Shown here: piece after piece, positions 1 through 64,000 of the stretch | Layout of the letters: each line of letters opens with the position of its first letter | Numbering within the stretch: position 1 is the stretch's first letter | Origin: Flavobacteriales bacterium | GTDB taxonomy: Bacteria; Bacteroidota; Bacteroidia; Flavobacteriales_D; Sanyastnellaceae | Assembly (NCBI GenBank): GCA_018402085.1 | Contig: JAGYJM010000002.1 | Span: forward strand, 2,046,001-2,110,000 | Length of the DNA: 64,000 nt | Direction of reading: 5' to 3' | Notes under the pieces: generated by a model | What the model was told of the DNA's origin: nothing | What the model saw: the letters and a program-made list of their open reading frames with translations, nothing else | Databases searched by the model: none | Translations under genes and position numbers: made by a program

Positions 1-794
1 TCGCAGGTACGGCTTACGCCGATTGGGTGCGCAATGAAGAGGTGAAGGCCCGACTGGCTGACGGACGCATTGCTGATTTGAGTGGCGAGAAAGAAATTGA
101 TTTTGAAATGACCGTCGCAAAAGCGCCGGATGCATTGATCGTGTACCCCTACGGAGGTGCTGATTACAGCCGGTTTGAGCAGGTAGACATTGCCATTGTT
201 CCCTTTTCAGAGTACCTCGAGACGCACCCGTTGGGGCGGGCGGAGTGGATTAAAGTGATTGGTTTTATGACCGGTTTCGAAGCAAAAGCTTCGGATGTAT
301 TCGCTGCCATTGAAAATGCCTACCGCGAAGCAAGCACGCAAGCGGCGCTGACCTCAAGACGACCCACCGTATTCACCGGAAGCCATGACAACGGGATGTG
401 GTACGCACCACCGGGCAACAGTTTCATCGCACAGTTTATCCGCGATGCCGGAGGCAACTATCTCTTTGACGAGGTGAAGCAACGCGGCAACCTTGAGATG
501 GATTTCGAAGTGCTGCTCACCCGTGCTCAAAGTGCCGATTATTGGGGCAAAGTTGTTTTTAATGAGGGTAAACTTGCGCTTGATGACCTCCGCGCTGATG
601 ACGAGCGCTATGCGGCACTTCCGGCCTTTGAAAACGGGAATGTATTCTATTGCAACGCGGCCGAAACCGACTACTTCGGTGATGCGATTGTTGAGCCGGA
701 GGCCATCCTCCGCGATCTCATTGCTATCTTGCACCCCGAGACCTTACCGGAGCATCGCTACCGGTACTTCCAACCTGTGCAAGTTGAGCCGTAA
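1..794 (+). CDS. ABC importer substrate-binding protein (partial, 5' end missing)
   Basis: Reading frame open from the window edge (first full codon at position 3) to TAA at 792-794, so only the C-terminal ~263 residues are seen. The pattern fits a periplasmic binding protein of the FecB/BtuF/FhuD type: a segment with VYPYGG, a central SHDNGMWYAPPGNSFIAQ region, then FIRDAGGNYLFDE, which resembles the conserved 'iaeaGG.y' patch in the second lobe. The start is upstream of the window. Its 3' end overlaps the permease start, and permease plus ATPase follow directly, so it is the ligand receptor of an iron-siderophore, heme or cobalamin importer. The ligand cannot be decided from the sequence. 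Confidence 0.8.
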   Translation, partial: AGTAYADWVRNEEVKARLADGRIADLSGEKEIDFEMTVAKAPDALIVYPYGGADYSRFEQVDIAIVPFSEYLETHPLGRAEWIKVIGFMTGFEAKASDVFAAIENAYREASTQAALTSRRPTVFTGSHDNGMWYAPPGNSFIAQFIRDAGGNYLFDEVKQRGNLEMDFEVLLTRAQSADYWGKVVFNEGKLALDDLRADDERYAALPAFENGNVFYCNAAETDYFGDAIVEPEAILRDLIAILHPETLPEHRYRYFQPVQVEP

Positions 795-1776
795 ACCCTT
801 CGTCTGGATTGTCCTCCTCATTTTGCTGATCACCCTGATCGCACTTGAACTGTTCCTCGGATCGGTTCAACTGCCCGTGCGCGAAGTGTGGCAGTCATTG
901 ACCGCGCCGGGCGACAACCTCACCAGCGACATCATCGTCCGCCAGGCAAGACTTCCCCGCGCCCTGACCGCGTTATCCGCCGGAGGCGGACTCGCGCTGT
1001 GCGGTTTGCTGATGCAGCGTTTTTTCCAGAACCCACTTGCCGGTCCGTCGGTACTCGGCATTACCTCCGGCTCCAGCCTTGGGGTCGCCCTGATCATCCT
1101 GCTCGGAGGGGTCACCTTTGGCAGCTATTCAATCGTGCTCGGTGCCTTCACGGGTGCAATGGTGGTTCTGTCGGTCATCCTGCTATTCGCCGGGATGCGA
1201 AGGAGTCCGGTCACCCTGCTGATTTTCGGATTGATGATCGGTTATGTGGTTTCGGCAGCGGTGACCCTATTGCAAGCCGGCACCACACGTGAAGCTTTGC
1301 GTTCGTTCGTCTTCTGGGGCATGGGTAGTTTTGCTGACCTAAGCGCCGGTCAGACGCTTATCATCACCGTGACAATGGCAGGGTGCACGCTGATTGCTTT
1401 CACGATGCACCGCCAGCTTGATCTGTGGTCACTCGGAGAATCATACGCGCGAACCATGGGCTTAAGGCATCGGAGTTTCCGTTTCGGTTTATTGATCCTA
1501 ACCGGGATTCTAACCGCCACTATCACTGCATATTGTGGTCCGATCGCTTTCATTGGCCTCGCAGTGCCGCACCTCGCACGCGGACTATGGCAGCAGGGGC
1601 GCCATGCCGTGCTGATTCCGGCTGTGGTTTTGAGTGGTATGGTGATCGGACTTGCCTGCGACCTGATTTCAAGGCTTCCGGGCACTGAGGGCGGACTTCC
1701 GCTGAATGCCGTGACCTCTTTCTTCGGGGCACCGGTCGTGATTGCCATCATTCTAAGGGGCCGAAAAGTGTTTTGA
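784..1776 (+). CDS. FecCD-type ABC transporter permease
   Basis: Integral membrane permease of the FecCD/BtuC family, 330 residues when started at TTG 784, which matches the usual family length. A longer open frame reaches back to 493, but that part is the shadow of the binding-protein gene. About nine or ten hydrophobic segments follow an N-terminal membrane helix (WIVLLILLITLIALELFLG). Family signatures are visible: RLPRALTALSAGGGLALCG near residue 53, NPLAGPSVLGITSGSSLG, and CGPIAFIGLAVPHLAR in the loop that contacts the ATPase. It overlaps the binding-protein stop by 11 bp and the ATPase start by 1 bp (TGATG), which indicates translational coupling in one operon. Confidence 0.9.
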   Translation: MSRKPFVWIVLLILLITLIALELFLGSVQLPVREVWQSLTAPGDNLTSDIIVRQARLPRALTALSAGGGLALCGLLMQRFFQNPLAGPSVLGITSGSSLGVALIILLGGVTFGSYSIVLGAFTGAMVVLSVILLFAGMRRSPVTLLIFGLMIGYVVSAAVTLLQAGTTREALRSFVFWGMGSFADLSAGQTLIITVTMAGCTLIAFTMHRQLDLWSLGESYARTMGLRHRSFRFGLLILTGILTATITAYCGPIAFIGLAVPHLARGLWQQGRHAVLIPAVVLSGMVIGLACDLISRLPGTEGGLPLNAVTSFFGAPVVIAIILRGRKVF

Positions 1777-2480
1777 TGGACATGCAGCTTCACATAAAGA
1801 ATTTGCAAATCGGCTACCGGAAGAAAGTAATCGGCGAGACTTTTTCGGCGACTGTTAGCGAAAGTAGGGGACAGCTGATCTTGCTGGTCGGCCGCAACGG
1901 CAGCGGGAAAAGCACTCTGCTACGCACTCTTGCCGGACTTCAATCGGAGCTGAGTGGCGAAATCACCCTGAACGGCGAAGCATTAGCGAAAATGGACACC
2001 CGCAAGCGCGCCACCCTCCTCAGTTTCGTGCAGACACGTCCGCCCGCCTACACTGACCTGACGGTGGGAGAAGTAGTGGCGCTCGGTGCTTATCCGATTC
2101 AACTGCAATCGGACAGTGAAGAAGTACGTTCAAGCCTGAATAAGCTGGGCGTCTCTTCGCTCGCGCACCAGAGACTCGACAGCATCAGCGACGGTGAACG
2201 ACAGAAGGCAATGATTGCACGGGCACTCGTGCAAGACACTCCCATCATCCTGATGGATGAGCCCACTGCCTTTCTTGACTATCCTTCGCGCATTGACTGG
2301 TGGCGTCATGTAGCCGAAATGCGCGAAACCGGTAAGCTATTGATTGTTTCCACCCATGACCTGGCAATGGTGAAAGACGTAACGGTTGACCGCTTCTGGC
2401 TGCTGAATCGCAAGGGCGGCTTCTTCAAAGAACTGAATGATTACGACGAGGTGTTGCAGCAGCTTATTTCTAATTCATGA
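1776..2480 (+). CDS. ABC transporter ATPase, FecE/BtuD type
   Basis: ATP-binding subunit of the importer, 234 residues, starting at ATG 1776 that shares its A with the permease TGA. Walker A GRNGSGKST (about residues 44-52), Q-loop SFVQTRPP, a weakly diverged signature ISDGERQKAMIARA, Walker B IILMDEPT and the H-loop VSTHDLAM are all present in order. It would energise the permease at the inner face of the cytoplasmic membrane. The operon appears to end here. Downstream is noncoding repeat DNA. Confidence 0.92.
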   Translation: MDMQLHIKNLQIGYRKKVIGETFSATVSESRGQLILLVGRNGSGKSTLLRTLAGLQSELSGEITLNGEALAKMDTRKRATLLSFVQTRPPAYTDLTVGEVVALGAYPIQLQSDSEEVRSSLNKLGVSSLAHQRLDSISDGERQKAMIARALVQDTPIILMDEPTAFLDYPSRIDWWRHVAEMRETGKLLIVSTHDLAMVKDVTVDRFWLLNRKGGFFKELNDYDEVLQQLISNS

Positions 2481-2953
2481 TGTACAATGCATGATGCATG
2501 ATGTACAATTTATGATGCACAATTGATGATGCTCGATTCAGCACTCTTCAATATGCATTCATCAATAAAAAGCTGCTCCCCTTGCAGGGGAGCTCCAAAA
2601 CTCATGCAAAGCATGAAGTTTTGGTGAGGGGTGATGGAGCATCACCGAAAGTGTTCCTATTCAACCTCTCAGTCCGCCGCTTTCGCGGCGCCCAGCTCTC
2701 CTGATCTCAGGAGAGCCTTAGAAACTCCCGCTGCACAACAGGTCTACCCTAAAATTAGGGGAGATGTCCCCGCAAAGCGGGGACAGAGGGGTCCTGATGC
2801 ACCTTCGTAAGCTCCACGGATCTCAGCAAAGCCTTTGACACGTGTACGCGATCATAAATCTGCACTCCTCAATCTGAAATCAACAATAAAAAAGCCCCGC
2901 AATGCGGGGCCCTCTGAAATCAAGACGTAAACGTCTAGTTTTTCAGTGTAAGC
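2481..2953. repeat. Intergenic repeat stretch
   Basis: No gene is supported here. It holds short direct repeats of ATGATGCATGATGTACAA type (2478-2530), inverted GGGGAGCTCC-type repeats with a TCATGCAAAGCATGA palindrome (2575-2640), a copy of the dispersed GCCGC-TTTC-GCGGC hairpin (2671-2690), further AGCTCTC/GAGAGC and AGGGGAGA/TCCCC inverted repeats (2690-2800), and the terminator of the leftward gene. Confidence 0.6.
2885..2910 (-). terminator. Rho-independent terminator of the exported-protein gene
   Basis: Perfect 7-bp stem GCCCCGC/GCGGGGC with an AAT loop. On the minus strand it is followed by a T-run (AATAAAAAA on the plus strand). It lies 44 bp past the stop of the leftward gene at 2954. 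The same hairpin sequence recurs at 7538 and 20180. Confidence 0.85.
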
Positions 2954-3436
2954 TTATTTGGCGCGCTTGAAGTAAAAGCGGGTGATAAAGATGCCTTCAC
3001 CATCCTCTTTACCGGCGTCGCTTTCTACCCCTGCGATGATATTGACGAGCTCCCAGCCGTCGTCCATCATAGCGTTCACTTTGCTGTTGATCACCGCGTC
3101 GTTGGCTGCAATGTTCTGGAAGCGGATCCCTCCGAGGTTGTAGAAGTTGAGCAGCTTGGTTTCTTCAAAGTTGTCAACGCGGATATCTTTACGCGAAGAC
3201 TTGTTTCTCGAGTTGTCTTCTTCTGAGCGTTCTTTGGCGAACTCAGCGTAGTCTCGTGCTTCTAATGATTGGATAATCCGCGAACGTCCGATTCCGTTCG
3301 GAATAATCGATTCAACAACCGTAAAGGAGGTGAACTCATAGCCCTGCTGTGCGGCTGCATTGTTCGGAGAAAGGGTGAATACCAGAGCGATAGCTACTGC
3401 GCCAAGGCCCTGGATCAAGCGTCTGATGTCTTTCAT
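2954..3436 (-). CDS. Exported protein of unknown function
   Basis: About 160 residues, not recognised as a named family. ATG 3436 was chosen because it begins a clear signal peptide: MKDIRR, then hydrophobic LIQGLGAVAIALVFTL, ending SPNNAAAQQ. Sixteen further residues upstream are open but lack a good reason to be translated. The mature part is mixed charge and ends in a compact region with DDGWELVNIIAG and GIFITRFYFKR, reminiscent of small secreted Bacteroidota proteins of the 'WELVN' type. Monocistronic, with its own terminator. Confidence 0.7.
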   Translation of the reverse strand: MKDIRRLIQGLGAVAIALVFTLSPNNAAAQQGYEFTSFTVVESIIPNGIGRSRIIQSLEARDYAEFAKERSEEDNSRNKSSRKDIRVDNFEETKLLNFYNLGGIRFQNIAANDAVINSKVNAMMDDGWELVNIIAGVESDAGKEDGEGIFITRFYFKRAK

Positions 3437-3552
3437 AGTGGCGTATTTATTGTTCAGTAAGTGGAAGAACAAATTCCGTGCCAAAGTAAGATATTAAGAT
3501 GATGCCGCGTGTGGGAAAATTCTGATAGTGCTCATGTAATTAAGCAAATCCA

Positions 3553-3927
3553 CTACACCCAATAAGGAAAAAATACCAGCAACCCCACCACTGAAGCAGT
3601 TATGGCCATCACCAGCACCGCTCCGGCAGCCATGTCTTTTACGCGTCCGATGACCGGATCACGTTCAGGCTGCACCTTGTCGGCAAGCGCCTCAATCGCT
3701 GAATTGAACAACTCAGCAGCAATCACACCACCAATGCACAGCAACAGAATCACCCAGTCTGAACGCTTCACTTCAAACCAGAGTCCGTTAAAAATGACCA
3801 CCAGCGTCACCACGAGGTGAATCCAAAGGTTGTGCTCGTGCAAAATGGCATGCCCGATGCCGTGAAAAGCATCACTGAAGCTTTTCAGTCGGTCAGCTAT
3901 ACGAAAAGGCTTGCGGCGGTCAGACAT
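3553..3927 (-). CDS. dgkA: Diacylglycerol kinase family protein (probably undecaprenol kinase)
   Basis: Small integral membrane kinase of 124 residues, the usual family length. Three membrane segments are visible (LVVTLVVIFNGLWF, WVILLLCIGGVIAAELFNSA, AGAVLVMAITASVVGLLVFF). The family signature AAELFNSAIEALAD and the downstream VKDMAAGAVL are present. These carry the catalytic and metal-binding glutamate/aspartate residues. Members in Gram-positives phosphorylate undecaprenol; Bacteroidota members have similar length, so the lipid substrate is not certain. It lies tail-to-tail with nothing and divergent from the phosphoesterase at 4064. Confidence 0.9.
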   Translation of the reverse strand: MSDRRKPFRIADRLKSFSDAFHGIGHAILHEHNLWIHLVVTLVVIFNGLWFEVKRSDWVILLLCIGGVIAAELFNSAIEALADKVQPERDPVIGRVKDMAAGAVLVMAITASVVGLLVFFPYWV

Positions 3928-3962
3928 AGCAACGAAGATAGGGAAACTAGTCTCCGGTCAAT

Positions 3963-3991
3963 GTGCAGCGCGCACTGCAGTGCGCGCCTAC
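3963..3991. repeat. Dispersed palindrome GTGCGC..GCGCCTAC, copy 1
   Basis: Palindrome around CTGCAG: GCGCGCACTGCAGTGCGCGC followed by CTAC. Related palindromes with the same CTAC/CTACAA-type tail occur at 8511-8535 (GTGCGCACACTGCAGTGTGC) and 20226-20251 (GCGCACACTGCGGTGTGCGC). All three are intergenic. Confidence 0.6.
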
Positions 3992-4047
3992 TCGTTAATA
4001 ATGTCAAAAATCCACGAACATGCTGCGGCATGGGCAGTTACAACCTG

Positions 4048-4055
4048 TACTTTTG
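4048..4055 (+). promoter_or_regulatory. Bacteroidota -7 promoter box
   Basis: TACTTTTG matches TAnnTTTG and ends 8 bp before the ATG of the phosphoesterase, which would give a nearly leaderless mRNA. No convincing -33 TTG is seen at the expected distance, so this is tentative. Confidence 0.4.
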
Positions 4056-4063
4056 TAACTCGA

Positions 4064-5332
4064 ATGAAAAATCTAGTTGGAGCACTCGTGGGATTTATCG
4101 TCTTTCTTCTTTTCGTAGTTCTCATTGAGGTGTATGCCTTTAAATCGATCCACTCGAGCCTGAGCCAGTGGAATTCGCTAGGGCGTAGTGTCATTTACTG
4201 GGGATACTGGCTGCTGACCATTTTCGCCTTCGCCGTCATCGTGATGGCCATGCTCAATTTCCGCGCCTGGCGCACTGAACACCCGCAATGGCTGAGCCTC
4301 GCTTTTGCAGCGTTTGTCGTGATCGGTGCACCGAAGCTGGTTCTGGCACTGTTTCATGGCGTTGACGACCTTCGGTATGGACTGCAGTGGCTGGCGAATT
4401 ACTTCTCCCCTTCTGACAGCGCAAAAGCGCTGGATGGTCAGGGGATCTCCAGAGCCACGTTTCTGACGCGCACCGGACAAGTGCTCGCCGGGCTGACTTT
4501 TGTAAGTTTCCTGTATGGAGTCACAAAAGGAAAATTTGCTTTCCGCGTGCTCAGTCACCAGGTCGGATTCGCTAACCTGCCAGAGCGATTTAACGGATTA
4601 AAAGTGGTGCAAATCAGCGATGCACACCTTGGCAGTTTCGCCGATAGCTTCGAGGAAGTGAATAAAGGCATTGAGATGATCAATGACCTCAACCCCGATC
4701 TCATCCTGTTCACAGGTGACCTCGTCAACGTAGACTCTTCTGAAGCAGAGCCGTGGGTGTCTGTTTTTGCAAAGCTGAAGGCGAAACACGGCAAGTTCTC
4801 CATCCTGGGCAATCATGATTACGCCGATTACGGCAACATGACCAAAGAACAAATCGAATTCAGCCGCAAAAGGATTCGAGAAATACACACGGAGATGGGC
4901 TTTAGGCTACTCCTGAATGAAAATGAAATCATCGAACGCGAGGGCGAGCAACTCGCCATCGTTGGTGTCGAAAACTGGGGCAAAGGATTCCGCCAGAGCG
5001 GAGACCTGAACAAGGCACTTGAAGGCATCGAAAGCGTCCCCGCACGTATCCTCCTCTCACACGACCCCACCCACTGGGAAGAACAGGTCATGGGTAAAGA
5101 AGAGATCCAACTGACGTTGAGCGGACATACGCACGGCATGCAAATGGGAATCGAAATCCCGTCGATTGGCCTGAAATTCAGTCCGGCACGCTTCCGATAC
5201 CGCCGTTGGGGCGGACTCTATACGGAAAGTGGCCAACACCTCCACGTCAACCGCGGTTTCGGCTTCCTCGGCTTCCCCGGACGGGTAGGTATGGCCCCGG
5301 AGATCACACTGCTCGAGCTGCAGAAGGCCTAA
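4064..5332 (+). CDS. Membrane-anchored metallophosphoesterase
   Basis: 422 residues from ATG 4064. Upstream in-frame codons to 3911 are unlikely because they run through a palindromic repeat and the promoter box. Four or five N-terminal hydrophobic helices (residues 1-135) precede a calcineurin-like phosphoesterase domain with the full metal-binding set: QISDAHLG, LFTGDLVN, LGNHDY, LLSHDP and SGHTHGMQ. This architecture is like YkuE/YpbG-type phosphatases of cell-envelope lipids, with the catalytic domain at the membrane surface. The real substrate is unknown. A copy of the dispersed hairpin element (4418-4436) encodes SAKALDG in the linker between membrane and catalytic parts. Confidence 0.85.
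   Translation: MKNLVGALVGFIVFLLFVVLIEVYAFKSIHSSLSQWNSLGRSVIYWGYWLLTIFAFAVIVMAMLNFRAWRTEHPQWLSLAFAAFVVIGAPKLVLALFHGVDDLRYGLQWLANYFSPSDSAKALDGQGISRATFLTRTGQVLAGLTFVSFLYGVTKGKFAFRVLSHQVGFANLPERFNGLKVVQISDAHLGSFADSFEEVNKGIEMINDLNPDLILFTGDLVNVDSSEAEPWVSVFAKLKAKHGKFSILGNHDYADYGNMTKEQIEFSRKRIREIHTEMGFRLLLNENEIIEREGEQLAIVGVENWGKGFRQSGDLNKALEGIESVPARILLSHDPTHWEEQVMGKEEIQLTLSGHTHGMQMGIEIPSIGLKFSPARFRYRRWGGLYTESGQHLHVNRGFGFLGFPGRVGMAPEITLLELQKA
4418..4436 (-). repeat. Coding-embedded hairpin element, AGCGC type
   Basis: Minus-strand reading is CATCC, AGCGC, TTTT, GCGCT: a perfect 5-bp stem with a 4-nt loop. It lies inside the phosphoesterase gene and encodes Ser-Ala-Lys-Ala-Leu-Asp. The same nucleotide unit is found at 22571 and 48265. 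Confidence 0.75.
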
Positions 5333-5462
5333 TCACGGATCGGGGATCGGGGATCGGGGATCAATCTGATAATTTCCCTCTTATTTTCACTCTCACTTTC
5401 ACTTTCACTTTCACTCTCACTTTCACTCTCATTTTCATTCTCATTCTCATTCTCATTCTACA
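5333..5462. repeat. Satellite DNA: GATCGGG heptamers then TCACTT/TCATTC hexamers
   Basis: 5337-5362 holds three to four GATCGGG heptamers. 5381-5460 is a pure pyrimidine-rich hexamer array (TCACTT and TCATTC variants) that stops 2 bp before the next start codon. Same families as at 20884, 25534, 32896, 34303 and 34920. Confidence 0.85.
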
Positions 5463-7043
5463 ATGTTCCCCTCTCCTTTCCGCACCATCCCCGACCCGAT
5501 CGCGCAAGCTGCGGCTGATGAGCTCAAGGCTTTTCTCAAGGAGATTGACCTTAAAGTTGGTCGGATGTTTGGGGTGCTCGTTGCAGAACATGTCCCAAGC
5601 CATTCGGGAAGCACGGATGTAAAACGACACCATCTCTGGGCGTATTCAGGCACTGAACCGATGACAACAGACGATGAGCGCTTCGCACCCCTGCTTCATA
5701 ACATCCGACAGAAGCTGCCGCACTTCGCTGATGGTGAACAGTGCGTGCACGAGATGACCCTCGAACTGGAGGCACTGCGCGCTAACCCTAAACTCGGCGA
5801 ACTACGCAGCGCTTTGGCTGAAAAACTGCAAGTCGCGGAAGCTGACATCCGGGAGATTAGGCAAACGCTGAAAGCCAACAAAAACCAACGCCACCAAGAA
5901 CGCGAACCCGGGATTTCAGATGCACAAGAAGAAGTCTTTCAAAAAGAAAGCCTGGCTGACAAGGCCTGGCTCCGCAACGCACGCATCTATTGGCAAGAAC
6001 AGTGCGCGTGGATTGAAGCCGAACTGCAAGACCTCGAAGAGCATATCGATCGCCTTGAACATGAGCGACGTGAACTTACCGTAGCCTTGCAAAAAGACTG
6101 GTTTGAGTCCTATACCGTGAAAAACTGCACCGGTGATGAAGCATCGCTGTATGAACTCTTCACCAATTTCAACGGACAATCACCACCGGCCGGAGCCGGC
6201 GAATGTGCAGGACCAAAACTCATCGCAGCGGCTTACAAAGAAGGGCTCACTCCTGTGGCCATGGCCGAATTCTGGTGGGGACCACTACCGAAAAAAGCCA
6301 TTCGGCGTGAAGGGAAGTTCTACCCTGCTTGCCGCGGCCGTTGCGAGCCCATCCTGAATTTTATGTTAGGAGGTCTTCTCACCGAACCGGATCCAATGCG
6401 CCAGGCACAGGTTTGCGACGAGCCTTTGCGCTACATCAGAATAAAGCAAGATTACGCCGTAGTGCATAAACCACACGGCATGCTGAGCGTCCCGGGCAAT
6501 ATTGAAGGTGAGTCTGTGCTCACCCTGGTTCAAAAAGATTATCCCGAAGCCACCGGCCCCATCATCGTCCACCGCCTTGATCAAGCCACCTCAGGGTTGA
6601 TGATCGTGACTTTTAACGAACGCGCACACCATTATTTTCAAAAGCTGTTCGTCCGCCGGTACATCAGGAAAACCTACCTCGCCCTTCTTGAAGGTGAGCT
6701 TGAAAACGATGAAGGCATCATAGAACTCCCCCTTGCCGCTGATCCGGTTGACCGACCGCGCCAGATTGTTGATGTGGAGAGCGGGAAACCCTCCATCACC
6801 CGTTGGAAAAAACTAAGCGTCGAGAACGGACGTACCTGGGTGCACTTCTTCCCCGAAACCGGTCGCACCCACCAATTACGCGTTCACGCCGCCCACCCCC
6901 AAGGCTTAAACACCCCGATTGTGGGTGACGCCCTCTACGGCACCCCGTCTGATCGGCTTTATCTACATGCAGAGAAACTAGCGTTTCGGGATATGTACAA
7001 GGAAGAGGTGCAGGTTGAAGTGGGTTGGGGTGACGCTCAATAG
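5463..7043 (+). CDS. RluA-family pseudouridine synthase with long N-terminal extension
   Basis: 526 residues, much longer than E. coli RluA. The C-terminal ~220 residues form the synthase domain with the catalytic aspartate in IVHRLDQATSG, then ETGRTHQLRVHAAH, and LYGTPSDRLYLHAEKL. The N-terminal ~310 residues contain a charged coiled-coil (about 100-200) and a PAGAGECAGPKLIAAA segment. This long form is known in Bacteroidota and some gammaproteobacteria and probably modifies rRNA. Its start follows a satellite directly with no obvious promoter, so it may depend on the promoter of the gene before. Confidence 0.85.
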   Translation: MFPSPFRTIPDPIAQAAADELKAFLKEIDLKVGRMFGVLVAEHVPSHSGSTDVKRHHLWAYSGTEPMTTDDERFAPLLHNIRQKLPHFADGEQCVHEMTLELEALRANPKLGELRSALAEKLQVAEADIREIRQTLKANKNQRHQEREPGISDAQEEVFQKESLADKAWLRNARIYWQEQCAWIEAELQDLEEHIDRLEHERRELTVALQKDWFESYTVKNCTGDEASLYELFTNFNGQSPPAGAGECAGPKLIAAAYKEGLTPVAMAEFWWGPLPKKAIRREGKFYPACRGRCEPILNFMLGGLLTEPDPMRQAQVCDEPLRYIRIKQDYAVVHKPHGMLSVPGNIEGESVLTLVQKDYPEATGPIIVHRLDQATSGLMIVTFNERAHHYFQKLFVRRYIRKTYLALLEGELENDEGIIELPLAADPVDRPRQIVDVESGKPSITRWKKLSVENGRTWVHFFPETGRTHQLRVHAAHPQGLNTPIVGDALYGTPSDRLYLHAEKLAFRDMYKEEVQVEVGWGDAQ

Positions 7044-7057
7044 ATGGCGATGTGAAG

Positions 7058-7160
7058 GCCATCGACTTATCGACCTATCGACTTATCGACCTATCGACTT
7101 ATCGACTTATCGACCTATCGACTTATCGACCTATCGACTTATCGACCTATCGACCTACCA
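7058..7160. repeat. Tandem array of CGACCTAT/CGACTTAT octamers
   Basis: About twelve octamers alternate between CGACCTAT and CGACTTAT, directly after the pseudouridine synthase stop. A short related array is at 25719-25755. Open in some frames (repeating IDLSTYR), but no start or conserved protein supports translation. Confidence 0.9.
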
Positions 7161-7560
7161 CGAATTAGCGAGGTCGGGAGAAAGGGAGGATCTTCAAGCA
7201 GCGCATCCTTGCGCTGCCGGGTATTTCAAACACCAGCGTAGGGACGCGATTCATCGCGTCCTGCCTAAGGCAAGGTAAATCCTGAAAATGCGCGGACGCG
7301 CGAGGCGCGTCCCTACATGGTACAACATGCACCAATAAGCGCCGCAAGAATGCGGCGCATTAACGAGGTAGGGAGATTCGCAGATCTGCGCAAATATGCC
7401 CTTCCCCATACCACCTACCCCCTATCACCTAACCCGCAAGACCCCTCACCGAAGCTTCATGCGAGCATGAGCTTCGGAGCTCCCCTCATTTGAGGGGAGC
7501 CTTTGAATGAGTTGTTTGACCCGTAGGCAACAAAAAAGCCCCGCAATGCGGGGCTTTTTA
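7161..7560. repeat. Intergenic REP-like palindromes and composite repeat
   Basis: No gene. 7198-7262 carries a GCAGCGCATCC/TTGCGCTGC palindrome and a GGACGCGATTCATCGCGTCC palindrome, the same pair that builds the 83-bp and 100-bp arrays elsewhere. 7295-7315 carries GGACGCGCGAGGCGCGTCC. 7441-7560 is a composite unit (GAAGCTTCATGCGAGCATGA, GGGGAGC inverted repeat, TTTGAATGAGTTGTTTGACC) that ends in a terminator and recurs at 19983-20200. Confidence 0.75.
7532..7559 (-). terminator. Bidirectional-looking terminator downstream of the coiled-coil gene
   Basis: Stem GCCCCGC/GCGGGGC with AAT loop, flanked by AAAAAA on the left and TTTTTA on the right. It is 1 bp beyond the stop of the leftward gene at 7561 and would end it. 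Confidence 0.85.
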
Positions 7561-8268
7561 TTACACTAAATAGGAGTCATCAACCTCTCCGTCATCCATC
7601 TCTTCAATGGAGGCAACCCTTGAGCGGGTGGCCGGATCTACCAGGATGCGGTGGGTGAGGTATTCGTTGTACAGTTCTTCAACGTCAAGCTGGAAGACCA
7701 GTCCGTCGAGCTGGTCGTTGATGAGCGTCGCAGCTTCATCGATCTTCTTATACAGTTGTGCATTCAATGCCTTTCGGGCGGCGATGCGCTCTCGTGGAGC
7801 GTTAATGATTTCTCTGAATGCGTTCAGCTGATTCACGAAGGTGTCGATGTCTTCCTGCGATTGTCCGTAAGCCGGAAGCTTCTCGCTGTGTTGCTGCGCC
7901 ATTTCGGCGATCAGGTGGTAGCGCTGCGAGAGGACATTCAATCGTCCGTAGCGCAATTTGGATGCTGAGAACTCCACTTGAGCGGCCAGCTCAGGGAGGT
8001 CTTCACGGGCGGCCAGTGCTGACAGGGCCCTGGCCAGCTTCTCGCTGCGCTGTGCAAGTACGTCGCGCAACTGATCGCGGGTGGCGGTGCGGCCCCGCTC
8101 AAGCTTACCGCGGCTGTCAAGCAGCTGCTGGATTTCCCCTTGCATGGTTTCAAGCTCTGCGATGCAGGCTTCAAGGGTTTCGATGTTGGTGTTCCCTTGC
8201 ACCTTCTCCTTGAGAAAGTTCAGGGTCGTGGCCATCATGCGCCACTGTGATACTGCTCTCTTTTTCAT
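7561..8268 (-). CDS. Coiled-coil protein of unknown function
   Basis: 235 residues, no signal peptide or membrane segment, strongly charged and alpha-helical. Long runs without proline or glycine (for example residues 20-110) suggest coiled coils. The C-terminus is acidic (EEMDDGEVDDSYLV). No known family recognised. Alone in its transcription unit with a terminator at 7532. Confidence 0.65.
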   Translation of the reverse strand: MKKRAVSQWRMMATTLNFLKEKVQGNTNIETLEACIAELETMQGEIQQLLDSRGKLERGRTATRDQLRDVLAQRSEKLARALSALAAREDLPELAAQVEFSASKLRYGRLNVLSQRYHLIAEMAQQHSEKLPAYGQSQEDIDTFVNQLNAFREIINAPRERIAARKALNAQLYKKIDEAATLINDQLDGLVFQLDVEELYNEYLTHRILVDPATRSRVASIEEMDDGEVDDSYLV

Positions 8269-8689
8269 AGTGTATGAGTTTTAATTAAACATTGATTTAA
8301 TTCATTCCGCAACCGGCTAAGGAGCAGTGAGGATGCCGGTATTGGAATCTGAGGTACTCCTATGCAAGCACCGTGCCAAAATGGATCGGGGATGGGGGAT
8401 CGGGGGTCGAATGACTTGTCAGACGCGGGGTTGCGAATGTTTGATGCACGATTCATGATGCATGATTTTGCGCGTGAAGCACCAAACCGGTGGCAGTAGC
8501 CGCTTACCAGTGCGCACACTGCAGTGTGCGACTACAACAGACCGGTGGCAATAGCACGCCGCCACACTGGAAGCAACTGATATATCAAGGCAGCGCAAAT
8601 ATGCGCTGCCCTTATAACAACTAACACAAAGGCTGCATTTAGAGAGGCCTCAACATGAACAACTTGAACGCTAAAAAGGATAACAGAAA
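8269..8689. repeat. Intergenic stretch with satellite and palindromes
   Basis: No gene supported. Contains a short GATCGGG satellite (8384-8408), ATGATGCACGATTCATGATGC direct repeats (8438-8465) like those at 2478, the GTGCGCACACTGCAGTGTGC palindrome (8511-8532), and GGTGGCAATAGC/CGCCGCCAC motifs shared with 26350 and 57440. Confidence 0.55.
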
Positions 8690-9604
8690 TCAGCGCAATG
8701 CCTGCTTTGCGATATCGGCCAGGTTCTGTAACGCTTCATTTGACCAACCTGCACCTCCGCTGAGTTGATTGACCAATAATATAAGCTGCTTCTCTGAGCG
8801 ATAGACTTCTGCTTCCAGCTTCCGCTTACTGGCGCTGCCAATATGAGCAAGAAGCACTGTGGTTTCCTTCTTAACACCAAAAACCTTTTCTACCTGTTCA
8901 GTCTTTACAATTCCTTTAGCCCCCATAATGACGACCGGGAATGAACGGAAAAAAGGATTGCTTAAAAATTCCTGACGTTCTTCTACCCAGGTTTTCCCTG
9001 CACTATATTTGGAGGGTTTGTGATTGACTTCCGTCATGAAGCAATATTCGAAGAGCGATTGCTTCACTTCATCGGTAGCATTCAGCAAAGTGGATGAATC
9101 TTTCGAATAGATCGCGCCGAGCAGCACCGAACAAACACCCCACGTGTGTCTTTTGCTGATTGTATCGCGCTAGGCATATCGCGGATAGCGAGGATTAAAA
9201 GAAATGCCCATACGCTCCTGATACTCTCCTACAGTCCTTTCCGGATTTTTTACAAACTCTGCCCACTGACTTACATTTGAAACGCTTTCTTTGAAGAGAT
9301 TTTCAGGTACCTGATCAATGTCAAAGCCTTTCTCCTTGCCTATAATGAGGACTTCGGCATTAGGGTTGCCGTAACCTACGTAATAAGGATTCGCAATTTC
9401 CGCAACCGAACGAATAGCGTTCACGCTTACCCGTAAATTCTCCCATGCTTTTTTTTGCTCCGACACTTCAGGTTGGCTTACTAGCGACCTCACATCATCC
9501 AGAAATGTTCTATCGTCGATACCCCGCTCTTGTATGTGTTCATCGTAGCGTAAGGCCAGTCCATTTAATAGTTGGTCGAGCAATTCAATTCTGTCTTGGT
9601 TCAT
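8690..9604 (-). pseudogene. GKE-motif protein gene interrupted by one in-frame TAG
   Basis: Two open segments (9604-9170 and 9169-8690) lie in exactly the same frame, separated only by TAG at 9172-9170. Reading through gives about 304 residues without other damage (RYPRYA, stop, RDTISKRHTWGVCSVLLGAIY). A CAG or GAG codon changed by one base would explain it. The N-terminal half has GYGNPNAEVLIIGKE. The C-terminal half has FFRSFPVVIMGAKG and LSGGAGWSNEAL. The spacing of a beta-strand followed by GKE resembles motif A of uracil-DNA-glycosylase-fold proteins, an inference only. It may be a pseudogene, a sequence error, or read through. Confidence 0.7.
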
Positions 9605-9638
9605 GTTAGTTGTATGAATGGGTTAAGGAACAATAGTA

Positions 9639-10319
9639 CTAAACCAACTCAATAATTTTCTCAAAAATGGTGTTAAGTTTCTTTCTGAAGTTCAAACCAT
9701 TCGGATGCATAGTTTGAAAAGTATGCTCAGGCAATTGCCGGTGTTTGCACCTGTAGAGGTAGTTATCTTCAATAGTATCGTACTCAATCCCTTGAAAGAT
9801 TCGTTGAATATGATGGTCGTAAGACCAGCCGGTGAGAAACAATACTACGTCCGGCTTTACCACTTCGATCTCCTTAATCAGCAAGTCAAAACCAGGCTTG
9901 TTGATATCTTGTAGCTCGCGTGCTGGCGTCGTGCCTCCGCTATCGCACTTGGAAATATTTGTCCATAAGAGACCACTGGGTACACTTTCGCCATTTAGTT
10001 GATTGTGACAACTATAAACAAACCGCCAGAACGGACTATTTCGACCATGGTAATTTTTAGCAAAGGCGAAGTCAGTATAACGACGCCGAAGGTATTCAAC
10101 ACTGAGCTCCTGATCCTGATCCTGATCAAGTGTATTTACCCAGGTGTAGGTTTCTTTCCCAACGTAAAGCACTTTTCGCGGGACTTCTGCATACTCCGGG
10201 TGCACAGTCATCAGTAGCGGATATGACATGTTCTGCCTCAGCTCAATGCTGAGGTCTTTTAAAAATGCGAGATATTCATTGTACAGGGGTGTTAGCTGTT
10301 CATTCATGTTTTCAACCAT
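9639..10319 (-). CDS. GKE-motif protein, possibly UDG-fold
   Basis: 226 residues from ATG 10319 (an alternative ATG is at 10307). The frame is open further right to 10835, but that part is antisense to cas9 and crosses the tracrRNA gene, so it was left out. Contains VLYVGKETYTWV near residue 50, then KPDVVLFLTGWSYDHHI and TMHPNGLNF near the end. The layout strand-GKE, strand-LTG, and a late His-Pro motif is compatible with the uracil-DNA glycosylase-like fold, as in the neighbour to the left. Function unknown. It lies directly downstream of the tracrRNA terminator, so it needs its own promoter. Confidence 0.65.
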   Translation of the reverse strand: MVENMNEQLTPLYNEYLAFLKDLSIELRQNMSYPLLMTVHPEYAEVPRKVLYVGKETYTWVNTLDQDQDQELSVEYLRRRYTDFAFAKNYHGRNSPFWRFVYSCHNQLNGESVPSGLLWTNISKCDSGGTTPARELQDINKPGFDLLIKEIEVVKPDVVLFLTGWSYDHHIQRIFQGIEYDTIEDNYLYRCKHRQLPEHTFQTMHPNGLNFRKKLNTIFEKIIELV

Positions 10320-10394
10320 AGCAATTGATCGTTTGAGTACGCGGATTTTGGTGATGTTCTGAGTTGAGGTTGTAAGCTGGCTGCTGCCTGGGTG

Positions 10395-10422
10395 AAAATA
10401 AAAAAGCGACCCGAGGGCCGCT
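10395..10422 (-). terminator. Terminator of tracrRNA
   Basis: Minus-strand stem AGCGGCCC / GGGTCGCT with a TC loop, followed by TTTTTTATTTT. Ends the tracrRNA before the leftward gene starting at 10319. Confidence 0.85.
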
Positions 10423-10473
10423 TTGAATGTTTTCACAACGGAATAATCCTTATTGTGATTAACTTTAGATCGT
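10395..10473 (-). ncRNA. tracrRNA of the type II-C CRISPR-Cas system
   Basis: Minus-strand sequence 10472-10452 reads ACGATCTAAAGTTAATCACAA, which is the anti-repeat: against the CRISPR repeat it differs by one missing base and two C-to-T changes that leave G-U pairs. It continues with AAGGATTATTCCGTTGTGAAAAC, the core stem-loop typical of Bacteroidota II-C tracrRNAs, and ends in a terminator hairpin AGCGGCCC/GGGTCGCT with a T-run at 10405-10395. It is transcribed away from cas9. The 5' end is estimated from the promoter. The length is close to 80 nt. Confidence 0.88.
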
Positions 10474-10477
10474 GAAC

Positions 10478-10508
10478 CAAAGATAACTATTCTCTCAATG
10501 GCTACAAA
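10478..10508 (-). promoter_or_regulatory. Promoter of tracrRNA
   Basis: On the minus strand TTTG (10508-10505), 19 bp, then TATCTTTG (10485-10478) matches the Bacteroidota consensus TTTG-N19-TAnnTTTG exactly. Transcription should start about 5-8 bp further, at 10473-10470, at the beginning of the anti-repeat. The -33 box lies inside the first codons of cas9. Confidence 0.85.
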
Positions 10509-13500
10509 AAAAATACTTGGTCTTGACCTTGGCGTCGCTTCGATAGGCTGGGCCTTCATCAAAGAATCTTCAGACAACAATCCGGAAATTGTCGATATGG
10601 GTGTTCGGGTAATCCCGGCAACAAAAGACGAGACAAGCGTCTTCAGGGAGTTTGAAAAAGGAAACCCGGCGAGCTTTTCAAAGGAACGGACCACTAAACG
10701 TGGCATCAGGCGCAACAACTTCAGGTGGAAACTAAGGCGAGAGCGTCTGGTCAAGCTCCTCAAAGAACAAGGCATGTATGATGAAACACTCGTACAAACC
10801 GAACACCCGCTCGCTATCTGGGCGCTGAGAGCCAAAGCTGCAGAAGAACAGATCAGTCTGACCGAACTCGGCCGGGTGCTTTTGCATATGAATCATAAAC
10901 GCGGCTTTAAAAGCAATCGCAAGGCAGGCACGGTTGAAGATGAAGCTACTGACTTTAAGCAGGCACTATCAAGCAATATGCAAGTGCTCAAAGTGCGCAA
11001 ACAAACCATTGGCCAGTACCTATACGATGAGCTGAAAAAAGACCCTGCGTTCACCAGCAAAGGCATCACGTTTGCCCGTAAGGGTCATCTTGAAGAGTTT
11101 GAAGCCATTTGGGAAACTCAGAGCACACACCATAAGGAACTAAACGACGAACTTAAGGTCAAGATTGGTGAGCAAACCCTCTTCTACCAGCGCCCATTAA
11201 AAAGCGCCAAACACCTGCTGAGTAATTGCCAGTTCGAAAAAGGACACAAGGTCATTGCGCGTAGTTCACCCATCTTTCAATATTTCAGAAGCTTCGAGCA
11301 ACTCGTGAACCTGCGCTTCAAAACAAGCCTTAACCATGAACGAGTGCTCCACAACGACGAACTGAGTCTCCTTCTGCAACACCTTACCGTACCGAATCTG
11401 GACGGTTCTAAACTCGATGCAAAACATGACCTCACCCGAAGCTCAGATAAGAAAACTAATCAAGGGCCTGGGAAAGGAGTTCATTTCAAGCCATAAAAAA
11501 ATCGAAGGATGCAGAACCCTCAGAGCAATACACCTTGCCTTGGAGAGCAATGGGGTAGATTCAGAATCGTGGATCGCCTTTGATCCGCTCGCTATGAAAA
11601 AACCCGACGAACAGAAATCTTACCAGTTGTGGCATGCGCCTGCGTGGCGGTATCGAAGACCCGGGCGACCTGAAAAAGACCCTTTGCGAGCGTTTCGGTT
11701 TCGATCTGCCCACCGCCAGAAAGCCTGATGAACATAGCACTCGAACCCGACTATGGTTCTCTTTCGTCAAGAGCCATTCGCAAGATCATCAAAGAGTTGC
11801 AGAAGTTTCCGGAAAATGCAACCCACGCCGCAATTGCCGCCGGGTATAAGCAACGCGGCTCTGAAACACTGGATGAGAAGACTTCGCGAGAACTGCTCGA
11901 AAAGCTCGAGCCCCTGAAAAAAGGTACGCTCAGAAACCCTGTAGTCGAGAAAGTGCTCAACCAACTGATCACCCTTGTGAACGAATTGATTGCATCCGAT
12001 GAGTTTGGCAGGCCGGATGAAATTCGTATTGAATTGGCTCGCGATCTCAAGAGCGGCGCCAAAGAGCGCAAACGCAAAGAGGTAGCCATCAATAAAGCTC
12101 GAAAAGAGAATGAGGCCATTCGTGACATACTCACGAATGAATTTGGCATTAAACGCCCCAGTCGCAGGGATGTATTTCGCTATCGCTGCTGGGTGGAGCA
12201 AAAGCACCAATGCCTTTACACGGGTGAACCACTGCCACAAGATGCCATCATTAATGGCGAAGAGTATGACCTCGACCATATTATTCCACGCTCGCGTATG
12301 TTCAATGATTCGTTCGCCAATCTTGTCTTGGTTAAGCGCAGTGCCAATCAAGAAAAAGACAACCAAACAGCTCATGATTATATGGCGGGGAAAGGGAAAG
12401 AAGCCCTTGACACCTTTCTCGTGCGAGTGAAAAGCCTTTACGACGAAGGTAGCAGGCGAAAAGCAGGGCAGAACTTAAAGCCGGTATCGGCGCGAAGAAA
12501 GCACTTCCCACTGATGAAAGGGAAAGACATACCTCAAGACTTTATTGAACGTCAGCTGCGCGAGAGTCAGTACATCGTAAAGGAGGCGATGCACCTTTTG
12601 CGGCAAGTTTCTCGGGAGGTTACAACCCAACCAACGCAGGAGACGACTTGCGTCACCACGGGGACTTACTGATCTGCTCAAGGAAATCCAGCTACCGAAG
12701 TACCGTGAGTGGGGCCAGACTGAAACCGTTGATGGTGAAGAGCGCATCAAAGACTGGTCGAAAAGGCTCGACCACCGACACCATGCCATTGATGCATTGG
12801 TGGTAGCATGCACTACCAGAAGCTTCATTCAACGACTCAATACGCTGAATGCCTTTTATGACGATGACGACGCCACTGTGCGCTTGAGTATCAGAAACAT
12901 TGAAGACCCGTGGGTAGGGTTCAGAAAAGATGCCAAAGCCGCCACCGAGGCCATTCTTGTAAGCTTTCGGAACCGGCGCAGGGTTGGCAACCCGCGGTAA
13001 CCATCAAACCCACTCTGGCAACCGGCGTGAGGAATCCACTGAACAATCTGTACTCGTTCCTCGAGATTCTTTCCACCTCGAAACCGTCTATGGCGAGCGT
13101 TTCGTTGATCGTGGAAGTACTGTTAAAGTGAACAAAAGGCTAACCCCTGAAATTGCAGACCGCATTATCAATAAAAAGGAGCGTGCAGCAATAATGGAAC
13201 GTTTGCACCGCTTTGACAATGACCCTGAAGCAGCTTTCAAAAACGTCAAAAAAGACCCGATCTATCTAAATGAGGCACGCCTTGATGAGGTGAGCGTGTA
13301 CGACCGCATTTTCGTCTATCGTCAGGCACTCAATGACCAGTTCAAGAAAACAGACGCCATTGTAGACCCTGAAATCAGAAAGATTGTTGAGAACCACCTC
13401 GCAGCGAATAATAACGACCCTAAGAAGGCCTTTGGCGACCTGAAGAACAACCCTGTGTGGTACAACAAGGAAAAGGGGCTTCAGATCAAGGCAGTCAATG

Positions 13501-13982
13501 TCCAGCAAAAGGCAGACGAACTGCACCCCGTTCGGGTCAAAGCAAATGGCCAACCCAAAGATTTCGTATTTACCCGAAACAACCACCATATCGCCTTCTT
13601 CAAAGACGAAAGCGGCAAGATCTATGATGAGGTAATCACCTTCTGGGATGCCTTTGAAAGAAAGAAACAAGGCTTGAGTGAATTCCCTGAAACATCATCT
13701 AAGGGCGACCCTAAAACTCTTTCACCTCAAGTGATCAATGACTTGGTACCACTGACATGACGCCCGAAGAAGCAGATGTTGAATCTACTGGAAGGCAGGG
13801 CGAAGGTCTCTGAACATCTTTTCAGGGTGCAAAAACTAACGTCAGGAGACGTATTCTTCAGACACCATTTGGAGACTACGATTGATCAACAACAGGCTGT
13901 AATTCGAATTACCAGTCCGAAAATGATGATCGAAAGGGTTACGCCAATCCAGCACGACATCCTGGGCCGCATCATTGGATGA
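10498..13982 (+). pseudogene. cas9: Cas9, type II-C, broken by several frameshifts
   Basis: Fragments in all three frames add up to one Cas9 of about 1160 residues. In order: RuvC-I GLDLGVASIGWA (residues 7-18); Arg-rich bridge helix (TTKRGIRRNNFRWKLRRERL); REC lobe; RuvC-II RIELARDLK; HNH YDLDHIIPRSRMFNDSFANL; RuvC-III HRHHAIDALVVA; a C-terminal PAM-interacting part ending EHLFRVQKLTSGDVFFRHH. Frame changes are needed near 11410-11450, 11625-11645, 11715-11728, 12620-12660 (two), 12975-12990 and 13745-13775 (two; an in-frame TGA lies at 13758). All catalytic motifs survive. Either recent decay or locally poor sequence. As written, no full-length nuclease could be made. The gene overlaps cas1 by ATGA. 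Confidence 0.9.
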
Positions 13983-14869
13983 AACGCACGGTTGCCATAC
14001 AAAATCCCTGTCGCTTAAATGTGGAGCGCGACCAACTTGTGATTCACAAAGAAGGCGTCAAAGTCGGACAGGTGCCGCTTGAAGACCTGGGTATAATTGT
14101 GTTGGAACACCGGCAAATAACCCTCACCCAGGCCGTATTCAGCCGGGCACTCGACCACAATGTTGCCATTGTCACCTGTTCCGAAAACCATTACCCGACC
14201 GGACTCCTGCTGAACCTCGATGGTCACCACCTGCAACGGCGCACTTTTGAGTACCAACTGACCGCTTCCCTTCCGCTGATGAAGCAACTCTGGCAACAGG
14301 TTATTCGGCAAAAGCTGCGCAATCAGGCATCGGTGCTTTCGGCATTCAGTAAACCGGAGAAGTACATCTCTGAGCTTGCTACCAAAGTTAAGAGCGGCGA
14401 CAGCGGCAATGCGGAAGCGATGGCCGCAGCCCACTACTGGCGCCACTCTGTTTGACGCACCGATCATCCGGGAACGGGTGGTGCCCCTCCCAATAATTAC
14501 CTGAACTACGGTTATGCAATCTTAAGAGCAATGACCGCAAGGGCACTGGTGGGCGCAGGCCTTCTCCCCACATGGGGCATCCACCACCGCAACCAATACA
14601 ACGCCTACTGCCTTGCAGATGATATTATGGAGCCCTACAGACCCATGGTTGATTTTCACGTGCGTTCCTCCTTCTGGCCGGATCCGCCTGAAGAGCTGAG
14701 TACTGAAGAGAAAAAAGTCTTTTGGTCAATGGCTACCTGGGACTGTCAAACGGCAGTCGGTGTGCGGCCACTTCAACAAGCCCTTTCAGAAACGGCATCA
14801 TCTTTGCAACAGTGCTTCATGAAAAAACGCGAAAAAATCGTCTTGCCCGATGTCATCACTTCGCTATGA
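13979..14869 (+). pseudogene. cas1: Cas1 with two compensating frameshifts
   Basis: Spacer-integration nuclease of the type II adaptation complex. The frame starts at ATG 13979 (overlapping the cas9 TGA) and meets TGA at 14453. Past it, a +1 frame reads LFDAPIIRER, and from about 14485 the original frame resumes with GGAPPNNYLNYGYAILRAM to the stop at 14867. So there are two indels, near 14445 and 14480, that cancel. Metal-binding residues are present: E in NAEAMAAAHYW, H in LPTWGIHHRNQYNAYCLADD, and D/E in DIMEPYRPMVD. Restored length is about 296 residues, normal for the family. Confidence 0.9.
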
Positions 14870-15189
14870 AGCTTACCGCAACATGTGGCTCTTTGTATTT
14901 TATGACTTACCGACCACGACCAAGAAGGAACAAACGGCCTATCGCATCCTTCCGTGAGAGGATCATGGCTGATGGGTTTACCATGTTCCAGTTCAGCATT
15001 TACCTGCGGCATACCCCCAGCCGGGAAAATGCCGAAGTGCATATCAAACGGGTGAAATCCATTTTGCCCGATATGGGTAGGGTCTGGTATATGAAAGTGA
15101 CCGATAAACAATCTGAGCAAATGATTCTCGTTCGAAGCCGGCACCCAATGCCGCTACCCGACACCCTCAACAGCTCTGAGTTGTTCTGA
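14850..15189 (+). pseudogene. cas2: Cas2 with one frameshift
   Basis: Starts at ATG 14850, 20 bp inside the end of cas1: MSSLRYEAYRNMWLFVFYDLPTTTKKE, with the beta-strand aspartate in FYDLP. Stops at 14956 in that frame. A shift near 14941-14950 gives SFRERIMADGFTMFQFSIYLRH, continuing to TGA 15187 (HPMPLPDTLNSSELF). Restored length is about 113 residues, typical of II-C Cas2. Partner of Cas1 in spacer acquisition. Together with the cas1 and cas9 lesions, it makes the adaptation module non-functional as written. Confidence 0.88.
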
Positions 15190-15254
15190 GAAAATGCACT
15201 GATCCATTCCAAAACAGTGCCGGTTGTACACTTTCCATAGCCCAAATCGCCCTG

Positions 15255-15280
15255 AAAACCCCGCCAAATATGGGGTTTTT
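15255..15280. terminator. Bidirectional hairpin between cas2 and the CRISPR array
   Basis: AAAACCCC, a 9-nt loop, GGGGTTTTT. The flanking A and T runs let it act as a terminator both for the rightward cas operon and for leftward crRNA transcription from the array, which starts 8 bp further on. Confidence 0.6.
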
Positions 15281-15288
15281 CGAGGGCG

Positions 15289-18200
15289 GCTGGACTAAAA
15301 TACGATCTGAAAGCCAATCACAACTAAAGTCATTACGGTCGTGTTTCGACCCGCTGGCTGGACTAAAATACGATCTGAAAGCCAATCACAACTGGCATGA
15401 CATCTGCGTACTTCATCGCTCAACGCTGGACTAAAATACGATCTGAAAGCCAATCACAACGCAGCTTCGCTACGTTTAACATAAACGCCCAGTATAGCTG
15501 GACTAAAATACGATCTGAAAGCCAATCACAACATGGCTGCAGTATTGGCTTGTACATAAATTGCTGACTAAAATACGATCTGAAAGCCAATCACAACCAG
15601 CTGACGCAGGTCAGCGCTCACAGTACGTAGCTGGACTAAAATACGATCTGAAGCCAATCACAACGAGAGTATCTGAAGACTGGGCGTGAAGCTGACCAAA
15701 TACGATCTGAAAGCGAATCGCTAACGTTTATTGGATACTTGTTCTGTTGCTGACTAAAATACGATCTGAAAGCCAACCACAACTGGTGTCGCGGTGCGAG
15801 TGGAGTCAACACCGAGGCTGGACTAAAATACGATCTGAAAGCCAATCACAACCAGTCCTATTTGACGCAGCGGACCGAATGTACGCTGGACTAAAATACG
15901 ATCTGAAAGCCAATCACAACTGATCTCTTTGGTTGCAAGCGCATTGGTCGGCTGGACTAAAATACGATCTGAAAGCCAATCACAACAATGGTACGATCAG
16001 GAACTGGCAGATCAATGCTGGACTAAAATACGATCTGAAAGCCAATCACAACCTGTGAACAGTATCATCAACAGCAGGAAGAGCTGGACTAAAATACGAT
16101 CTGAAAGCCAATCACAACCTGAGGACTTAGACCAAACAAAAGAGCCTGGCTGGACTAAAATACGATCTGAAAGCCAATCACAACGAATCCGCGCCTGCAC
16201 ATCCTGCAAAAGGTGCTGGACTAAAATACGATCTGAAAGCCAATCACAACGGCCGCTGCTAGGGTTAACATCTGATCGGAGACGCTGGACTAAAATACGA
16301 TCTGAAAGCCAATCACAACTTGGCTTGTACTTTAAGATCAATGCCCTTTGCTGGACTAAAATACGGATCCTGAAAGCCAATCACAACCGCTACATGCAAA
16401 CTGGCTGCGGCGATGGAGCTGATCTAAAATTACGTGATCTGAAAGCCAATCACAACTCCGCCACTGTTTTCTCATCGCTCTCCAATGCTGGACTAAAATA
16501 CGATCTGAAAGCCAATCACAACCACACAATGTAGTGGGGTTTGAATAAAATAGCTGGACTAAAATACGATCTGAAAGCCAATCACAACTAATTCGGATAA
16601 ACTCTTTGGCGTCCTCCGCTGGACCAAAATACGATCTGAAAGCCAATCACAACCGGTGTACTCAACGCGGTTGACTCGGATGAGGCTGGACTAAAATACG
16701 ATCTGAAAGCCAATCACAACCCGAACAAACTACCAGGTGAAGGTGTGGTTGCTGGACTAAAATACGATCTGAAAGCCAATCACAACGCAGTCGCTATGCC
16801 TTGATCCGTACGCAATTCGCTGGACTAAAATACGATCTGAAAGCCAATCACAACCGGCTCGCTTCGGGATCTTAACCACTTTGGCTGGACTAAAATACGA
16901 TCTGAAAGCCAATCGCCAAATAAATCCGATCAACCCTGCTATGTGTTGATCTTCGGCTGGACTAAAATACGATCTGAAAGCCAATCACAACACGATCGTA
17001 TTGATCGCATCCGCCGCGATGCTGGACTAAAATACGATCTGAAAGCCAATCACAACTCCATGTTCCGTTAGCCATGATTGAGAGAGGCTGGACTAAAATA
17101 ATAGATTCGTGGAAAGCCAAATCACAACCGTGCATCGGTGCGGCTGCTATTGTCGCTGACCAAAATACGATCTGGAAAGCCACCCACAACCGGCAGGTCG
17201 GCGCGGCCAGCGCGGGGGTCGCTGGACCAACATGCATCTGAAAGCCGTAATCACAACACGGAGGGTTATGCCGCTGACATTTGTGATGTCGCCAGCTGGA
17301 CTAAAATACGATCTGAAAGCCAATCACAACTAAGTTACTGCGCGCCGTGCGCTAATTTGGCTGGACTAAAATACGATCTGAAAGCCAATCACAACCTTCT
17401 GAGCCGTGGCATTTCATAGAAGAGTGCTGGACTAAACACATCTGAAAGCCAATCACAACACGCGATGCGTTCCTGAAAATTCTTTGGCGGACTAAAATAC
17501 GATCTGAAAGCCAATCACAACGCCGGAGCTGTATTTCCCAATCATAACACGCTGGACTAAAATACGATCTGAAAGCCAATCACAACTACAGACACCTCAG
17601 GTCCTAGAATGGGGTCGCTGGACTAAAATACGATCTGAAAGCCAATCACAACCAATTCTGCATTGATGTTTGATGTGAAGTGTCAGCTGGGACTAAACAT
17701 GATCCTGAAAGCCAATCACAACTGCTATTAGAGTATGGATATTACGACCCTGGCTGGACTAAAATACGATCTGAAAGCCAATCACAACGGCTTCTTGTGC
17801 TGTTGGCCCTGTCTCAAGGTACGAGCTGGACTAAAATACGATCTGAAAGCCAATCACAACTGATTTTGCTTTCTCCGGGCTGCTCGCTTCGCTGGACTAA
17901 AATACGATCTGAAAGCCAATCACAACGAAGTACTAAGTAGTGCTTGTGGCTAACACGCTGGACTAAAATACGATCTGAAAGCCAACCCATGAATCTCTAT
18001 TCGAATGGCTCACTTATCAATTGCTGGACTAAAATACGATCTGAAAGCCGGACTACAACAAGACGCGTTCACTTACGCGAAAAGCTGGACTAAAATACGA
18101 TCTGAAAGCCAATCACAACATTACATTCCACCATTTGACCTTTCACAATGCTGGACTAAAATACGATCTGAAAGCCAATCACAACTGCGGGTGTTAGTGA

Positions 18201-18797
18201 TATTTTGTCAAGTATGCTGGACTAAAATACGATCTGAAAGCCAATCACAACCAGCGCAGATCCACCAGCATATTGAAAATAGCTGGACTAAAATACGATC
18301 TGAAAGCCAATCACAACGGAACAAAATCCGCCGCCGGTGTTGATCGTCTCAAGGCCTCGCTGGACTAAAATACGATCTGAAAGCCAATCACAACGCAGTC
18401 CTAGTTGGACATAAACGCACCAGTGCAGGCTGGACTAAAATACGATCTGAAAGCCAATCACAACCTGTTATTTCCATTTCATAAGACTCGTAGTGCTGGA
18501 CTAAAATACGATCTGAAAGCCAATCACAACTCAACGCTATTACTTGGAACAATTATAGAAGCTGGACTAAAATACGATCTGAAAGCCAATCACAACACAG
18601 TGACCAAATACGAGTGTACTCAAATGGCTGGACTAAAATACGATCTGAAAGCCAATCACAACCAGCTGCTCGTTCTCACAAATCGCGGCGATGTGGCTGG
18701 ACTAAAATACGATCTGAAAGCCAATCACAACTGCGCGCGTCCGCACCATCGAAATAAACGTGCTGGACTAAAATACGATCTGAAAGCCAATCACAAC
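15289..18797 (-). CRISPR. Type II-C CRISPR array, about 53 repeats
   Basis: 36-bp repeat, plus-strand form GCTGGACTAAAATACG... ending ...CCAATCACAAC; spacers mostly 29-33 bp (period about 66). I counted 53 repeat positions, the first at 15289-15324 and the last at 18762-18797. The anti-repeat orientation shows crRNAs are read from the minus strand, starting GTTGTGATTGGC. About 15 repeats are imperfect, e.g. 15563, 15630, 15691, 15749, 16350, 16418, 16884, 17087, 17155, 17221, 17426, 17486, 17686, 17957 and 18023, many with indels. The last eleven (18084-18797) are perfect, which fits a leader at the right end. Several spacers are longer than usual (36 bp before 15497). Confidence 0.97.
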
Positions 18798-18911
18798 TTT
18801 CTAGGCGCCTCTCCGACTGATTTCAGGTTGATTCTCCAAACATTCATGGCCCATTCATTTTAGCTACAGACACTAACACTGCAAAATAGGACTCTCGATG
18901 AATATTGATAG
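18798..18911 (-). promoter_or_regulatory. Candidate CRISPR leader
   Basis: AT-richer stretch between the last perfect repeat and the 21-bp minisatellite. With transcription from the minus strand this is the upstream side. Minus strand holds CCTATTTTGCAG, one base short of TAnnTTTG. Position and lack of genes are the only other support. Confidence 0.35.
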
Positions 18912-19368
18912 CTCGTCACTAACCCCGTGAGCCTCGTCACTAAGCTCGTGAAGCTCGTCACTAACGTCGTGAAGCTCGTCACTAACGTCGTGAGCCTCGT
19001 CACTAACGTCGTGAAGCCTGTCACTAACGTCGAAGCTTCCGTTACTAACGTCGTGAAGCCTGTTACTGCTTCCCCGTGAGCCTCGTCACTAACGTCGTGC
19101 CCAGGCCTCGGGTCACTCAGCTTTCCTCCGTGGAGCTCCTGGGTCACTAACGTCGTGAAGCTCGTTACTAACGTCGTGAGCCTCGTCACTAACGTCGTGA
19201 AGCTCGTCACTGTCCCCGTGAGCCTCGTCACTAAGCCCGTGAAGCTCGTCACTAACGTCGTGAGCCTCGTCACTAAGCTCGTGAAGCTCGTCACTAACGT
19301 CGTGAAGCTCGTCACTAACGTCGTGAAGCTCGTCACTAACGTCGTGAGCCTCGTCACTAAGCCCGAGA
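18912..19368. repeat. 21-bp minisatellite next to the CRISPR array
   Basis: About 20 units of 20-21 bp built from CACTAACGTCGTGAAGCTCGT and the variants GAGCCTCGT, AAGCTCGTG and AAGCCCGTG. The array is most regular at 19140-19368. It is open on both strands and in more than one frame, giving heptad peptides (DVSDELH, LVTSFTT, KLVTNVV). No conserved start, signal or family supports a protein, so it is listed as repeat DNA. Confidence 0.9.
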
Positions 19369-19438
19369 TCCGCGTCAGGCAAGGGTTTTGCTATTTTTGG
19401 GAAACCGGGAAACTGGGAAACCGGGAAAGTTCTGAAAT

Positions 19439-19958
19439 CAGCGCATACTTGCGCTGCCTGGTATTCTCAAACACCAACGTAGGGACGCGATTCATCGCGT
19501 CCGCCGAATCACGTTCATTCAGCAGCGCATCCTTGCGCTGCCGGGTATTTCAAACACCAACGTAGGGACGCGATTCATCGCGTCCGCCGAATCACGTTCA
19601 TTCAGCAGCGCATCCTTGCGCTGCCGGGTATTTCAAACACCAACGTAGGGACGCGATTCATCGCGTCCGCCGAATCACGTTCATTCAGCAGCGCATCCTT
19701 GCGCTGCCGGGTATTTCAAACACCAACGTAGGGACGCGATTCATCGCGTCCGCCGAATCACGTTCATTCAGCAGCGCATCCTTGCGCTGCCGGGTATTTC
19801 AAACACCAACGTAGGGACGCGATTCATCGCGTCCGCCGAATCACGTTCATTCAGCAGCGCATCCTTGCGCTGCCGGGTATTTCAAACACCAACGTAGGGA
19901 CGCGATTCATCGCGTCCGCCGAATCACGTTCATTCAGCAGCGCATCCTTGCGCTGCCC
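19439..19958. repeat. 83-bp tandem repeat, six units plus a partial
   Basis: Units start at 19439, 19523, 19606, 19689, 19772, 19855 and 19938 (partial). Each contains two palindromes: AGCGCATCCTTGCGCT and GGACGCGATTCATCGCGTCC. All but the first unit are essentially identical, which points to recent amplification. No reading frame is supported. Confidence 0.95.
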
Positions 19959-20258
19959 GCCTACCCCTATCACTCTAACCCCGCGAAAGCCCTCACCGAA
20001 GCTTCATGCGAGCATGAGCTTCGGAGCTCCCCATTTGGGGAGCCTTTGAATGAGCTGTCTGACCCGAGGAGCCCTGAAAAACCCCTCACCCGAGAGTCCC
20101 GCTTGTGCGGGACCTCGGGAGCTCCCCTAATTTTAGGGGAGCCTTTGAATGAGTTGTTTGACCCGAAGGCCACAAAAAAGCCCCGCAGTGCGGGGCCCAT
20201 GATTTCCATTTCGATTTCCATTTCGATGCGCACACTGCGGTGTGCGCCTACGATGTTC
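19959..20258. repeat. Composite intergenic repeat ending in a terminator, two copies
   Basis: 19983-20060 and 20085-20200 repeat the unit seen at 7441-7560: CTCACC, GCTTCATGCGAGCATGA or a CCGAGAGTCCCGC/GCGGGACCTCGG palindrome, a GGGGAGC inverted repeat, TTTGAATGAG..TTTGACCC, and a GCCCCGC terminator. 20205-20225 is ATTTCC/ATTTCG microsatellite. 20226-20251 is a GCGCACACTGCGGTGTGCGC palindrome. Confidence 0.7.
20174..20196 (-). terminator. Terminator of the thioredoxin pair
   Basis: AAAAAA followed by stem CCCCGC/GCGGGG around AGT. On the minus strand the hairpin precedes a T-run, about 60 bp after the stop at 20259. Confidence 0.8.
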
Positions 20259-20498
20259 TCAGTTGATGGTATCCCTCACGTTTTTGACGAAGTCCCGCAG
20301 GGCGTCTTTGAGATCGACGCTTTCGTCGCGGACGCGCTCAAGGATCTGACGGGCGCCCAGGATGTCGGTGAGTTGACCGCCGAGTTCTTCCAGGTCGTTC
20401 TGGTCGTCATCCATCTGGTCCATGATCTCTTGCTCGAGTTTATCGAGTCCGTCGAGGTCTTGCTCTTTCACGAGCTTGCGAATGTTGGCTACGTTCAT
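20259..20498 (-). CDS. Small acidic helical protein, co-transcribed with thioredoxin
   Basis: 79 residues, rich in Asp/Glu/Leu, all helical. Starts at ATG 20498, which overlaps the thioredoxin stop by 4 bp (ATGA). Short proteins of this kind sit beside thioredoxin genes in other Flavobacteriales (possibly the DUF6952 type), but I cannot confirm the family from sequence alone. Function unknown. The coupling suggests a role alongside the thioredoxin. Confidence 0.65.
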   Translation of the reverse strand: MNVANIRKLVKEQDLDGLDKLEQEIMDQMDDDQNDLEELGGQLTDILGARQILERVRDESVDLKDALRDFVKNVRDTIN

Positions 20499-20800
20499 GC
20501 GACTACTTTTTCGAGGGTTTCTTCGAGCTTGTCTTTCTTCGAAGTGTTGAACTCTTCGATCAGCTGGCCGTCGCGAAACGCTGCGAAGTATGGGAGGTTG
20601 TCAATTTTGAAGGCCTGCTTCACTTCTTTGTAGTCGTCTACATCAACATCAATGAACTTGACATCCTGAAAGCGTTCGTCGTCTTTCATCTTGGTGACAA
20701 AAGGTGCAATCAGCTTGCAGACTCCGCACCACTTGGCATGAAAGCGGATGAAGAGTTTCGGTTCTTCTTTGATATTCTTTACGATTTCGTTGAGTTCCAT
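20495..20800 (-). CDS. Thioredoxin-family protein
   Basis: 101 residues, a bare thioredoxin domain without signal peptide. The active site is FHAKWCGVCKLIAPF (two cysteines in WCGVC, residues about 25-29), the conserved cis-proline is in IDNLPYFAAF, and the C-terminus is a charged helix. A cytoplasmic disulfide reductase or thiol-based partner. The WCGVC centre is a variant of WCGPC, so redox potential may differ. First gene of a two-gene leftward operon. Confidence 0.88.
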   Translation of the reverse strand: MELNEIVKNIKEEPKLFIRFHAKWCGVCKLIAPFVTKMKDDERFQDVKFIDVDVDDYKEVKQAFKIDNLPYFAAFRDGQLIEEFNTSKKDKLEETLEKVVA

Positions 20801-20883
20801 ACGTATTCTGTTTCGTGCTTTATTCTGACAACAAAGGTAGGTGGGATTGGTTTACGGGATTATCGAGAGTTTCTATTGGTGAT

Positions 20884-21070
20884 AGATCGGGGATCGGGGA
20901 TCGGGGATCGGGATCGGGGATCAGGGGATCATGGGATGGGGATCGGGGATCAGGATCAGGGATAGGGATCGGGATCAGGGATCGGGGATCAGGATCGGGG
21001 ATGGGGATCGGGGATCGGGGATCGGGATCGGGGATGGGGATCGGGATCGGGGATCGGGGATCGGGGATGG
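20884..21070. repeat. GATCGGG heptamer satellite, target of an IS insertion
   Basis: About 180 bp of GATCGGG with variant units GATCAGG and GATGGG. The satellite resumes at 22392-22410 on the other side of the IS element, so the element interrupts a formerly continuous array. Confidence 0.9.
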
Positions 21071-22391
21071 GTGTGTTCAGTTAAGTGTGTCATTTGAGTC
21101 TAAGCCTATCCCTGTGGGTGTGTTCAGTTAAGTGTGTCATTTGAGTCTAAGCCTATCCCTGTGGGTTATCATAAGTGATGCAATAACCCTTGACCAGGAT
21201 TGTGGTCGACTCCATTTCTTCTGCACCTTCTGGGTAACAAGGTACAGCAGTTTGAACAGAGCTCGTTCAGAGGTGAGTGCCCCTTTGGCCTTGGTGCCTT
21301 TCCGAACTTGACGATTGAAGCCCTCAATGGAGTTGGTGGTATACATTACTCGTTTCACATGTTCATCGTATCCGAAGAAGGTGGTGAGATGCTCCCAGTT
21401 ACGCTTCCATGATTGGATCATTGCAGGATATTTCTTGCCCCACTTCTCTTCGAAGTTCTCTAGTTCAGTCTCTGCTTGGTCGATGCTATTCGCCCTGTAA
21501 ATCAGCCTCATGTCTCGGACCACAGCTCTTTTGTCTTGCCAGTTCACATAGCGTGTTGAGTTGCGGATCTGATGAACTATGCAAAGCTGCACGTCTGTCC
21601 TAGGAAAGACTGTTGTTATGACCTCCTTGAAGCCTTTCAAGTTGTCGATACTGGCGATAATTATGTCTTCTACACCTCTTGCCTCAAGGTCATTCAGTAC
21701 TCCCAACCAGAAGCCTGAACTTTCTGTTTCTGATAGATAGATGCCCAAAAGATCCTTCTCTCCTTCAACGTTCATTCCAAGTGCCATGTAAGCAGCCATT
21801 TGTTTAACCCGTCCGTCTTGCTTGACCTTGAAGAACATAGCATCCATCCACAAGAACACATACACCGAGTCGAGCGGCCGGCTTCGCCACTCTTCGATTT
21901 CTGGCCATACTCTATCTGTGATGGCACTTAGTTGTGCCTTACTCAAGTTCATGTCATACATCTCATCGATATGATCGGAGATGTCTTGATAGCTCATACC
22001 TGAACTGTAAAGCCCTATGATTTTCTTTTCAAGACTATCGCCTAACGCCCGTTGTCGTTTCGGTATAAGACTCGGTTCGTAAGTGCCGTCGCGGTCGCGC
22101 GGAGTCTCGATTTCTATCTCTCCAGAACTCGTCTTCACACGCTTCTTACCCTTGCCATTACGACGGTTCGGACGAGCTGATTCAACGTGTGCATCCATCT
22201 CGCCCTCAAGACTCGCTTCTAGAACGTGCTTGATCATAGGCGTCAGTGCGCCATCCTTACCCGTTAAAGGCTTGCCTGACTGAAGTGCCGATAAGACCGC
22301 TTCCAGTAACTTGTCTGCTTCTGATTTCTCTTTCATTGTATCAAGGTATTTGTTATTTCATTTGCCTTGACACACTTTTCTGAACAGTCTC
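21071..22391 (-). mobile_element. IS256-family insertion sequence, copy 1
   Basis: One transposase gene between imperfect inverted ends: left GTGTGTTCAGTTAAGTGTG, right (reverse complement) ACTGTTCAGAAAAGTGTG. The left 47 bp are duplicated in tandem (21071-21117 and 21118-21164). The core is identical in protein sequence to the copy at 33031. The element is embedded in GATCGGG satellite DNA, so a target duplication cannot be resolved. Confidence 0.9.
21137..22336 (-). CDS. IS256-family transposase
   Basis: 399 residues, full family length. DDE motifs visible: first Asp in VFLWMDAMFFKVK, second Asp in IIASIDNLKGF, Glu in MYTTNSIEGFNRQVRKGTKAKGAL near residue 330. N-terminus has the usual LLEAVLSAL and GEMDAHVES segments. 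The stop codon lies within the left terminal repeat. It should catalyse cut-and-paste or copy-out of this element. Identical to the transposase at 33050. Confidence 0.95.
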   Translation of the reverse strand: MKEKSEADKLLEAVLSALQSGKPLTGKDGALTPMIKHVLEASLEGEMDAHVESARPNRRNGKGKKRVKTSSGEIEIETPRDRDGTYEPSLIPKRQRALGDSLEKKIIGLYSSGMSYQDISDHIDEMYDMNLSKAQLSAITDRVWPEIEEWRSRPLDSVYVFLWMDAMFFKVKQDGRVKQMAAYMALGMNVEGEKDLLGIYLSETESSGFWLGVLNDLEARGVEDIIIASIDNLKGFKEVITTVFPRTDVQLCIVHQIRNSTRYVNWQDKRAVVRDMRLIYRANSIDQAETELENFEEKWGKKYPAMIQSWKRNWEHLTTFFGYDEHVKRVMYTTNSIEGFNRQVRKGTKAKGALTSERALFKLLYLVTQKVQKKWSRPQSWSRVIASLMITHRDRLRLK

Positions 22392-22442
22392 TCGGGGATC
22401 GGGATCGGAACATCTACGATCTACCATCTCCGATCTACCATC

Positions 22443-23039
22443 TTATAGCTTTACCCCCGCCTCAATGGCCACCTCCAGGTGGTTCTCGGCCGGGGGTATC
22501 GGACAACTGTACTTCTTGCTGTACACGCAATACGGGTGATATGCGTAATTGAAGTCAATGACCGGGTCTTCATCCAGCGCTTTTGCGCTGCTCTCTAAAT
22601 AACGGCCACCACCATAGGTCGTTTCACCATTCGTCAGATCCGTGAAGGGGATGAACAAGTAATCGCGATAGGCCGGATTCTGCATCAACTCAAGGTTCTG
22701 GTAGACGTTGAGCTCCAGCTCTTTGCCATTCAAGGTGAAGTAGAGCTTGCCATACGGACGGTACTTCGGAAGCCGGTCAGTCGTGGTCTTCATCTCAAAC
22801 ACCTCACCCTTTCGGATGCGCTCAAAGCGCGCCGGTACACGGTACGTGATATCGACCGGATAGTAAGGGAGTCCGCTAAACCCCTCTAGCTCATCGTCTT
22901 TCAGAATGGTGGTCTCCGGATTGGCGAAAACTGCATCAATGGAGTCGCGGTAGGCCTGCACCTCAAGCTCATATTCAGCCTGTGCGTACACCGCATGAGA
23001 TGCGGCAAAGCTGAAGATCAACAAGATAGAACGGAGCAT
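22443..23039 (-). CDS. Exported DUF1684 protein
   Basis: 198 residues from ATG 23039, chosen because it starts a signal peptide (MLRSILLIFSFAASHAVYAQ). The body matches DUF1684: FSGLPYYPVDITYRVPARF, RPYGKLYFTLNGKELELNVYQN, YLFIPFTDLTNGETTYGGGR, DFNYAYHPYCVYS and YSCPIPPAENHL. Function of the family is unknown. A hairpin element at 22571-22590 encodes SSAKALDED between GGRYLE and VIDFNYAY, where homologues normally have a short loop. Confidence 0.88.
   Translation of the reverse strand: MLRSILLIFSFAASHAVYAQAEYELEVQAYRDSIDAVFANPETTILKDDELEGFSGLPYYPVDITYRVPARFERIRKGEVFEMKTTTDRLPKYRPYGKLYFTLNGKELELNVYQNLELMQNPAYRDYLFIPFTDLTNGETTYGGGRYLESSAKALDEDPVIDFNYAYHPYCVYSKKYSCPIPPAENHLEVAIEAGVKL
22571..22590 (+). 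repeat. Coding-embedded hairpin element, AGCGC type
   Basis: CATCC, AGCGC, TTTT, GCGCT inside the DUF1684 gene, read antisense there (SAKALD). Same unit as 4418 and 48265. Confidence 0.75.
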
Positions 23040-23122
23040 AACTTTTTTAGAACACTTTCGTAAAACCATGTGGGAAAGATAGCAAACCGGGCGCTGCTTC
23101 CCTGAACCTAAACAACTGTGCA

Positions 23123-23815
23123 ATGAGTACCCTACCAGGAAAGCTTAGTATGGCTTTGTTCCTGGTCTCCACCCCGCTTTTATCGATCTCTCAGAGCCTG
23201 AAATACCTTGATTGGAGTGACCTCCATGCTCGCAACGGAGTGCGAAAGGTGACGATCGAACACATTGAATACGAGCACAAGCAAGCGGTTGATACCTTGC
23301 TTGTTGCCGAAGTGTTCCTTGACCAACAAGGTCGGCCTACGGAATATGTCTCCTACTTCGCAGGCGGGAGGCTTTTCTCAAGAGAGTTTTTCACCTACCG
23401 CAGCGACAGTGACGTGCCGCACGGCCTGACGTCCATGGGCTATGCCTCGCGTGAAACCCGCTGGGATACCCTCACCTTTGCCCTTGAGCGCGACGAGCAA
23501 CAGCGCGTGATCCGCAGAGCGCTTACCTATTCGAACCATCAACGCGGCGTGGCCGAGAAGTACCGGTACGGACCCAATGGTTACCTTGTAGAAAGTAATA
23601 AAGAGCGACTCGTTGCCGGAAAGTGGAACCAAATGGAGCAGCTGTCGTTTCTCAGCCGGACGCAAGACAGAGCGCACCGCCGGGAGAACAACCTGACGTA
23701 CATCTATAATGTAGACGGACTGCTGCTCATCCGCAATCTTTACGATTCACGGGGTGAGCTCAAGCGGGTGCGCCGCTATACCTATTCGTTCGACGAGACG
23801 GCCAATCAGCCGTGA
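23123..23815 (+). CDS. Exported protein with YD-like repeats, unknown function
   Basis: 230 residues with an N-terminal signal segment (MALFLVSTPLLSISQS). The mature part has weakly repeated phrases such as FLDQQGRPTEYVSYFAGG, YRYGPNGYLVESN, YIYNVDGLLLIRNLYDSRGELK and RRYTYSFDE, similar in style to RHS/YD repeats and to Bacteroidota 'toxin-antitoxin-like' wall proteins. No enzyme motif. It is divergent from the DUF1684 gene with an 83-bp gap from its likely start, and its stop is 1 bp from the EttA stop. Confidence 0.65.
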   Translation: MSTLPGKLSMALFLVSTPLLSISQSLKYLDWSDLHARNGVRKVTIEHIEYEHKQAVDTLLVAEVFLDQQGRPTEYVSYFAGGRLFSREFFTYRSDSDVPHGLTSMGYASRETRWDTLTFALERDEQQRVIRRALTYSNHQRGVAEKYRYGPNGYLVESNKERLVAGKWNQMEQLSFLSRTQDRAHRRENNLTYIYNVDGLLLIRNLYDSRGELKRVRRYTYSFDETANQP

Positions 23816-25501
<1,686 letters not shown>

Positions 25502-25533
25502 AGGATGTTCGGTTTGAGACAGCAAATGTACGA

Positions 25534-25760
25534 TTAGATCGGGGATCGGGGATCGGGGTTCGGGGATCGGGGATCGGGGATCGGGGATCGGGGATCGGGG
25601 AACGGGGATCGGGGTTGGTTGTTGGTGGTTCTTTTTTCCGCGCGAAACTTGTCCCGATTTATCGGGAAGCGTGGGATGCTTCGGTATTCCTGTAGATCAC
25701 GAAAAACGTGAAGACGCATGGACCTATCGACTTATCGACCTATCGACCTATGGACGGATG
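25534..25760. repeat. GATCGGG satellite followed by CGACCTAT octamers
   Basis: 25534-25618 is GATCGGG heptamer satellite directly upstream of ettA. 25660-25676 has a GTCCCGATTTATCGGGA palindrome. 25719-25755 is a short CGACTTAT/CGACCTAT array like 7058-7160. No gene. Confidence 0.85.
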
Positions 25761-25809
25761 GACATTTCGGGAAATTGGAAAACTGGGAAACCAGGAAGAC
25801 GCCTGAAAT

Positions 25810-26330
25810 GCAGCGCATCATTGCGCTGCTTATTACGTTTTGGCATCAATGTAGGGACGCGATTCATCGCGTCCGCCAGAAACCGGGAAACCAGGAAGAC
25901 GCCTGAAATGCAGCGCATACTTGCGCTGCTTATTACGTTTTGGCATCAATGTAGGGACGCGATTCATCGCGTCCGCCAGAAACCGGGAAACCAGGAAGAC
26001 GCCTGAAATGCAGCGCATCATTGCGCTGCTTATTACGTTTTGGCATCAATGTAGGGACGCGATTCATCGCGTCCGCCAGGAACCGGGAAACCAGGAAGAC
26101 GCCTGAAAAGCAGCGCATACTTGCGCTGCTTATTACGTTTTGGCATCAATGTAGGGACGCGATTCATCGCGTCCGCCGAAACTGCGGAAACCAGGAAGAC
26201 GTCTGAAATGCAGCGCATACTTGCGCTGCTTATTACGTTTTGGCATCAATGTGGGGACGCGATTCATCGCGTCCGCCAGAAACTGGGAAACCAGGAAGAC
26301 GCCTGAAATGCAGCGCATACTTGCGCTGTC
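25810..26330. repeat. 100-bp tandem repeat, five units plus a partial
   Basis: Units start at 25810, 25910, 26010, 26110, 26210 and 26310 (partial). Each holds CAGCGCATACTTGCGCTG and GGACGCGATTCATCGCGTCC palindromes separated by TTATTACGTTTTGGCATCAA, then AAACCGGGAAACCAGGAAGA. Same palindromes as the 83-bp array but with other linkers. Apparent 60-residue frames repeat every 100 bp and are not genes. Confidence 0.93.
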
Positions 26331-26542
26331 TCTTATTCTTCAAGCGGCCCCGTGTGGTGGCGCCTGCCTGCTGCAGGCAGGGCTATTGCCGCCGGTTTGT
26401 TGAATATACAGTCTCCTTCGGGACATAGAAATATTCCAGGGCTTCCCTGGATCAGGGGAGCTCCCGAGTCCGCGATGCAGGCTCGGGTGACGGGTCTTGC
26501 GGGTCGGCTTCGGGGTATCTGAGCCCTCTATTCAATTATAAA
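26331..26542. repeat. Intergenic palindromes
   Basis: CCTGCCTGCTGCAGGCAGG (26362-26384), GCTATTGCCGCCGG also found near 57440, and GGGGAGCTCCCGAG fragments of the composite repeat (26455-26475). No gene. Confidence 0.5.
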
Positions 26543-26656
26543 ATGAAATCGAACATTCGTCAAACGGATGTAAAAAGAGTAGACAAATTAATAGGCCGCC
26601 TCTATGGACTGAAAAAGCACCTCAAAAGCCAAATTGAGAAGAGTCAGTCTACTTAA
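26543..26656 (+). CDS. Possible 37-residue basic protein
   Basis: ATG 26543 to TAA 26656. The product starts MKSNIRQTDVKRV and ends KSQIEKSQST. It is Lys-rich, helical and amphipathic, with no Gly/Pro in the second half. It is preceded by an AT-rich stretch and is unlike the repeats around it. No homologue known to me. It could be chance. Confidence 0.3.
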   Translation: MKSNIRQTDVKRVDKLIGRLYGLKKHLKSQIEKSQST

Positions 26657-26750
26657 AACGAAAGGATACGAAACGCAAAACACTTGCTGCTCAAACAACT
26701 AGTTACCTCCAACATCCCAACAGAGTCCCGTAAGCGTCCCAAAGGCGTCG

Positions 26751-29162
26751 TTACAACTCCACAATCACCCCAATACTGGGAATCACGGTGCCTGAACTGG
26801 TGTCAAGAATACGCGGCTGGTAGCTACCGGGATTGTTGGGGTCTTCTACGGGGTTACCGTTCTGGTCGCGCACCACGTCAAGGGTTGGTGGTACCGGAGA
26901 AACGGATCCGAGTGCATTTTGGACATCAAAGAATACATTCAAACTCCACTTCTCGTAGAACCACTTCTTATCAATGCGGAAATCAAGCTGATAGAACGCA
27001 TCGATGCGTTGGGTATTCAGGAGGGCATAATTCGGCAGCCCTACCCGTTGCGTATTCCAGGTTGGAATGAACACACTGGTTTCAACATCCACAGGGGTGA
27101 ATGGTAAACCTCCGGTGTAGATGAAACGCGCACCGAGCTCCCAGTTCTTTTTGAATTTCTTTCCTCCGGTGAGCGAGACCAGGTTGCGGGCATCCCATGA
27201 ACTCGGCACAAAAGTGCCGGATGCGTCGGTGAACTCGCTGCGAACATAGGTGTACGAAACGATTCCGTAGAAGCCTTTGTACAAACGCTGCTGATAAAGA
27301 AACTCCAGACCATATGCTCGCCCCTGTGACGTGGAGATCACTTCTTCGTTTCCAATCACCCCGAAGTCAGCACCAAGGTTAGCGAGTGAAATGCCCTGAT
27401 CAACGCTGAACGGGTAGTTGTCGTAATCTTTGTAAAAGCCCTCAACGCTGATCACCGTATTGCGGCTGTCAAAGTCATACCTCAAGCCGCCCACCAACTG
27501 CTTGTTGCGGATGTACACAATATCATTCTGGCGGTTGACGAGTTGTCCGTTCTCTTGATAACCAAGCACCGTGTAAGCAGGTAGCTGGTAGTAAATACCT
27601 GTATTGAAGTTGGCGCTCAGGCGCGGTGTGATGAAGTAACTGGCCGAAAAACGCGGACTCAGCTGGTCAATCGGATTGGCCATACTTTCGCTGTACTCAT
27701 TCCAATCTGTTCTCACACCCAGCGAGAGCACCAATCGGTTCTGCAGCATCGACTTGCTGACTTGTCCGAATGCACCAAATTTGTGCATATCAAACTCAGA
27801 ATAGAAGCTGATGGGAATAAGCGTATCGGCCTCGAATGAATAACGTTGAAACTCTGATGAGTTGTTGAATTTGGCATATTCGTAGTTCACACCATACTGT
27901 GCCTTCCAGCCATTATCGAGATACAACTTGCGTTCAACGCGGAATTTATTCTCGATCTCCTGGCTGAGAAAATCCGTGATCAGCGGCAAGGATTCGTTAT
28001 TTTCTTCATGCTTGAAGGCCCGGTTATTCAGCATATTCCGGCTCGCAACAAAAGTCCACAAACCTTTGTCTCCAAAGTGCTCCCACTTGGTTCCGATACT
28101 GTAATTCCATTGCGTATTGACGGGAAGAAAATCAAGAATTGCCCGGTTTTCCAAAAAATTTTCATCCTCAGGATCCGTACCGAGCTCCGTATTTAACTCA
28201 AACTGATCAATGGCACCAAGTCCAAGTACCGTGAACCGGTTATTGTCGTCGGGCTGGTAGGACCATTTGAACTGAAAATCATTATATGTGGGCAGAAATG
28301 GCAAGCCAAGTGCCTGAAAGAGAAATTGCAGGTAAGAGCGTCGGGCACTCATGATGATGCTACTGTTCTCGCCCGTCGGACCTTCAAGTGTGATTCCGAG
28401 ATCAGACGACCCCACCACGGCGTTGGCTGTAAACTTGTCGGTACGCCCCTCTTTGAAGCCAAACTCGAGCACCGAGCTCAGGGCGTTGCCACGTGCCGCA
28501 GGAAACGCCCCTGAATAAAACTCCACATCGTCAATAAAATCAACGTTGATCAATCCAACCGGGCCACCTGAAGCACCTTGCGTGGCAAAGTGGTTGATAT
28601 TCGGAATCTCGATACCGTCAATGTAAAAGCGGTTTTCGTTTGGTGCACCACCGCGAATGATGATGTCGTTTCTAAATGACGGGGTACTCGCTACCCCGGG
28701 TAACGCACGCAGTGCACGTGAAATATCTCGGTTACCACCGGGGTTTCGTTTCACCTCATTCACCCCGATTTTTCGCACCGAAACGGGTGCTTCTTCGCGG
28801 TTTGTGAAACTTGAAACCACCACTTCAGCCGCTTCAATTTCGACGCTGACCTCCAAAAGAGCTACATCCACAAGAGCAGCACGGGCGTTGGTCACTTCAA
28901 TCTCAAATACGGTCTTCTTCTCGAAACCTATGAACGATACATCGATGTTGTAAAGCCCGGGCTGAAGTCCGGTAATTTCATACTTCCCGTCGAGGTCACT
29001 GGTTACCCCTTTCGACGATCCCTGCACAACGACGGTGGCAAAGGGTATCGGCTCATTGGTTTGGACATTGGTGATTTTTCCTTTGATGACGCCTGACTGC
29101 GCAAAAGCGCAGGATGCGATGATCATCATGGTCAAAGAAGCAAGTGTTTTTTTCAAGCTCAT
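26751..29162 (-). CDS. TonB-dependent outer-membrane receptor
   Basis: 803 residues from ATG 29162. Signal peptide MSLKKTLASLTMMIIASCAFAQ, then a carboxypeptidase-regulatory-like domain (GKITNVQTNEPIPFATVVV), then the plug (RALPGVASTPSFRNDIIIRGGAPNENRFYIDGIEIPNINHF) and a 22-strand-type barrel. The plug and barrel motifs are intact. It imports a ligand across the outer membrane with TonB-ExbB energy. It is the last gene of a leftward operon with a lipoprotein, a CDVCGC outer-membrane protein and a Cys-rich small protein, which suggests a metal or metal-complex ligand, probably copper or iron. Confidence 0.9.
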   Translation of the reverse strand: MSLKKTLASLTMMIIASCAFAQSGVIKGKITNVQTNEPIPFATVVVQGSSKGVTSDLDGKYEITGLQPGLYNIDVSFIGFEKKTVFEIEVTNARAALVDVALLEVSVEIEAAEVVVSSFTNREEAPVSVRKIGVNEVKRNPGGNRDISRALRALPGVASTPSFRNDIIIRGGAPNENRFYIDGIEIPNINHFATQGASGGPVGLINVDFIDDVEFYSGAFPAARGNALSSVLEFGFKEGRTDKFTANAVVGSSDLGITLEGPTGENSSIIMSARRSYLQFLFQALGLPFLPTYNDFQFKWSYQPDDNNRFTVLGLGAIDQFELNTELGTDPEDENFLENRAILDFLPVNTQWNYSIGTKWEHFGDKGLWTFVASRNMLNNRAFKHEENNESLPLITDFLSQEIENKFRVERKLYLDNGWKAQYGVNYEYAKFNNSSEFQRYSFEADTLIPISFYSEFDMHKFGAFGQVSKSMLQNRLVLSLGVRTDWNEYSESMANPIDQLSPRFSASYFITPRLSANFNTGIYYQLPAYTVLGYQENGQLVNRQNDIVYIRNKQLVGGLRYDFDSRNTVISVEGFYKDYDNYPFSVDQGISLANLGADFGVIGNEEVISTSQGRAYGLEFLYQQRLYKGFYGIVSYTYVRSEFTDASGTFVPSSWDARNLVSLTGGKKFKKNWELGARFIYTGGLPFTPVDVETSVFIPTWNTQRVGLPNYALLNTQRIDAFYQLDFRIDKKWFYEKWSLNVFFDVQNALGSVSPVPPTLDVVRDQNGNPVEDPNNPGSYQPRILDTSSGTVIPSIGVIVEL
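29098..29117 (-). repeat. Coding-embedded hairpin element, TGCGC type
   Basis: GCATCC, TGCGC, TTTT, GCGCA on the minus strand, encoding Ala-Ser-Cys-Ala-Phe-Ala at the signal-peptidase site of the TonB receptor. Identical unit at 34815 in another signal peptide. Confidence 0.75.
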
Positions 29163-29217
29163 AATTCCACTTTCGCGGGTATAGAACACAGATATTCAAG
29201 AATAGTTCGCTTCAGAA

Positions 29218-29658
29218 TCATCCTGAACCGGATGCCGTAAACGTAATGGCAGTATCAATTGGCTCCAACTGGTGATCTGGGTATACCTCCAGGTGCAATT
29301 CCAGAGGCATTTCGCTCTCCATGTTATTGATCCACTGACCGGAAATGACAAGCTCTTGTTTGTGCACATGTTCCTGATCACTCCATAAAAACTCGGATCC
29401 CAACGGTTCAAATATCAGCGCACTGTAGCCGTGAAGTACACCGGGGCCCTTCACATGAATTTCAATGTTCAGCGTGTCTCCTTCCGGAATGATCTGTTCC
29501 GGGTGTGGTGATACAAAATGAAATTCGAAGTCTTCTTCGGTCAGACTCAGCAAGGGCTCTTCTTTTGTGCAGGCGCCAATCAAGAAGACAAAGATTGGCA
29601 GCAACATTGTCCATGGAGATGCCACGCTTCCGGTGGCGTTGGTTCGTTCAGTCTTCAT
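29218..29658 (-). CDS. Lipoprotein of the putative metal-uptake operon
   Basis: 146 residues from ATG 29658, which overlaps the stop of the upstream gene by 4 bp (ATGA). N-terminal hydrophobic segment LLPIFVFLIGAC with a lipobox cysteine. The mature part begins with acidic residues (SLTEEDFEFHF) and contains several His, e.g. EHVHKQELVI and LELHLEVYPDHQLE, compatible with metal binding. Reminiscent of DUF4625-type lipoproteins, though I am not sure. Membrane-anchored partner of the TonB receptor. Confidence 0.7.
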   Translation of the reverse strand: MKTERTNATGSVASPWTMLLPIFVFLIGACTKEEPLLSLTEEDFEFHFVSPHPEQIIPEGDTLNIEIHVKGPGVLHGYSALIFEPLGSEFLWSDQEHVHKQELVISGQWINNMESEMPLELHLEVYPDHQLEPIDTAITFTASGSG

Positions 29659-30584
29659 CCTTGTCGGATTAGCAAAATGAAACTTACTTCTGCCGAGAAA
29701 CGATGCTCCACGTTCCCTCCGGCAAGCTGTTGCCAAACCGGAAGATCGCCCCGAACATTCATCCCCAGGGCTCCTGAAAAGAGACTTAAGCCGGCCATAG
29801 CCGTGACCTGCTGTCCGCCTGAGTCCACATTCACAACATCTCTGCTGCTGTACAGAAGGTCTCTTTCTGCATGTACCAAATCGAGTCCAATACTGCTGAT
29901 CCAGATAGACTTTCTCTCTGTCTCATCACTCCACCAGCGCATAAGCTGGGCGCTTGCAGTGAACCGATTTCCAAACCGATAATCATTGGCACCCGTGGTA
30001 TTGATCCTGACACCTCCTTGCAATTGCTGCGCCCACTTTCCTCGTCTGCGTAGGTATCGTAAACCAGCGAGCACATCGGTGCTGCCGGATCCCATCTGCA
30101 TGTTCGGATTAAATACACCCGAATTGTCTGCGAAATAGTCTGTACTTCCTGTAGGCAACTTGATGACGACCGACGGCATCAGCTGGTCAAGATTTCTCGA
30201 CGTCGCCCCGTTCCGGGTCCACAGGTAATTCAATCCAACCTGAACATCACCAATGCCTTGAGACCCAAACTCGCGTCCAGCATCCACTTGCCTAAACGAC
30301 TGGTATGGGATCGCCCCTGAAAGAATCAGTTTCTTCCAGAGAAAAGTTCTGAATTGCAGTTGGTAGGTTTCAAAATGCTCTTCGGTTGAATATGCCAAGC
30401 CATCATTGAAGAGCGAAGGGTGGTGACTGTCGAAGCCACGAATGGTATAGGTTACACCAAGTATGTGCGTGCGTAAATCAGGCAATACACCCGGGCGGGT
30501 GTCAAGCACTGAGCAGCCGCAAACGTCGCACGCAATGGCTGCACTGGTTATCCAGACGAGGGATAACGCAAGCAAATATTTCAT
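29655..30584 (-). CDS. Outer-membrane beta-barrel protein with N-terminal CDVCGC motif
   Basis: 309 residues. Signal peptide MKYLLALSLVWITSAAIA is followed at once by CDVCGCS, then amphipathic beta-strands with aromatic girdles (HILGVTYTIRGF, YQLQFRTFLWKKLILSGAIPY, GIGDVQVGLNYLW, HRFSAEVSFILL at the C-terminus). The CxxCxC head at the mature N-terminus is typical of a family seen beside copper or other metal genes in Bacteroidota. Likely an outer-membrane porin or metal-binding barrel. Coupled to the lipoprotein by ATGA overlap. Confidence 0.7.
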   Translation of the reverse strand: MKYLLALSLVWITSAAIACDVCGCSVLDTRPGVLPDLRTHILGVTYTIRGFDSHHPSLFNDGLAYSTEEHFETYQLQFRTFLWKKLILSGAIPYQSFRQVDAGREFGSQGIGDVQVGLNYLWTRNGATSRNLDQLMPSVVIKLPTGSTDYFADNSGVFNPNMQMGSGSTDVLAGLRYLRRRGKWAQQLQGGVRINTTGANDYRFGNRFTASAQLMRWWSDETERKSIWISSIGLDLVHAERDLLYSSRDVVNVDSGGQQVTAMAGLSLFSGALGMNVRGDLPVWQQLAGGNVEHRFSAEVSFILLIRQG

Positions 30585-30649
30585 TGTGTTGGTTTTACGA
30601 AATCACTGAATGCATTCATCCGCTTTGGCAGATGCTCATACGTTTTTCG

Positions 30650-31018
30650 CTAGCCTTTCGGTGGGTGAAATATTTCGGCCGCTCTGAGGTGAAGGCAGAT
30701 GGATTCCCGAAACGGAATAAGGAGAGAAGGGCCCTCTGAATACTTGATCAGGGGCGAAAGTGCAGCTGCGCAATAAACCAGCTCTGAGGTTTCAGTAACG
30801 ACCAGACGGGCATCTCGGTTCTCCTGCGGTTCTGACTTATTCACCACTTCTGCCAATACGCACTTTCCGCGGCAGCAATTGACCGGCTCATCCTTTTGAA
30901 CGCACTGTTCAGCGGCGATGCGGTCTTGCTCAAGTATAAACCACCCCACCTGTACGAGCTGAACGACTGAATGGAGGTTGAGCAAAAGACCGAGGCCTAT
31001 GACGAGCAACAATTTCAC
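30650..31018 (-). CDS. Small Cys-rich membrane or exported protein of the metal operon
   Basis: 122 residues. N-terminal hydrophobic helix (LLLVIGLGLLLNLHSVVQLVQVGWFI), then EQCVQKDEPVNCCRGKCVLAEV with four cysteines, a variable middle, and a C-terminus with ICLHLRAAEIFHPPKG. The C..NCC.GKC pattern recurs in Bacteroidota proteins next to TonB receptors and metal genes. It may bind metal in the periplasm or at the inner membrane. First gene of the operon. The next gene is 65 bp on. Confidence 0.65.
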   Translation of the reverse strand: MKLLLVIGLGLLLNLHSVVQLVQVGWFILEQDRIAAEQCVQKDEPVNCCRGKCVLAEVVNKSEPQENRDARLVVTETSELVYCAAALSPLIKYSEGPSLLIPFRESICLHLRAAEIFHPPKG

Positions 31019-31066
31019 CCCACAAAGATACCAATCTGCGGATGGAAAAAGTGGTGCGTTCCAGGT

Positions 31067-32832
31067 TTACTGACGTAAATCAAGATCCAGCCGCTTGCGC
31101 AATTCTTCGAGCGCCGGATTCTTCTTCACCATTTGCTCGTACTTGTCACGCTCCGATAAGAAAGTGAGCTTCTGCTCACCGGTTTCTGCCAGGTGAACGG
31201 TGAGCTGCAGATGATGGTTATTGAGACGCTTTCTGATGAACTCCATCATTTCTACGCGAATGAGCCTCAGGTCTTCTTCCTGAACCCGGTTGGCCACTTT
31301 GAAATGGATCGTTTCACCTTCGAGCACCGGATCAAACAATGTCAGGGTTGCATTCAGGCTGCGCTTTCCGGATTCATTCATCGCATCGGCGAACAACTTC
31401 CACGCCTGTTTGAGGCCGTCAAGTGTTACGGCGTCGCGAGGTAAATCATCAGAAAGCACTTTTGATGCGCCAGACGACTCCGCTTCTTTCTTCGACGCTT
31501 CTCGTTTACTTTCGAGGCTGTCATTCAGGCGGTACGATTCTTGCTCACTGATGCGCACATTCTTCTTGCCAAGCAGACCCGTTGGTTTATCGATCGGCTG
31601 AGGTCTCTGAATGCGTTCATTGACTTTTCTTACCGGAGCATCGTCGCCCACAGCTGAAGATTGTTCGCTTTTAATAACCGCCCCTTCAATGGGAATCAGG
31701 CTGAAGCGCCCTTTTTTTTTTCGCGGATACGCTGCTGAAGTGAGCACAATTTCATGAGAGCGAGCTCTGTGTGCAGCCGTTTGTTTTGAGCGTTACGGTA
31801 CTGATGATCCGCCTCATTAAGCACGTGCAGGGCATTCTGGAGGAAGGCCATATCGGTACGCTTCGCCTGCTCTCCATAGCGCTGACGAAAATCTTCGCCA
31901 ACTTCGAGGAGCTGCACCGTTTCGGGTGTGTGCGCCAGCATAAGCTTGCGGAGATGTTCTCCAAGGCCGACGAGAAAGTGGTGCATATCAAAGCCTTTGG
32001 CCACTACCTGATGCAGTTCTTGCAAGACGCCCGGAATGTTTTCTGCAAGTACATGATCCGTAAGCTTGAAGTAGAGCTCATGTCCGATTACATTGAGGCT
32101 TTGCGTCACCGACTCATAGGTAAGTTTAGCGTCGGCAATGGCCACAGCCTGATCGAAGATCGAGAGGGCATCGCGCATGGCACCATCGGCTTTCTGGGCA
32201 ATCACGTGTAACGCTTCGGGCTCGAAGATGATGCTCTTGTCAGCCGCTATTTTCTCCATGTGCTCTACCATCTGTCCGACGGTGATGCGGTTGAAATCGA
32301 AAATCTGGCAGCGCGAGAGGATGGTGGGGATGACCTTGTGTTTCTCGGTAGTGGCGAGAATGAAAACGGCGTGTGCGGGTGGCTCTTCAAGGGTTTTCAG
32401 AAAAGCGTTGAAAGCCTGGGTGGTGAGCATGTGCACCTCATCGATGATGTACACCTTGTACTTGCCACGCTGCGGAGGAATCCGCACCTGATCAATGAGC
32501 CCTTTAATATCGTCTACCCGGTTGTTCGAGGCACCATCCAATTCAAAAACATTGAATGCCCACTCATCGTCTCCGGAAGTCGTATCCATAACGTCAAGGG
32601 CAACCGAAGCATCCGACGCTTCTGCGTCGCCGGTATTGATCGCACGAGCGAAAATCCGGGCACAAGTCGTCTTCCCCACTCCACGCGGACCGCAGAACAA
32701 GTAAGCCTGACCGATCTCGTTATTGGATACGGCTTTTCGGAGGGTATCCGTCACTCCGGATTGCCCCACGACCGTGTCCCACCGCTGCGGACGGTACTTT
32801 CTGGCAGAAACAATGTAAGATGCCTGTTTCAT
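31067..32832 (-). CDS. dnaX: DNA polymerase III gamma/tau subunit, tau made by frameshift at A10
   Basis: Clamp-loader ATPase. The zero frame gives 378 residues (32832-31696) ending EKKKGASA, stop. A -1 shift, or one extra A, on the A10 run continues as KKKGRFSLIPIEG for another ~214 residues to TAA 31067, total about 588. AAA+ motifs: Walker A CGPRGVGKTTCAR, Walker B VYIIDEVHML, sensor I ILATTEKHKV, SRC finger SRCQIFDF, sensor II GAMRDALS. The zinc-binding cysteine cluster expected after AINT is absent; in its place is GDAEASDASVALDVMDTTSG, encoded in part by a hairpin element. The C-terminal tau part carries the polymerase-binding region. Confidence 0.9.
31712..31721 (-). promoter_or_regulatory. 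Slippery A10 run in dnaX
   Basis: Ten A residues on the coding strand (GCGA10GGGCG with the first two in GAA). The short product stops 15 bp after the run. Slippage by ribosome or RNA polymerase would switch between gamma (short, zero frame) and tau (long). A homopolymer miscount is the alternative. Confidence 0.65.
32609..32630 (+). repeat. Coding-embedded hairpin element, GACGC type, in dnaX
   Basis: GCATCC, GACGC, TTCT, GCGTC. On the coding strand it encodes Gly-Asp-Ala-Glu-Ala-Ser-Asp-Ala in the place of the DnaX zinc module. Confidence 0.75.
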
Positions 32833-32895
32833 AAATTGAACAACAAAGATCGGTTCTAGGGTCGAATTTTGGAAGTTGAGTTATCCACAGGATGG

Positions 32896-33030
32896 ATCGG
32901 GGATCGGAGAGGGAGAATGAGAATGAGAGGGAGAGGGAGAGGGAGAGGGAGAATGAGAGGGAGAGGGAGAGGGAGAATGAGAGGGAGAGGGAGAATGAGA
33001 ATGAGAGGGAGAGGGAGAGGGAGAGGGAGG
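32896..33030. repeat. GAGGGA/GAATGA hexamer satellite, target of IS copy 2
   Basis: Purine-only array of GAGGGA and GAATGA hexamers (preceded by one GATCGGG unit). It resumes at 34305-34368 after the IS, then changes to GAGGGT units. Confidence 0.9.
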
Positions 33031-34304
33031 GTGTGTTCAGTTAAGTGTGTCATTTGAGTCTAAGCCTATCCCTGTGGGTTATCATAAGTGATGCAATAAC
33101 CCTTGACCAGGATTGTGGTCGACTCCATTTCTTCTGCACCTTCTGGGTAACAAGGTACAGCAGTTTGAACAGAGCTCGTTCAGAGGTGAGTGCCCCTTTG
33201 GCCTTGGTGCCTTTCCGAACTTGACGATTGAAGCCCTCAATGGAGTTGGTGGTATACATTACTCGTTTCACATGTTCATCGTATCCGAAGAAGGTGGTGA
33301 GATGCTCCCAGTTACGCTTCCATGATTGGATCATTGCAGGATATTTCTTGCCCCACTTCTCTTCGAAGTTCTCTAGTTCAGTCTCTGCTTGGTCGATGCT
33401 ATTCGCCCTGTAAATCAGCCTCATGTCTCGGACCACAGCTCTTTTGTCTTGCCAGTTCACATAGCGTGTTGAGTTGCGGATCTGATGAACTATGCAAAGC
33501 TGCACGTCTGTCCTAGGAAAGACTGTTGTTATGACCTCCTTGAAGCCTTTCAAGTTGTCGATACTGGCGATAATTATGTCTTCTACACCTCTTGCCTCAA
33601 GGTCATTCAGTACTCCCAACCAGAAGCCTGAACTTTCTGTTTCTGATAGATAGATGCCCAAAAGATCCTTCTCTCCTTCAACGTTCATTCCAAGTGCCAT
33701 GTAAGCAGCCATTTGTTTAACCCGTCCGTCTTGCTTGACCTTGAAGAACATAGCATCCATCCACAAGAACACATACACCGAGTCGAGCGGCCGGCTTCGC
33801 CACTCTTCGATTTCTGGCCATACTCTATCTGTGATGGCACTTAGTTGTGCCTTACTCAAGTTCATGTCATACATCTCATCGATATGATCGGAGATGTCTT
33901 GATAGCTCATACCTGAACTGTAAAGCCCTATGATTTTCTTTTCAAGACTATCGCCTAACGCCCGTTGTCGTTTCGGTATAAGACTCGGTTCGTAAGTGCC
34001 GTCGCGGTCGCGCGGAGTCTCGATTTCTATCTCTCCAGAACTCGTCTTCACACGCTTCTTACCCTTGCCATTACGACGGTTCGGACGAGCTGATTCAACG
34101 TGTGCATCCATCTCGCCCTCAAGACTCGCTTCTAGAACGTGCTTGATCATAGGCGTCAGTGCGCCATCCTTACCCGTTAAAGGCTTGCCTGACTGAAGTG
34201 CCGATAAGACCGCTTCCAGTAACTTGTCTGCTTCTGATTTCTCTTTCATTGTATCAAGGTATTTGTTATTTCATTTGCCTTGACACACTTTTCTGAACAG
34301 TCTC
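33031..34304 (-). mobile_element. IS256-family insertion sequence, copy 2
   Basis: About 1274 bp, the same element as 21071-22391 but with a single left end. Ends GTGTGTTCAGTTAAGTGTG and, inverted, ACTGTTCAGAAAAGTGTG. Inserted into GAGGGA/GAATGA satellite. Same orientation as copy 1, about 11.9 kb apart. Confidence 0.92.
33050..34249 (-). CDS. IS256-family transposase (copy 2)
   Basis: 399 residues, identical to the product of 21137-22336. All three catalytic acidic residues are present (WMDAMFF, SIDNLKG, TTNSIEGF). The identity implies very recent transposition or gene conversion, and both copies look functional. Confidence 0.95.
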   Translation of the reverse strand: MKEKSEADKLLEAVLSALQSGKPLTGKDGALTPMIKHVLEASLEGEMDAHVESARPNRRNGKGKKRVKTSSGEIEIETPRDRDGTYEPSLIPKRQRALGDSLEKKIIGLYSSGMSYQDISDHIDEMYDMNLSKAQLSAITDRVWPEIEEWRSRPLDSVYVFLWMDAMFFKVKQDGRVKQMAAYMALGMNVEGEKDLLGIYLSETESSGFWLGVLNDLEARGVEDIIIASIDNLKGFKEVITTVFPRTDVQLCIVHQIRNSTRYVNWQDKRAVVRDMRLIYRANSIDQAETELENFEEKWGKKYPAMIQSWKRNWEHLTTFFGYDEHVKRVMYTTNSIEGFNRQVRKGTKAKGALTSERALFKLLYLVTQKVQKKWSRPQSWSRVIASLMITHRDRLRLK

Positions 34305-34368
34305 GAGAGGGAGAATGAGAATGAGAATGAGAGGGAGAATGAGGGTGAGGGTGAGGGTGAGGGTGACG
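34305..34368. repeat. Continuation of the GAGGGA/GAATGA satellite
   Basis: GAGAGGGAGAATGAG units shading into GAGGGT repeats just before the stop of the leftward gene at 34370. Confidence 0.85.
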
Positions 34369-34369
34369 A

Positions 34370-34870
34370 TTATCGATCTCCCAGGCTTTTCAACTTCGCC
34401 TTCATGGCTTTGATGTAATCGAAATCGAATTCTATGGCATTCCGACCGTAATCGTACGATGCTACACCCAACAATTCAGTTCGTAATAATCGACGCTGTG
34501 CTCTGTTCAAGTCGGGGTGCAAGCCGAAAGAGAGTGACAAATGAAAGCCATAAGGATCTTCCAGCCCAGTCGTGTTGATTCCTATTCTCTTGCGACAAAG
34601 TCCTCGACTTCGAACCTCCACAATGTAATCATGACCTAATTCCAACCTAAAAGTCAGGCTATCTGCTCCCTCTGCTGGTCGGATTATTTGATCGCGCTTT
34701 CCTCCCTTGGTTACAACGACCTTAAAATCAGTCAGCGGAACTGAAGCTAGGGTAGTGTCAGTGTAATTAGACTGTTTGACCTCTATTTTGATTTCAACAT
34801 AAGGGCCTATTTTCTGCGCAAAAGCGCAGGATGCACAGATCAGGAGAGAAAGGGCGAAGAAGAAGCGCAT
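34370..34870 (-). CDS. Exported protein of unknown function
   Basis: 166 residues from ATG 34870. Signal peptide MRFFFALSLLICASCAFAQ, then a beta-rich part with EIKIEVKQSNYTDTTLASVPLTDFKVVVTKGGK and FRLELGHDYIVEVRSRGLCRKRIGINT, a C-terminal amphipathic helix, and no cysteine-based motif. Looks like a small periplasmic carboxypeptidase-like or 'CarboxypepD'-type beta domain, but I do not recognise the family. Flanked on both sides by satellites. Confidence 0.65.
   Translation of the reverse strand: MRFFFALSLLICASCAFAQKIGPYVEIKIEVKQSNYTDTTLASVPLTDFKVVVTKGGKRDQIIRPAEGADSLTFRLELGHDYIVEVRSRGLCRKRIGINTTGLEDPYGFHLSLSFGLHPDLNRAQRRLLRTELLGVASYDYGRNAIEFDFDYIKAMKAKLKSLGDR
34815..34834 (-). repeat. Coding-embedded hairpin element, TGCGC type
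   Basis: GCATCC, TGCGC, TTTT, GCGCA, encoding ASCAFA at the end of the signal peptide of the leftward gene. Same as 29098. Confidence 0.75.
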
Positions 34871-34917
34871 AAAGGCCGGGGGTTGACAATCGAACAATCA
34901 AACATCTGAAAAAAATC

Positions 34918-34995
34918 CCCGATCCCCGATCCCCGATCCCCGATCCCCGATCCCCGATCCCCGATCCCCGATCCCCGATCCCCGATCCCCGATCC
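34918..34995. repeat. GATCGGG heptamer satellite (CCCCGAT orientation)
   Basis: About eleven perfect heptamers GATCCCC/GGGGATC immediately upstream of the rpsF promoter. Confidence 0.93.
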
Positions 34996-34997
34996 TA

Positions 34998-35028
34998 TTG
35001 TATAAACCAAACATTATCCCTACTTTTG
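34998..35028 (+). promoter_or_regulatory. Promoter of the rpsF operon
   Basis: TTG (34998-35000), 20 bp, then TACTTTTG (35021-35028) fits the Bacteroidota consensus. Start of transcription expected at about 35035, close to the ATG at 35054. Confidence 0.8.
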
Positions 35029-35053
35029 CACCCCAATTTTAAGTTTTTACAGC

Positions 35054-35422
35054 ATGAACCGTTACGAAACTGTTTTCATTATGACTCCCGTGCTGTCTGA
35101 AGAACAGGCAGCGGAAACAGTTGACAAGTTCAAAGGGCTCATCAAAGAGGGCGGCGGCAAAGTCGTTCATGAGGAGAACTGGGGACTTCGAAAACTGGCC
35201 TACCCGATCCAAAAGAAGACGACGGGTTTTTACCATCTTGTTGAATTCGAAATGGAGCCTTTGAAGGTGCGTCCTTTCGAAACTGAATTCCGTCGTGATG
35301 AGCGTATCATTCGCTTTTTGACGACGAAGATGGATAAGTACCACATCGAGTACGCAGAGAGCCGTCGCACCAAGAAGAAAGAAGCTCCAAAGTCTGAGGC
35401 TTCAGAGTCAACAGACGCCTAA
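35054..35422 (+). CDS. rpsF: 30S ribosomal protein S6
   Basis: 122 residues. Begins [19 protein letters not shown] and has [24 protein letters not shown] and [20 protein letters not shown], all S6 hallmarks. Binds S18 on the 30S platform. The C-terminal tail is acidic/lysine-rich ([16 protein letters not shown]), as in related bacteria. First gene of rpsF-rpsR-rplI. Confidence 0.97.
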
Positions 35423-35442
35423 CCCATTAACAACTCAGAGAA

Positions 35443-35709
35443 ATGGCACAAAAAGGAGACATCCGCTACCTCAATCCGATCAACATTGAGACCACGCGAA
35501 ACAAATACTGCCGCTTTAAGAAGGCAGGTATCAAGTATATAGACTACAAGGATCCCGATTACCTGTTGATGCTCTGTAACGAGCAAGGCAAGATTCTTCC
35601 TCGTCGTCTGACCGGTACTTCAATGAAATACCAGCGCAAAGCAGCGCAGGCTATCAAGAAAGCTCGCCACCTGGCACTCATGCCATACGTGGCTGACATG
35701 TTGAAATAA
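35443..35709 (+). CDS. rpsR: 30S ribosomal protein S18
   Basis: 88 residues. Contains YLNPINIETTRNKYCRFKKAGIKYIDYKD and the signature ILPRRLTGTSMKYQRKAAQAIKKARHLALMPYV. Pairs with S6 at the platform of the 30S subunit. Lies 20 bp after rpsF. Confidence 0.97.
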   Translation: MAQKGDIRYLNPINIETTRNKYCRFKKAGIKYIDYKDPDYLLMLCNEQGKILPRRLTGTSMKYQRKAAQAIKKARHLALMPYVADMLK

Positions 35710-35724
35710 TTAAACTGCGCAGCC

Positions 35725-36171
35725 ATGGAAATTATCCTCAAAGAAGACGTAGAAAAAGTTGGTTACAAAGATGAAATTGTAACTGTTCGTCCGGGTTTTG
35801 CCCGTAACTACCTAATTCCTCAAGGCCTTGCAGTTGTTGCTAGTCCTTCAGCAAAGAAAATGCTCGAAGAAACGCAGCGCCAGCGTGCTCACAAAGAAGA
35901 GAAAGTTCTCGACGAAGCAAAAGGACTCGCTGCAAAACTCGCTGGTCTTAAGCTCAGAATCGGTGCTAAAGCCGGTGAAAACGGTAAAATCTTCGGATCT
36001 GTCAACACCATCCAGATTGCGGAGGCACTCGGTAAGCAAGGCTTTGACATTGACCGTAAGAACATCACTATCCAAGGAGACTCTATAAAGGAGCTCGGTG
36101 ATTACACCGCGAATGTTAGGATCCACAAAAACGTGGCTCAAGACGTTAGCTTTGAAGTAGTGGGTGAGTAA
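35725..36171 (+). CDS. rplI: 50S ribosomal protein L9
   Basis: 148 residues. N-domain MEIILKEDVEKVGYKDEIVTVRPGFARNYLIPQGLA, a long connecting helix, and a C-domain with GENGKIFGSVNTIQIAEAL and IHKNVAQDVSFEVV. Binds 23S rRNA near the L1 stalk. Lies 15 bp after rpsR, last gene of the operon. Confidence 0.97.
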   Translation: MEIILKEDVEKVGYKDEIVTVRPGFARNYLIPQGLAVVASPSAKKMLEETQRQRAHKEEKVLDEAKGLAAKLAGLKLRIGAKAGENGKIFGSVNTIQIAEALGKQGFDIDRKNITIQGDSIKELGDYTANVRIHKNVAQDVSFEVVGE

Positions 36172-36178
36172 TACTGCA

Positions 36179-36916
36179 ATGCTGACCATAGCATTTCACA
36201 TCACAGAAGGGCCGGTTTTCCGGTCCTTTTCTTTTGCGCTGGCATTTTTGGCGGTCACTATGGGCCTTTCGGAAAAGGCTGCTGCACAGATTCGCGTGGT
36301 GAAGATCAATGTGGCATCCGCCGCTTTTGCGGCGCCTTCTATCAGTTACGAACGAGTCAAAGACAAGCAATTCTCATGGCAGCTCACTTTGAGCTACCGC
36401 CCTGAATGGAAAGGACCACACCTTCTCTACCATCGTTTCGATGAAGGCTGGAGCTACGAAGGCGGACGCACCCGCGTTGCCGGCGGACAATTCGCTTACC
36501 GCTGGTACACACGCAAGGGTCGCACCCAAGCCACAAAGCCTTACTTCGCTTTCTATGCACAATACCAAGACTGGAAGGGCTCTGCCACACACCGCTTTGA
36601 TCAAACGTCTTACGCCTTTAAGGGCAATTGGCGCCATACGACTATCGGACTTCAATACGGCGTTCAATGGGTGATTCAAAAACGGTGGGCGATTGATCTG
36701 ACGCTGGTGGGATTCGGACTGCAATTTGCAGAACTTAGCGGCAGCGGAAATACAGGATCGGAAGCCAACATCGGACTTTGGGAAGAGAATCTTCTGAGTA
36801 TCCCAATCATCGGACAGCGCATGCTGATGGAGGGAGATGACGGTGACTACACTTTCAATGAACGCTACACCGGCGTTGGCCTTCATAGCGCATTGCGAAT
36901 CGGTCTCCTCTTTTAA
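36179..36916 (+). CDS. Outer-membrane DUF3575-like protein
   Basis: 245 residues from ATG 36179 (a GTG at 36164 overlapping rplI is possible). The hydrophobic FRSFSFALAFLAVTMG followed by EKAAAQ is a signal peptide. The rest alternates beta-strand patterns: SISYERVKDKQFSWQLTLSYRPEW, GGQFAYRWYTRKG, KPYFAFYAQYQDW, HTTIGLQYGVQWVIQKRWAIDLTLVGFGLQF, and SALRIGLLF at the end. That is a small barrel like DUF3575 proteins. A hairpin element (36314-36334) encodes ASAAFAA near the mature N-terminus. The rplI terminator sits in its 5' coding region, so how it is transcribed is unclear. Confidence 0.7.
   Translation: MLTIAFHITEGPVFRSFSFALAFLAVTMGLSEKAAAQIRVVKINVASAAFAAPSISYERVKDKQFSWQLTLSYRPEWKGPHLLYHRFDEGWSYEGGRTRVAGGQFAYRWYTRKGRTQATKPYFAFYAQYQDWKGSATHRFDQTSYAFKGNWRHTTIGLQYGVQWVIQKRWAIDLTLVGFGLQFAELSGSGNTGSEANIGLWEENLLSIPIIGQRMLMEGDDGDYTFNERYTGVGLHSALRIGLLF
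36206..36240 (+). terminator. Terminator of rpsF-rpsR-rplI inside the next coding start
   Basis: AAGGGCCGG, TTTT, CCGGTCCTT, then TTCTTTT: a G+C stem followed by a T-rich run 35 bp after the rplI stop. It lies within the signal-peptide codons of the next gene. Confidence 0.65.
36314..36334 (+). repeat. Coding-embedded hairpin element, GCCGC type
   Basis: GCATCC, GCCGC, TTTT, GCGGC; encodes ASAAFAA in the DUF3575-like protein. Confidence 0.75.
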
Positions 36917-36949
36917 GGTGCAGCCGTCGGAAAAATGTAATTTTCGGAA

Positions 36950-38986
36950 ATGAAATTCGAAATCGTTAGTGACTACCAGCCAACGGGAGACCAACCGAAG
37001 GCGATCAAAGAGTTGTCGCGGGGGCTTGAAGAAGGTTTGCCTTATCAAACTTTACTCGGTGTAACAGGTTCCGGAAAAACCTTCACAGTTGCCAATGTCA
37101 TACAGGAAGTGCAACGACCGACCCTCGTACTCTCACACAACAAGACCCTTGCGGCCCAGCTCTACAGCGAGTTCAAAGAGTTCTTTCCGAACAACCTGGT
37201 AGAATACTTCGTTTCGTACTACGACTACTACCAACCGGAGGCTTATATACCGGTATCCAATACCTACATTGAAAAAGACCTGAGCATCAACGAAGAAATC
37301 GAAAAGCTCAGGCTAAGTACGACCTCATCGCTATTAAGCGGGCGACGAGACGTCATCGTGGTGGCTTCGATCAGTTGCATATACGGAATCGGCAACCCGG
37401 TTGAATTTCACAAGAGTGTGATACCCCTTGAAAAGGGTCAGAATATCGGACGCAACAAGCTGCTGCATCGACTGGTGGAAAGTCTTTACAGTAGAACCCG
37501 AGCAGATTTTCAGCGTGGGAATTTTCGCGTTCAGGGAGACACCGTAGACGTATTTCTCGCCTATGCGGACCATGCACTTCGCATCAGCTTTTGGGGAGAC
37601 GAAATCGAAAGCCTTGAAACCATTGACCCCGAAACGGGCAATCGCATGTATGCCCTTGATGAAGTCAACATTTACCCTGCCAATCTTTTCGTTACCGGTC
37701 GAGATACCATGAAGGATGCGATTTGGGAGATTCAGCAAGATATGGTGAAGCAAACCGACTTCTTTAAGGAAAACGGCAAATACCTCGAAGCGAAACGACT
37801 GGAGGAGCGCACCGTCTACGACATTGAAATGATGAAGGAGTTGGGCTATTGCTCGGGCATTGAAAATTATTCAAGGTACTTTGATCGTCGACAACCGGGC
37901 GAACGTCCGTTTTGTTTGGTCGACTATTTCTCAGACGATTTTCTGCTTGTGATAGATGAAAGTCACGTGACTGTGCCTCAAATTGGAGCCATGTACGGCG
38001 GTGACCGCTCGCGTAAAGTAAACCTCGTCGAATATGGCTTCCGACTGCCTGCTGCATTAGACAACCGGCCGTTGAAATTTGAAGAATTTGACACCTTGCT
38101 GAACCAGGTCATCTTCGTGAGTGCCACACCCGCAGATTACGAGCTCGAGCGCTCAGAAGGGGTCGTGGTAGAACAATTGGTGCGTCCCACCGGACTTCTC
38201 GATCCGCCCATTGACGTTCGTCCTTGCGCCAACCAGGTTGACGACCTGATCGACGAGATCAGGGATACCATTGACAAGGGAGACCGTGTACTCGTAACAA
38301 CCTTGACCAAGCGCATGGCTGAAGAGCTCTCTAAATACTTTGACCGCCTGAGCATTAAGTGTCGCTACATGCATTCTGAGGTCAAGACCCTCGACCGCAT
38401 TGAGATCATTCGGCAGTTGCGGGAAGGTGTGATTGATGTACTGGTTGGCGTAAACCTGTTGCGCGAAGGGCTTGACCTTCCTGAAGTTTCACTCGTCGCC
38501 ATTATGGACGCCGATAAAGAGGGATTTCTACGCAGTAACCGCTCACTCACCCAAACCGCTGGCCGCGCAGCGCGAAATGTGAACGGGAGGGTGATCATGT
38601 ATGCTGATGACATCACAGACAGCATGCGCCAAACCATTGATGAAACCCAACGCAGACGGGCACGGCAGATGCAATATAACGAAGAGCATGGCATCACTCC
38701 TCAGCAAATCAAAAAGCGCAAGCGTGACTTATTTGAGCAGAGCAGTCTGATTGAAGACCGCAAACGAGTGTATACGGAAGACACCATTGAAGACAAACCC
38801 GGACTGGCTGCTGACCCGGTGGTGCAGTATTTATCGCCGGAAAAGCTGGCTAAACTGGTTGATCAGACCAAAGCAAGGATGCAGAAATCGGCGAAAGAAA
38901 TGGACTTTATGGAAGCTGCCCGCCTGAGAGATGAAATGTTTGAACTGGAAGCACTGCTCAAGAAGCGAAAAGAGGAGGCAAGGTAG
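36950..38986 (+). CDS. uvrB: Excinuclease ABC subunit B
   Basis: 678 residues, normal length. Walker [11 protein letters not shown] (about 40-49), beta-hairpin region [15 protein letters not shown] that inserts into damaged DNA, domain 2, helicase motifs [41 protein letters not shown] and QTAGRAARN, and a C-terminal UVR motif [23 protein letters not shown] that binds UvrC. Central to nucleotide excision repair with UvrA and UvrC (not in this window). Starts 33 bp after the DUF3575-like gene. Confidence 0.98.
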
Positions 38987-39119
38987 GTGCTACTTGAAAC
39001 CTTGACAGGGGAGTTTGTCATAAATGTGAGAGCGAAGAGGTTTGCATTCACAGCATCCGATAGAAAACGGCATACAAATTGTAGTAACCAGCTTCAGAGA
39101 ACATTAACTTAGCTATTAT

Positions 39120-39578
39120 ATGAAAACCTGCATCTTTCTTGTCATCGCATTTCTCGGAATGGCCTGTGGCAGTAAATCAACCATGTCTGTGGCAGAAAAC
39201 ACTTCGGCCGGTTCAGAGAGCGATAGCAGTGAACCGAAAGTACTTCCGGTGCTGCTTGCGGAAGATCTGCCCAATGACTCGGGCGACGCCTACACCATAC
39301 GTCAGACTTCTGTGTACGGTTCGGTGCTCGAAATCGTACTTACTTACGGTGGTGGTTGTGAAGCGCACGAGTTTGTTTTAATGACCACCGGCGCTGTCAT
39401 GAAAAGCATGCCTCCGCAAATGGAAATCGTACTTCACCACAATGCCAATGGTGATATGTGCCGTGCGTTGGTTACGGATACTGTACGATTTGAGCTTGAA
39501 CCTGTCAAACCACAGGGCAACGGAAGCCTTATTTTACGACTTCAGGATTACAATGATAGAATCGTTTATAATTACTAG
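39120..39578 (+). CDS. Lipoprotein of unknown function
   Basis: 152 residues. Signal MKTCIFLVIAFLGMAC with lipobox MAC, then a Ser/Glu-rich linker (ENTSAGSESDSSE). The folded part has LEIVLTYGGGCEAHEFVLM, EIVLHHNANGDMCRALVTDTVRFELEPV and LILRLQDYNDRIVYNY. The GGGC..H.F.L and D.C patterns are known in NigD-like Bacteroidota lipoproteins. Role unknown. It precedes the exported protease by 3 bp, so the two are probably co-transcribed. Confidence 0.7.
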   Translation: MKTCIFLVIAFLGMACGSKSTMSVAENTSAGSESDSSEPKVLPVLLAEDLPNDSGDAYTIRQTSVYGSVLEIVLTYGGGCEAHEFVLMTTGAVMKSMPPQMEIVLHHNANGDMCRALVTDTVRFELEPVKPQGNGSLILRLQDYNDRIVYNY

Positions 39579-39581
39579 TGT

Positions 39582-41861
39582 ATGACCTTTAATTCTATTT
39601 CCAAGTTATTCGCATCCGCGCTTTTCAGCGCGTTTGCTGTCAGCGTATCTGCTCAGGTGGAATATCCCGGTGAGCCATTCAACTGGCATGAAAAAGACTA
39701 TCAGCGCACTGCGCTTGAAGTGCACGAAACCGGAACACTTGATCTTGATCAGCTTCAGGCAGAAGATGCAGTGACCGATCAGTACAAATCTGCGCCATAC
39801 CGCTTCGGTTATGAATGGGAAGTAAGCCTGAGCCCTTCAAATTCCGGAAGCTGGCAAACGCTCCAAAACGGTGATAAACTCTGGCGCCTCGGTGTGCATT
39901 GTCCGGATGCCACCAGCATCAGCTTCATCATGAGTCAATTCAAACTCCATGGAGGTGCCGAACTATTTATATGGAACGAAGACCGTTCAGCCTTCAAAGG
40001 CGCCTACACCAGCGAAAGCAATAAGCCACACGGTGCATTCGGTATCGGCTTGCTTCACGATGATTTTGTAGTAATTGAGTTGTATGTGCCCGCCGGAATG
40101 GAGGCCGTTCAAAAACTTGAAATCGGAACCATCGTGCACGGTTACCGCTCTATTCTTGCACATGCACAAGCCCTGGAAGAAGCGTACAATCGGGGGCCCT
40201 TTGGCAACTCAGGAGCTTGCAATATCAACGTAAACTGCCCGGAGGGTGATGATTGGCAGATTGAAAGCCGTTCTGTCGCGCTGATCGTTAATGGAGGATT
40301 TGCTGTATGCAGTGGTGCCTTGGTAAACAATACCGCACAAGATGGAACTCCTTACTTTCTCACTGCAAACCACTGCCTCGGTGGAAACGTTGGCAACTGG
40401 GTTTTCTACTTCAATCATGAGTCTGCCGGATGCAATGGATCAAACGGTCCTACCAACCAAAGTGTAAGTGGCTCTGTGCTTCGCGCAAACAATGGAGGCA
40501 GCGATATGGCGCTTCTTGAATTGGATGAAACACCACCTGCAGATTATGACGTTCAGTACTGTGGCTGGGATAATTCAGACAGTCAGACAGTGATGAATAC
40601 CGTGGGTATTCACCATCCATCGGGTGATGTTAAAAAGATTTGCTTTGATGAAGACGCGCCTTACCACCAAAACCAAGGTGGTGCGGCCGTATGGTATATT
40701 GATGAATGGGAAGACGGAGTCACCGAAGGAGGTTCATCAGGTTCGCCACTTTATGATCAAAACCACCGCATCATTGGCCAATTGTATGGAGGCTTTGCAG
40801 CATGCAACGGGAGTGTAAACAACGGCGGAGCCGACTGGTACGGACGTTTTGGCGTGAGCTGGGACGGTCCTTCATCAAGTTCTCGCCTGCGTGACTGGCT
40901 TGACCCGCTGAATACCGGTGCGGTCGTTCTTGACGGCTGGCCAGAAGGCTTCGAAGCGGCAGACTTTGACGCCGGAGCCTCAGGTCTCACCGGCTTCGAA
41001 AGCACCATTTGCGGAGATGTGATCATACCAACCGTTACCGTATCGAACCAGGGCGTTGAGGTGCTGACGAGTGTTACCATTGAAATTTATGTCAATGGCA
41101 ACCTGATAACCACAGTTCCATGGACCGGCTCTCTGGAGCAGTTTGCAACGGAAACCGTTACCCTTCCTGCCATTACACTGAACGACGGGGTCAATGTAGT
41201 TGAGGTGCGTGTGATCAATCCGAACGGACAACAAGATGAAAATGATAGCAATGACAGTGTCACGGCTGAAGTCATCGCGATATCTGGACCTGCGCTCAAC
41301 TACTCGCTCGAGCTGATCCTGGATGATTACGGTAGCGAAACCACCTGGGAAATCCGCAACGAATCAAACCAGGTTGTTTACGAGGGCGGCCCGTATCAAG
41401 ACGGAGCAGACCAGACCATTATTGATGTTCCCCTTTGTCTTGCGGCAGGTTGTTACACTTTCACCATCTTTGATTCTTGGGGCGATGGAATCTGCTGTGA
41501 TTATGGTGATGGCGCATATACCCTTTACAGTGATCTTGGTTTTGGTTTCGCTTCAGGAGGGGTTTTCGGTGAAGAAGATTCACAAGATTTCTGCACAGAC
41601 GCTCTCAACATCGGAGAAAGCAGTGCTCAATCACTGCGCATTTACCCGAATCCTGCAAATGACCAGGTGACCATCGAAGTCAAAGGGATCAATCAAGAGA
41701 TTCAACTTATCAACGCAGTAGGCCAGGTAGTTTACAGCGAACAGCTCAGCGGTTCACAGCAACTGATTGTACCTACCGGAGACCTCCCTGCTGGCTGGTA
41801 TTCGGTGCGTGTAGTGAGCGATAATAACGTTGAAAGCTCGCGACTCATCATCACCCACTGA
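39582..41861 (+). CDS. Secreted trypsin-like serine protease with T9SS sorting domain
   Basis: 759 residues, signal peptide to about VSAQ. Catalytic triad visible: His in FLTANHCLGG, Asp in GGSDMALLELD, Ser in TEGGSSGSPLYD, with disulfide-forming cysteines, as in lysyl endopeptidases. Followed by a CARDB-like beta domain (ASGLTGFESTICGDVIIPTVTVSNQG), a GCYTFTIFDSWGDGICC domain, and a C-terminal T9SS type A domain starting SLRIYPNPANDQVTIEV. Exported by Sec and then by the type IX system to the surface or medium. A related hairpin element (39612-39632) lies in the signal peptide. Confidence 0.9.
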   Translation: MTFNSISKLFASALFSAFAVSVSAQVEYPGEPFNWHEKDYQRTALEVHETGTLDLDQLQAEDAVTDQYKSAPYRFGYEWEVSLSPSNSGSWQTLQNGDKLWRLGVHCPDATSISFIMSQFKLHGGAELFIWNEDRSAFKGAYTSESNKPHGAFGIGLLHDDFVVIELYVPAGMEAVQKLEIGTIVHGYRSILAHAQALEEAYNRGPFGNSGACNINVNCPEGDDWQIESRSVALIVNGGFAVCSGALVNNTAQDGTPYFLTANHCLGGNVGNWVFYFNHESAGCNGSNGPTNQSVSGSVLRANNGGSDMALLELDETPPADYDVQYCGWDNSDSQTVMNTVGIHHPSGDVKKICFDEDAPYHQNQGGAAVWYIDEWEDGVTEGGSSGSPLYDQNHRIIGQLYGGFAACNGSVNNGGADWYGRFGVSWDGPSSSSRLRDWLDPLNTGAVVLDGWPEGFEAADFDAGASGLTGFESTICGDVIIPTVTVSNQGVEVLTSVTIEIYVNGNLITTVPWTGSLEQFATETVTLPAITLNDGVNVVEVRVINPNGQQDENDSNDSVTAEVIAISGPALNYSLELILDDYGSETTWEIRNESNQVVYEGGPYQDGADQTIIDVPLCLAAGCYTFTIFDSWGDGICCDYGDGAYTLYSDLGFGFASGGVFGEEDSQDFCTDALNIGESSAQSLRIYPNPANDQVTIEVKGINQEIQLINAVGQVVYSEQLSGSQQLIVPTGDLPAGWYSVRVVSDNNVESSRLIITH
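39612..39632 (+). repeat. Coding-embedded hairpin element, GCGCT-AGCGC variant
   Basis: GCATCC, GCGCT, TTTC, AGCGC, in the signal-peptide codons of the protease (ASALFSAF). Same layout as the other copies but a fifth stem sequence. Confidence 0.55.
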
Positions 41862-41884
41862 CAAGATTTCACGAACGACTGTGT

Positions 41885-41915
41885 AAAAAAGGCGGCTTTA
41901 GGCCGTCTTTTTTCT
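41885..41915 (+). terminator. Terminator after the protease gene
   Basis: AAAAAAGGCGGC, TTTA, GGCCGTCTTTTTT: a stem of about 9 bp with a T-run, 24 bp after the stop. Confidence 0.85.
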
Positions 41916-41952
41916 TTAGCACCGACCTGTGAAAGCCTAATTTCGGTCTGTC

Positions 41953-43098
41953 ATGGAGATACTGACTGAATGGTGGGATACGCAGGGCGGGGCTTTTCAG
42001 GCCGCCTTTCTTGCGCTGTTGGCGGCATTGTTCGTGCAACTCTTCTACCTTCTCTTCATTTTTGTAAGAACTGGCCTATACCGTCATCAGCAGTCTGACT
42101 CACACCCGGGGCCTGTTTCGGTTGTAATTTGTGCAAAGAATGAGGAGCGGCGTCTGCGAGATTTGGTGCCGCTCATTATGGAACAAGACTATCCGGATTT
42201 CGAGGTAGTGGTGGTTGATGACAGCAGTTGGGATGACACCATTTCTACTCTCAGGGCTTATCAGGTGCGTTACCCGAAGCTCCACGCGATCAAACTGGAT
42301 GAAGACTATCAACGCATGCGCGGAAAGAAATTTGCACTGACCATGGGTATTAAAAGAGCATCAAATGACTTGCTCCTGTTGACCGATGCAGATTGTGTTC
42401 CTCGCGACAAAAGCTGGATTCGCAAGATGGTAGCTCCTTTTATACAAGATCATATTGGGGTGGTACTTGGCGTGTCTCCCTACGAACGAACCGAAGGGTT
42501 TTTGAACCTATTGATCCGATTTGACGCTGCTCAGATAGCGCTTCATTACTTAGGGTTTGCGCTGGGCGGACATCCTTACATGGGTGTTGGACGAAACCTT
42601 GCTTATCGTAAACATCTCTTTATTGCCAACAGCGGCTTTAAGTCGCATTTCAACCTGGCATCGGGCGATGATGATTTATTTGTTTCGGAAGTGGCCACCC
42701 GTCGCAATACAGCCGTGGTACCGGATCATGCTGCACAAACGGTCTCCGCTGCCGAAAAATCCTGGAGCCGCTACTTCTCACAGAAGAGACGCCATTTTAC
42801 CACATCACCTTATTACCGCGCTTCAACGAAAATTCTCTTGCTGCTATGGCCGCTTAGTTTATTCATTTTGTGGACATTGGCACTCACCATCATGATTATG
42901 CACAATGCGTTTTGGATAGGCTTGACGGCTCTGTTGCTGCGCTATGTTGCACATTTAGCTACATTTAAGGTGTCATTGAAGCGAATCGGTCAGCAAGATC
43001 TGCTTCCATGGGCACCCTTACTGGAAGGCACCTTGTGGCTTATACACCCTTTGTTGTACCTATGGAATCAGCTATCCGCACCAAAAAAATGGAAGTAA
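41953..43098 (+). CDS. Family 2 glycosyltransferase, membrane-bound
   Basis: 381 residues. N-terminal helix (AAFLALLAALFVQLFYLLFIFV), then a GT-A domain: PVSVVICAKNEERRLRDLV, VVVDDSSWDDTISTL, LTDADCVPRDKSWI (DxD equivalent), and a QxxRW-like region SRYFSQKRRHFT. Two or three C-terminal helices follow. The layout is that of processive or lipid-linked glycosyltransferases such as those that build surface polysaccharides. Acceptor unknown. Its 3' end overlaps the start of the sigma factor. Confidence 0.88.
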   Translation: MEILTEWWDTQGGAFQAAFLALLAALFVQLFYLLFIFVRTGLYRHQQSDSHPGPVSVVICAKNEERRLRDLVPLIMEQDYPDFEVVVVDDSSWDDTISTLRAYQVRYPKLHAIKLDEDYQRMRGKKFALTMGIKRASNDLLLLTDADCVPRDKSWIRKMVAPFIQDHIGVVLGVSPYERTEGFLNLLIRFDAAQIALHYLGFALGGHPYMGVGRNLAYRKHLFIANSGFKSHFNLASGDDDLFVSEVATRRNTAVVPDHAAQTVSAAEKSWSRYFSQKRRHFTTSPYYRASTKILLLLWPLSLFILWTLALTIMIMHNAFWIGLTALLLRYVAHLATFKVSLKRIGQQDLLPWAPLLEGTLWLIHPLLYLWNQLSAPKKWK

Positions 43099-43694
43099 GT
43101 CAGCATTTATCAGACAAGGCAAAGTACGATTACGAACTCGTGCAACGCGCATTAGACCGTGACCAAAAGGCTTACACGGAGCTGATGGAGCGCTACCGCG
43201 AATCAATCTACTTCATGCTGCTTAAAATGGTCAACAATAAAGACGACGCCGAAGACCTCACGATTGAGGCTTTCGGCAAGGCTTTCAAACGCCTCAAGCA
43301 GTATACCCCGCAATTCGCCTTCAGTACCTGGCTATTTAAAATTGCGTCGAACAACGCCATTGATTTCATTCGGAAAAAGCGTATTAAAGCGATGTCACTC
43401 GACAGTGGCTTCCGAAATGAGGATGGTGATGATATGGAAATCAGCGTCACTGACGATAAACCCGATCCTATCGAAGCCCTGCAGAAAAAAGAGCGTGTAG
43501 AAAAAATGCGTGAAGTGGTTACCCGACTGAAGCCACGCTACCGCACGCTGATCGAACTGCGTTATTTTGAAGAGTACTCGTACGACGAAATCGCCGAGGA
43601 GCTTGACCTTCCGCTAGGTACTGTGAAGGCGCAACTCTTTCGTGCCCGGGACTTCCTGCATCAGATTCTGAAAAACACGCGCGACACTCTTTAA
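43089..43694 (+). CDS. RNA polymerase sigma-70 family factor (ECF-like)
   Basis: 201 residues from ATG 43089, which overlaps the glycosyltransferase stop (ATGs at 43062 and 43008 are less likely). Region 2: VQRALDRDQKAYTELMERYRESIYFMLLKMV, DAEDLTIEAFGKAFKRLKQY, FSTWLFKIASNNAIDFIRKKR. Region 4: RYRTLIELRYFEEYSYDEIAEELDLPLGTVKAQLFRARDFL. The spacer has an acidic insertion (RNEDGDDMEISVTDDKPDP). No anti-sigma gene next to it. Coupled by a 1-bp overlap to rsmG. Confidence 0.9.
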   Translation: MEVSQHLSDKAKYDYELVQRALDRDQKAYTELMERYRESIYFMLLKMVNNKDDAEDLTIEAFGKAFKRLKQYTPQFAFSTWLFKIASNNAIDFIRKKRIKAMSLDSGFRNEDGDDMEISVTDDKPDPIEALQKKERVEKMREVVTRLKPRYRTLIELRYFEEYSYDEIAEELDLPLGTVKAQLFRARDFLHQILKNTRDTL

Positions 43695-44329
43695 TGGAAA
43701 GTGACCTTTCTCTAATCCGCCGCTATTTCCCAAAGCTGACGGATCAGCAATTCGATCGCTTCGGGCAGCTAGGTCCGCTTTATCGCGAATGGAATGCCAA
43801 AATCAATGTCATCTCAAGAAAAGACATCGATGAATTGTACCTCCGTCACGTCTTGCATTCTTTGGGCATCGCAAAAGTGATGCCCTTTGCCGATGGCTCG
43901 CATATCTTGGATGTGGGCACCGGAGGTGGCTTTCCGGGCATTCCGCTGGCCATATTGTTTCCCCATTGTACATTCAAGCTGATCGATTCGATCGGCAAGA
44001 AGATTAAAGTGGTGCAGGCTGTAACAGAAGCACTCGAGCTCAAAAATGTACAGGCCGCACAGATCAGGGCAGAGCAAGACCGAGAGCGCTACGACTTTGT
44101 GGTATCGCGGGCAGTTAAGCCTTTGGAAACGTTCATTCCGTGGGTACAGAATCGATTTAAGCAACAGCAAAGCAATGGGTTTCCGAATGGTATTCTCTAC
44201 CTGAAAGGAGGCGACCTGCGCAGTGAGCTGCGTGCCGTGCGCCGAGACACGGATGTCTTCTTACTAAAGGATCATTTCCAGGAAGAATTCTTTACTACGA
44301 AGTCAGTCGTATACGTGAGAATGGTTTGA
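43694..44329 (+). CDS. rsmG: 16S rRNA (guanine-527-N7)-methyltransferase
   Basis: 211 residues, normal for RsmG/GidB. Contains EWNAKINVISRKDIDELYLRHVLHSLGI and the SAM-binding loop ILDVGTGGGFPGIPLAI. The later SRAVKPLETFIPWV matches the conserved VSRA patch. Methylates G527 in the 530 loop. ATG 43694 shares a base with the sigma-factor TAA. Confidence 0.95.
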   Translation: MESDLSLIRRYFPKLTDQQFDRFGQLGPLYREWNAKINVISRKDIDELYLRHVLHSLGIAKVMPFADGSHILDVGTGGGFPGIPLAILFPHCTFKLIDSIGKKIKVVQAVTEALELKNVQAAQIRAEQDRERYDFVVSRAVKPLETFIPWVQNRFKQQQSNGFPNGILYLKGGDLRSELRAVRRDTDVFLLKDHFQEEFFTTKSVVYVRMV

Positions 44330-44540
44330 AATTGAAGCTAAACGCGTAACGCATACGAATGCTTTGGCAAGGAGCAGCCTTTCGAAGACAAAACAGGGCA
44401 CCAAAAAAGGGTCCCCGTAAGAACCCCTTTCTGTAAACCTGCAAGGAAAATTTTGAAACCAACGCAGTCCTGGAAACTGCGCAACTAATAAAAAGACGTT
44501 AAATCTTTTAATGGTTGCCTCTCTCGGAAAACTTTTTTTC
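44330..44540. other. Intergenic stretch between rsmG and the response regulator
   Basis: The two genes end facing each other. 44400-44437 has an AAAAAAGGGTCCCC/GAACCCCTTTCT imperfect hairpin that may terminate rsmG. Nothing else recognised. Confidence 0.4.
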
Positions 44541-45248
44541 TCACGGAGGCGAAAATTTATATCCTACTCCTCTGACGGAGAAAAAATAGATCGGTTGCCT
44601 TGGGTTGGGCTCAAAATATTTCCGGAATGCTGAAATGAAGTTGTCAATGGTGCGTGTGCTGGGGTAGACAGAGTACCCCCAGACGCTTTCAAGAATTTCT
44701 TCACGGCTTACCACTTCATCTTTTTTACTGATCAACAGCCGGAGCAGCATGACCTCTTTTTTCGACAAGGTTTGCTTTCGACCTTCTTTGTCTCTGATGA
44801 CATAGGTCTTGAAATTGATCTCATTTTGATCAAAGCTGTAAACATCCATATCTGATAGGCGCTCTGCAGGCTGCTCCCTGCGAATGATCAGTTTCTGGAT
44901 GCGCAACATCAGCTCATCAAGGTTGAAAGGTTTAGAGAGGTAGTCATCGGCTCCGATTCTTAGTCCTTCTACCCTATCGGTACTGCTGCCTTTGGCCGTC
45001 AAAAAGAGAATCGGTGTTTTGTTGCCTTCAGTGCGTACTGTTCGGCATACTGTAAAGCCATCCACCTCCGGAAGCATCACGTCAAGAATGGCCAGGTCAA
45101 GCCGTTGCGAGCGAAAAGCCTCCATCGCGGCTGCGCCGTCTTCAACGGCGACCACCTCATAGCCCTCCAGTTCCAGGTTCAGGCTTAGGCCCTCCCGAAG
45201 AGGCTTTTCATCTTCTGCGATCAAGACGCGGTAAGTCGGTTCTGACAT
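44541..45248 (-). CDS. OmpR/PhoB-type response regulator
   Basis: 235 residues from ATG 45248. The receiver domain has the acidic pair VLIAEDEKPLRE, phospho-acceptor Asp in LAILDVMLPEVDGF, Thr/Ser in ILFLTAKGSS and Lys in DYLSKPFNLDELM. The C-terminal winged-helix is of Trans_reg_C type with LSKKEVMLLRLLISKKDEVVSREEILESVWGYSVYPSTRTIDNFISAFRKYFE. No sensor kinase lies beside it, so its partner is elsewhere. Divergent from the menaquinone cluster with a 59-bp gap. Confidence 0.93.
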   Translation of the reverse strand: MSEPTYRVLIAEDEKPLREGLSLNLELEGYEVVAVEDGAAAMEAFRSQRLDLAILDVMLPEVDGFTVCRTVRTEGNKTPILFLTAKGSSTDRVEGLRIGADDYLSKPFNLDELMLRIQKLIIRREQPAERLSDMDVYSFDQNEINFKTYVIRDKEGRKQTLSKKEVMLLRLLISKKDEVVSREEILESVWGYSVYPSTRTIDNFISAFRKYFEPNPRQPIYFFSVRGVGYKFSPP

Positions 45249-45264
45249 TGTGTGCTTTCCTTGG

Positions 45265-45272
45265 TACCTTTG
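45265..45272 (+). promoter_or_regulatory. -7 promoter box of the menaquinone cluster
   Basis: TACCTTTG matches TAnnTTTG, 35 bp before the thioesterase ATG at 45308. A TTG at 45248-45250 is closer than usual (14 bp). The -33 element is unclear. Confidence 0.5.
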
Positions 45273-45307
45273 CGAAAATACATTTCCCAACTGATCCGGA
45301 GGCGAAA

Positions 45308-45706
45308 ATGCAAGAGCAGATTGACCGAATGACACGCAATACCCTGGGCGAAGCCCTTGGTATGAAGCTCGTGAAAATTGAAAAAGGCTACGTTGAGGGC
45401 ACAATGCCCGTTGATGAACGTACCCGGCAACCCTATGGCCTGCTGCATGGTGGCGCCTCGGCGGCACTCGCTGAAACCCTCGGCAGCGTAGGCTCTCATT
45501 ACCTCGTTTCAGAACAAGGCAAAGCCGCCGTAGGGATCGAAATCAATACCAATCACCTCAAAGGTAAGCGAGAAGGCATCGTCACCGGTAAGGCCTTTAT
45601 CAAGCATCAGGGCGGACGAATTCACGTCTGGAATATCGATATCGTTGACGAGCAAGATCAGCTCATCGCGACTGCGCGTCTCACCGTCATGATCATCAGT
45701 CAATGA
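45308..45706 (+). CDS. Hotdog thioesterase, likely DHNA-CoA hydrolase (MenI-like)
   Basis: 132 residues from ATG 45308. PaaI/YdiI-type hotdog fold: YGLLHGGASAALAETLGSVGSHYL with the conserved HGG and catalytic E, and the strand INTNHLKGKREGIVTGKAF. Being first in a cluster that makes menaquinone, it most probably hydrolyses 1,4-dihydroxy-2-naphthoyl-CoA, the step after MenB. This assignment rests on context; the family also includes phenylacetyl-CoA thioesterases. Overlaps menF by 4 bp (ATGA). Confidence 0.8.
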   Translation: MQEQIDRMTRNTLGEALGMKLVKIEKGYVEGTMPVDERTRQPYGLLHGGASAALAETLGSVGSHYLVSEQGKAAVGIEINTNHLKGKREGIVTGKAFIKHQGGRIHVWNIDIVDEQDQLIATARLTVMIISQ

Positions 45707-46722
45707 CCACGGAGAGTATCCTTCTCAATCACAAGGCTTCGGTAGTATACAGCCTTCCGGGCACAAAGCGCTTTAACTTAATTGAAGACAGCATTGGCAC
45801 TGGCTCCCATTTTCACTTTCATCCGTTTGACGCCGATTTACCGGATATCATTCTCACCGGATATGCACGCGAAGTTGAAGCGACGCAAATCAGCATCGAT
45901 TACGACCAGCTTTCGCCCAATGCCACACTTGCAACCACCAAAGAGGAGCATCAGCGCATGGTGAAAGAAGCCATGCGACGCATCATCGAAACCGACCTCG
46001 ACAAAGTGGTGGTTTCGTCTACTTTTTTTGCTCCCGGTAAGGTTCAGCTCGCCCCGGCCCTTCTATCGCTTCGTGAGAAGCACGAGAACGCCTTCGTTTA
46101 TGCCTTCTTTCACCCTGAAGCAGGATTATGGATGGGCGCTTCTCCTGAGATTCTTGTGAGCGGACTACCTGAAGGGTACACCACTGTGTCACTGGCCGGA
46201 ACACGCTTGTATACAGATGAACCGCAGCCCTGGGGTCAGAAAGAAAGTCTTGAACAATCGATCGTCACAGATTACATTAAAGGTCAGCTCAAAGCCAGCG
46301 GCGCCGAAGACATCCGCATTGCCCGGCCGGAGACCGTCCGATACGGCGAAATCGAGCACCTGAAAAGCATCCTGCGCTTTCGCGCAGATAACCTGCAAAA
46401 AGTCGTGCAGCATCTGCATCCTACCCCGGCAGTATGCGGCAGCCCCTACCAAACGGCACGAAAAACCATTGAAGAGCTTGAAAATCATGCGAGAATGTGG
46501 TACACCGGCTACCTTGGCATTGAAACAGCGAACAGTGAAGCAGCTTTTTATGTTAATCTGAGATGTGGACAAGTTTTCGCAGATGGTATGTTAGCATATA
46601 GCGGCGGTGGAATCACCTTTGATTCTGAGCCCTTGAATGAGTGGGAAGAAACGCGCGAAAAGCTTTACGCGTTTTTGAGTGCCTTCGGGAATTTCAAGAA
46701 CTTGCGCGAGAATTTACATTGA
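45703..46722 (+). CDS. menF: Isochorismate synthase
   Basis: 339 residues, chorismate-binding family. Visible motifs: DKVVVSSTFFAPG, FHPEAGLWMGASPEILVS, VSLAGTRLYTDE, LEQSIVTDYIKGQL, PTPAVCGSPYQTARKTIEELENHARMWYTGYLG, and YVNLRCGQVFADGMLAYSGGGITFDS. Converts chorismate to isochorismate, the first committed step of menaquinone synthesis. Somewhat short at the N-terminus relative to E. coli MenF, as in other Bacteroidota. Confidence 0.92.
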   Translation: MTTESILLNHKASVVYSLPGTKRFNLIEDSIGTGSHFHFHPFDADLPDIILTGYAREVEATQISIDYDQLSPNATLATTKEEHQRMVKEAMRRIIETDLDKVVVSSTFFAPGKVQLAPALLSLREKHENAFVYAFFHPEAGLWMGASPEILVSGLPEGYTTVSLAGTRLYTDEPQPWGQKESLEQSIVTDYIKGQLKASGAEDIRIARPETVRYGEIEHLKSILRFRADNLQKVVQHLHPTPAVCGSPYQTARKTIEELENHARMWYTGYLGIETANSEAAFYVNLRCGQVFADGMLAYSGGGITFDSEPLNEWEETREKLYAFLSAFGNFKNLRENLH

Positions 46723-48411
46723 ATGCAGAGCGACAAATCGGTTGTGCAGGATCTTATCGCCGTGCTAACGCAGCGCGGACTGCGGTATGCGGTGGTTTCT
46801 CCGGGATCCCGGCACGCCCCCGTGAGCCTGTCACTCTGGCATCACCCCGATATTGAACTGACCGTCATTCCTGACGAACGCGCCGCCGGTTACTTCGCTC
46901 TGGGTATCGCTCAGTATACTCACCAACCTGTTGCACTGGTGTGTACCTCGGGCACCGCTCTTTCAAACTACGGACCCGCAGCCGCAGAGGCTTTCTATCA
47001 GCAACTCCCCCTCATCTTCATCTCTGCTGATCGTCCGGCCGAATGGGTAGATCAGGGCGACGGACAAACGATCCGCCAATCGGGTCTTCTTGATCGCCAC
47101 GTGCGCGCATCCTTTGACCTGATGCAAGACGATGACCATCATGACATCAAATGGTTCAATCGCAGAATGGTGCATGAGGCATGGGAAGCCGCAACCTCGC
47201 TGCAACCCGGCCCGGTACACCTCAACATCGGCCTGCGCGAACCGCTCTACCAGCTTATAGAATCGCACACTGAAACGCCTCGGCCGCGCAAGAAAGTTCA
47301 AGGGATTCCTGCCCTCAACAGTACACAGTTAGCACCTTATCAAGAGACGATCGCCGCCACTGAGAAAGTATTGGTGATTGTTGGGCAACAAGCCTTTGAC
47401 GCTCAACTCAGCGAAGCAGTAGGACGGTTTTCAGCGCTGGAGCAGGTGCTGGTCTTGACCGAAACCACCTCGAATATCCGTCATGGTGAACGCGTTTCAT
47501 GCATTGACCGGCTCATCATGACCTTTGATGATGAAGATGAAAACGCTTTCATTCCTGAACTGCTGATTACGATTGGTGGACAACTTATATCTAAGAAAAT
47601 TAAAGCGCTGTTGCGTCGGAAATTTAAAGGCGCGCATTGGCATATTTCAGCCGACGGCACCGGAATGGATACTTTTCAGCGACTCACCGACGTGATCGCC
47701 TGCGAACCCTCGCTTTTTGTTACAGCCTTGACTGAGTCAAACCGCACCAGCACATATCACCATATCTACTACAACCTCCATACCCGGCTTTCATCCTTAG
47801 AGATTTCTACGGCTGAAGCGCTTGGTTGGTCAGATCTTCTGGTGTTTCGGCACCTCACTGCTCGCATTCCCGCCTCAACTATCTTACAAATGGGCAATAG
47901 CAGTGTTGTGCGCTACATTCAGCTCTTTGATCAGCGTGATGACCTTCGCTACTATGGCAACCGCGGCACGAGTGGCATTGATGGCTGCACGAGCACGGCC
48001 TCAGGCATGGCATCCTGCGCTGAAGAGATCGTTACCCTGATCTCAGGTGACATCGCCTTCTTTTATGACATCAACGGTCTTTGGCATCAGGCACCTCGAA
48101 ACATGCTGCGTGTGGTAGTGATCAATAATGGAGGTGGCAATATTTTCCGCATCATTGACGGCCCGTCGACCACTGAAGCGTCAGCAACCGTGTTTGAGGC
48201 TGCTCATCAGCAGAATGCGTCTCAACTGGCCGCTCATTTTGGTATTACTTACCGTGCTGTTGACAGCGCAAAAGCGCTGGATGCGGCCATTGAGTGGCTG
48301 TACGCAGGTGAACAATGTAAACTCATTGAAGTATTTACAAGAGACGTTGCCAATGAGGATATCCTCAAGCAAAGTTTCCGTGAAATAAAAAAACGCTTAA
48401 AACCAGAATAA
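46723..48411 (+). CDS. menD: SEPHCHC synthase (MenD)
   Basis: 562 residues, thiamine-diphosphate enzyme that adds 2-oxoglutarate to isochorismate. Signatures: [29 protein letters not shown] (active Glu), [39 protein letters not shown], and ThDP/Mg site [32 protein letters not shown] 46723 follows the menF stop immediately. A hairpin element near 48265 encodes SAKALDA. Confidence 0.95.
48265..48284 (-). repeat. Coding-embedded hairpin element, AGCGC type
   Basis: Minus-strand GCATCC, AGCGC, TTTT, GCGCT within menD, encoding SAKALDA in the gene's own direction. Confidence 0.75.
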
Positions 48412-49232
48412 TGGCCAATCGGAACTGGACTTCCATCAAAGATTACGAAGATATACGCTTCGAGTTTTTCGAAGGCATCGCGAAAATCACCATCAATCGC
48501 CCGCAGGTGTACAACGCGTTTCGCCCGGAAACCAATATGGAGATGATCGATGCCATGAACATTGTACGCGAACGTGGCGACATCGGTGTGGTGCTGCTGA
48601 CCGGCGAAGGTGATAAGGCTTTTTGTTCAGGTGGCGATCAAAATGTCAAAGGTGTAGGCGGCTACATTGGCGATGACGGTGTACCCCGCCTCAACGTACT
48701 TGACCTGCACAAATTGATACGCTCATTGCCCAAACCTGTCATCGCCATGGTCAATGGCTATGCAATCGGAGGTGGACATGTGCTTCACGTAGTGTGCGAC
48801 CTTACCGTGGCTTCTGAAAACGCGATCTTCGGCCAAACCGGTCCGAAGGTGGGTAGTTTTGATGCGGGCTTCGGATCGTCATACCTTGCGCGCCACGTCG
48901 GACAAAAAAAAGCGCGTGAGATATGGTTCTTGTGTGAGCAGTACAGCGCTGCAGAGGCCGAGCGAATGGGTATGGTGAATAAAGTTGTACCGTTAGACCA
49001 GCTCGAAGATGAGTGCGTGAAATGGTCAAAAACCATCATGAAACGCAGTCCGCTTGCCCTTCGCATGATCAAACGAGGTCTCAATGCGGAGCTTGACGGG
49101 CAACGCGGCCTGATGGAATTTGCCGGTGACGCGACGCTTATGTATTACCTCATGGAAGAGGCTCAGGAAGGAAAAAATGCCTTTCTTGAAAAGCGGGAAC
49201 CGGACTTTTCAAAGTATCCTAAATTTCCTTGA
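48411..49232 (+). CDS. menB: 1,4-dihydroxy-2-naphthoyl-CoA synthase
   Basis: 273 residues, crotonase family. Contains [40 protein letters not shown] (oxyanion loop), [46 protein letters not shown] (active-site region), and the C-terminal [28 protein letters not shown] tail typical of MenB. Closes o-succinylbenzoyl-CoA to dihydroxynaphthoyl-CoA. Shares its start base with the menD stop. Confidence 0.97.
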
Positions 49233-49240
49233 TAAAAGCA

Positions 49241-49624
49241 TCAGAGCGACTCGAGCCAGGTTCTGGCTGTTTCTTCATTTGCGAAAAGACGAGTGGCCAC
49301 CTTTGGACGATTGAAGCGCAAGTAAAAATCTGCCAGTAAACGATGGGCAAAGTTATTGACGACCATGGCATCAGCTTTCACAAATTCCGTCCGACCCGGC
49401 TCGGAGAGGAACTTTCTGATTTCAGGCGTAACGTTTGCACCTTCTTCCGGAACGGAAAGCAACTTGTAGGGTACCGTGCATTCGCTCTTCAGAATCCATT
49501 CACGGATCTCCCGGCTCGTTTCTACATCCAGTGTTTGCCCGCTCTTGATGCTCAACCGAATCAGGTCAGGTTTCTCAAGCCACACTTCGGCCTGACCAAA
49601 ATCTTTATGGATTACCCTGCTCAT
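49241..49624 (-). CDS. STAS/SEC14-like small protein, opposite strand in the men cluster
   Basis: 127 residues, no signal peptide. Begins MSRVIHKDFGQAEVWLEKPDLIRLSIKSGQTLDVE, then YKLLSVPEEGANVTPEIRKFL, VVNNFAHRLLADFYLRFNRPKVATRLFANEETARTWL. The end pattern (AHR..A.FY..F.RP..P...F.....A..WL) is that of Bacteroidota STAS/SEC14-like proteins (DUF7793 type). Function unknown. It is the only leftward gene between menB and menA. Confidence 0.7.
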   Translation of the reverse strand: MSRVIHKDFGQAEVWLEKPDLIRLSIKSGQTLDVETSREIREWILKSECTVPYKLLSVPEEGANVTPEIRKFLSEPGRTEFVKADAMVVNNFAHRLLADFYLRFNRPKVATRLFANEETARTWLESL

Positions 49625-49644
49625 AAGCTACAAGGTAACTTAAA

Positions 49645-50553
49645 ATGACAGACCAAACGAAATACTGGATTGAGGCGATACGCTTGCGCACCTTGCCACT
49701 TGCCCTCTCAACGATACTTGCAGGTAGTGCGGCGGCATATCCGGTAGAGGCAAATTTCACTCCGGTCTTATTGCTGGCTATCCTCACCACTGTGTTGCTC
49801 CAGATCTTGAGCAACCTCGCCAATGACTACGGAGATTTCCGCAACGGGGCTGATTCAGAACAACGGGTGGGTCCGAGGCGAACGGTTGAAGCCGGCTTGA
49901 TCTCACCCGGTGCCATGAAACGCGCCATGGTGATCACTTCGCTGCTGGCTTTTTCGGCGGGTTTGCTTCTGCTTTGGTATAGTTTTGGGCGGCACGGACG
50001 CTGGTCAGAACTAGTGCTCTTTATTGGCCTGGGTATTGCAGCTATTCTGGGGGCACTCTTTTACACGGCTGGTAAAAACCCATACGGTTACCACGGATTC
50101 GGAGATCTGTCAGTCTTGTTATTTTTCGGATTTCTCGGTGTTGGAGGCACCTATTACCTTCACACCGGAGAAATTAGTCTGGCCGCATTTCTACCGGCGA
50201 TGAGTATCGGTTTCTTTTCAACCGCCGTGCTCAACCTTAATAACCTCCGTGATCATGAGAACGATGCAGTAAGCGGCAAGCGCACCATAGTGGTCATTCT
50301 AGGGTTTGACAACGCAAAGATCTACCACCTCTTACTCGTGACTATGGGGTGGTTAAGCCTGCTGATTTACCTTACCTTCTTTAGCAATCAGGCCTTAATG
50401 TGGCTGGCGCTCATACCGATGCCTGTGCATTTGTTTCACTGCTGGAAAGTATGGCGCACCAATGATCCCCGCCTCCTGGATCCCGAATTGAAGAAAGTGG
50501 CGCTGTCTACGTTTCTCGTCGGATTGCTCTTGTTTGCAGGCGCACTGTTGTAA
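49645..50553 (+). CDS. menA: 1,4-dihydroxy-2-naphthoate polyprenyltransferase
   Basis: 302 residues, UbiA-type membrane prenyltransferase with eight or nine helices. First Asp-rich motif NLANDYGDFRNGAD (binds polyprenyl diphosphate via Mg), second NNLRDHENDAVSGKRTIVV. Attaches the isoprenoid side chain to DHNA to give demethylmenaquinone. Starts 20 bp downstream of the divergent small gene's start, so it must have its own promoter or be read through. Confidence 0.95.
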   Translation: MTDQTKYWIEAIRLRTLPLALSTILAGSAAAYPVEANFTPVLLLAILTTVLLQILSNLANDYGDFRNGADSEQRVGPRRTVEAGLISPGAMKRAMVITSLLAFSAGLLLLWYSFGRHGRWSELVLFIGLGIAAILGALFYTAGKNPYGYHGFGDLSVLLFFGFLGVGGTYYLHTGEISLAAFLPAMSIGFFSTAVLNLNNLRDHENDAVSGKRTIVVILGFDNAKIYHLLLVTMGWLSLLIYLTFFSNQALMWLALIPMPVHLFHCWKVWRTNDPRLLDPELKKVALSTFLVGLLLFAGALL

Positions 50554-50654
50554 TGGGGTAAACGGGGTCTTGAAAGAGTAACACAATCATTATGTGGAAT
50601 TCTGCGGATTCTCCGCAATAGGTCACTACATTCAACGTCTTACTAAGGACCAAA

Positions 50655-51698
50655 ATGAGAGCAGACCGCATCAAAGGCATTGACCTGGCCACAGGCTTGG
50701 TAATGCCCGTGCTATTGATTCAACAACTCAGTCTCGGGTTGAAGTCTCCTCTTGATCCATTCGTTCGTATCGACTTCAATATCATTGGCGACGGATCCGT
50801 AGCGGTTTTTCTCTTTCTTGCCGGCATAACCACCGGGTTGCCGGGTGTAATGCCCGGAAGCCTGAATAAGCTGCGTAAAAACCTCCTCATAACCGGGCTA
50901 ATTTTAACGCTCGCGGGGCTCGCTGCAAGTGCAGTATGGTCAACAGGTCTTGTTCTCGTTGTTGGCCTCTTTCTTCTTTTCAGCGCGGTACTCGTTGTGT
51001 TGCCCACAGGCATCTTGTATGTCATCGCCATTGCCCCGGTACTCTTTTACCTCTACCAGACACTTGGCCTCTATACCGAGGTTATTGTAAATCCACTTCA
51101 GCAATTACAGCCGAAAAGCATTGTGATGAACCTATACAAAGATGCATACTTCGGCCTTGTGCCCTGGTTTTTCTTCTTTATCTACGGTATGATTCACAGC
51201 AGAGGTAATTTCCTGAGCCGCACCTTAGGACAACTTCGCATCGCCATCGGTATCGGGCTTATTCTGGCAGCTTTTGGCACAGAATATGCGCTTGAGCAGA
51301 TGCTCCAGGGGAATCGACTGCCTTATGATCACGGCTTTATCCGAAATACCTTTCTTCACCTGCAACTTCCCGCATTCTTACTGTCATCTATTGGACTATG
51401 CCTGATCAGCCTGCATGTATCGGCATCGGTCAACGAACGCGCTTCGCGCGCAGCATGGAGCCGTATCATCCGCAGATACGGCCGCGCGCGTTACAGCGTA
51501 CTCCTTTTACACTTGCTCCTACTGATTCCATTGATGATGCTGCGCAAAGCAGGTAATACGTTTTCTTCTGACCTGGTACTGTTAGGTATTAGTATGATCG
51601 CATCCGCCGCTTTCGCGGCGTTCATTTGGTATTGGACAAAAAACCACGAACTTGGCCCTGTTGAGCAGTTATCTCTGAATTTCAGCGGCAGAAAATGA
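50655..51698 (+). CDS. Polytopic membrane protein, acyltransferase-like (DUF1624/DUF418-like)
   Basis: 347 residues with about nine or ten hydrophobic helices. The first helix region reads RIKGIDLATGLVMPVLL, then DFNIIGDGSVAVFLFLAGITTGL, like the start of DUF1624/DUF418 heparan-glucosaminide acetyltransferase-like proteins. YSVLLLHLLLLIPL is near the end. No clear catalytic set. It sits between menA and menC and overlaps menC by 4 bp, but no known menaquinone step needs such a protein. A hairpin element (51600-51620) encodes ASAAFAAF in the last helix. Confidence 0.6.
   Translation: MRADRIKGIDLATGLVMPVLLIQQLSLGLKSPLDPFVRIDFNIIGDGSVAVFLFLAGITTGLPGVMPGSLNKLRKNLLITGLILTLAGLAASAVWSTGLVLVVGLFLLFSAVLVVLPTGILYVIAIAPVLFYLYQTLGLYTEVIVNPLQQLQPKSIVMNLYKDAYFGLVPWFFFFIYGMIHSRGNFLSRTLGQLRIAIGIGLILAAFGTEYALEQMLQGNRLPYDHGFIRNTFLHLQLPAFLLSSIGLCLISLHVSASVNERASRAAWSRIIRRYGRARYSVLLLHLLLLIPLMMLRKAGNTFSSDLVLLGISMIASAAFAAFIWYWTKNHELGPVEQLSLNFSGRK
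51600..51620 (+). repeat. Coding-embedded hairpin element, GCCGC type
   Basis: GCATCC, GCCGC, TTTC, GCGGC within a transmembrane helix of the acyltransferase-like protein (ASAAFAA). Confidence 0.75.
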
Positions 51699-52747
51699 CC
51701 AAAATAGAATTTCGAACTGCCTTTCGTGAAATGCAGTTTCACGTTCCGGCTCGAACATCCAGAAACACCCTAGAAACAAAACCCTCGTGGTTTATGATGC
51801 TGAGCGACCCTGCAAGCGGCCGCAAAGGATACGGTGAATGTTCGCTCATTCCGGAGCTTAGTACTGAAAAGCCTGAAGAAATCACAAAGCTGCTGCGTGA
51901 AATGGAGGGGCATGTCTCGCTTGAAGAGCTTGACCCTATAAAGTTTCGGGATTTTCCTGCGCTGCGTTTCGGACTTGAAACTGCGCTGCAATCGCTAAAC
52001 GCGCGGGATCCTTTCAGGTTATATGATTCAGATTTCTCGCGTTCACTCAACGGAATTCCTATCAATGGGCTGATTTGGATGGACGACCCGGAAGGAATGC
52101 TCGATCAGATGGAGAAGCTGCGAAGCGAGGGCTTTCGCGTTCTCAAAATGAAAATCGGCCGCAAGGCCTTTGATGAAGAATTGCGCTTTCTGAAAGAGAT
52201 GCGGGAGGCCTTTCCCGCTGAAGAATTTGAACTGCGACTGGATGCCAATGGTGCTTTTCCTCCGGATGAGGCGCTTGACAGACTGGAAGCCCTGGTGCCG
52301 TTTCATATCCACTCTATTGAACAGCCGATAGCACCACGACAACACCAAGCAATGCAGCACATTTGCAGCAAAAGTGAGATTCCCATTGCTTTGGATGAAG
52401 AGCTTATCGGATGGGATGATCAAGGGGCACTTCTTGACGAACTGTCACCACACTATCTCATTCTCAAACCAAGTCTGATCGGAGGCTTACGATCTGCTGA
52501 AGCATGGATTAAAGCAGCCACATCAAGAGGCATTGGCTGGTGGGCGACCTCTGCGCTAGAGGCGGATATTGGCTTGAACGCCATCGCGCAATGGTGCGCA
52601 CAAACACAAAACCAGCTACCACAGGGGCTAGGTACAGGGCGCTTATTCAAAAACAACATCCCTTCCCCTCTAACCGTGGCCGGTGCACATCTGCACTACG
52701 GCGCTGGTGAATGGAAGCTCTCAGAACTCTTTACCAATGCAGGCTGA
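51695..52747 (+). CDS. menC: o-Succinylbenzoate synthase
   Basis: 350 residues, enolase superfamily. Catalytic KMKIG (Lys in FRVLKMKIG), metal ligands Asp in LRLDANGAF, Glu in SIEQPIAP and Asp in IALDEELIG, and Lys in YLILKPSLIGG. Dehydrates SHCHC to o-succinylbenzoate. Start ATG 51695 overlaps the upstream stop by 4 bp. Its end overlaps menE by 11 bp. Confidence 0.92.
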   Translation: MTKIEFRTAFREMQFHVPARTSRNTLETKPSWFMMLSDPASGRKGYGECSLIPELSTEKPEEITKLLREMEGHVSLEELDPIKFRDFPALRFGLETALQSLNARDPFRLYDSDFSRSLNGIPINGLIWMDDPEGMLDQMEKLRSEGFRVLKMKIGRKAFDEELRFLKEMREAFPAEEFELRLDANGAFPPDEALDRLEALVPFHIHSIEQPIAPRQHQAMQHICSKSEIPIALDEELIGWDDQGALLDELSPHYLILKPSLIGGLRSAEAWIKAATSRGIGWWATSALEADIGLNAIAQWCAQTQNQLPQGLGTGRLFKNNIPSPLTVAGAHLHYGAGEWKLSELFTNAG

Positions 52748-53771
52748 ACTGATCATCAACGGTAAGGCATACAGCCCTGAATACCCTGAAAAACTTCCGA
52801 ATGAAACCCCGATGCGTGCAGCGTTGGCCACCGCACTGCATGACTGGTACAATGACGAGGTAATACGTATTTCAACCTCCGGGTCAACGGGTGCCCCAAA
52901 GGTAATAACCCTCGACCGTGACTCCATTAAAGGAAGTGCAGCAGCGACGAGCGCATTCTTCGGTATTCCTGAAGGGTGCGCCGCCTTGTTGTGCCTCCCG
53001 GTAGATAAGATTGCCGGACGTATGATGCTATATCGTGCACTCTTGCACAATTGGAAGCTGACCATCACTGAACCCGTTACATCGCCCCTCCGCAACCTGA
53101 AAGACCCGTCTTTTCACTTCAGTGCAATGACCCCGATGCAGGTCAGGAAAAGTCTTGAGCAACAGCTCAACGGTGTTCATGCGATTCGAAAACTGATCAT
53201 TGGCGGAGCGCCGGTAGGCACGAAGCTGGAAAATGATCTCCGTCGCACACAAAACGAGTGCTATGAAACTTACGGCATGACGGAAACCTATACGCATATT
53301 GCTGTGCGCAAGCTTACCCCACAGGCTGAAGACCACTTCGAATGCCTGCCGGGGGTTTCGATCAGAAAAGATACCGATGGCTGTCTGATCGTTGAAGCCA
53401 CGCATCTTAAAACTCCTGTGCGCACTACAGATCGCATTGAGCTGATCGATCACAGGCATTTCCGATGGCTGGGGCGTGCAGACTACGTTATCAACAGCGG
53501 TGGCATAAAATTCAATGCCGAGCAACTTGAGGCGGCCATCGAAGGCATGCTACGCCAGCGCTTCTTCATCACCGGAGAGGCAGATGACCTTCTCGGTGAA
53601 CGCATTGTACTGGTAGTTGAAGGCTCGTTGCCGCCTGCTGCTGAAATAGCGGCGATAAAACGCCGGATGATAGAGATTCACGGTAAATACGCCGTTCCTC
53701 GTGCCATCAAAACAAAAGATACCTTTGAGGTGACCTCTACCGGAAAAATCAAACGAAAGTTACCCGAATGA
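52737..53771 (+). CDS. menE: o-Succinylbenzoate-CoA ligase (MenE)
   Basis: 344 residues from ATG 52737, short relative to E. coli MenE, as usual in Bacteroidota. AMP-binding motifs: P-loop RISTSGSTGAPKVIT, ECYETYGMTETYTH, hinge WLGRADYVINSGGIKF, and catalytic Lys in VTSTGKIKRKLPE at the extreme C-terminus. Makes OSB-CoA for MenB. Overlaps rdgB by 4 bp. With menF, menD, menB, menA, menC and the thioesterase, only menH and the final methyltransferase are absent here. Confidence 0.92.
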   Translation: MQAELIINGKAYSPEYPEKLPNETPMRAALATALHDWYNDEVIRISTSGSTGAPKVITLDRDSIKGSAAATSAFFGIPEGCAALLCLPVDKIAGRMMLYRALLHNWKLTITEPVTSPLRNLKDPSFHFSAMTPMQVRKSLEQQLNGVHAIRKLIIGGAPVGTKLENDLRRTQNECYETYGMTETYTHIAVRKLTPQAEDHFECLPGVSIRKDTDGCLIVEATHLKTPVRTTDRIELIDHRHFRWLGRADYVINSGGIKFNAEQLEAAIEGMLRQRFFITGEADDLLGERIVLVVEGSLPPAAEIAAIKRRMIEIHGKYAVPRAIKTKDTFEVTSTGKIKRKLPE

Positions 53772-54349
53772 AACGCCTTGTTTTCGCTACACATAACCCC
53801 AACAAAAAGCGTGAAGTTGCACAGATGCTCGAAGGGCATTATGATGTGACCGATCTGAATGATCTCGGATTGGCTGAAGAAATACCGGAGCATGGCACGA
53901 CACTTGAAGAGAATGCAGAAATCAAGGCGCGCTTCGTTTATGAAAAATTCGGCGTGAATTGTTTCGCAGACGATACCGGACTTGAAGTGGAGGCGTTACA
54001 GGGCGCTCCGGGTGTGCACACGGCTAGGTACGCAGGCGAAACTAAGAATGCTAATGCCAATATGAACAAGCTGCTTCTTGAACTCAAGGGGCATGAAAAA
54101 CGCGCTGCACAGTTCAGAACAGCGATCTGTTTGATTCTTGAAGGGGAAACTTACCATTTTGAGGGGATTGTTCGCGGGAGCATACGCCGATCAAGATCCG
54201 GCGAGGAAGGCTTCGGCTATGATCCGGTTTTTGAGCCCGATGGGTATGACATAACCTTTGCAGAAATGCATTCTGAAGAGAAGAACCGTATCAGCCACCG
54301 GGGTCGGGCGGTAGACGCACTGATTGGCTATTTGACCGGCGAAAACTGA
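53768..54349 (+). CDS. rdgB: XTP/dITP diphosphatase
   Basis: 193 residues, HAM1/RdgB family. Nucleotide-binding FATHNPNKKREVAQML, metal site FADDTGLEVEALQGAPGVHTARYAG, GFGYDPVFEPDGYD and SHRGRAVDAL. Removes non-canonical purine triphosphates. Overlaps menE by ATGA, so it is likely co-transcribed at the end of the men cluster. Confidence 0.96.
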   Translation: MKRLVFATHNPNKKREVAQMLEGHYDVTDLNDLGLAEEIPEHGTTLEENAEIKARFVYEKFGVNCFADDTGLEVEALQGAPGVHTARYAGETKNANANMNKLLLELKGHEKRAAQFRTAICLILEGETYHFEGIVRGSIRRSRSGEEGFGYDPVFEPDGYDITFAEMHSEEKNRISHRGRAVDALIGYLTGEN

Positions 54350-54397
54350 AGCCCGCCTCACAGAATTCTTAACTTGCGCCTCCAATTGGAATGATTT

Positions 54398-55372
54398 ATG
54401 CCAAGCTACCTTGACTTCGAAGAGCCGATCAAAGAGCTGAAAGAACAGCTCCATAAAACGCTGGAGCTCAGCGAAAAGGATCAAATAAAAGGCAATGTCA
54501 GAAAGCGAACGAAAGAGCTTGAAAAGCTTATCGCCGAAACGACGAAAGAAATCTACGGCAACCTGACTCCCTGGCAGCGCGTGCAGTTGTCGCGCCACCC
54601 GGATCGTCCGTACACCCTCTCCTACATCGAAGCTATTACCGGAGGAGACTTTATAGAACTGCATGGCGACCGAAATGTCAAAGATGACCGCGCTATGGTG
54701 GGAGGCTTTGGCATGATCGGAGACCAATCAGTGATGTTTATCGGCCAGCAAAAAGGAGTCAATACCAAGATGCGCCAGTACCGCAACTTCGGAATGGCCA
54801 ACCCGGAAGGTTACCGAAAGGCACTTCGACTGATGAAGCTTGCCGAGAAATTCAATAAACCTGTGGTCACTTTTATTGACACCCCCGGAGCCTTTCCCGG
54901 TCTTGAGGCGGAAGAGCGCGGACAAGGCGAAGCCATTGCTCGCAATCTGCTTGAGATGATGCGGCTTCAGGTGCCCATCATCTGCATCATTATCGGCGAA
55001 GGCGCATCAGGAGGAGCCTTGGGCATTGGAATCGGCGATCGCGTACTGATGCTTGAGAATACCTGGTACTCCGTAATTTCACCAGAGTCTTGTTCTTCTA
55101 TTCTCTGGCGCAACTGGGACAACAAAATAGAGGCTGCATCCGCCCTGAAACTAACCAGCGAAGACATGCTGAAAAACCAATTGATTGACGGAATCATAAA
55201 AGAACCTCCCGGTGGTGCACATTCTGACCGCGAAGCTGTTTATCAGAGCGTACGTGAGGTCATTGACGAGAATTTAAAAAAGTTAAATTCTGAACGACCG
55301 CAAAAGCGAATCGAAGCCCGGATCCGTAAGTTTAGCGCTATGGGCGTGTACCATACAGCGAATGCCAAGTGA
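54398..55372 (+). CDS. accA: Acetyl-CoA carboxylase carboxyltransferase subunit alpha
   Basis: 324 residues, full length. Signatures: [103 protein letters not shown]. Pairs with AccD to carboxylate acetyl-CoA for fatty-acid synthesis. Begins 49 bp after rdgB. Confidence 0.97.
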
Positions 55373-55457
55373 CCAAAATAGAAGACCAACGTCAAAAAAC
55401 CTGCCGTTTTCAACACGATAGAACGGAGAACTCTTTTTATAATCACTCAGGGTGTCT

Positions 55458-55465
55458 TAGTTTTG
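55458..55465 (+). promoter_or_regulatory. -7 promoter box of the TPR lipoprotein
   Basis: TAGTTTTG matches TAnnTTTG, 46 bp before the ATG at 55512. No clear TTG at -33; the region there is TTTTTAT. Confidence 0.5.
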
Positions 55466-55511
55466 CAGCACTTTTGGAAAACCAAACGACACACAATCAA
55501 ACCCCTATTCG

Positions 55512-57215
55512 ATGAAATCGACTGCATTAAATGTCTTTTCGTTCATCGCCATTGCATTGTTCCTGTCTGCCTGTGGCGGACTCGGCAAGATGGAGAAGGA
55601 GATCGAAACCCTCAATGCCAAAGCCGAACCTGAACCGCTCATTGTTCGCGGAGACAGTGTAAAGGTCACCATTACCGGTAAATTTCCGGAAAAGTACTTT
55701 CACAAAAAAGTAGTGGTTGAAGCCACGCCTGTGCTCGTTTATGACGGAGGCGAAGCCGCCTATCCTATGCAAGGATTCCAGGGCGAAGACGCCGCGGGCA
55801 ACTATGAAGTCATCCCTTTCGAGTCAGGCAAGAGTTTCTCCTATGAAGAGAAAGTTGCCTTCACCGAAGGAATGGAGCAAAGTACTCTCGAGCTTCGCAT
55901 CAGCGGAAACAAAGGAAGCAAAGAAGCCACATTTGACCCACTACCTGTCGGAACCGGCGTGATCACTACGCCTTACCTCGTGGAAAGCGATGACAAGTTC
56001 CTCATTGGTAAAGATAATTTCCAGCGTGTACTTTCTTACACTAAAGAAGCGGTCATCAATTTCGCCTACAATTCGTCAGCCGTAAGAAGCGCTGAATTGC
56101 GCGATGAAGACTTTAAAGCAATGAAAGAATTCATCGAATTCGCAGCTGAAAAAGACAGCATTTCTATTACCGGCACCGCAGTTGAGGCATATGCCTCGCC
56201 GGAAGGAGAGATCAGCTTGAATGAAAACCTCGCTCAGGAGCGTGCTGAAGCGGCGAATGCCACAATTGAACGCGAAATGAAGCGCGAAAAGCTAGAGCCC
56301 GAAAACCCTGAACAATTCTTCAAGAATATGCCTAAAGGCGAAGATTGGGAAGGTTTCAAAGAGCTGATGCAGGCTTCTGATATAGAAGATAAAGAGCTGA
56401 TCCTCTCTGTGCTCTCGATGTATAGCGACAAAAACAAGCGTGAACAGGAGATTAAAAACATCGCGAAAACTTACAAGGTGATCGAGAAAGAAATCCTCCC
56501 TTCACTGCGTCGCTCACAAATTACGGTCAACTACGATGTTGAAGGCTACACCGATGAAGAGCTGATCGACCTCTCTAAATCAAATCCAGATATTCTGACA
56601 GTTGAAGAGTTGCTCTTCGCTGCTACACTATTCGATGACCTCAATGATCAGTTAGAAGTTTATCAGAATGCCGAGCGCGTTCACGCCAATGATTGGCGAG
56701 GGGCGAACAATGCAGGCTACTGCCTGATGATGCAAAATAAAATGAATGACGCTAAGAGCCAGTTCGAGAAAGCATTGAGCATTGAGCGCAATCCGGTTTC
56801 CCTAAATAACCTCGGGTGTATCGCACGCCTCGAGGGTGACCGCAAAAAAGCTATGGAACTCTTCGCAGAAGCAATGAGCGCAGGACCTGAAGTGAAATAC
56901 AACAAAGGAATCGTACAAATTCAGGTGGGTGACTACAGCTCTGCAGTTAGCAATATGAGTGGTATGAACACCTTCAACCTTGCATTGGCCAAAGTGCTGA
57001 ACGGAGATACCAGCGGTGCAAAAACCGTGATGCAAAATTCAGGCGACGAGTCTGCTGAAGCGCATTACCTCCGTGCAATTATCGCAGCGCGTATGAACAG
57101 CAGCGCAGATGTGCTCTCGAACCTGGAGAAAGCCATTAGCAAAAATGGTGCACTCAAAGAAAAAGCAATGAAAGATCTCGAGTTCCGTGATTTCAAAGAT
57201 CAGTTCAACTTCTGA
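55512..57215 (+). CDS. TPR lipoprotein with OmpA-like segment
   Basis: 567 residues. Signal with lipobox (FIAIALFLSAC|GG). The N-terminal half is beta-rich, with repeated VTITGKFPEKYFHKKVVVEATPVLVYDGG. About residues 180-270 hold an OmpA-type phrase (INFAYNSSAVR, then AYASPEGEISLNENLAQERAEAAN). The C-terminal ~200 residues form helical repeats of TPR style (NNAGYCLMMQNKMNDAKSQFEKAL, LNNLGCIARLEGDRKKAMELFAEAM). Probably an outer-membrane-anchored protein that contacts peptidoglycan. No named family. Monocistronic with its own terminator. Confidence 0.75.
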   Translation: MKSTALNVFSFIAIALFLSACGGLGKMEKEIETLNAKAEPEPLIVRGDSVKVTITGKFPEKYFHKKVVVEATPVLVYDGGEAAYPMQGFQGEDAAGNYEVIPFESGKSFSYEEKVAFTEGMEQSTLELRISGNKGSKEATFDPLPVGTGVITTPYLVESDDKFLIGKDNFQRVLSYTKEAVINFAYNSSAVRSAELRDEDFKAMKEFIEFAAEKDSISITGTAVEAYASPEGEISLNENLAQERAEAANATIEREMKREKLEPENPEQFFKNMPKGEDWEGFKELMQASDIEDKELILSVLSMYSDKNKREQEIKNIAKTYKVIEKEILPSLRRSQITVNYDVEGYTDEELIDLSKSNPDILTVEELLFAATLFDDLNDQLEVYQNAERVHANDWRGANNAGYCLMMQNKMNDAKSQFEKALSIERNPVSLNNLGCIARLEGDRKKAMELFAEAMSAGPEVKYNKGIVQIQVGDYSSAVSNMSGMNTFNLALAKVLNGDTSGAKTVMQNSGDESAEAHYLRAIIAARMNSSADVLSNLEKAISKNGALKEKAMKDLEFRDFKDQFNF

Positions 57216-57235
57216 TCTTCAGTGAATATTTTTGT

Positions 57236-57267
57236 AAAAAGCCCCGCTTGCAGCGGGGCTTTTTTTT
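57236..57267 (+). terminator. Terminator of the TPR lipoprotein gene
   Basis: GCCCCGCT, TGC, AGCGGGGC followed by T8, 25 bp after the stop. Stem of 8 bp without mismatch. Confidence 0.92.
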
Positions 57268-57270
57268 CTC

Positions 57271-57901
57271 CCCCCGGGAGACGCCTTCGGGTTAGGTGTT
57301 AGGCTTTAGGTGGGCAGCGCATCCTTGCGCTGCTTTATCGTCTCTCAGTAGATATGAAAAGACGGCCTATAGCCGTCTGAGAATTGTCGTTCAACGTAAC
57401 GGATGCGCGTGGCGCATCCCTCTCTATACGGCCTTGGTTCTCGTGTGGTGGCGGCTATTGCCGCCGGTCTGGCGAAGCATAGCGCATCATCACTAGTGAG
57501 CCGTTATTGCCGCCGGACTGTTGAAGCGTAGCGCATCAGAATTGGGAAGCTGCCACCAGCAGCCGCTTACCGCACTACAGACTCCTTTGCGACGCGTAAA
57601 TATTCTAAAGCTCCCCAAATGTAGGGGAGCTCCGAAGCTCATGCTTCGCATGAAGATTCGGTGAGGGGTCTTCGGGTTTGGTGTCAGGTCTTAGGCGTTA
57701 GGTGAGCAGCGCATCCTTGCGCTGTCTGAATCATAAGCAGTGCGCACATGGAGGCTCCTACGAGCAGCCGTTAGTTGAAGTTCGAGAAGCTTTCAGAATC
57801 CCTTCGGGACGCCGAACAAACTAAAGGAGCTCCCTCGATCCCGCACATGCGAGATTGTAGGGTGAGGGGTTTAAGACCGTTGACTGCAGAGGGCAGACAG
57901 T
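57271..57901. repeat. Intergenic mosaic of palindromes
   Basis: About 630 bp without a credible gene. Contains GCAGCGCATCC/TTGCGCTGC (57313-57332 and 57706-57724), AGACGGCCTATAGCCGTCT (57360-57379), GGATGCGCGTGGCGCATCC (57401-57420), GTGGCGGCTATTGCCGCC (57449-57466), a GGGGAGC inverted repeat with GAAGATTCGGTGAGGGGT (57605-57668), and ACATGCGAGA/GGTGAGGGG (57844-57868). Same families as in the 2.5, 7.2, 20 and 26 kb regions. Confidence 0.75.
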
Positions 57902-58906
57902 CTAGAAAATAATTTTCTTCGAGCGACGGCGTCTTGGCTTGTGGTAACGACGCTTTTTCGGAGAGAATTTCCGATTGTACTGATCTTGTAGGAGAATATG
58001 CGTTTTGATCCAGACAAACATATAGCCGTCGTCATCTGTAGGGTCTCCTCTCTGCATTCCGGGTGCGGTGACCCTGGATGGGAGCCCTCCCTGGGCAGGT
58101 CCCAGTGCTGGGTTCGATAAATAAGAAGCCACATCCCCTTGAGGTCCACCAACATAGAGTGAAATGTCGCTCGGGTTATAGTACTCCGTACTTACATCGT
58201 CGATGTAATCAGTGAAAGTGAATCGGTAACTGGCTTCAATACCGATACTCATCTGGTGGGAAATACGCCGGGAAATAGCGAGTCCCATAGGAATCACAAG
58301 GCTTACCCTTCGGTACTCATCAGGGCCACCTGGCAACCCCTGCCCTTCAGTGCGCAAAGGATGCAACTCGATCCATTGGCCGTCAAGCATTGCTTTAGGA
58401 TTATAGTATACCCCTCCGATACCGCCAAAAAGATAGAAACTGCTTCCCTTGTATTTCCAGCCTTTGGCTCCCTTGATGTCGTAGATATGCCCCTTACGCT
58501 TACTGATAGGCAGCTCAAGTTCGGCCATCAGTGAAAGCTCGAAAAGGTTCGATCGGAAATTCAGGTTGCGATTATTCCTGAATTGCTCCTGGGTGAGGTT
58601 ATCATTGCCTTGCACCTGACCGTAGGTAAATTCTCCACGAAGGTGAATTTTCTTGTAGACGGTGTATTTGTATCCGATGAAAGCTCCAAAACGAGTTTCA
58701 CTTAGTTCTAGATCCTGAAAGTCATCAGTACCTATGCCATCTTTACCTCCGAGGTCGCCGAGGAAGTTGCATGCCCCAAAGCCGAGGGTTAGCTGATGCC
58801 GGTTGTCTTCCCATTTGTCGCGGTTGAAGAACTGCGCGCTTGAAGACAGCACCAACAAGAGTCCGGTGATCAGTGATATGTATTTCTTACAGGTCAAGTC
58901 GCTCAA
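57902..58906 (-). CDS. PorG-like outer-membrane protein (DUF6089 family)
   Basis: 334 residues with signal peptide (SLITGLLLVLSSSAQ). The mature part starts HQLTLGFGACNFLGDLGG, the typical DUF6089 opening (a strand, then NFLGDLGG), then beta-strands with RFGAFIGYKYTVYKKIHLRGEFTYGQVQG, GSSFYLFGGIGGVYYNPKA, VIPMGLAISRRISHQMSIGIEASYRFTFTDYIDDVSTEYY and a very basic tail KKRRYHKPRRRRSKKIIF. Similar to PorG of the type IX secretion system, consistent with the T9SS-exported protease in this window. Assignment to PorG itself is not certain. Confidence 0.75.
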   Translation of the reverse strand: MSDLTCKKYISLITGLLLVLSSSAQFFNRDKWEDNRHQLTLGFGACNFLGDLGGKDGIGTDDFQDLELSETRFGAFIGYKYTVYKKIHLRGEFTYGQVQGNDNLTQEQFRNNRNLNFRSNLFELSLMAELELPISKRKGHIYDIKGAKGWKYKGSSFYLFGGIGGVYYNPKAMLDGQWIELHPLRTEGQGLPGGPDEYRRVSLVIPMGLAISRRISHQMSIGIEASYRFTFTDYIDDVSTEYYNPSDISLYVGGPQGDVASYLSNPALGPAQGGLPSRVTAPGMQRGDPTDDDGYMFVWIKTHILLQDQYNRKFSPKKRRYHKPRRRRSKKIIF

Positions 58907-58932
58907 AAATAATCAATTCGATCAGTTCAGCA

Positions 58933-59484
58933 TCATTCTATTCGATAAAGCCCACAAGATCTCATATATTCCCAACATATCATGGCACAACAAGTGCTCA
59001 CATTGAACGAGTGTTTTGTGCCAAATTGCGGTACTTCGAGGCAGATATCTGCCAGTTGCAATAATTCTTCGCTCACACCTTTTACCTCGTTACCGAGCAC
59101 AGCCACCCAGCGTTGTTCAGCTAATGGCTGCCAATGCTGTAAAGGTAATGAAGCAGCGGTTTGCTCCACAATTGCGATCTGAAAACCTTTTTCTTTGAGT
59201 GAGCGAAGCCCAGCAAGACTGTCTTCGAAGTAGGTGTATGCCACTGTCTGCTCTGCCCCTATGGCTGATTTGAGTACTTCTCTATGAGGAGGTTGCACCG
59301 TGATACCGCTCAAATATACCCGCTCGAGTCTGAAACCGTCAGCTGTTCTGAAAACCGAACCGACATTCAGTCCGCTCCGCACATTATCCAGAAAAACAGA
59401 GAGCCCGACCTTGGGCGCTGCCTCGAAAGCGGCAGCATCCATGCGGTCGAGCTCTGATGCTTTCAGTTTTTTATTCTGCTTCAT
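58933..59484 (-). CDS. TrmH/SpoU-family RNA 2'-O-methyltransferase
   Basis: 183 residues. SPOUT knot motifs: NVRSGLNVGSVFRTADGF (motif 1), VLGNEVKGVSEELLQLADICLEVPQ (motif 2) and HSFNVSTCCAMICWEYMR (motif 3, N-V-S). Short, without an N-terminal substrate-binding domain, which is the tRNA-type (TrmH/TrmL) architecture. Target nucleotide unknown. Lies 3 bp after sppA, so co-transcribed with it. Confidence 0.9.
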   Translation of the reverse strand: MKQNKKLKASELDRMDAAAFEAAPKVGLSVFLDNVRSGLNVGSVFRTADGFRLERVYLSGITVQPPHREVLKSAIGAEQTVAYTYFEDSLAGLRSLKEKGFQIAIVEQTAASLPLQHWQPLAEQRWVAVLGNEVKGVSEELLQLADICLEVPQFGTKHSFNVSTCCAMICWEYMRSCGLYRIE

Positions 59485-59487
59485 GAA

Positions 59488-61416
59488 CTACTGCACTACA
59501 ATACTGTAAGGCAGCCGTGCCTGCACTACTTCTCTGCTCTCCAGCATCGCATGCAGCTGCAACAGGTATGCTGCATGGCGGTGATCGAGGCCTGCTTCGG
59601 TAATGTAGTTCTCAACTGTTGCCTGGGCTCCGAACTCCTTCATCAGTTCTTCGAGTGGATCAAGCATCTTCGGAAGCTCTTTGATTTCGTAGTTTTCGAT
59701 TTCAGCCATTGCCGCAGCCGCTTCAATGGCATCCTGAAGGTCGCCAAATTCGTCAATTAGTCCGATTTCACGTGCATCAGTCCCTGACCATACGCGCCCC
59801 TGGGCGATGCTGTCTACTTCTGCAACCGACATGCCGCGACCTTCTGCCACTCGCTCGAGAAACTCATCATACACTTCCGTGATCATCACATCAAGCCATT
59901 CGCGCTCGGTTTCGTCGAGCGGACGCGTTGCAGAGAGGATTCCCGCGTGATTGTTGGTGCTTACACGGTCAAAGGTGATACCGATATTTTCTTCAAAGAG
60001 CTCCTGCATGTTCGGAATCAAACCGAACACCCCGATTGAGCCGGTGATTGTATTCTCGTTTGCATAAATCTTATCGGCTGCAGCAGAAATGTAATACCCT
60101 CCTGAGGCTGCCACATCTCCGAACGAAACGACGAACGGCTTACCGGCTTCTTTGATCAGTTCGGTTTCTCGCCAGATGACATCACTTGCGAGGGCGCTGC
60201 CTCCCGGTGAATTGACGCGCATGACCACGGCCTTCACGTCGTCATCGAGTCGTGCCTTGCGAAGGGCTTTCACCAGGCGCTCTGAGCCAATCGTTGCGTC
60301 GTCGCCTTTACCAGATTCAATCGCACCTACGGCATAAACCACGGCGACCTGATCCTTATCCCAGGGATCTACATCGTCTTCCTTGTCTTCATCTTTGTCT
60401 TTACCTCTCTTTCCGAGGGTTCGGGCATAGTCACCGAGGCTTACCAGCCGGGGTGATTCATTGTCATCATCGAGAAAATCAAGCGGATCTTCTTCTTCAG
60501 CAGAGTCTTCGGTTTCATCGTCCGTGTTCGCATCCGCCGCTTCTGCGGCGAGACCTGAACGTTCAAGCAACAGATCATTGATTTCATCGCCATACTTCAG
60601 CCCGTCGATCAGTTTCAAATCAACGGCGTTCTGAGCCTTGCGCACCATGAGAGAGTCAGCGATCGTATTCAGCTTGGCCACGTCAACGCTGCGGCTTGCA
60701 GCGATTTCAGCAGTCATCTGACCCCAGATATCGGTAAGGTAAGCACTGATCTGCTCACGGCTTTCATCAGACATCTGCTCACGTGTGAAGCCTTCAACGG
60801 CGCTTTTGTATTTATTATCAGGACCTCGCACCACCTGCACATCAACGCCGATATCATCAAGCATTTTCTTGAAGAACGCCAGCTCAGTGAAGAGACCATA
60901 AAACTGCATATCGCCCTCGGGGTAGAGGTACACCTCATCGGCCACAGATGCCAGGTAGTAAGCATTCTGAGTGTAGCCTTCGGCGTAGGCAATAATCCAT
61001 TTACCTGAACTCCTGAATTCTTCGAGGCTAGCCCGAATGTCTTGCATTGTTGACGGCATAGCCATCACACCGTTCAGATCGAGGAAAACACCTTCGATAT
61101 CTTCGTCATCCGCCGCCTGCTCGATGCTCCCGAGCAGCTCAGTCAGTCCGATGCTGTTCTCAGGCTCAAGTGTGTTGAAGTTGATGTTGAAATCACTGTC
61201 ATTGGTTCGCTCAACAATCGGCTGATCCAGTTGAAGGTGTAAGATTGAATTTGATTCAATCTTGACGGTCTTCTTGCCCCCTTCAAGTCCGCTGACGAAA
61301 CCTCCCACGGCAGCGGCGATCATCGCGCCAACAATAAAAATAAGAAGAAGCCCTACGAGAAGAAAGCTGAGCGCGCTTCCCAGCATGGATGCAAATACTG
61401 TTTTTCCGAAATTCAT
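59488..61416 (-). CDS. sppA: Signal peptide peptidase SppA, long form
   Basis: 642 residues from ATG 61416, which begins a membrane anchor (MLGSALSFLLVGLLLIFIVGAMIAAAVGG). N-terminal ClpP-like domain with the catalytic Lys in RGPDNKYKSAVEGF. C-terminal domain with the catalytic Ser in VASGGYYISAAADKIYANENTITGSIGVFG, after MRVNSPGGSALASD. Cleaves leftover signal peptides at the inner membrane. An acidic insertion of about 60 residues joins the domains (AANTDDETEDSAEEEDPLDFLDDDNESP..KRGKDKDEDKEDDVDPWD), and a hairpin element at 60530-60550 encodes its beginning (AAEAADA). Confidence 0.93.
   Translation of the reverse strand: MNFGKTVFASMLGSALSFLLVGLLLIFIVGAMIAAAVGGFVSGLEGGKKTVKIESNSILHLQLDQPIVERTNDSDFNINFNTLEPENSIGLTELLGSIEQAADDEDIEGVFLDLNGVMAMPSTMQDIRASLEEFRSSGKWIIAYAEGYTQNAYYLASVADEVYLYPEGDMQFYGLFTELAFFKKMLDDIGVDVQVVRGPDNKYKSAVEGFTREQMSDESREQISAYLTDIWGQMTAEIAASRSVDVAKLNTIADSLMVRKAQNAVDLKLIDGLKYGDEINDLLLERSGLAAEAADANTDDETEDSAEEEDPLDFLDDDNESPRLVSLGDYARTLGKRGKDKDEDKEDDVDPWDKDQVAVVYAVGAIESGKGDDATIGSERLVKALRKARLDDDVKAVVMRVNSPGGSALASDVIWRETELIKEAGKPFVVSFGDVAASGGYYISAAADKIYANENTITGSIGVFGLIPNMQELFEENIGITFDRVSTNNHAGILSATRPLDETEREWLDVMITEVYDEFLERVAEGRGMSVAEVDSIAQGRVWSGTDAREIGLIDEFGDLQDAIEAAAAMAEIENYEIKELPKMLDPLEELMKEFGAQATVENYITEAGLDHRHAAYLLQLHAMLESREVVQARLPYSIVVQ
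60530..60550 (+). repeat. Coding-embedded hairpin element, GCCGC type, in sppA
   Basis: GCATCC, GCCGC, TTCT, GCGGC. On the coding (minus) strand it encodes AAEAADA at the start of the acidic inter-domain insertion. Confidence 0.75.
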
Positions 61417-61523
61417 GTGTTCTGGCTTGTTGTGAAGCAAATATAGGTGCCGTTTAGCATCCGTGTTCATCTTATCCATGAGTGGCGCATAACGTCGTTG
61501 AACGGAAGCGCATTTGCGATTGC

Positions 61524-61531
61524 TATATTTG
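61524..61531 (+). promoter_or_regulatory. -7 promoter box of folK
   Basis: TATATTTG matches TAnnTTTG, ending 6 bp before the folK ATG. A TTG at 61498-61500 is 23 bp upstream, slightly farther than usual. Confidence 0.6.
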
Positions 61532-61537
61532 CGCTCC

Positions 61538-62047
61538 ATGACAAGCGTTTACCTCAGCATTGGTAGTAACCTCGGACGGCGTGAGCTGTTTCTGATGCAT
61601 GCGCGTCAATTGCTCGATGCACAGGCAGGACGGCTGCTTCAGGCGAGTTCGATATACGAGACTGCGGCCTGGTCAATGGGCAAGGCGGGGGCATTTCTGA
61701 ACCAGGTCGTCATGCTCCACACAGAACTCTCTCCCGAGGCATTGCTCCATACCTGTTTGGATATTGAGCGGCGTCTGGGGCGTACTCGCGCCGCAAAAGC
61801 GGCGGATGGCTACATGAGCCGTACGTGCGATATTGACATCTTACTTTACGGAGATGCCGTCATCGCCAGCCCTGAGCTTCTGGTGCCCCACCCGGGCATT
61901 GCTGCACGGCGTTTTGTATTGGTTCCTCTGGTTGAAATTGCCGGTACCGGCAGGCACCCGGAATCGGGAGAAACCCTTATTCATCTGCTAGCTACATGCA
62001 AGGATCAAACAGAAGTGCAAAAATGGGGTTCCCCTACAGCTACATAA
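61538..62047 (+). CDS. folK: 2-amino-4-hydroxy-6-hydroxymethyldihydropteridine pyrophosphokinase
   Basis: 169 residues from ATG 61538. Conserved SIGSNLGRRELFL (N-terminal substrate loop), IYETAAWSMGKAGAFLNQVV, CLDIERRLGRTR, and the signature SRTCDIDILLYGD with the metal-binding aspartates. A hairpin element (61790-61808) encodes AAKAAD between LGRTR and GYMSRTCDIDI, where relatives have only a short loop. Transfers pyrophosphate from ATP in folate synthesis. Overlaps the following kinase gene by 25 bp. Confidence 0.93.
   Translation: MTSVYLSIGSNLGRRELFLMHARQLLDAQAGRLLQASSIYETAAWSMGKAGAFLNQVVMLHTELSPEALLHTCLDIERRLGRTRAAKAADGYMSRTCDIDILLYGDAVIASPELLVPHPGIAARRFVLVPLVEIAGTGRHPESGETLIHLLATCKDQTEVQKWGSPTAT
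61790..61808 (-). repeat. Coding-embedded hairpin element, GCCGC type, in folK
   Basis: Minus-strand CATCC, GCCGC, TTTT, GCGGC. Read in sense as Ala-Ala-Lys-Ala-Ala-Asp in FolK. Confidence 0.75.
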
Positions 62048-62661
62048 CCATAGAGGGTAATATCGGAGCAGGTAAAACCTCACTTGCTACACGTCTTGCA
62101 GAGAAGCACAATGCGCGTCTCGTGTTGGAGGAGTTTGCCGAAAATCCTTTTCTGGAGCCTTTTTATAAAAACCCCGAGCGCTACGCTTTCCCCTTAGAGT
62201 TGAGTTTCGTGGCTGAACGCTTCAGTCAGCTCAAACAAGAACTGTCGAACCGGGATCTTTTTCAAAGTCTTGTCATTTCTGATTACTTCATTCAGAAGTC
62301 ATACATCTTCGCAAAGGCCAACCTCAATGCTGACGAGTTTGGGTTGTTTATGCAACTTTTTAAGATCATCGAAACAAACCTTCCGAAGCCTGAACTGCTT
62401 GCCTATCTGTACCTCCCGACGGAGCGCTTACAGGAAAACATTCGCAAGCGCGGACGATCTTACGAGCAGGAAATATCGGATCAATACCTGCAAAGCATCG
62501 AGAAAAGCTACTTCGCTTTTATGCGGCAACATCGCAAGATGCGGGTCGTCATTATTGACACTTCAGATGTAGATTTTGTAGGCAGTGAAACTGACTTTGA
62601 GCGCATGGAAGAACTCTTGTCACAGCCCTACAAGCCGGGTATGCACCGGGTGAAGGCATGA
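62023..62661 (+). CDS. Deoxynucleoside kinase
   Basis: 212 residues from ATG 62023 (an upstream ATG at 61996 is inside folK). P-loop ITIEGNIGAGKTSLATRL. The next conserved region has LEEFAENPFLEPFYKNPERYAFPLELSFVAERF (substrate site), then ISDYFIQKSYIFAKANL in place of the usual DRS motif, and lid region IRKRGRSYEQEIS. Phosphorylates a deoxynucleoside (adenosine or guanosine type is common in this family in Bacteroidota); specificity not deducible. Often next to folK, as here. Confidence 0.9.
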   Translation: MGFPYSYITIEGNIGAGKTSLATRLAEKHNARLVLEEFAENPFLEPFYKNPERYAFPLELSFVAERFSQLKQELSNRDLFQSLVISDYFIQKSYIFAKANLNADEFGLFMQLFKIIETNLPKPELLAYLYLPTERLQENIRKRGRSYEQEISDQYLQSIEKSYFAFMRQHRKMRVVIIDTSDVDFVGSETDFERMEELLSQPYKPGMHRVKA

Positions 62662-62699
62662 TCACTTTTGCTACATTTAGCAACCGATCAGAAACCTCT

Positions 62700-64000
62700 A
62701 TGAACCGTAACGACTTTCTTCGCCTGAGTGCTTCACTCGGCGCCTTTCTTTCACTGCCGTCCGGCACCACCATCGCCACTGAGCAAATCAACGAACAACT
62801 CCTTGCCGTTCAAGGCAATGGCAGCGCACATGCGCTCACCTCCGAAGCCATTAAAACCGTGCGTGTGGCCATCATTGGCGCAGGGAATCGCGGACGTTCA
62901 CTGCTTGACATGTTCGAATATATGATTGGCGAAAAGCAAGCCGAAGTGGTCGTACTATGTGACCTGGATGAAAAAAAAGTAATCGAAGGTGCCAAGGTCA
63001 TTCACAAGTACCAGGGCAACACACCTGATATTGTGAGCGGTGACCCGAAAGGGTGGCGAAAAGTGGTGGCTCGCGATGACATCCATCTTGTGCTTATTTG
63101 CACACCTTGGGAGCTTCATGCCGAAATGGCCATCGAGGCAATGGAGCAAGGCAAACATGTGGCTACTGAGGTTCCGGCGGCCTACAGTCTTGAAAATTGC
63201 TGGAAGATCATCTCTACAGCCGAGCGCACCCGAAGGCACCACATCATGCTCGAAAACTGCTGTTACAACGATGAAGAGTTGTGGTTGCTGAATATGGCCG
63301 AGCAAGGGGTTTTCGGCGATTTGACGCACGCTGAATGTGCCTACATCCATGACCTGCGCATGCTGATGATGGATGATAGCTATTATAAAGACCAGTGGCG
63401 TCTGAATCACCATGTTGACCGCAATGGGAATCTTTATACCACTCACGGACTGGGTCCTGTGAGTTTCTACTTCCACATTGGCCGCGGAGATTATTACCGG
63501 CGGCTCGTATCGATGAGTTCTAAAGAAGCTGCGCTAAGCGCCGCCACCAAGGGTACTGCATTACCGCAGAACTTCGCATGTGGCGATATGAATACCACCT
63601 TGCTGAAGACCTATGGAGGAAAATCGGTGATGCTGCAGTTTGATACGCACACCGGTCGCCCCTATTCGCGGATCAATACACTTTGTGGAACAAAAGCCGT
63701 GCACCAAGGCTACCCTTCACGACTTTACATTGACCATGGTCCGACCTGGGACTGGCACCGCTGGTGTGATGAGGATACGTACGATGAATATCGTGAGAAG
63801 TACCGTCACCCCTTTTGGGAGAAGATGAAAAAAGAAGCCGCGGCCAAAAGTTTCGGCCACGGCGGAATGGATTTCATTATGGTGTGGCGACTGATTCGTT
63901 GCCTGAACGAAGGCATCGCCCTTGACCTCAACGTGTATGACGGTATTCTCTGGAGCGCAGTCACCCCGCTTTCAGAGCTTTCCGTAGCTCAAGACAGCGC
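62700..64000 (+). CDS. Gfo/Idh/MocA-family protein, GH109-like (partial, runs off the window)
   Basis: Open from ATG 62700 to the end of the window (at least 433 residues). N-terminus has a twin-Arg-free leader (MNRNDFLRLSASLGAFLSL). The NAD-binding motif is VRVAIIGAGNRGRSLLDM, then VVLCDLDEKK, ICTPWELHAEMAIEAMEQGKHVATEVPAAYSLENCW. The C-terminal part matches GH109 alpha-N-acetylgalactosaminidase-type enzymes: HHIMLENCCYNDEELWLLNMAEQGVFGDLTHAECAYIHDLR, NGNLYTTHGLGPVS and HGGMDFIMVWRLIRCL. Probably an exported glycosidase using NAD, substrate not certain. Confidence 0.85.
   Translation, partial: MNRNDFLRLSASLGAFLSLPSGTTIATEQINEQLLAVQGNGSAHALTSEAIKTVRVAIIGAGNRGRSLLDMFEYMIGEKQAEVVVLCDLDEKKVIEGAKVIHKYQGNTPDIVSGDPKGWRKVVARDDIHLVLICTPWELHAEMAIEAMEQGKHVATEVPAAYSLENCWKIISTAERTRRHHIMLENCCYNDEELWLLNMAEQGVFGDLTHAECAYIHDLRMLMMDDSYYKDQWRLNHHVDRNGNLYTTHGLGPVSFYFHIGRGDYYRRLVSMSSKEAALSAATKGTALPQNFACGDMNTTLLKTYGGKSVMLQFDTHTGRPYSRINTLCGTKAVHQGYPSRLYIDHGPTWDWHRWCDEDTYDEYREKYRHPFWEKMKKEAAAKSFGHGGMDFIMVWRLIRCLNEGIALDLNVYDGILWSAVTPLSELSVAQDS

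Follow-up and report, generated by a model that had tools for sequence, protein, structure and literature searches.

A predicted tracrRNA gene of a Bacteroidota type II-C CRISPR-Cas9 locus, with a putative promoter overlapping the start of cas9

Among the closest described systems, the Flavobacterium enzyme Fp2Cas9 is active in vitro, cleaving with its own tracrRNA:crRNA pair (PMC12609912). The arrays of Flavobacterium II-C systems are transcribed from within their repeats toward the variable end, starting from a TTG box (PMC8092290, PMC10309648), and repeats of 36 nt are known from F. columnare (PMC8092290). The transcription of tracrRNA in Bacteroidota II-C systems is given as unresolved (PMC10309648), and the tracrRNA of PMC8092290 is described there as not validated. 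A literature search for tracrRNA promoters in Bacteroidota returned nothing beyond PMC10309648.

The locus analyzed here lies in a 64-kb stretch of a Flavobacteriales genome, referred to as the window. Positions 10394-10508 of its minus strand very probably hold the tracrRNA gene of a Bacteroidota type II-C CRISPR-Cas9 locus, with a predicted RNA of about 80 nt. The gene is a standard member of a known family and is divergent from the adjacent cas9, an arrangement shared by most relatives. The features of the locus are as follows.

10394 to 10474, minus strand: tracrRNA, from covariance model and fold; predicted to start at about 10470-10474 and to end within the T run below 10403
10452 to 10474, minus strand: anti-repeat, forming a 22-bp duplex with the crRNA-sense repeat
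10434 to 10451, minus strand: conserved core AAGGATTATTCCGTTGTG, agreeing with the consensus of 47 relatives
10403 to 10424, minus strand: terminator hairpin (9-bp stem, 4-nt loop) followed by a T run, at the same place in relatives
10478 to 10485, minus strand: putative -7 box TATCTTTG, 34 nt upstream of the AAGG core
10505 to 10508, minus strand: putative -33 box TTTG, by exact sequence; complement of cas9 codons 3-4 (ACA AAA)
10498 to 13976, plus strand: cas9 (type II-C) with broken frame; profile of 63 Cas9 proteins matching in pieces and three frames, tblastn with relatives, TIGR01865
13979 to 14869, plus strand: cas1, with a frame break somewhere from about 14455 to 14530; TIGR03639 (cas1_NMENI) on both pieces
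14863 to 15189, plus strand: cas2, an open reading frame with a tentative start; TIGR01573 and PF09827
15289 to 18797, crRNA sense minus: CRISPR array of 53 repeats of 36 nt, from repeat scans and anti-repeat pairing

The type II-C gene set is present with cas9 (TIGR01865), cas1 (TIGR03639), cas2 (TIGR01573) and the array, without csn2 or cas4, and since the three genes fill the stretch from 10498 up to the array, there is no room for a further cas gene there. The cas9 as assembled does not have the intact effector reading frame of a type II-C system, for which sequence error is a possible cause. In nearly all relatives where a tracrRNA was found, it likewise lies upstream of cas9 and divergent from it. 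The minus-strand neighbor at 9642-10319 bears a weak likeness to uracil-DNA glycosylase (PF03167, slightly below the cut-off), and 8690-9604 on the same strand can be read as a single coding stretch with an in-frame stop. Tandem 83-bp units lie to the right of the array at 19438-19958, with one related copy to its left at 7197-7261; part of this unit has about 66 matches across the genome and is a dispersed repeat.

Read 5' to 3' on the minus strand, the elements follow in the order TTTG, 19 nt, TATCTTTG, anti-repeat, AAGGATTATTCCGTTGTG, AAAACATTC, terminator hairpin, and T run. The original prediction had named an anti-repeat, a core, a terminator hairpin, and a promoter on this strand, and a check of the coordinates found all of them in place. 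These elements, their order, their homology, and their conserved spacing can be read directly from the sequence.

The covariance model, which captures both sequence and structure, used 47 tracrRNA genes from other Bacteroidota as input, with the window left out. It gave a single match in the window at 10398-10478 on the minus strand, with 79 bits and an E value of 6e-15, and no second tracrRNA was detected when the 3.78 Mb genome was searched with it. The combined signal of score, E value, and sole match in the genome is decisive for the prediction of a tracrRNA. The fold of the RNA was far more stable than that of shuffles (z -4.9). An Rfam scan gave no match to a tracrRNA family. The relatives were partly collected by their core sequence, so that the invariance of AAGG..TTATTCC among them is partly a matter of selection; GTTGTGAAAACAT and the terminator were not used for selection.

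Co-folding of the anti-repeat with the repeat of its own locus in crRNA sense, which the original prediction had proposed as a check, gave 22 pairs with one bulged C and three G-U pairs at -27.5 kcal/mol. This duplex was more stable than those of shuffled anti-repeats (mean -9.3 kcal/mol, best of 2000 -20.8) and than those of the anti-repeat with the repeats of 50 other loci (mean -13.6 kcal/mol, best -22.0). The single bulge was predicted correctly, but two G-U pairs had been counted instead of three, a number that includes the terminal pair. A GATC block that is unusual in the repeat here is mirrored in the anti-repeat, as expected of a cognate pair. Duplex energy by itself was dropped as proof of an anti-repeat, as values of up to -27.3 kcal/mol occur at unrelated sites in the window. 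Edit distance taken alone ranks the anti-repeat first in the window by a narrow margin, with 4 edits versus 5 for the next site.

Upstream of the anti-repeat, TTTGTAGCCATTGAGAGAATAGTTATCTTTG at 10508-10478 on the minus strand fits exactly the housekeeping promoter pattern of Bacteroidota, defined as a -7 TAnnTTTG with a -33 TTTG or TTG at about 19-21 nt. A scan for the sigma-70 pattern TTGACA/TATAAT gave no match. While TTTG-N19-TATCTTTG is the only perfect match to TTTG-N18-21-TAnnTTTG in the 64-kb window, 0.75 matches were expected from shuffles, so that the pattern alone proves little. Of 62 relatives, 27 have a perfect TAnnTTTG at 33-37 nt upstream of the core, where 300 simulations gave a null mean of 0.4 and a maximum of 3, and 53 have one fitting at 5/6 positions or better (null 6.4, maximum 16), with a -33 TTTG or TTG at a spacing of 18-21 nt in 22 of 53 (null about 8%). 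As the relatives are not mutually independent, there are fewer independent events than these counts suggest. In a genome of the same family (G005), the core lies 64 nt from cas9 and TATATTCG stands 35 nt upstream of the core. The match in the window could still be coincidental, with the tracrRNA transcribed by read-through or from another promoter, and the chance expectation as well as the modest share of relatives with a recognizable -33 box would agree with this. Yet the match has the right strand and distance, and the perfect -7 box recurs at the same offset in relatives far beyond the null, so that coincidence appears very improbable. The tracrRNA promoter that had been proposed is credible through its position and its conservation in relatives: it has the -33/-7 boxes of Bacteroidota and keeps a conserved distance, with the -7 box placed as in relatives.

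The start codon of cas9 (ATG at 10498) is divergent from the core and 47 nt away. Among 58 relatives, the distance from core to cas9 was at most 57 nt in 7, 58-75 nt in 18, 76-180 nt in 30, and more in 3, with a range of 47-271 nt plus one at 1143 nt. At distances of up to 57 nt the -33 position falls within cas9 codons, and judged from these spacings the overlap of a putative tracrRNA promoter with cas9 codons recurs in a minority of loci, those at the lower end of the distance range. The exact coordinates bear out the original prediction that the -33 box lies within cas9 codons 3-4. Its wider claim that the start regions of the two transcripts overlap head to head was right in that the tracrRNA promoter lies over the start of cas9; no support was found for an overlapping start region of cas9 transcription, the tracrRNA promoter being the only one identifiable. 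The 350 nt upstream of cas9 in the window contain no perfect plus-strand TAnnTTTG, and among the close-spaced relatives few have one upstream of cas9. TAACTTTA at 10460-10467 was considered as a plus-strand -7 box of cas9 and rejected, as it fits at 5/6 positions without a -33 box. Transcription of cas9 in the close-spaced loci may begin further upstream and run antisense through the tracrRNA gene. The wide gaps between tracrRNA and cas9 in Flavobacteria and relatives often contain a palindrome-like motif, ACGGTTTTCCGTAA and variants (L033, L035, L037, L044, L046, L067, L075, L083, L087, and L108), possibly an operator or the trace of a mobile element.

That the tracrRNA fixes the direction of the array had been foreseen, and the anti-repeat pairing indeed gives the crRNA sense as minus (GTTGTGATTGGCTTTC...). 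Of 50 distinct repeats from Bacteroidota II-C loci (L031-L110), 21 had a perfect TAnnTTTG at a crRNA-sense offset of 22-27, compared to 1% in shuffles, and a further 18 carried the motif at 5/6. The motif follows the TTG at the head of the crRNA-sense repeat by about 18-23 nt, and together the two make a complete candidate promoter borne by the repeat. The repeat of the window reads TTG-N18-TATTTTAG in crRNA sense, with 5/6 of the -7 box; it is 36 nt long, and the repeats of nearly all relatives found are 46-47 nt.

With these elements, a housekeeping promoter (-33 TTTG, -7 TATCTTTG) with its upstream box in the first cas9 codons would start the RNA at about 10470-10474. The 5' part of the tracrRNA would pair with the minus-sense CRISPR repeat, Cas9 would hold the core and nexus hairpins of the tracrRNA, and the RNA would end at the hairpin and T-run terminator, ahead of the minus-strand gene at 10319-9642. 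Minus-strand transcription, probably from a promoter within every repeat, would give the crRNAs. Transcription of the tracrRNA, processing of the duplex, and binding by Cas9 are what we infer from the sequence. One and the same housekeeping signature (TTG/TTTG, about 20 nt, TAnnTTTG) may be shared by the tracrRNA gene and all repeats of Bacteroidota II-C systems. In the minority of loci, this one among them, that would have the tracrRNA promoter over the start of cas9, RNA polymerase on one could then exclude polymerase on the other, which would couple the levels of tracrRNA and Cas9. As a whole, this proposal is speculative and rather unlikely to hold. While the finding in the single window is ordinary, the shared TAnnTTTG signature at tracrRNA genes and within repeats is the part worth keeping. 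With the -7 box at a fixed distance upstream of the core in most of the 62 loci and also present in 21 of the 50 distinct repeats, it would provide a simple, testable rule for tracrRNA and crRNA starts and their annotation.

As assembled, cas9, cas1, and the array carry many small insertions and deletions, a point absent from the original prediction. With the 63-member profile and tblastn with relatives, cas9 showed four frame changes or more as well as an in-frame stop (13758-13760). The profile matched in frame 0 at 10507-11391, weakly in frame 1 at about 11495-11635, in frame 0 at 11722-12630, in frame 1 at 12659-12985, and in frame 2 at 13023-13976, which contains the stop. The match covers most of the length of Cas9, with all domains and the catalytic motifs GLDLG, DHIIP, and HHAIDAL kept. 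In the array, 16 of 53 repeats are altered, 15 of them by indels, with 39 indel nt and 17 substitutions in total, compared to 7 differing repeats among 1203 interior repeats in 45 arrays of relatives. The spacers of the window range from 23 to 41 nt with a mode of 30, and about half are not 30 nt long. Genome quality was judged from 20-kb samples, and as ORF lengths were normal in 27 other sampled stretches of the genome, the damage is local. With cas9, cas1, and the array full of indels, the function of the system in this genome is uncertain.

Two readings of this damage were weighed. In one, the locus has truly decayed, with pseudogenes of cas9 and cas1 and an eroding array, and the intact tracrRNA gene is a functionless relic. 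The frame changes and stop in cas9, the break in cas1, the excess of mutated repeats over relatives, and the confinement of the damage to this locus are consistent with it, as is the search of the genome for a second Cas9, which gave just one weak match to the Cas9 family (17.8 bits). With one lesion per about 700-900 nt in cas9, an RNA of 80 nt would be expected to stay intact by chance, and because so short a stretch usually escapes at that density, its intactness is no sign of selection. In ordinary sequence decay, substitutions dominate. The array lesions are mostly indels, unlike such decay, and the domains and catalytic motifs of cas9 are kept; we consider true decay a serious contender, though somewhat short of an even chance. 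In the other reading, the lesions stem from consensus errors where the sequence is locally poor, for example from long reads or gap filling, and the living strain has an intact and working II-C system with its tracrRNA. The dominance of indels with several changes per repeat, the irregular spacers (23-41 instead of 30), and the otherwise well-preserved cas9 point this way. However, the 83-bp tandem copies just past the array (19467-19957) do not differ from one another and the remaining genome looks clean, so that the errors would need to be confined to about 11.4-18.1 kb; consensus error has, in our estimate, about an even chance of being correct. The system is thus either broken or badly sequenced here, the dominance of indels hinting at consensus error and the local confinement at real decay. 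With the frames of cas9 and cas1 broken and so many repeats mutated, the predicted tracrRNA may have no partner in this strain.

Compared to the II-C systems of Flavobacterium (F. columnare, PMC8092290; F. psychrophilum Fp2Cas9, PMC10309648, PMC12609912), the locus likewise has its tracrRNA beside cas9 and the order cas9-cas1-cas2-array. A TTG box in each repeat and crRNAs probably transcribed within the array are further likenesses, and the repeat length of 36 bp is shared with F. columnare. The window differs in its interrupted cas9, cas1, and array, and a promoter is proposed for its tracrRNA, the transcription of which was not resolved or not validated in the Flavobacterium papers. In the II-C system of Riemerella anatipestifer (PMC5006608; L072), the anti-repeat of the putative tracrRNA is likewise upstream of cas9. 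While no repeat promoter was found in PMC5006608, the repeat of L072 contains TATCTTTG 20 nt after TTG in this analysis. In the II-C system of Neisseria meningitidis, as far as it is cited in PMC5006608 and PMC8092290, crRNAs are likewise started inside the repeats, but from other promoter boxes, whereas the window has the -33/-7 boxes of Bacteroidota.
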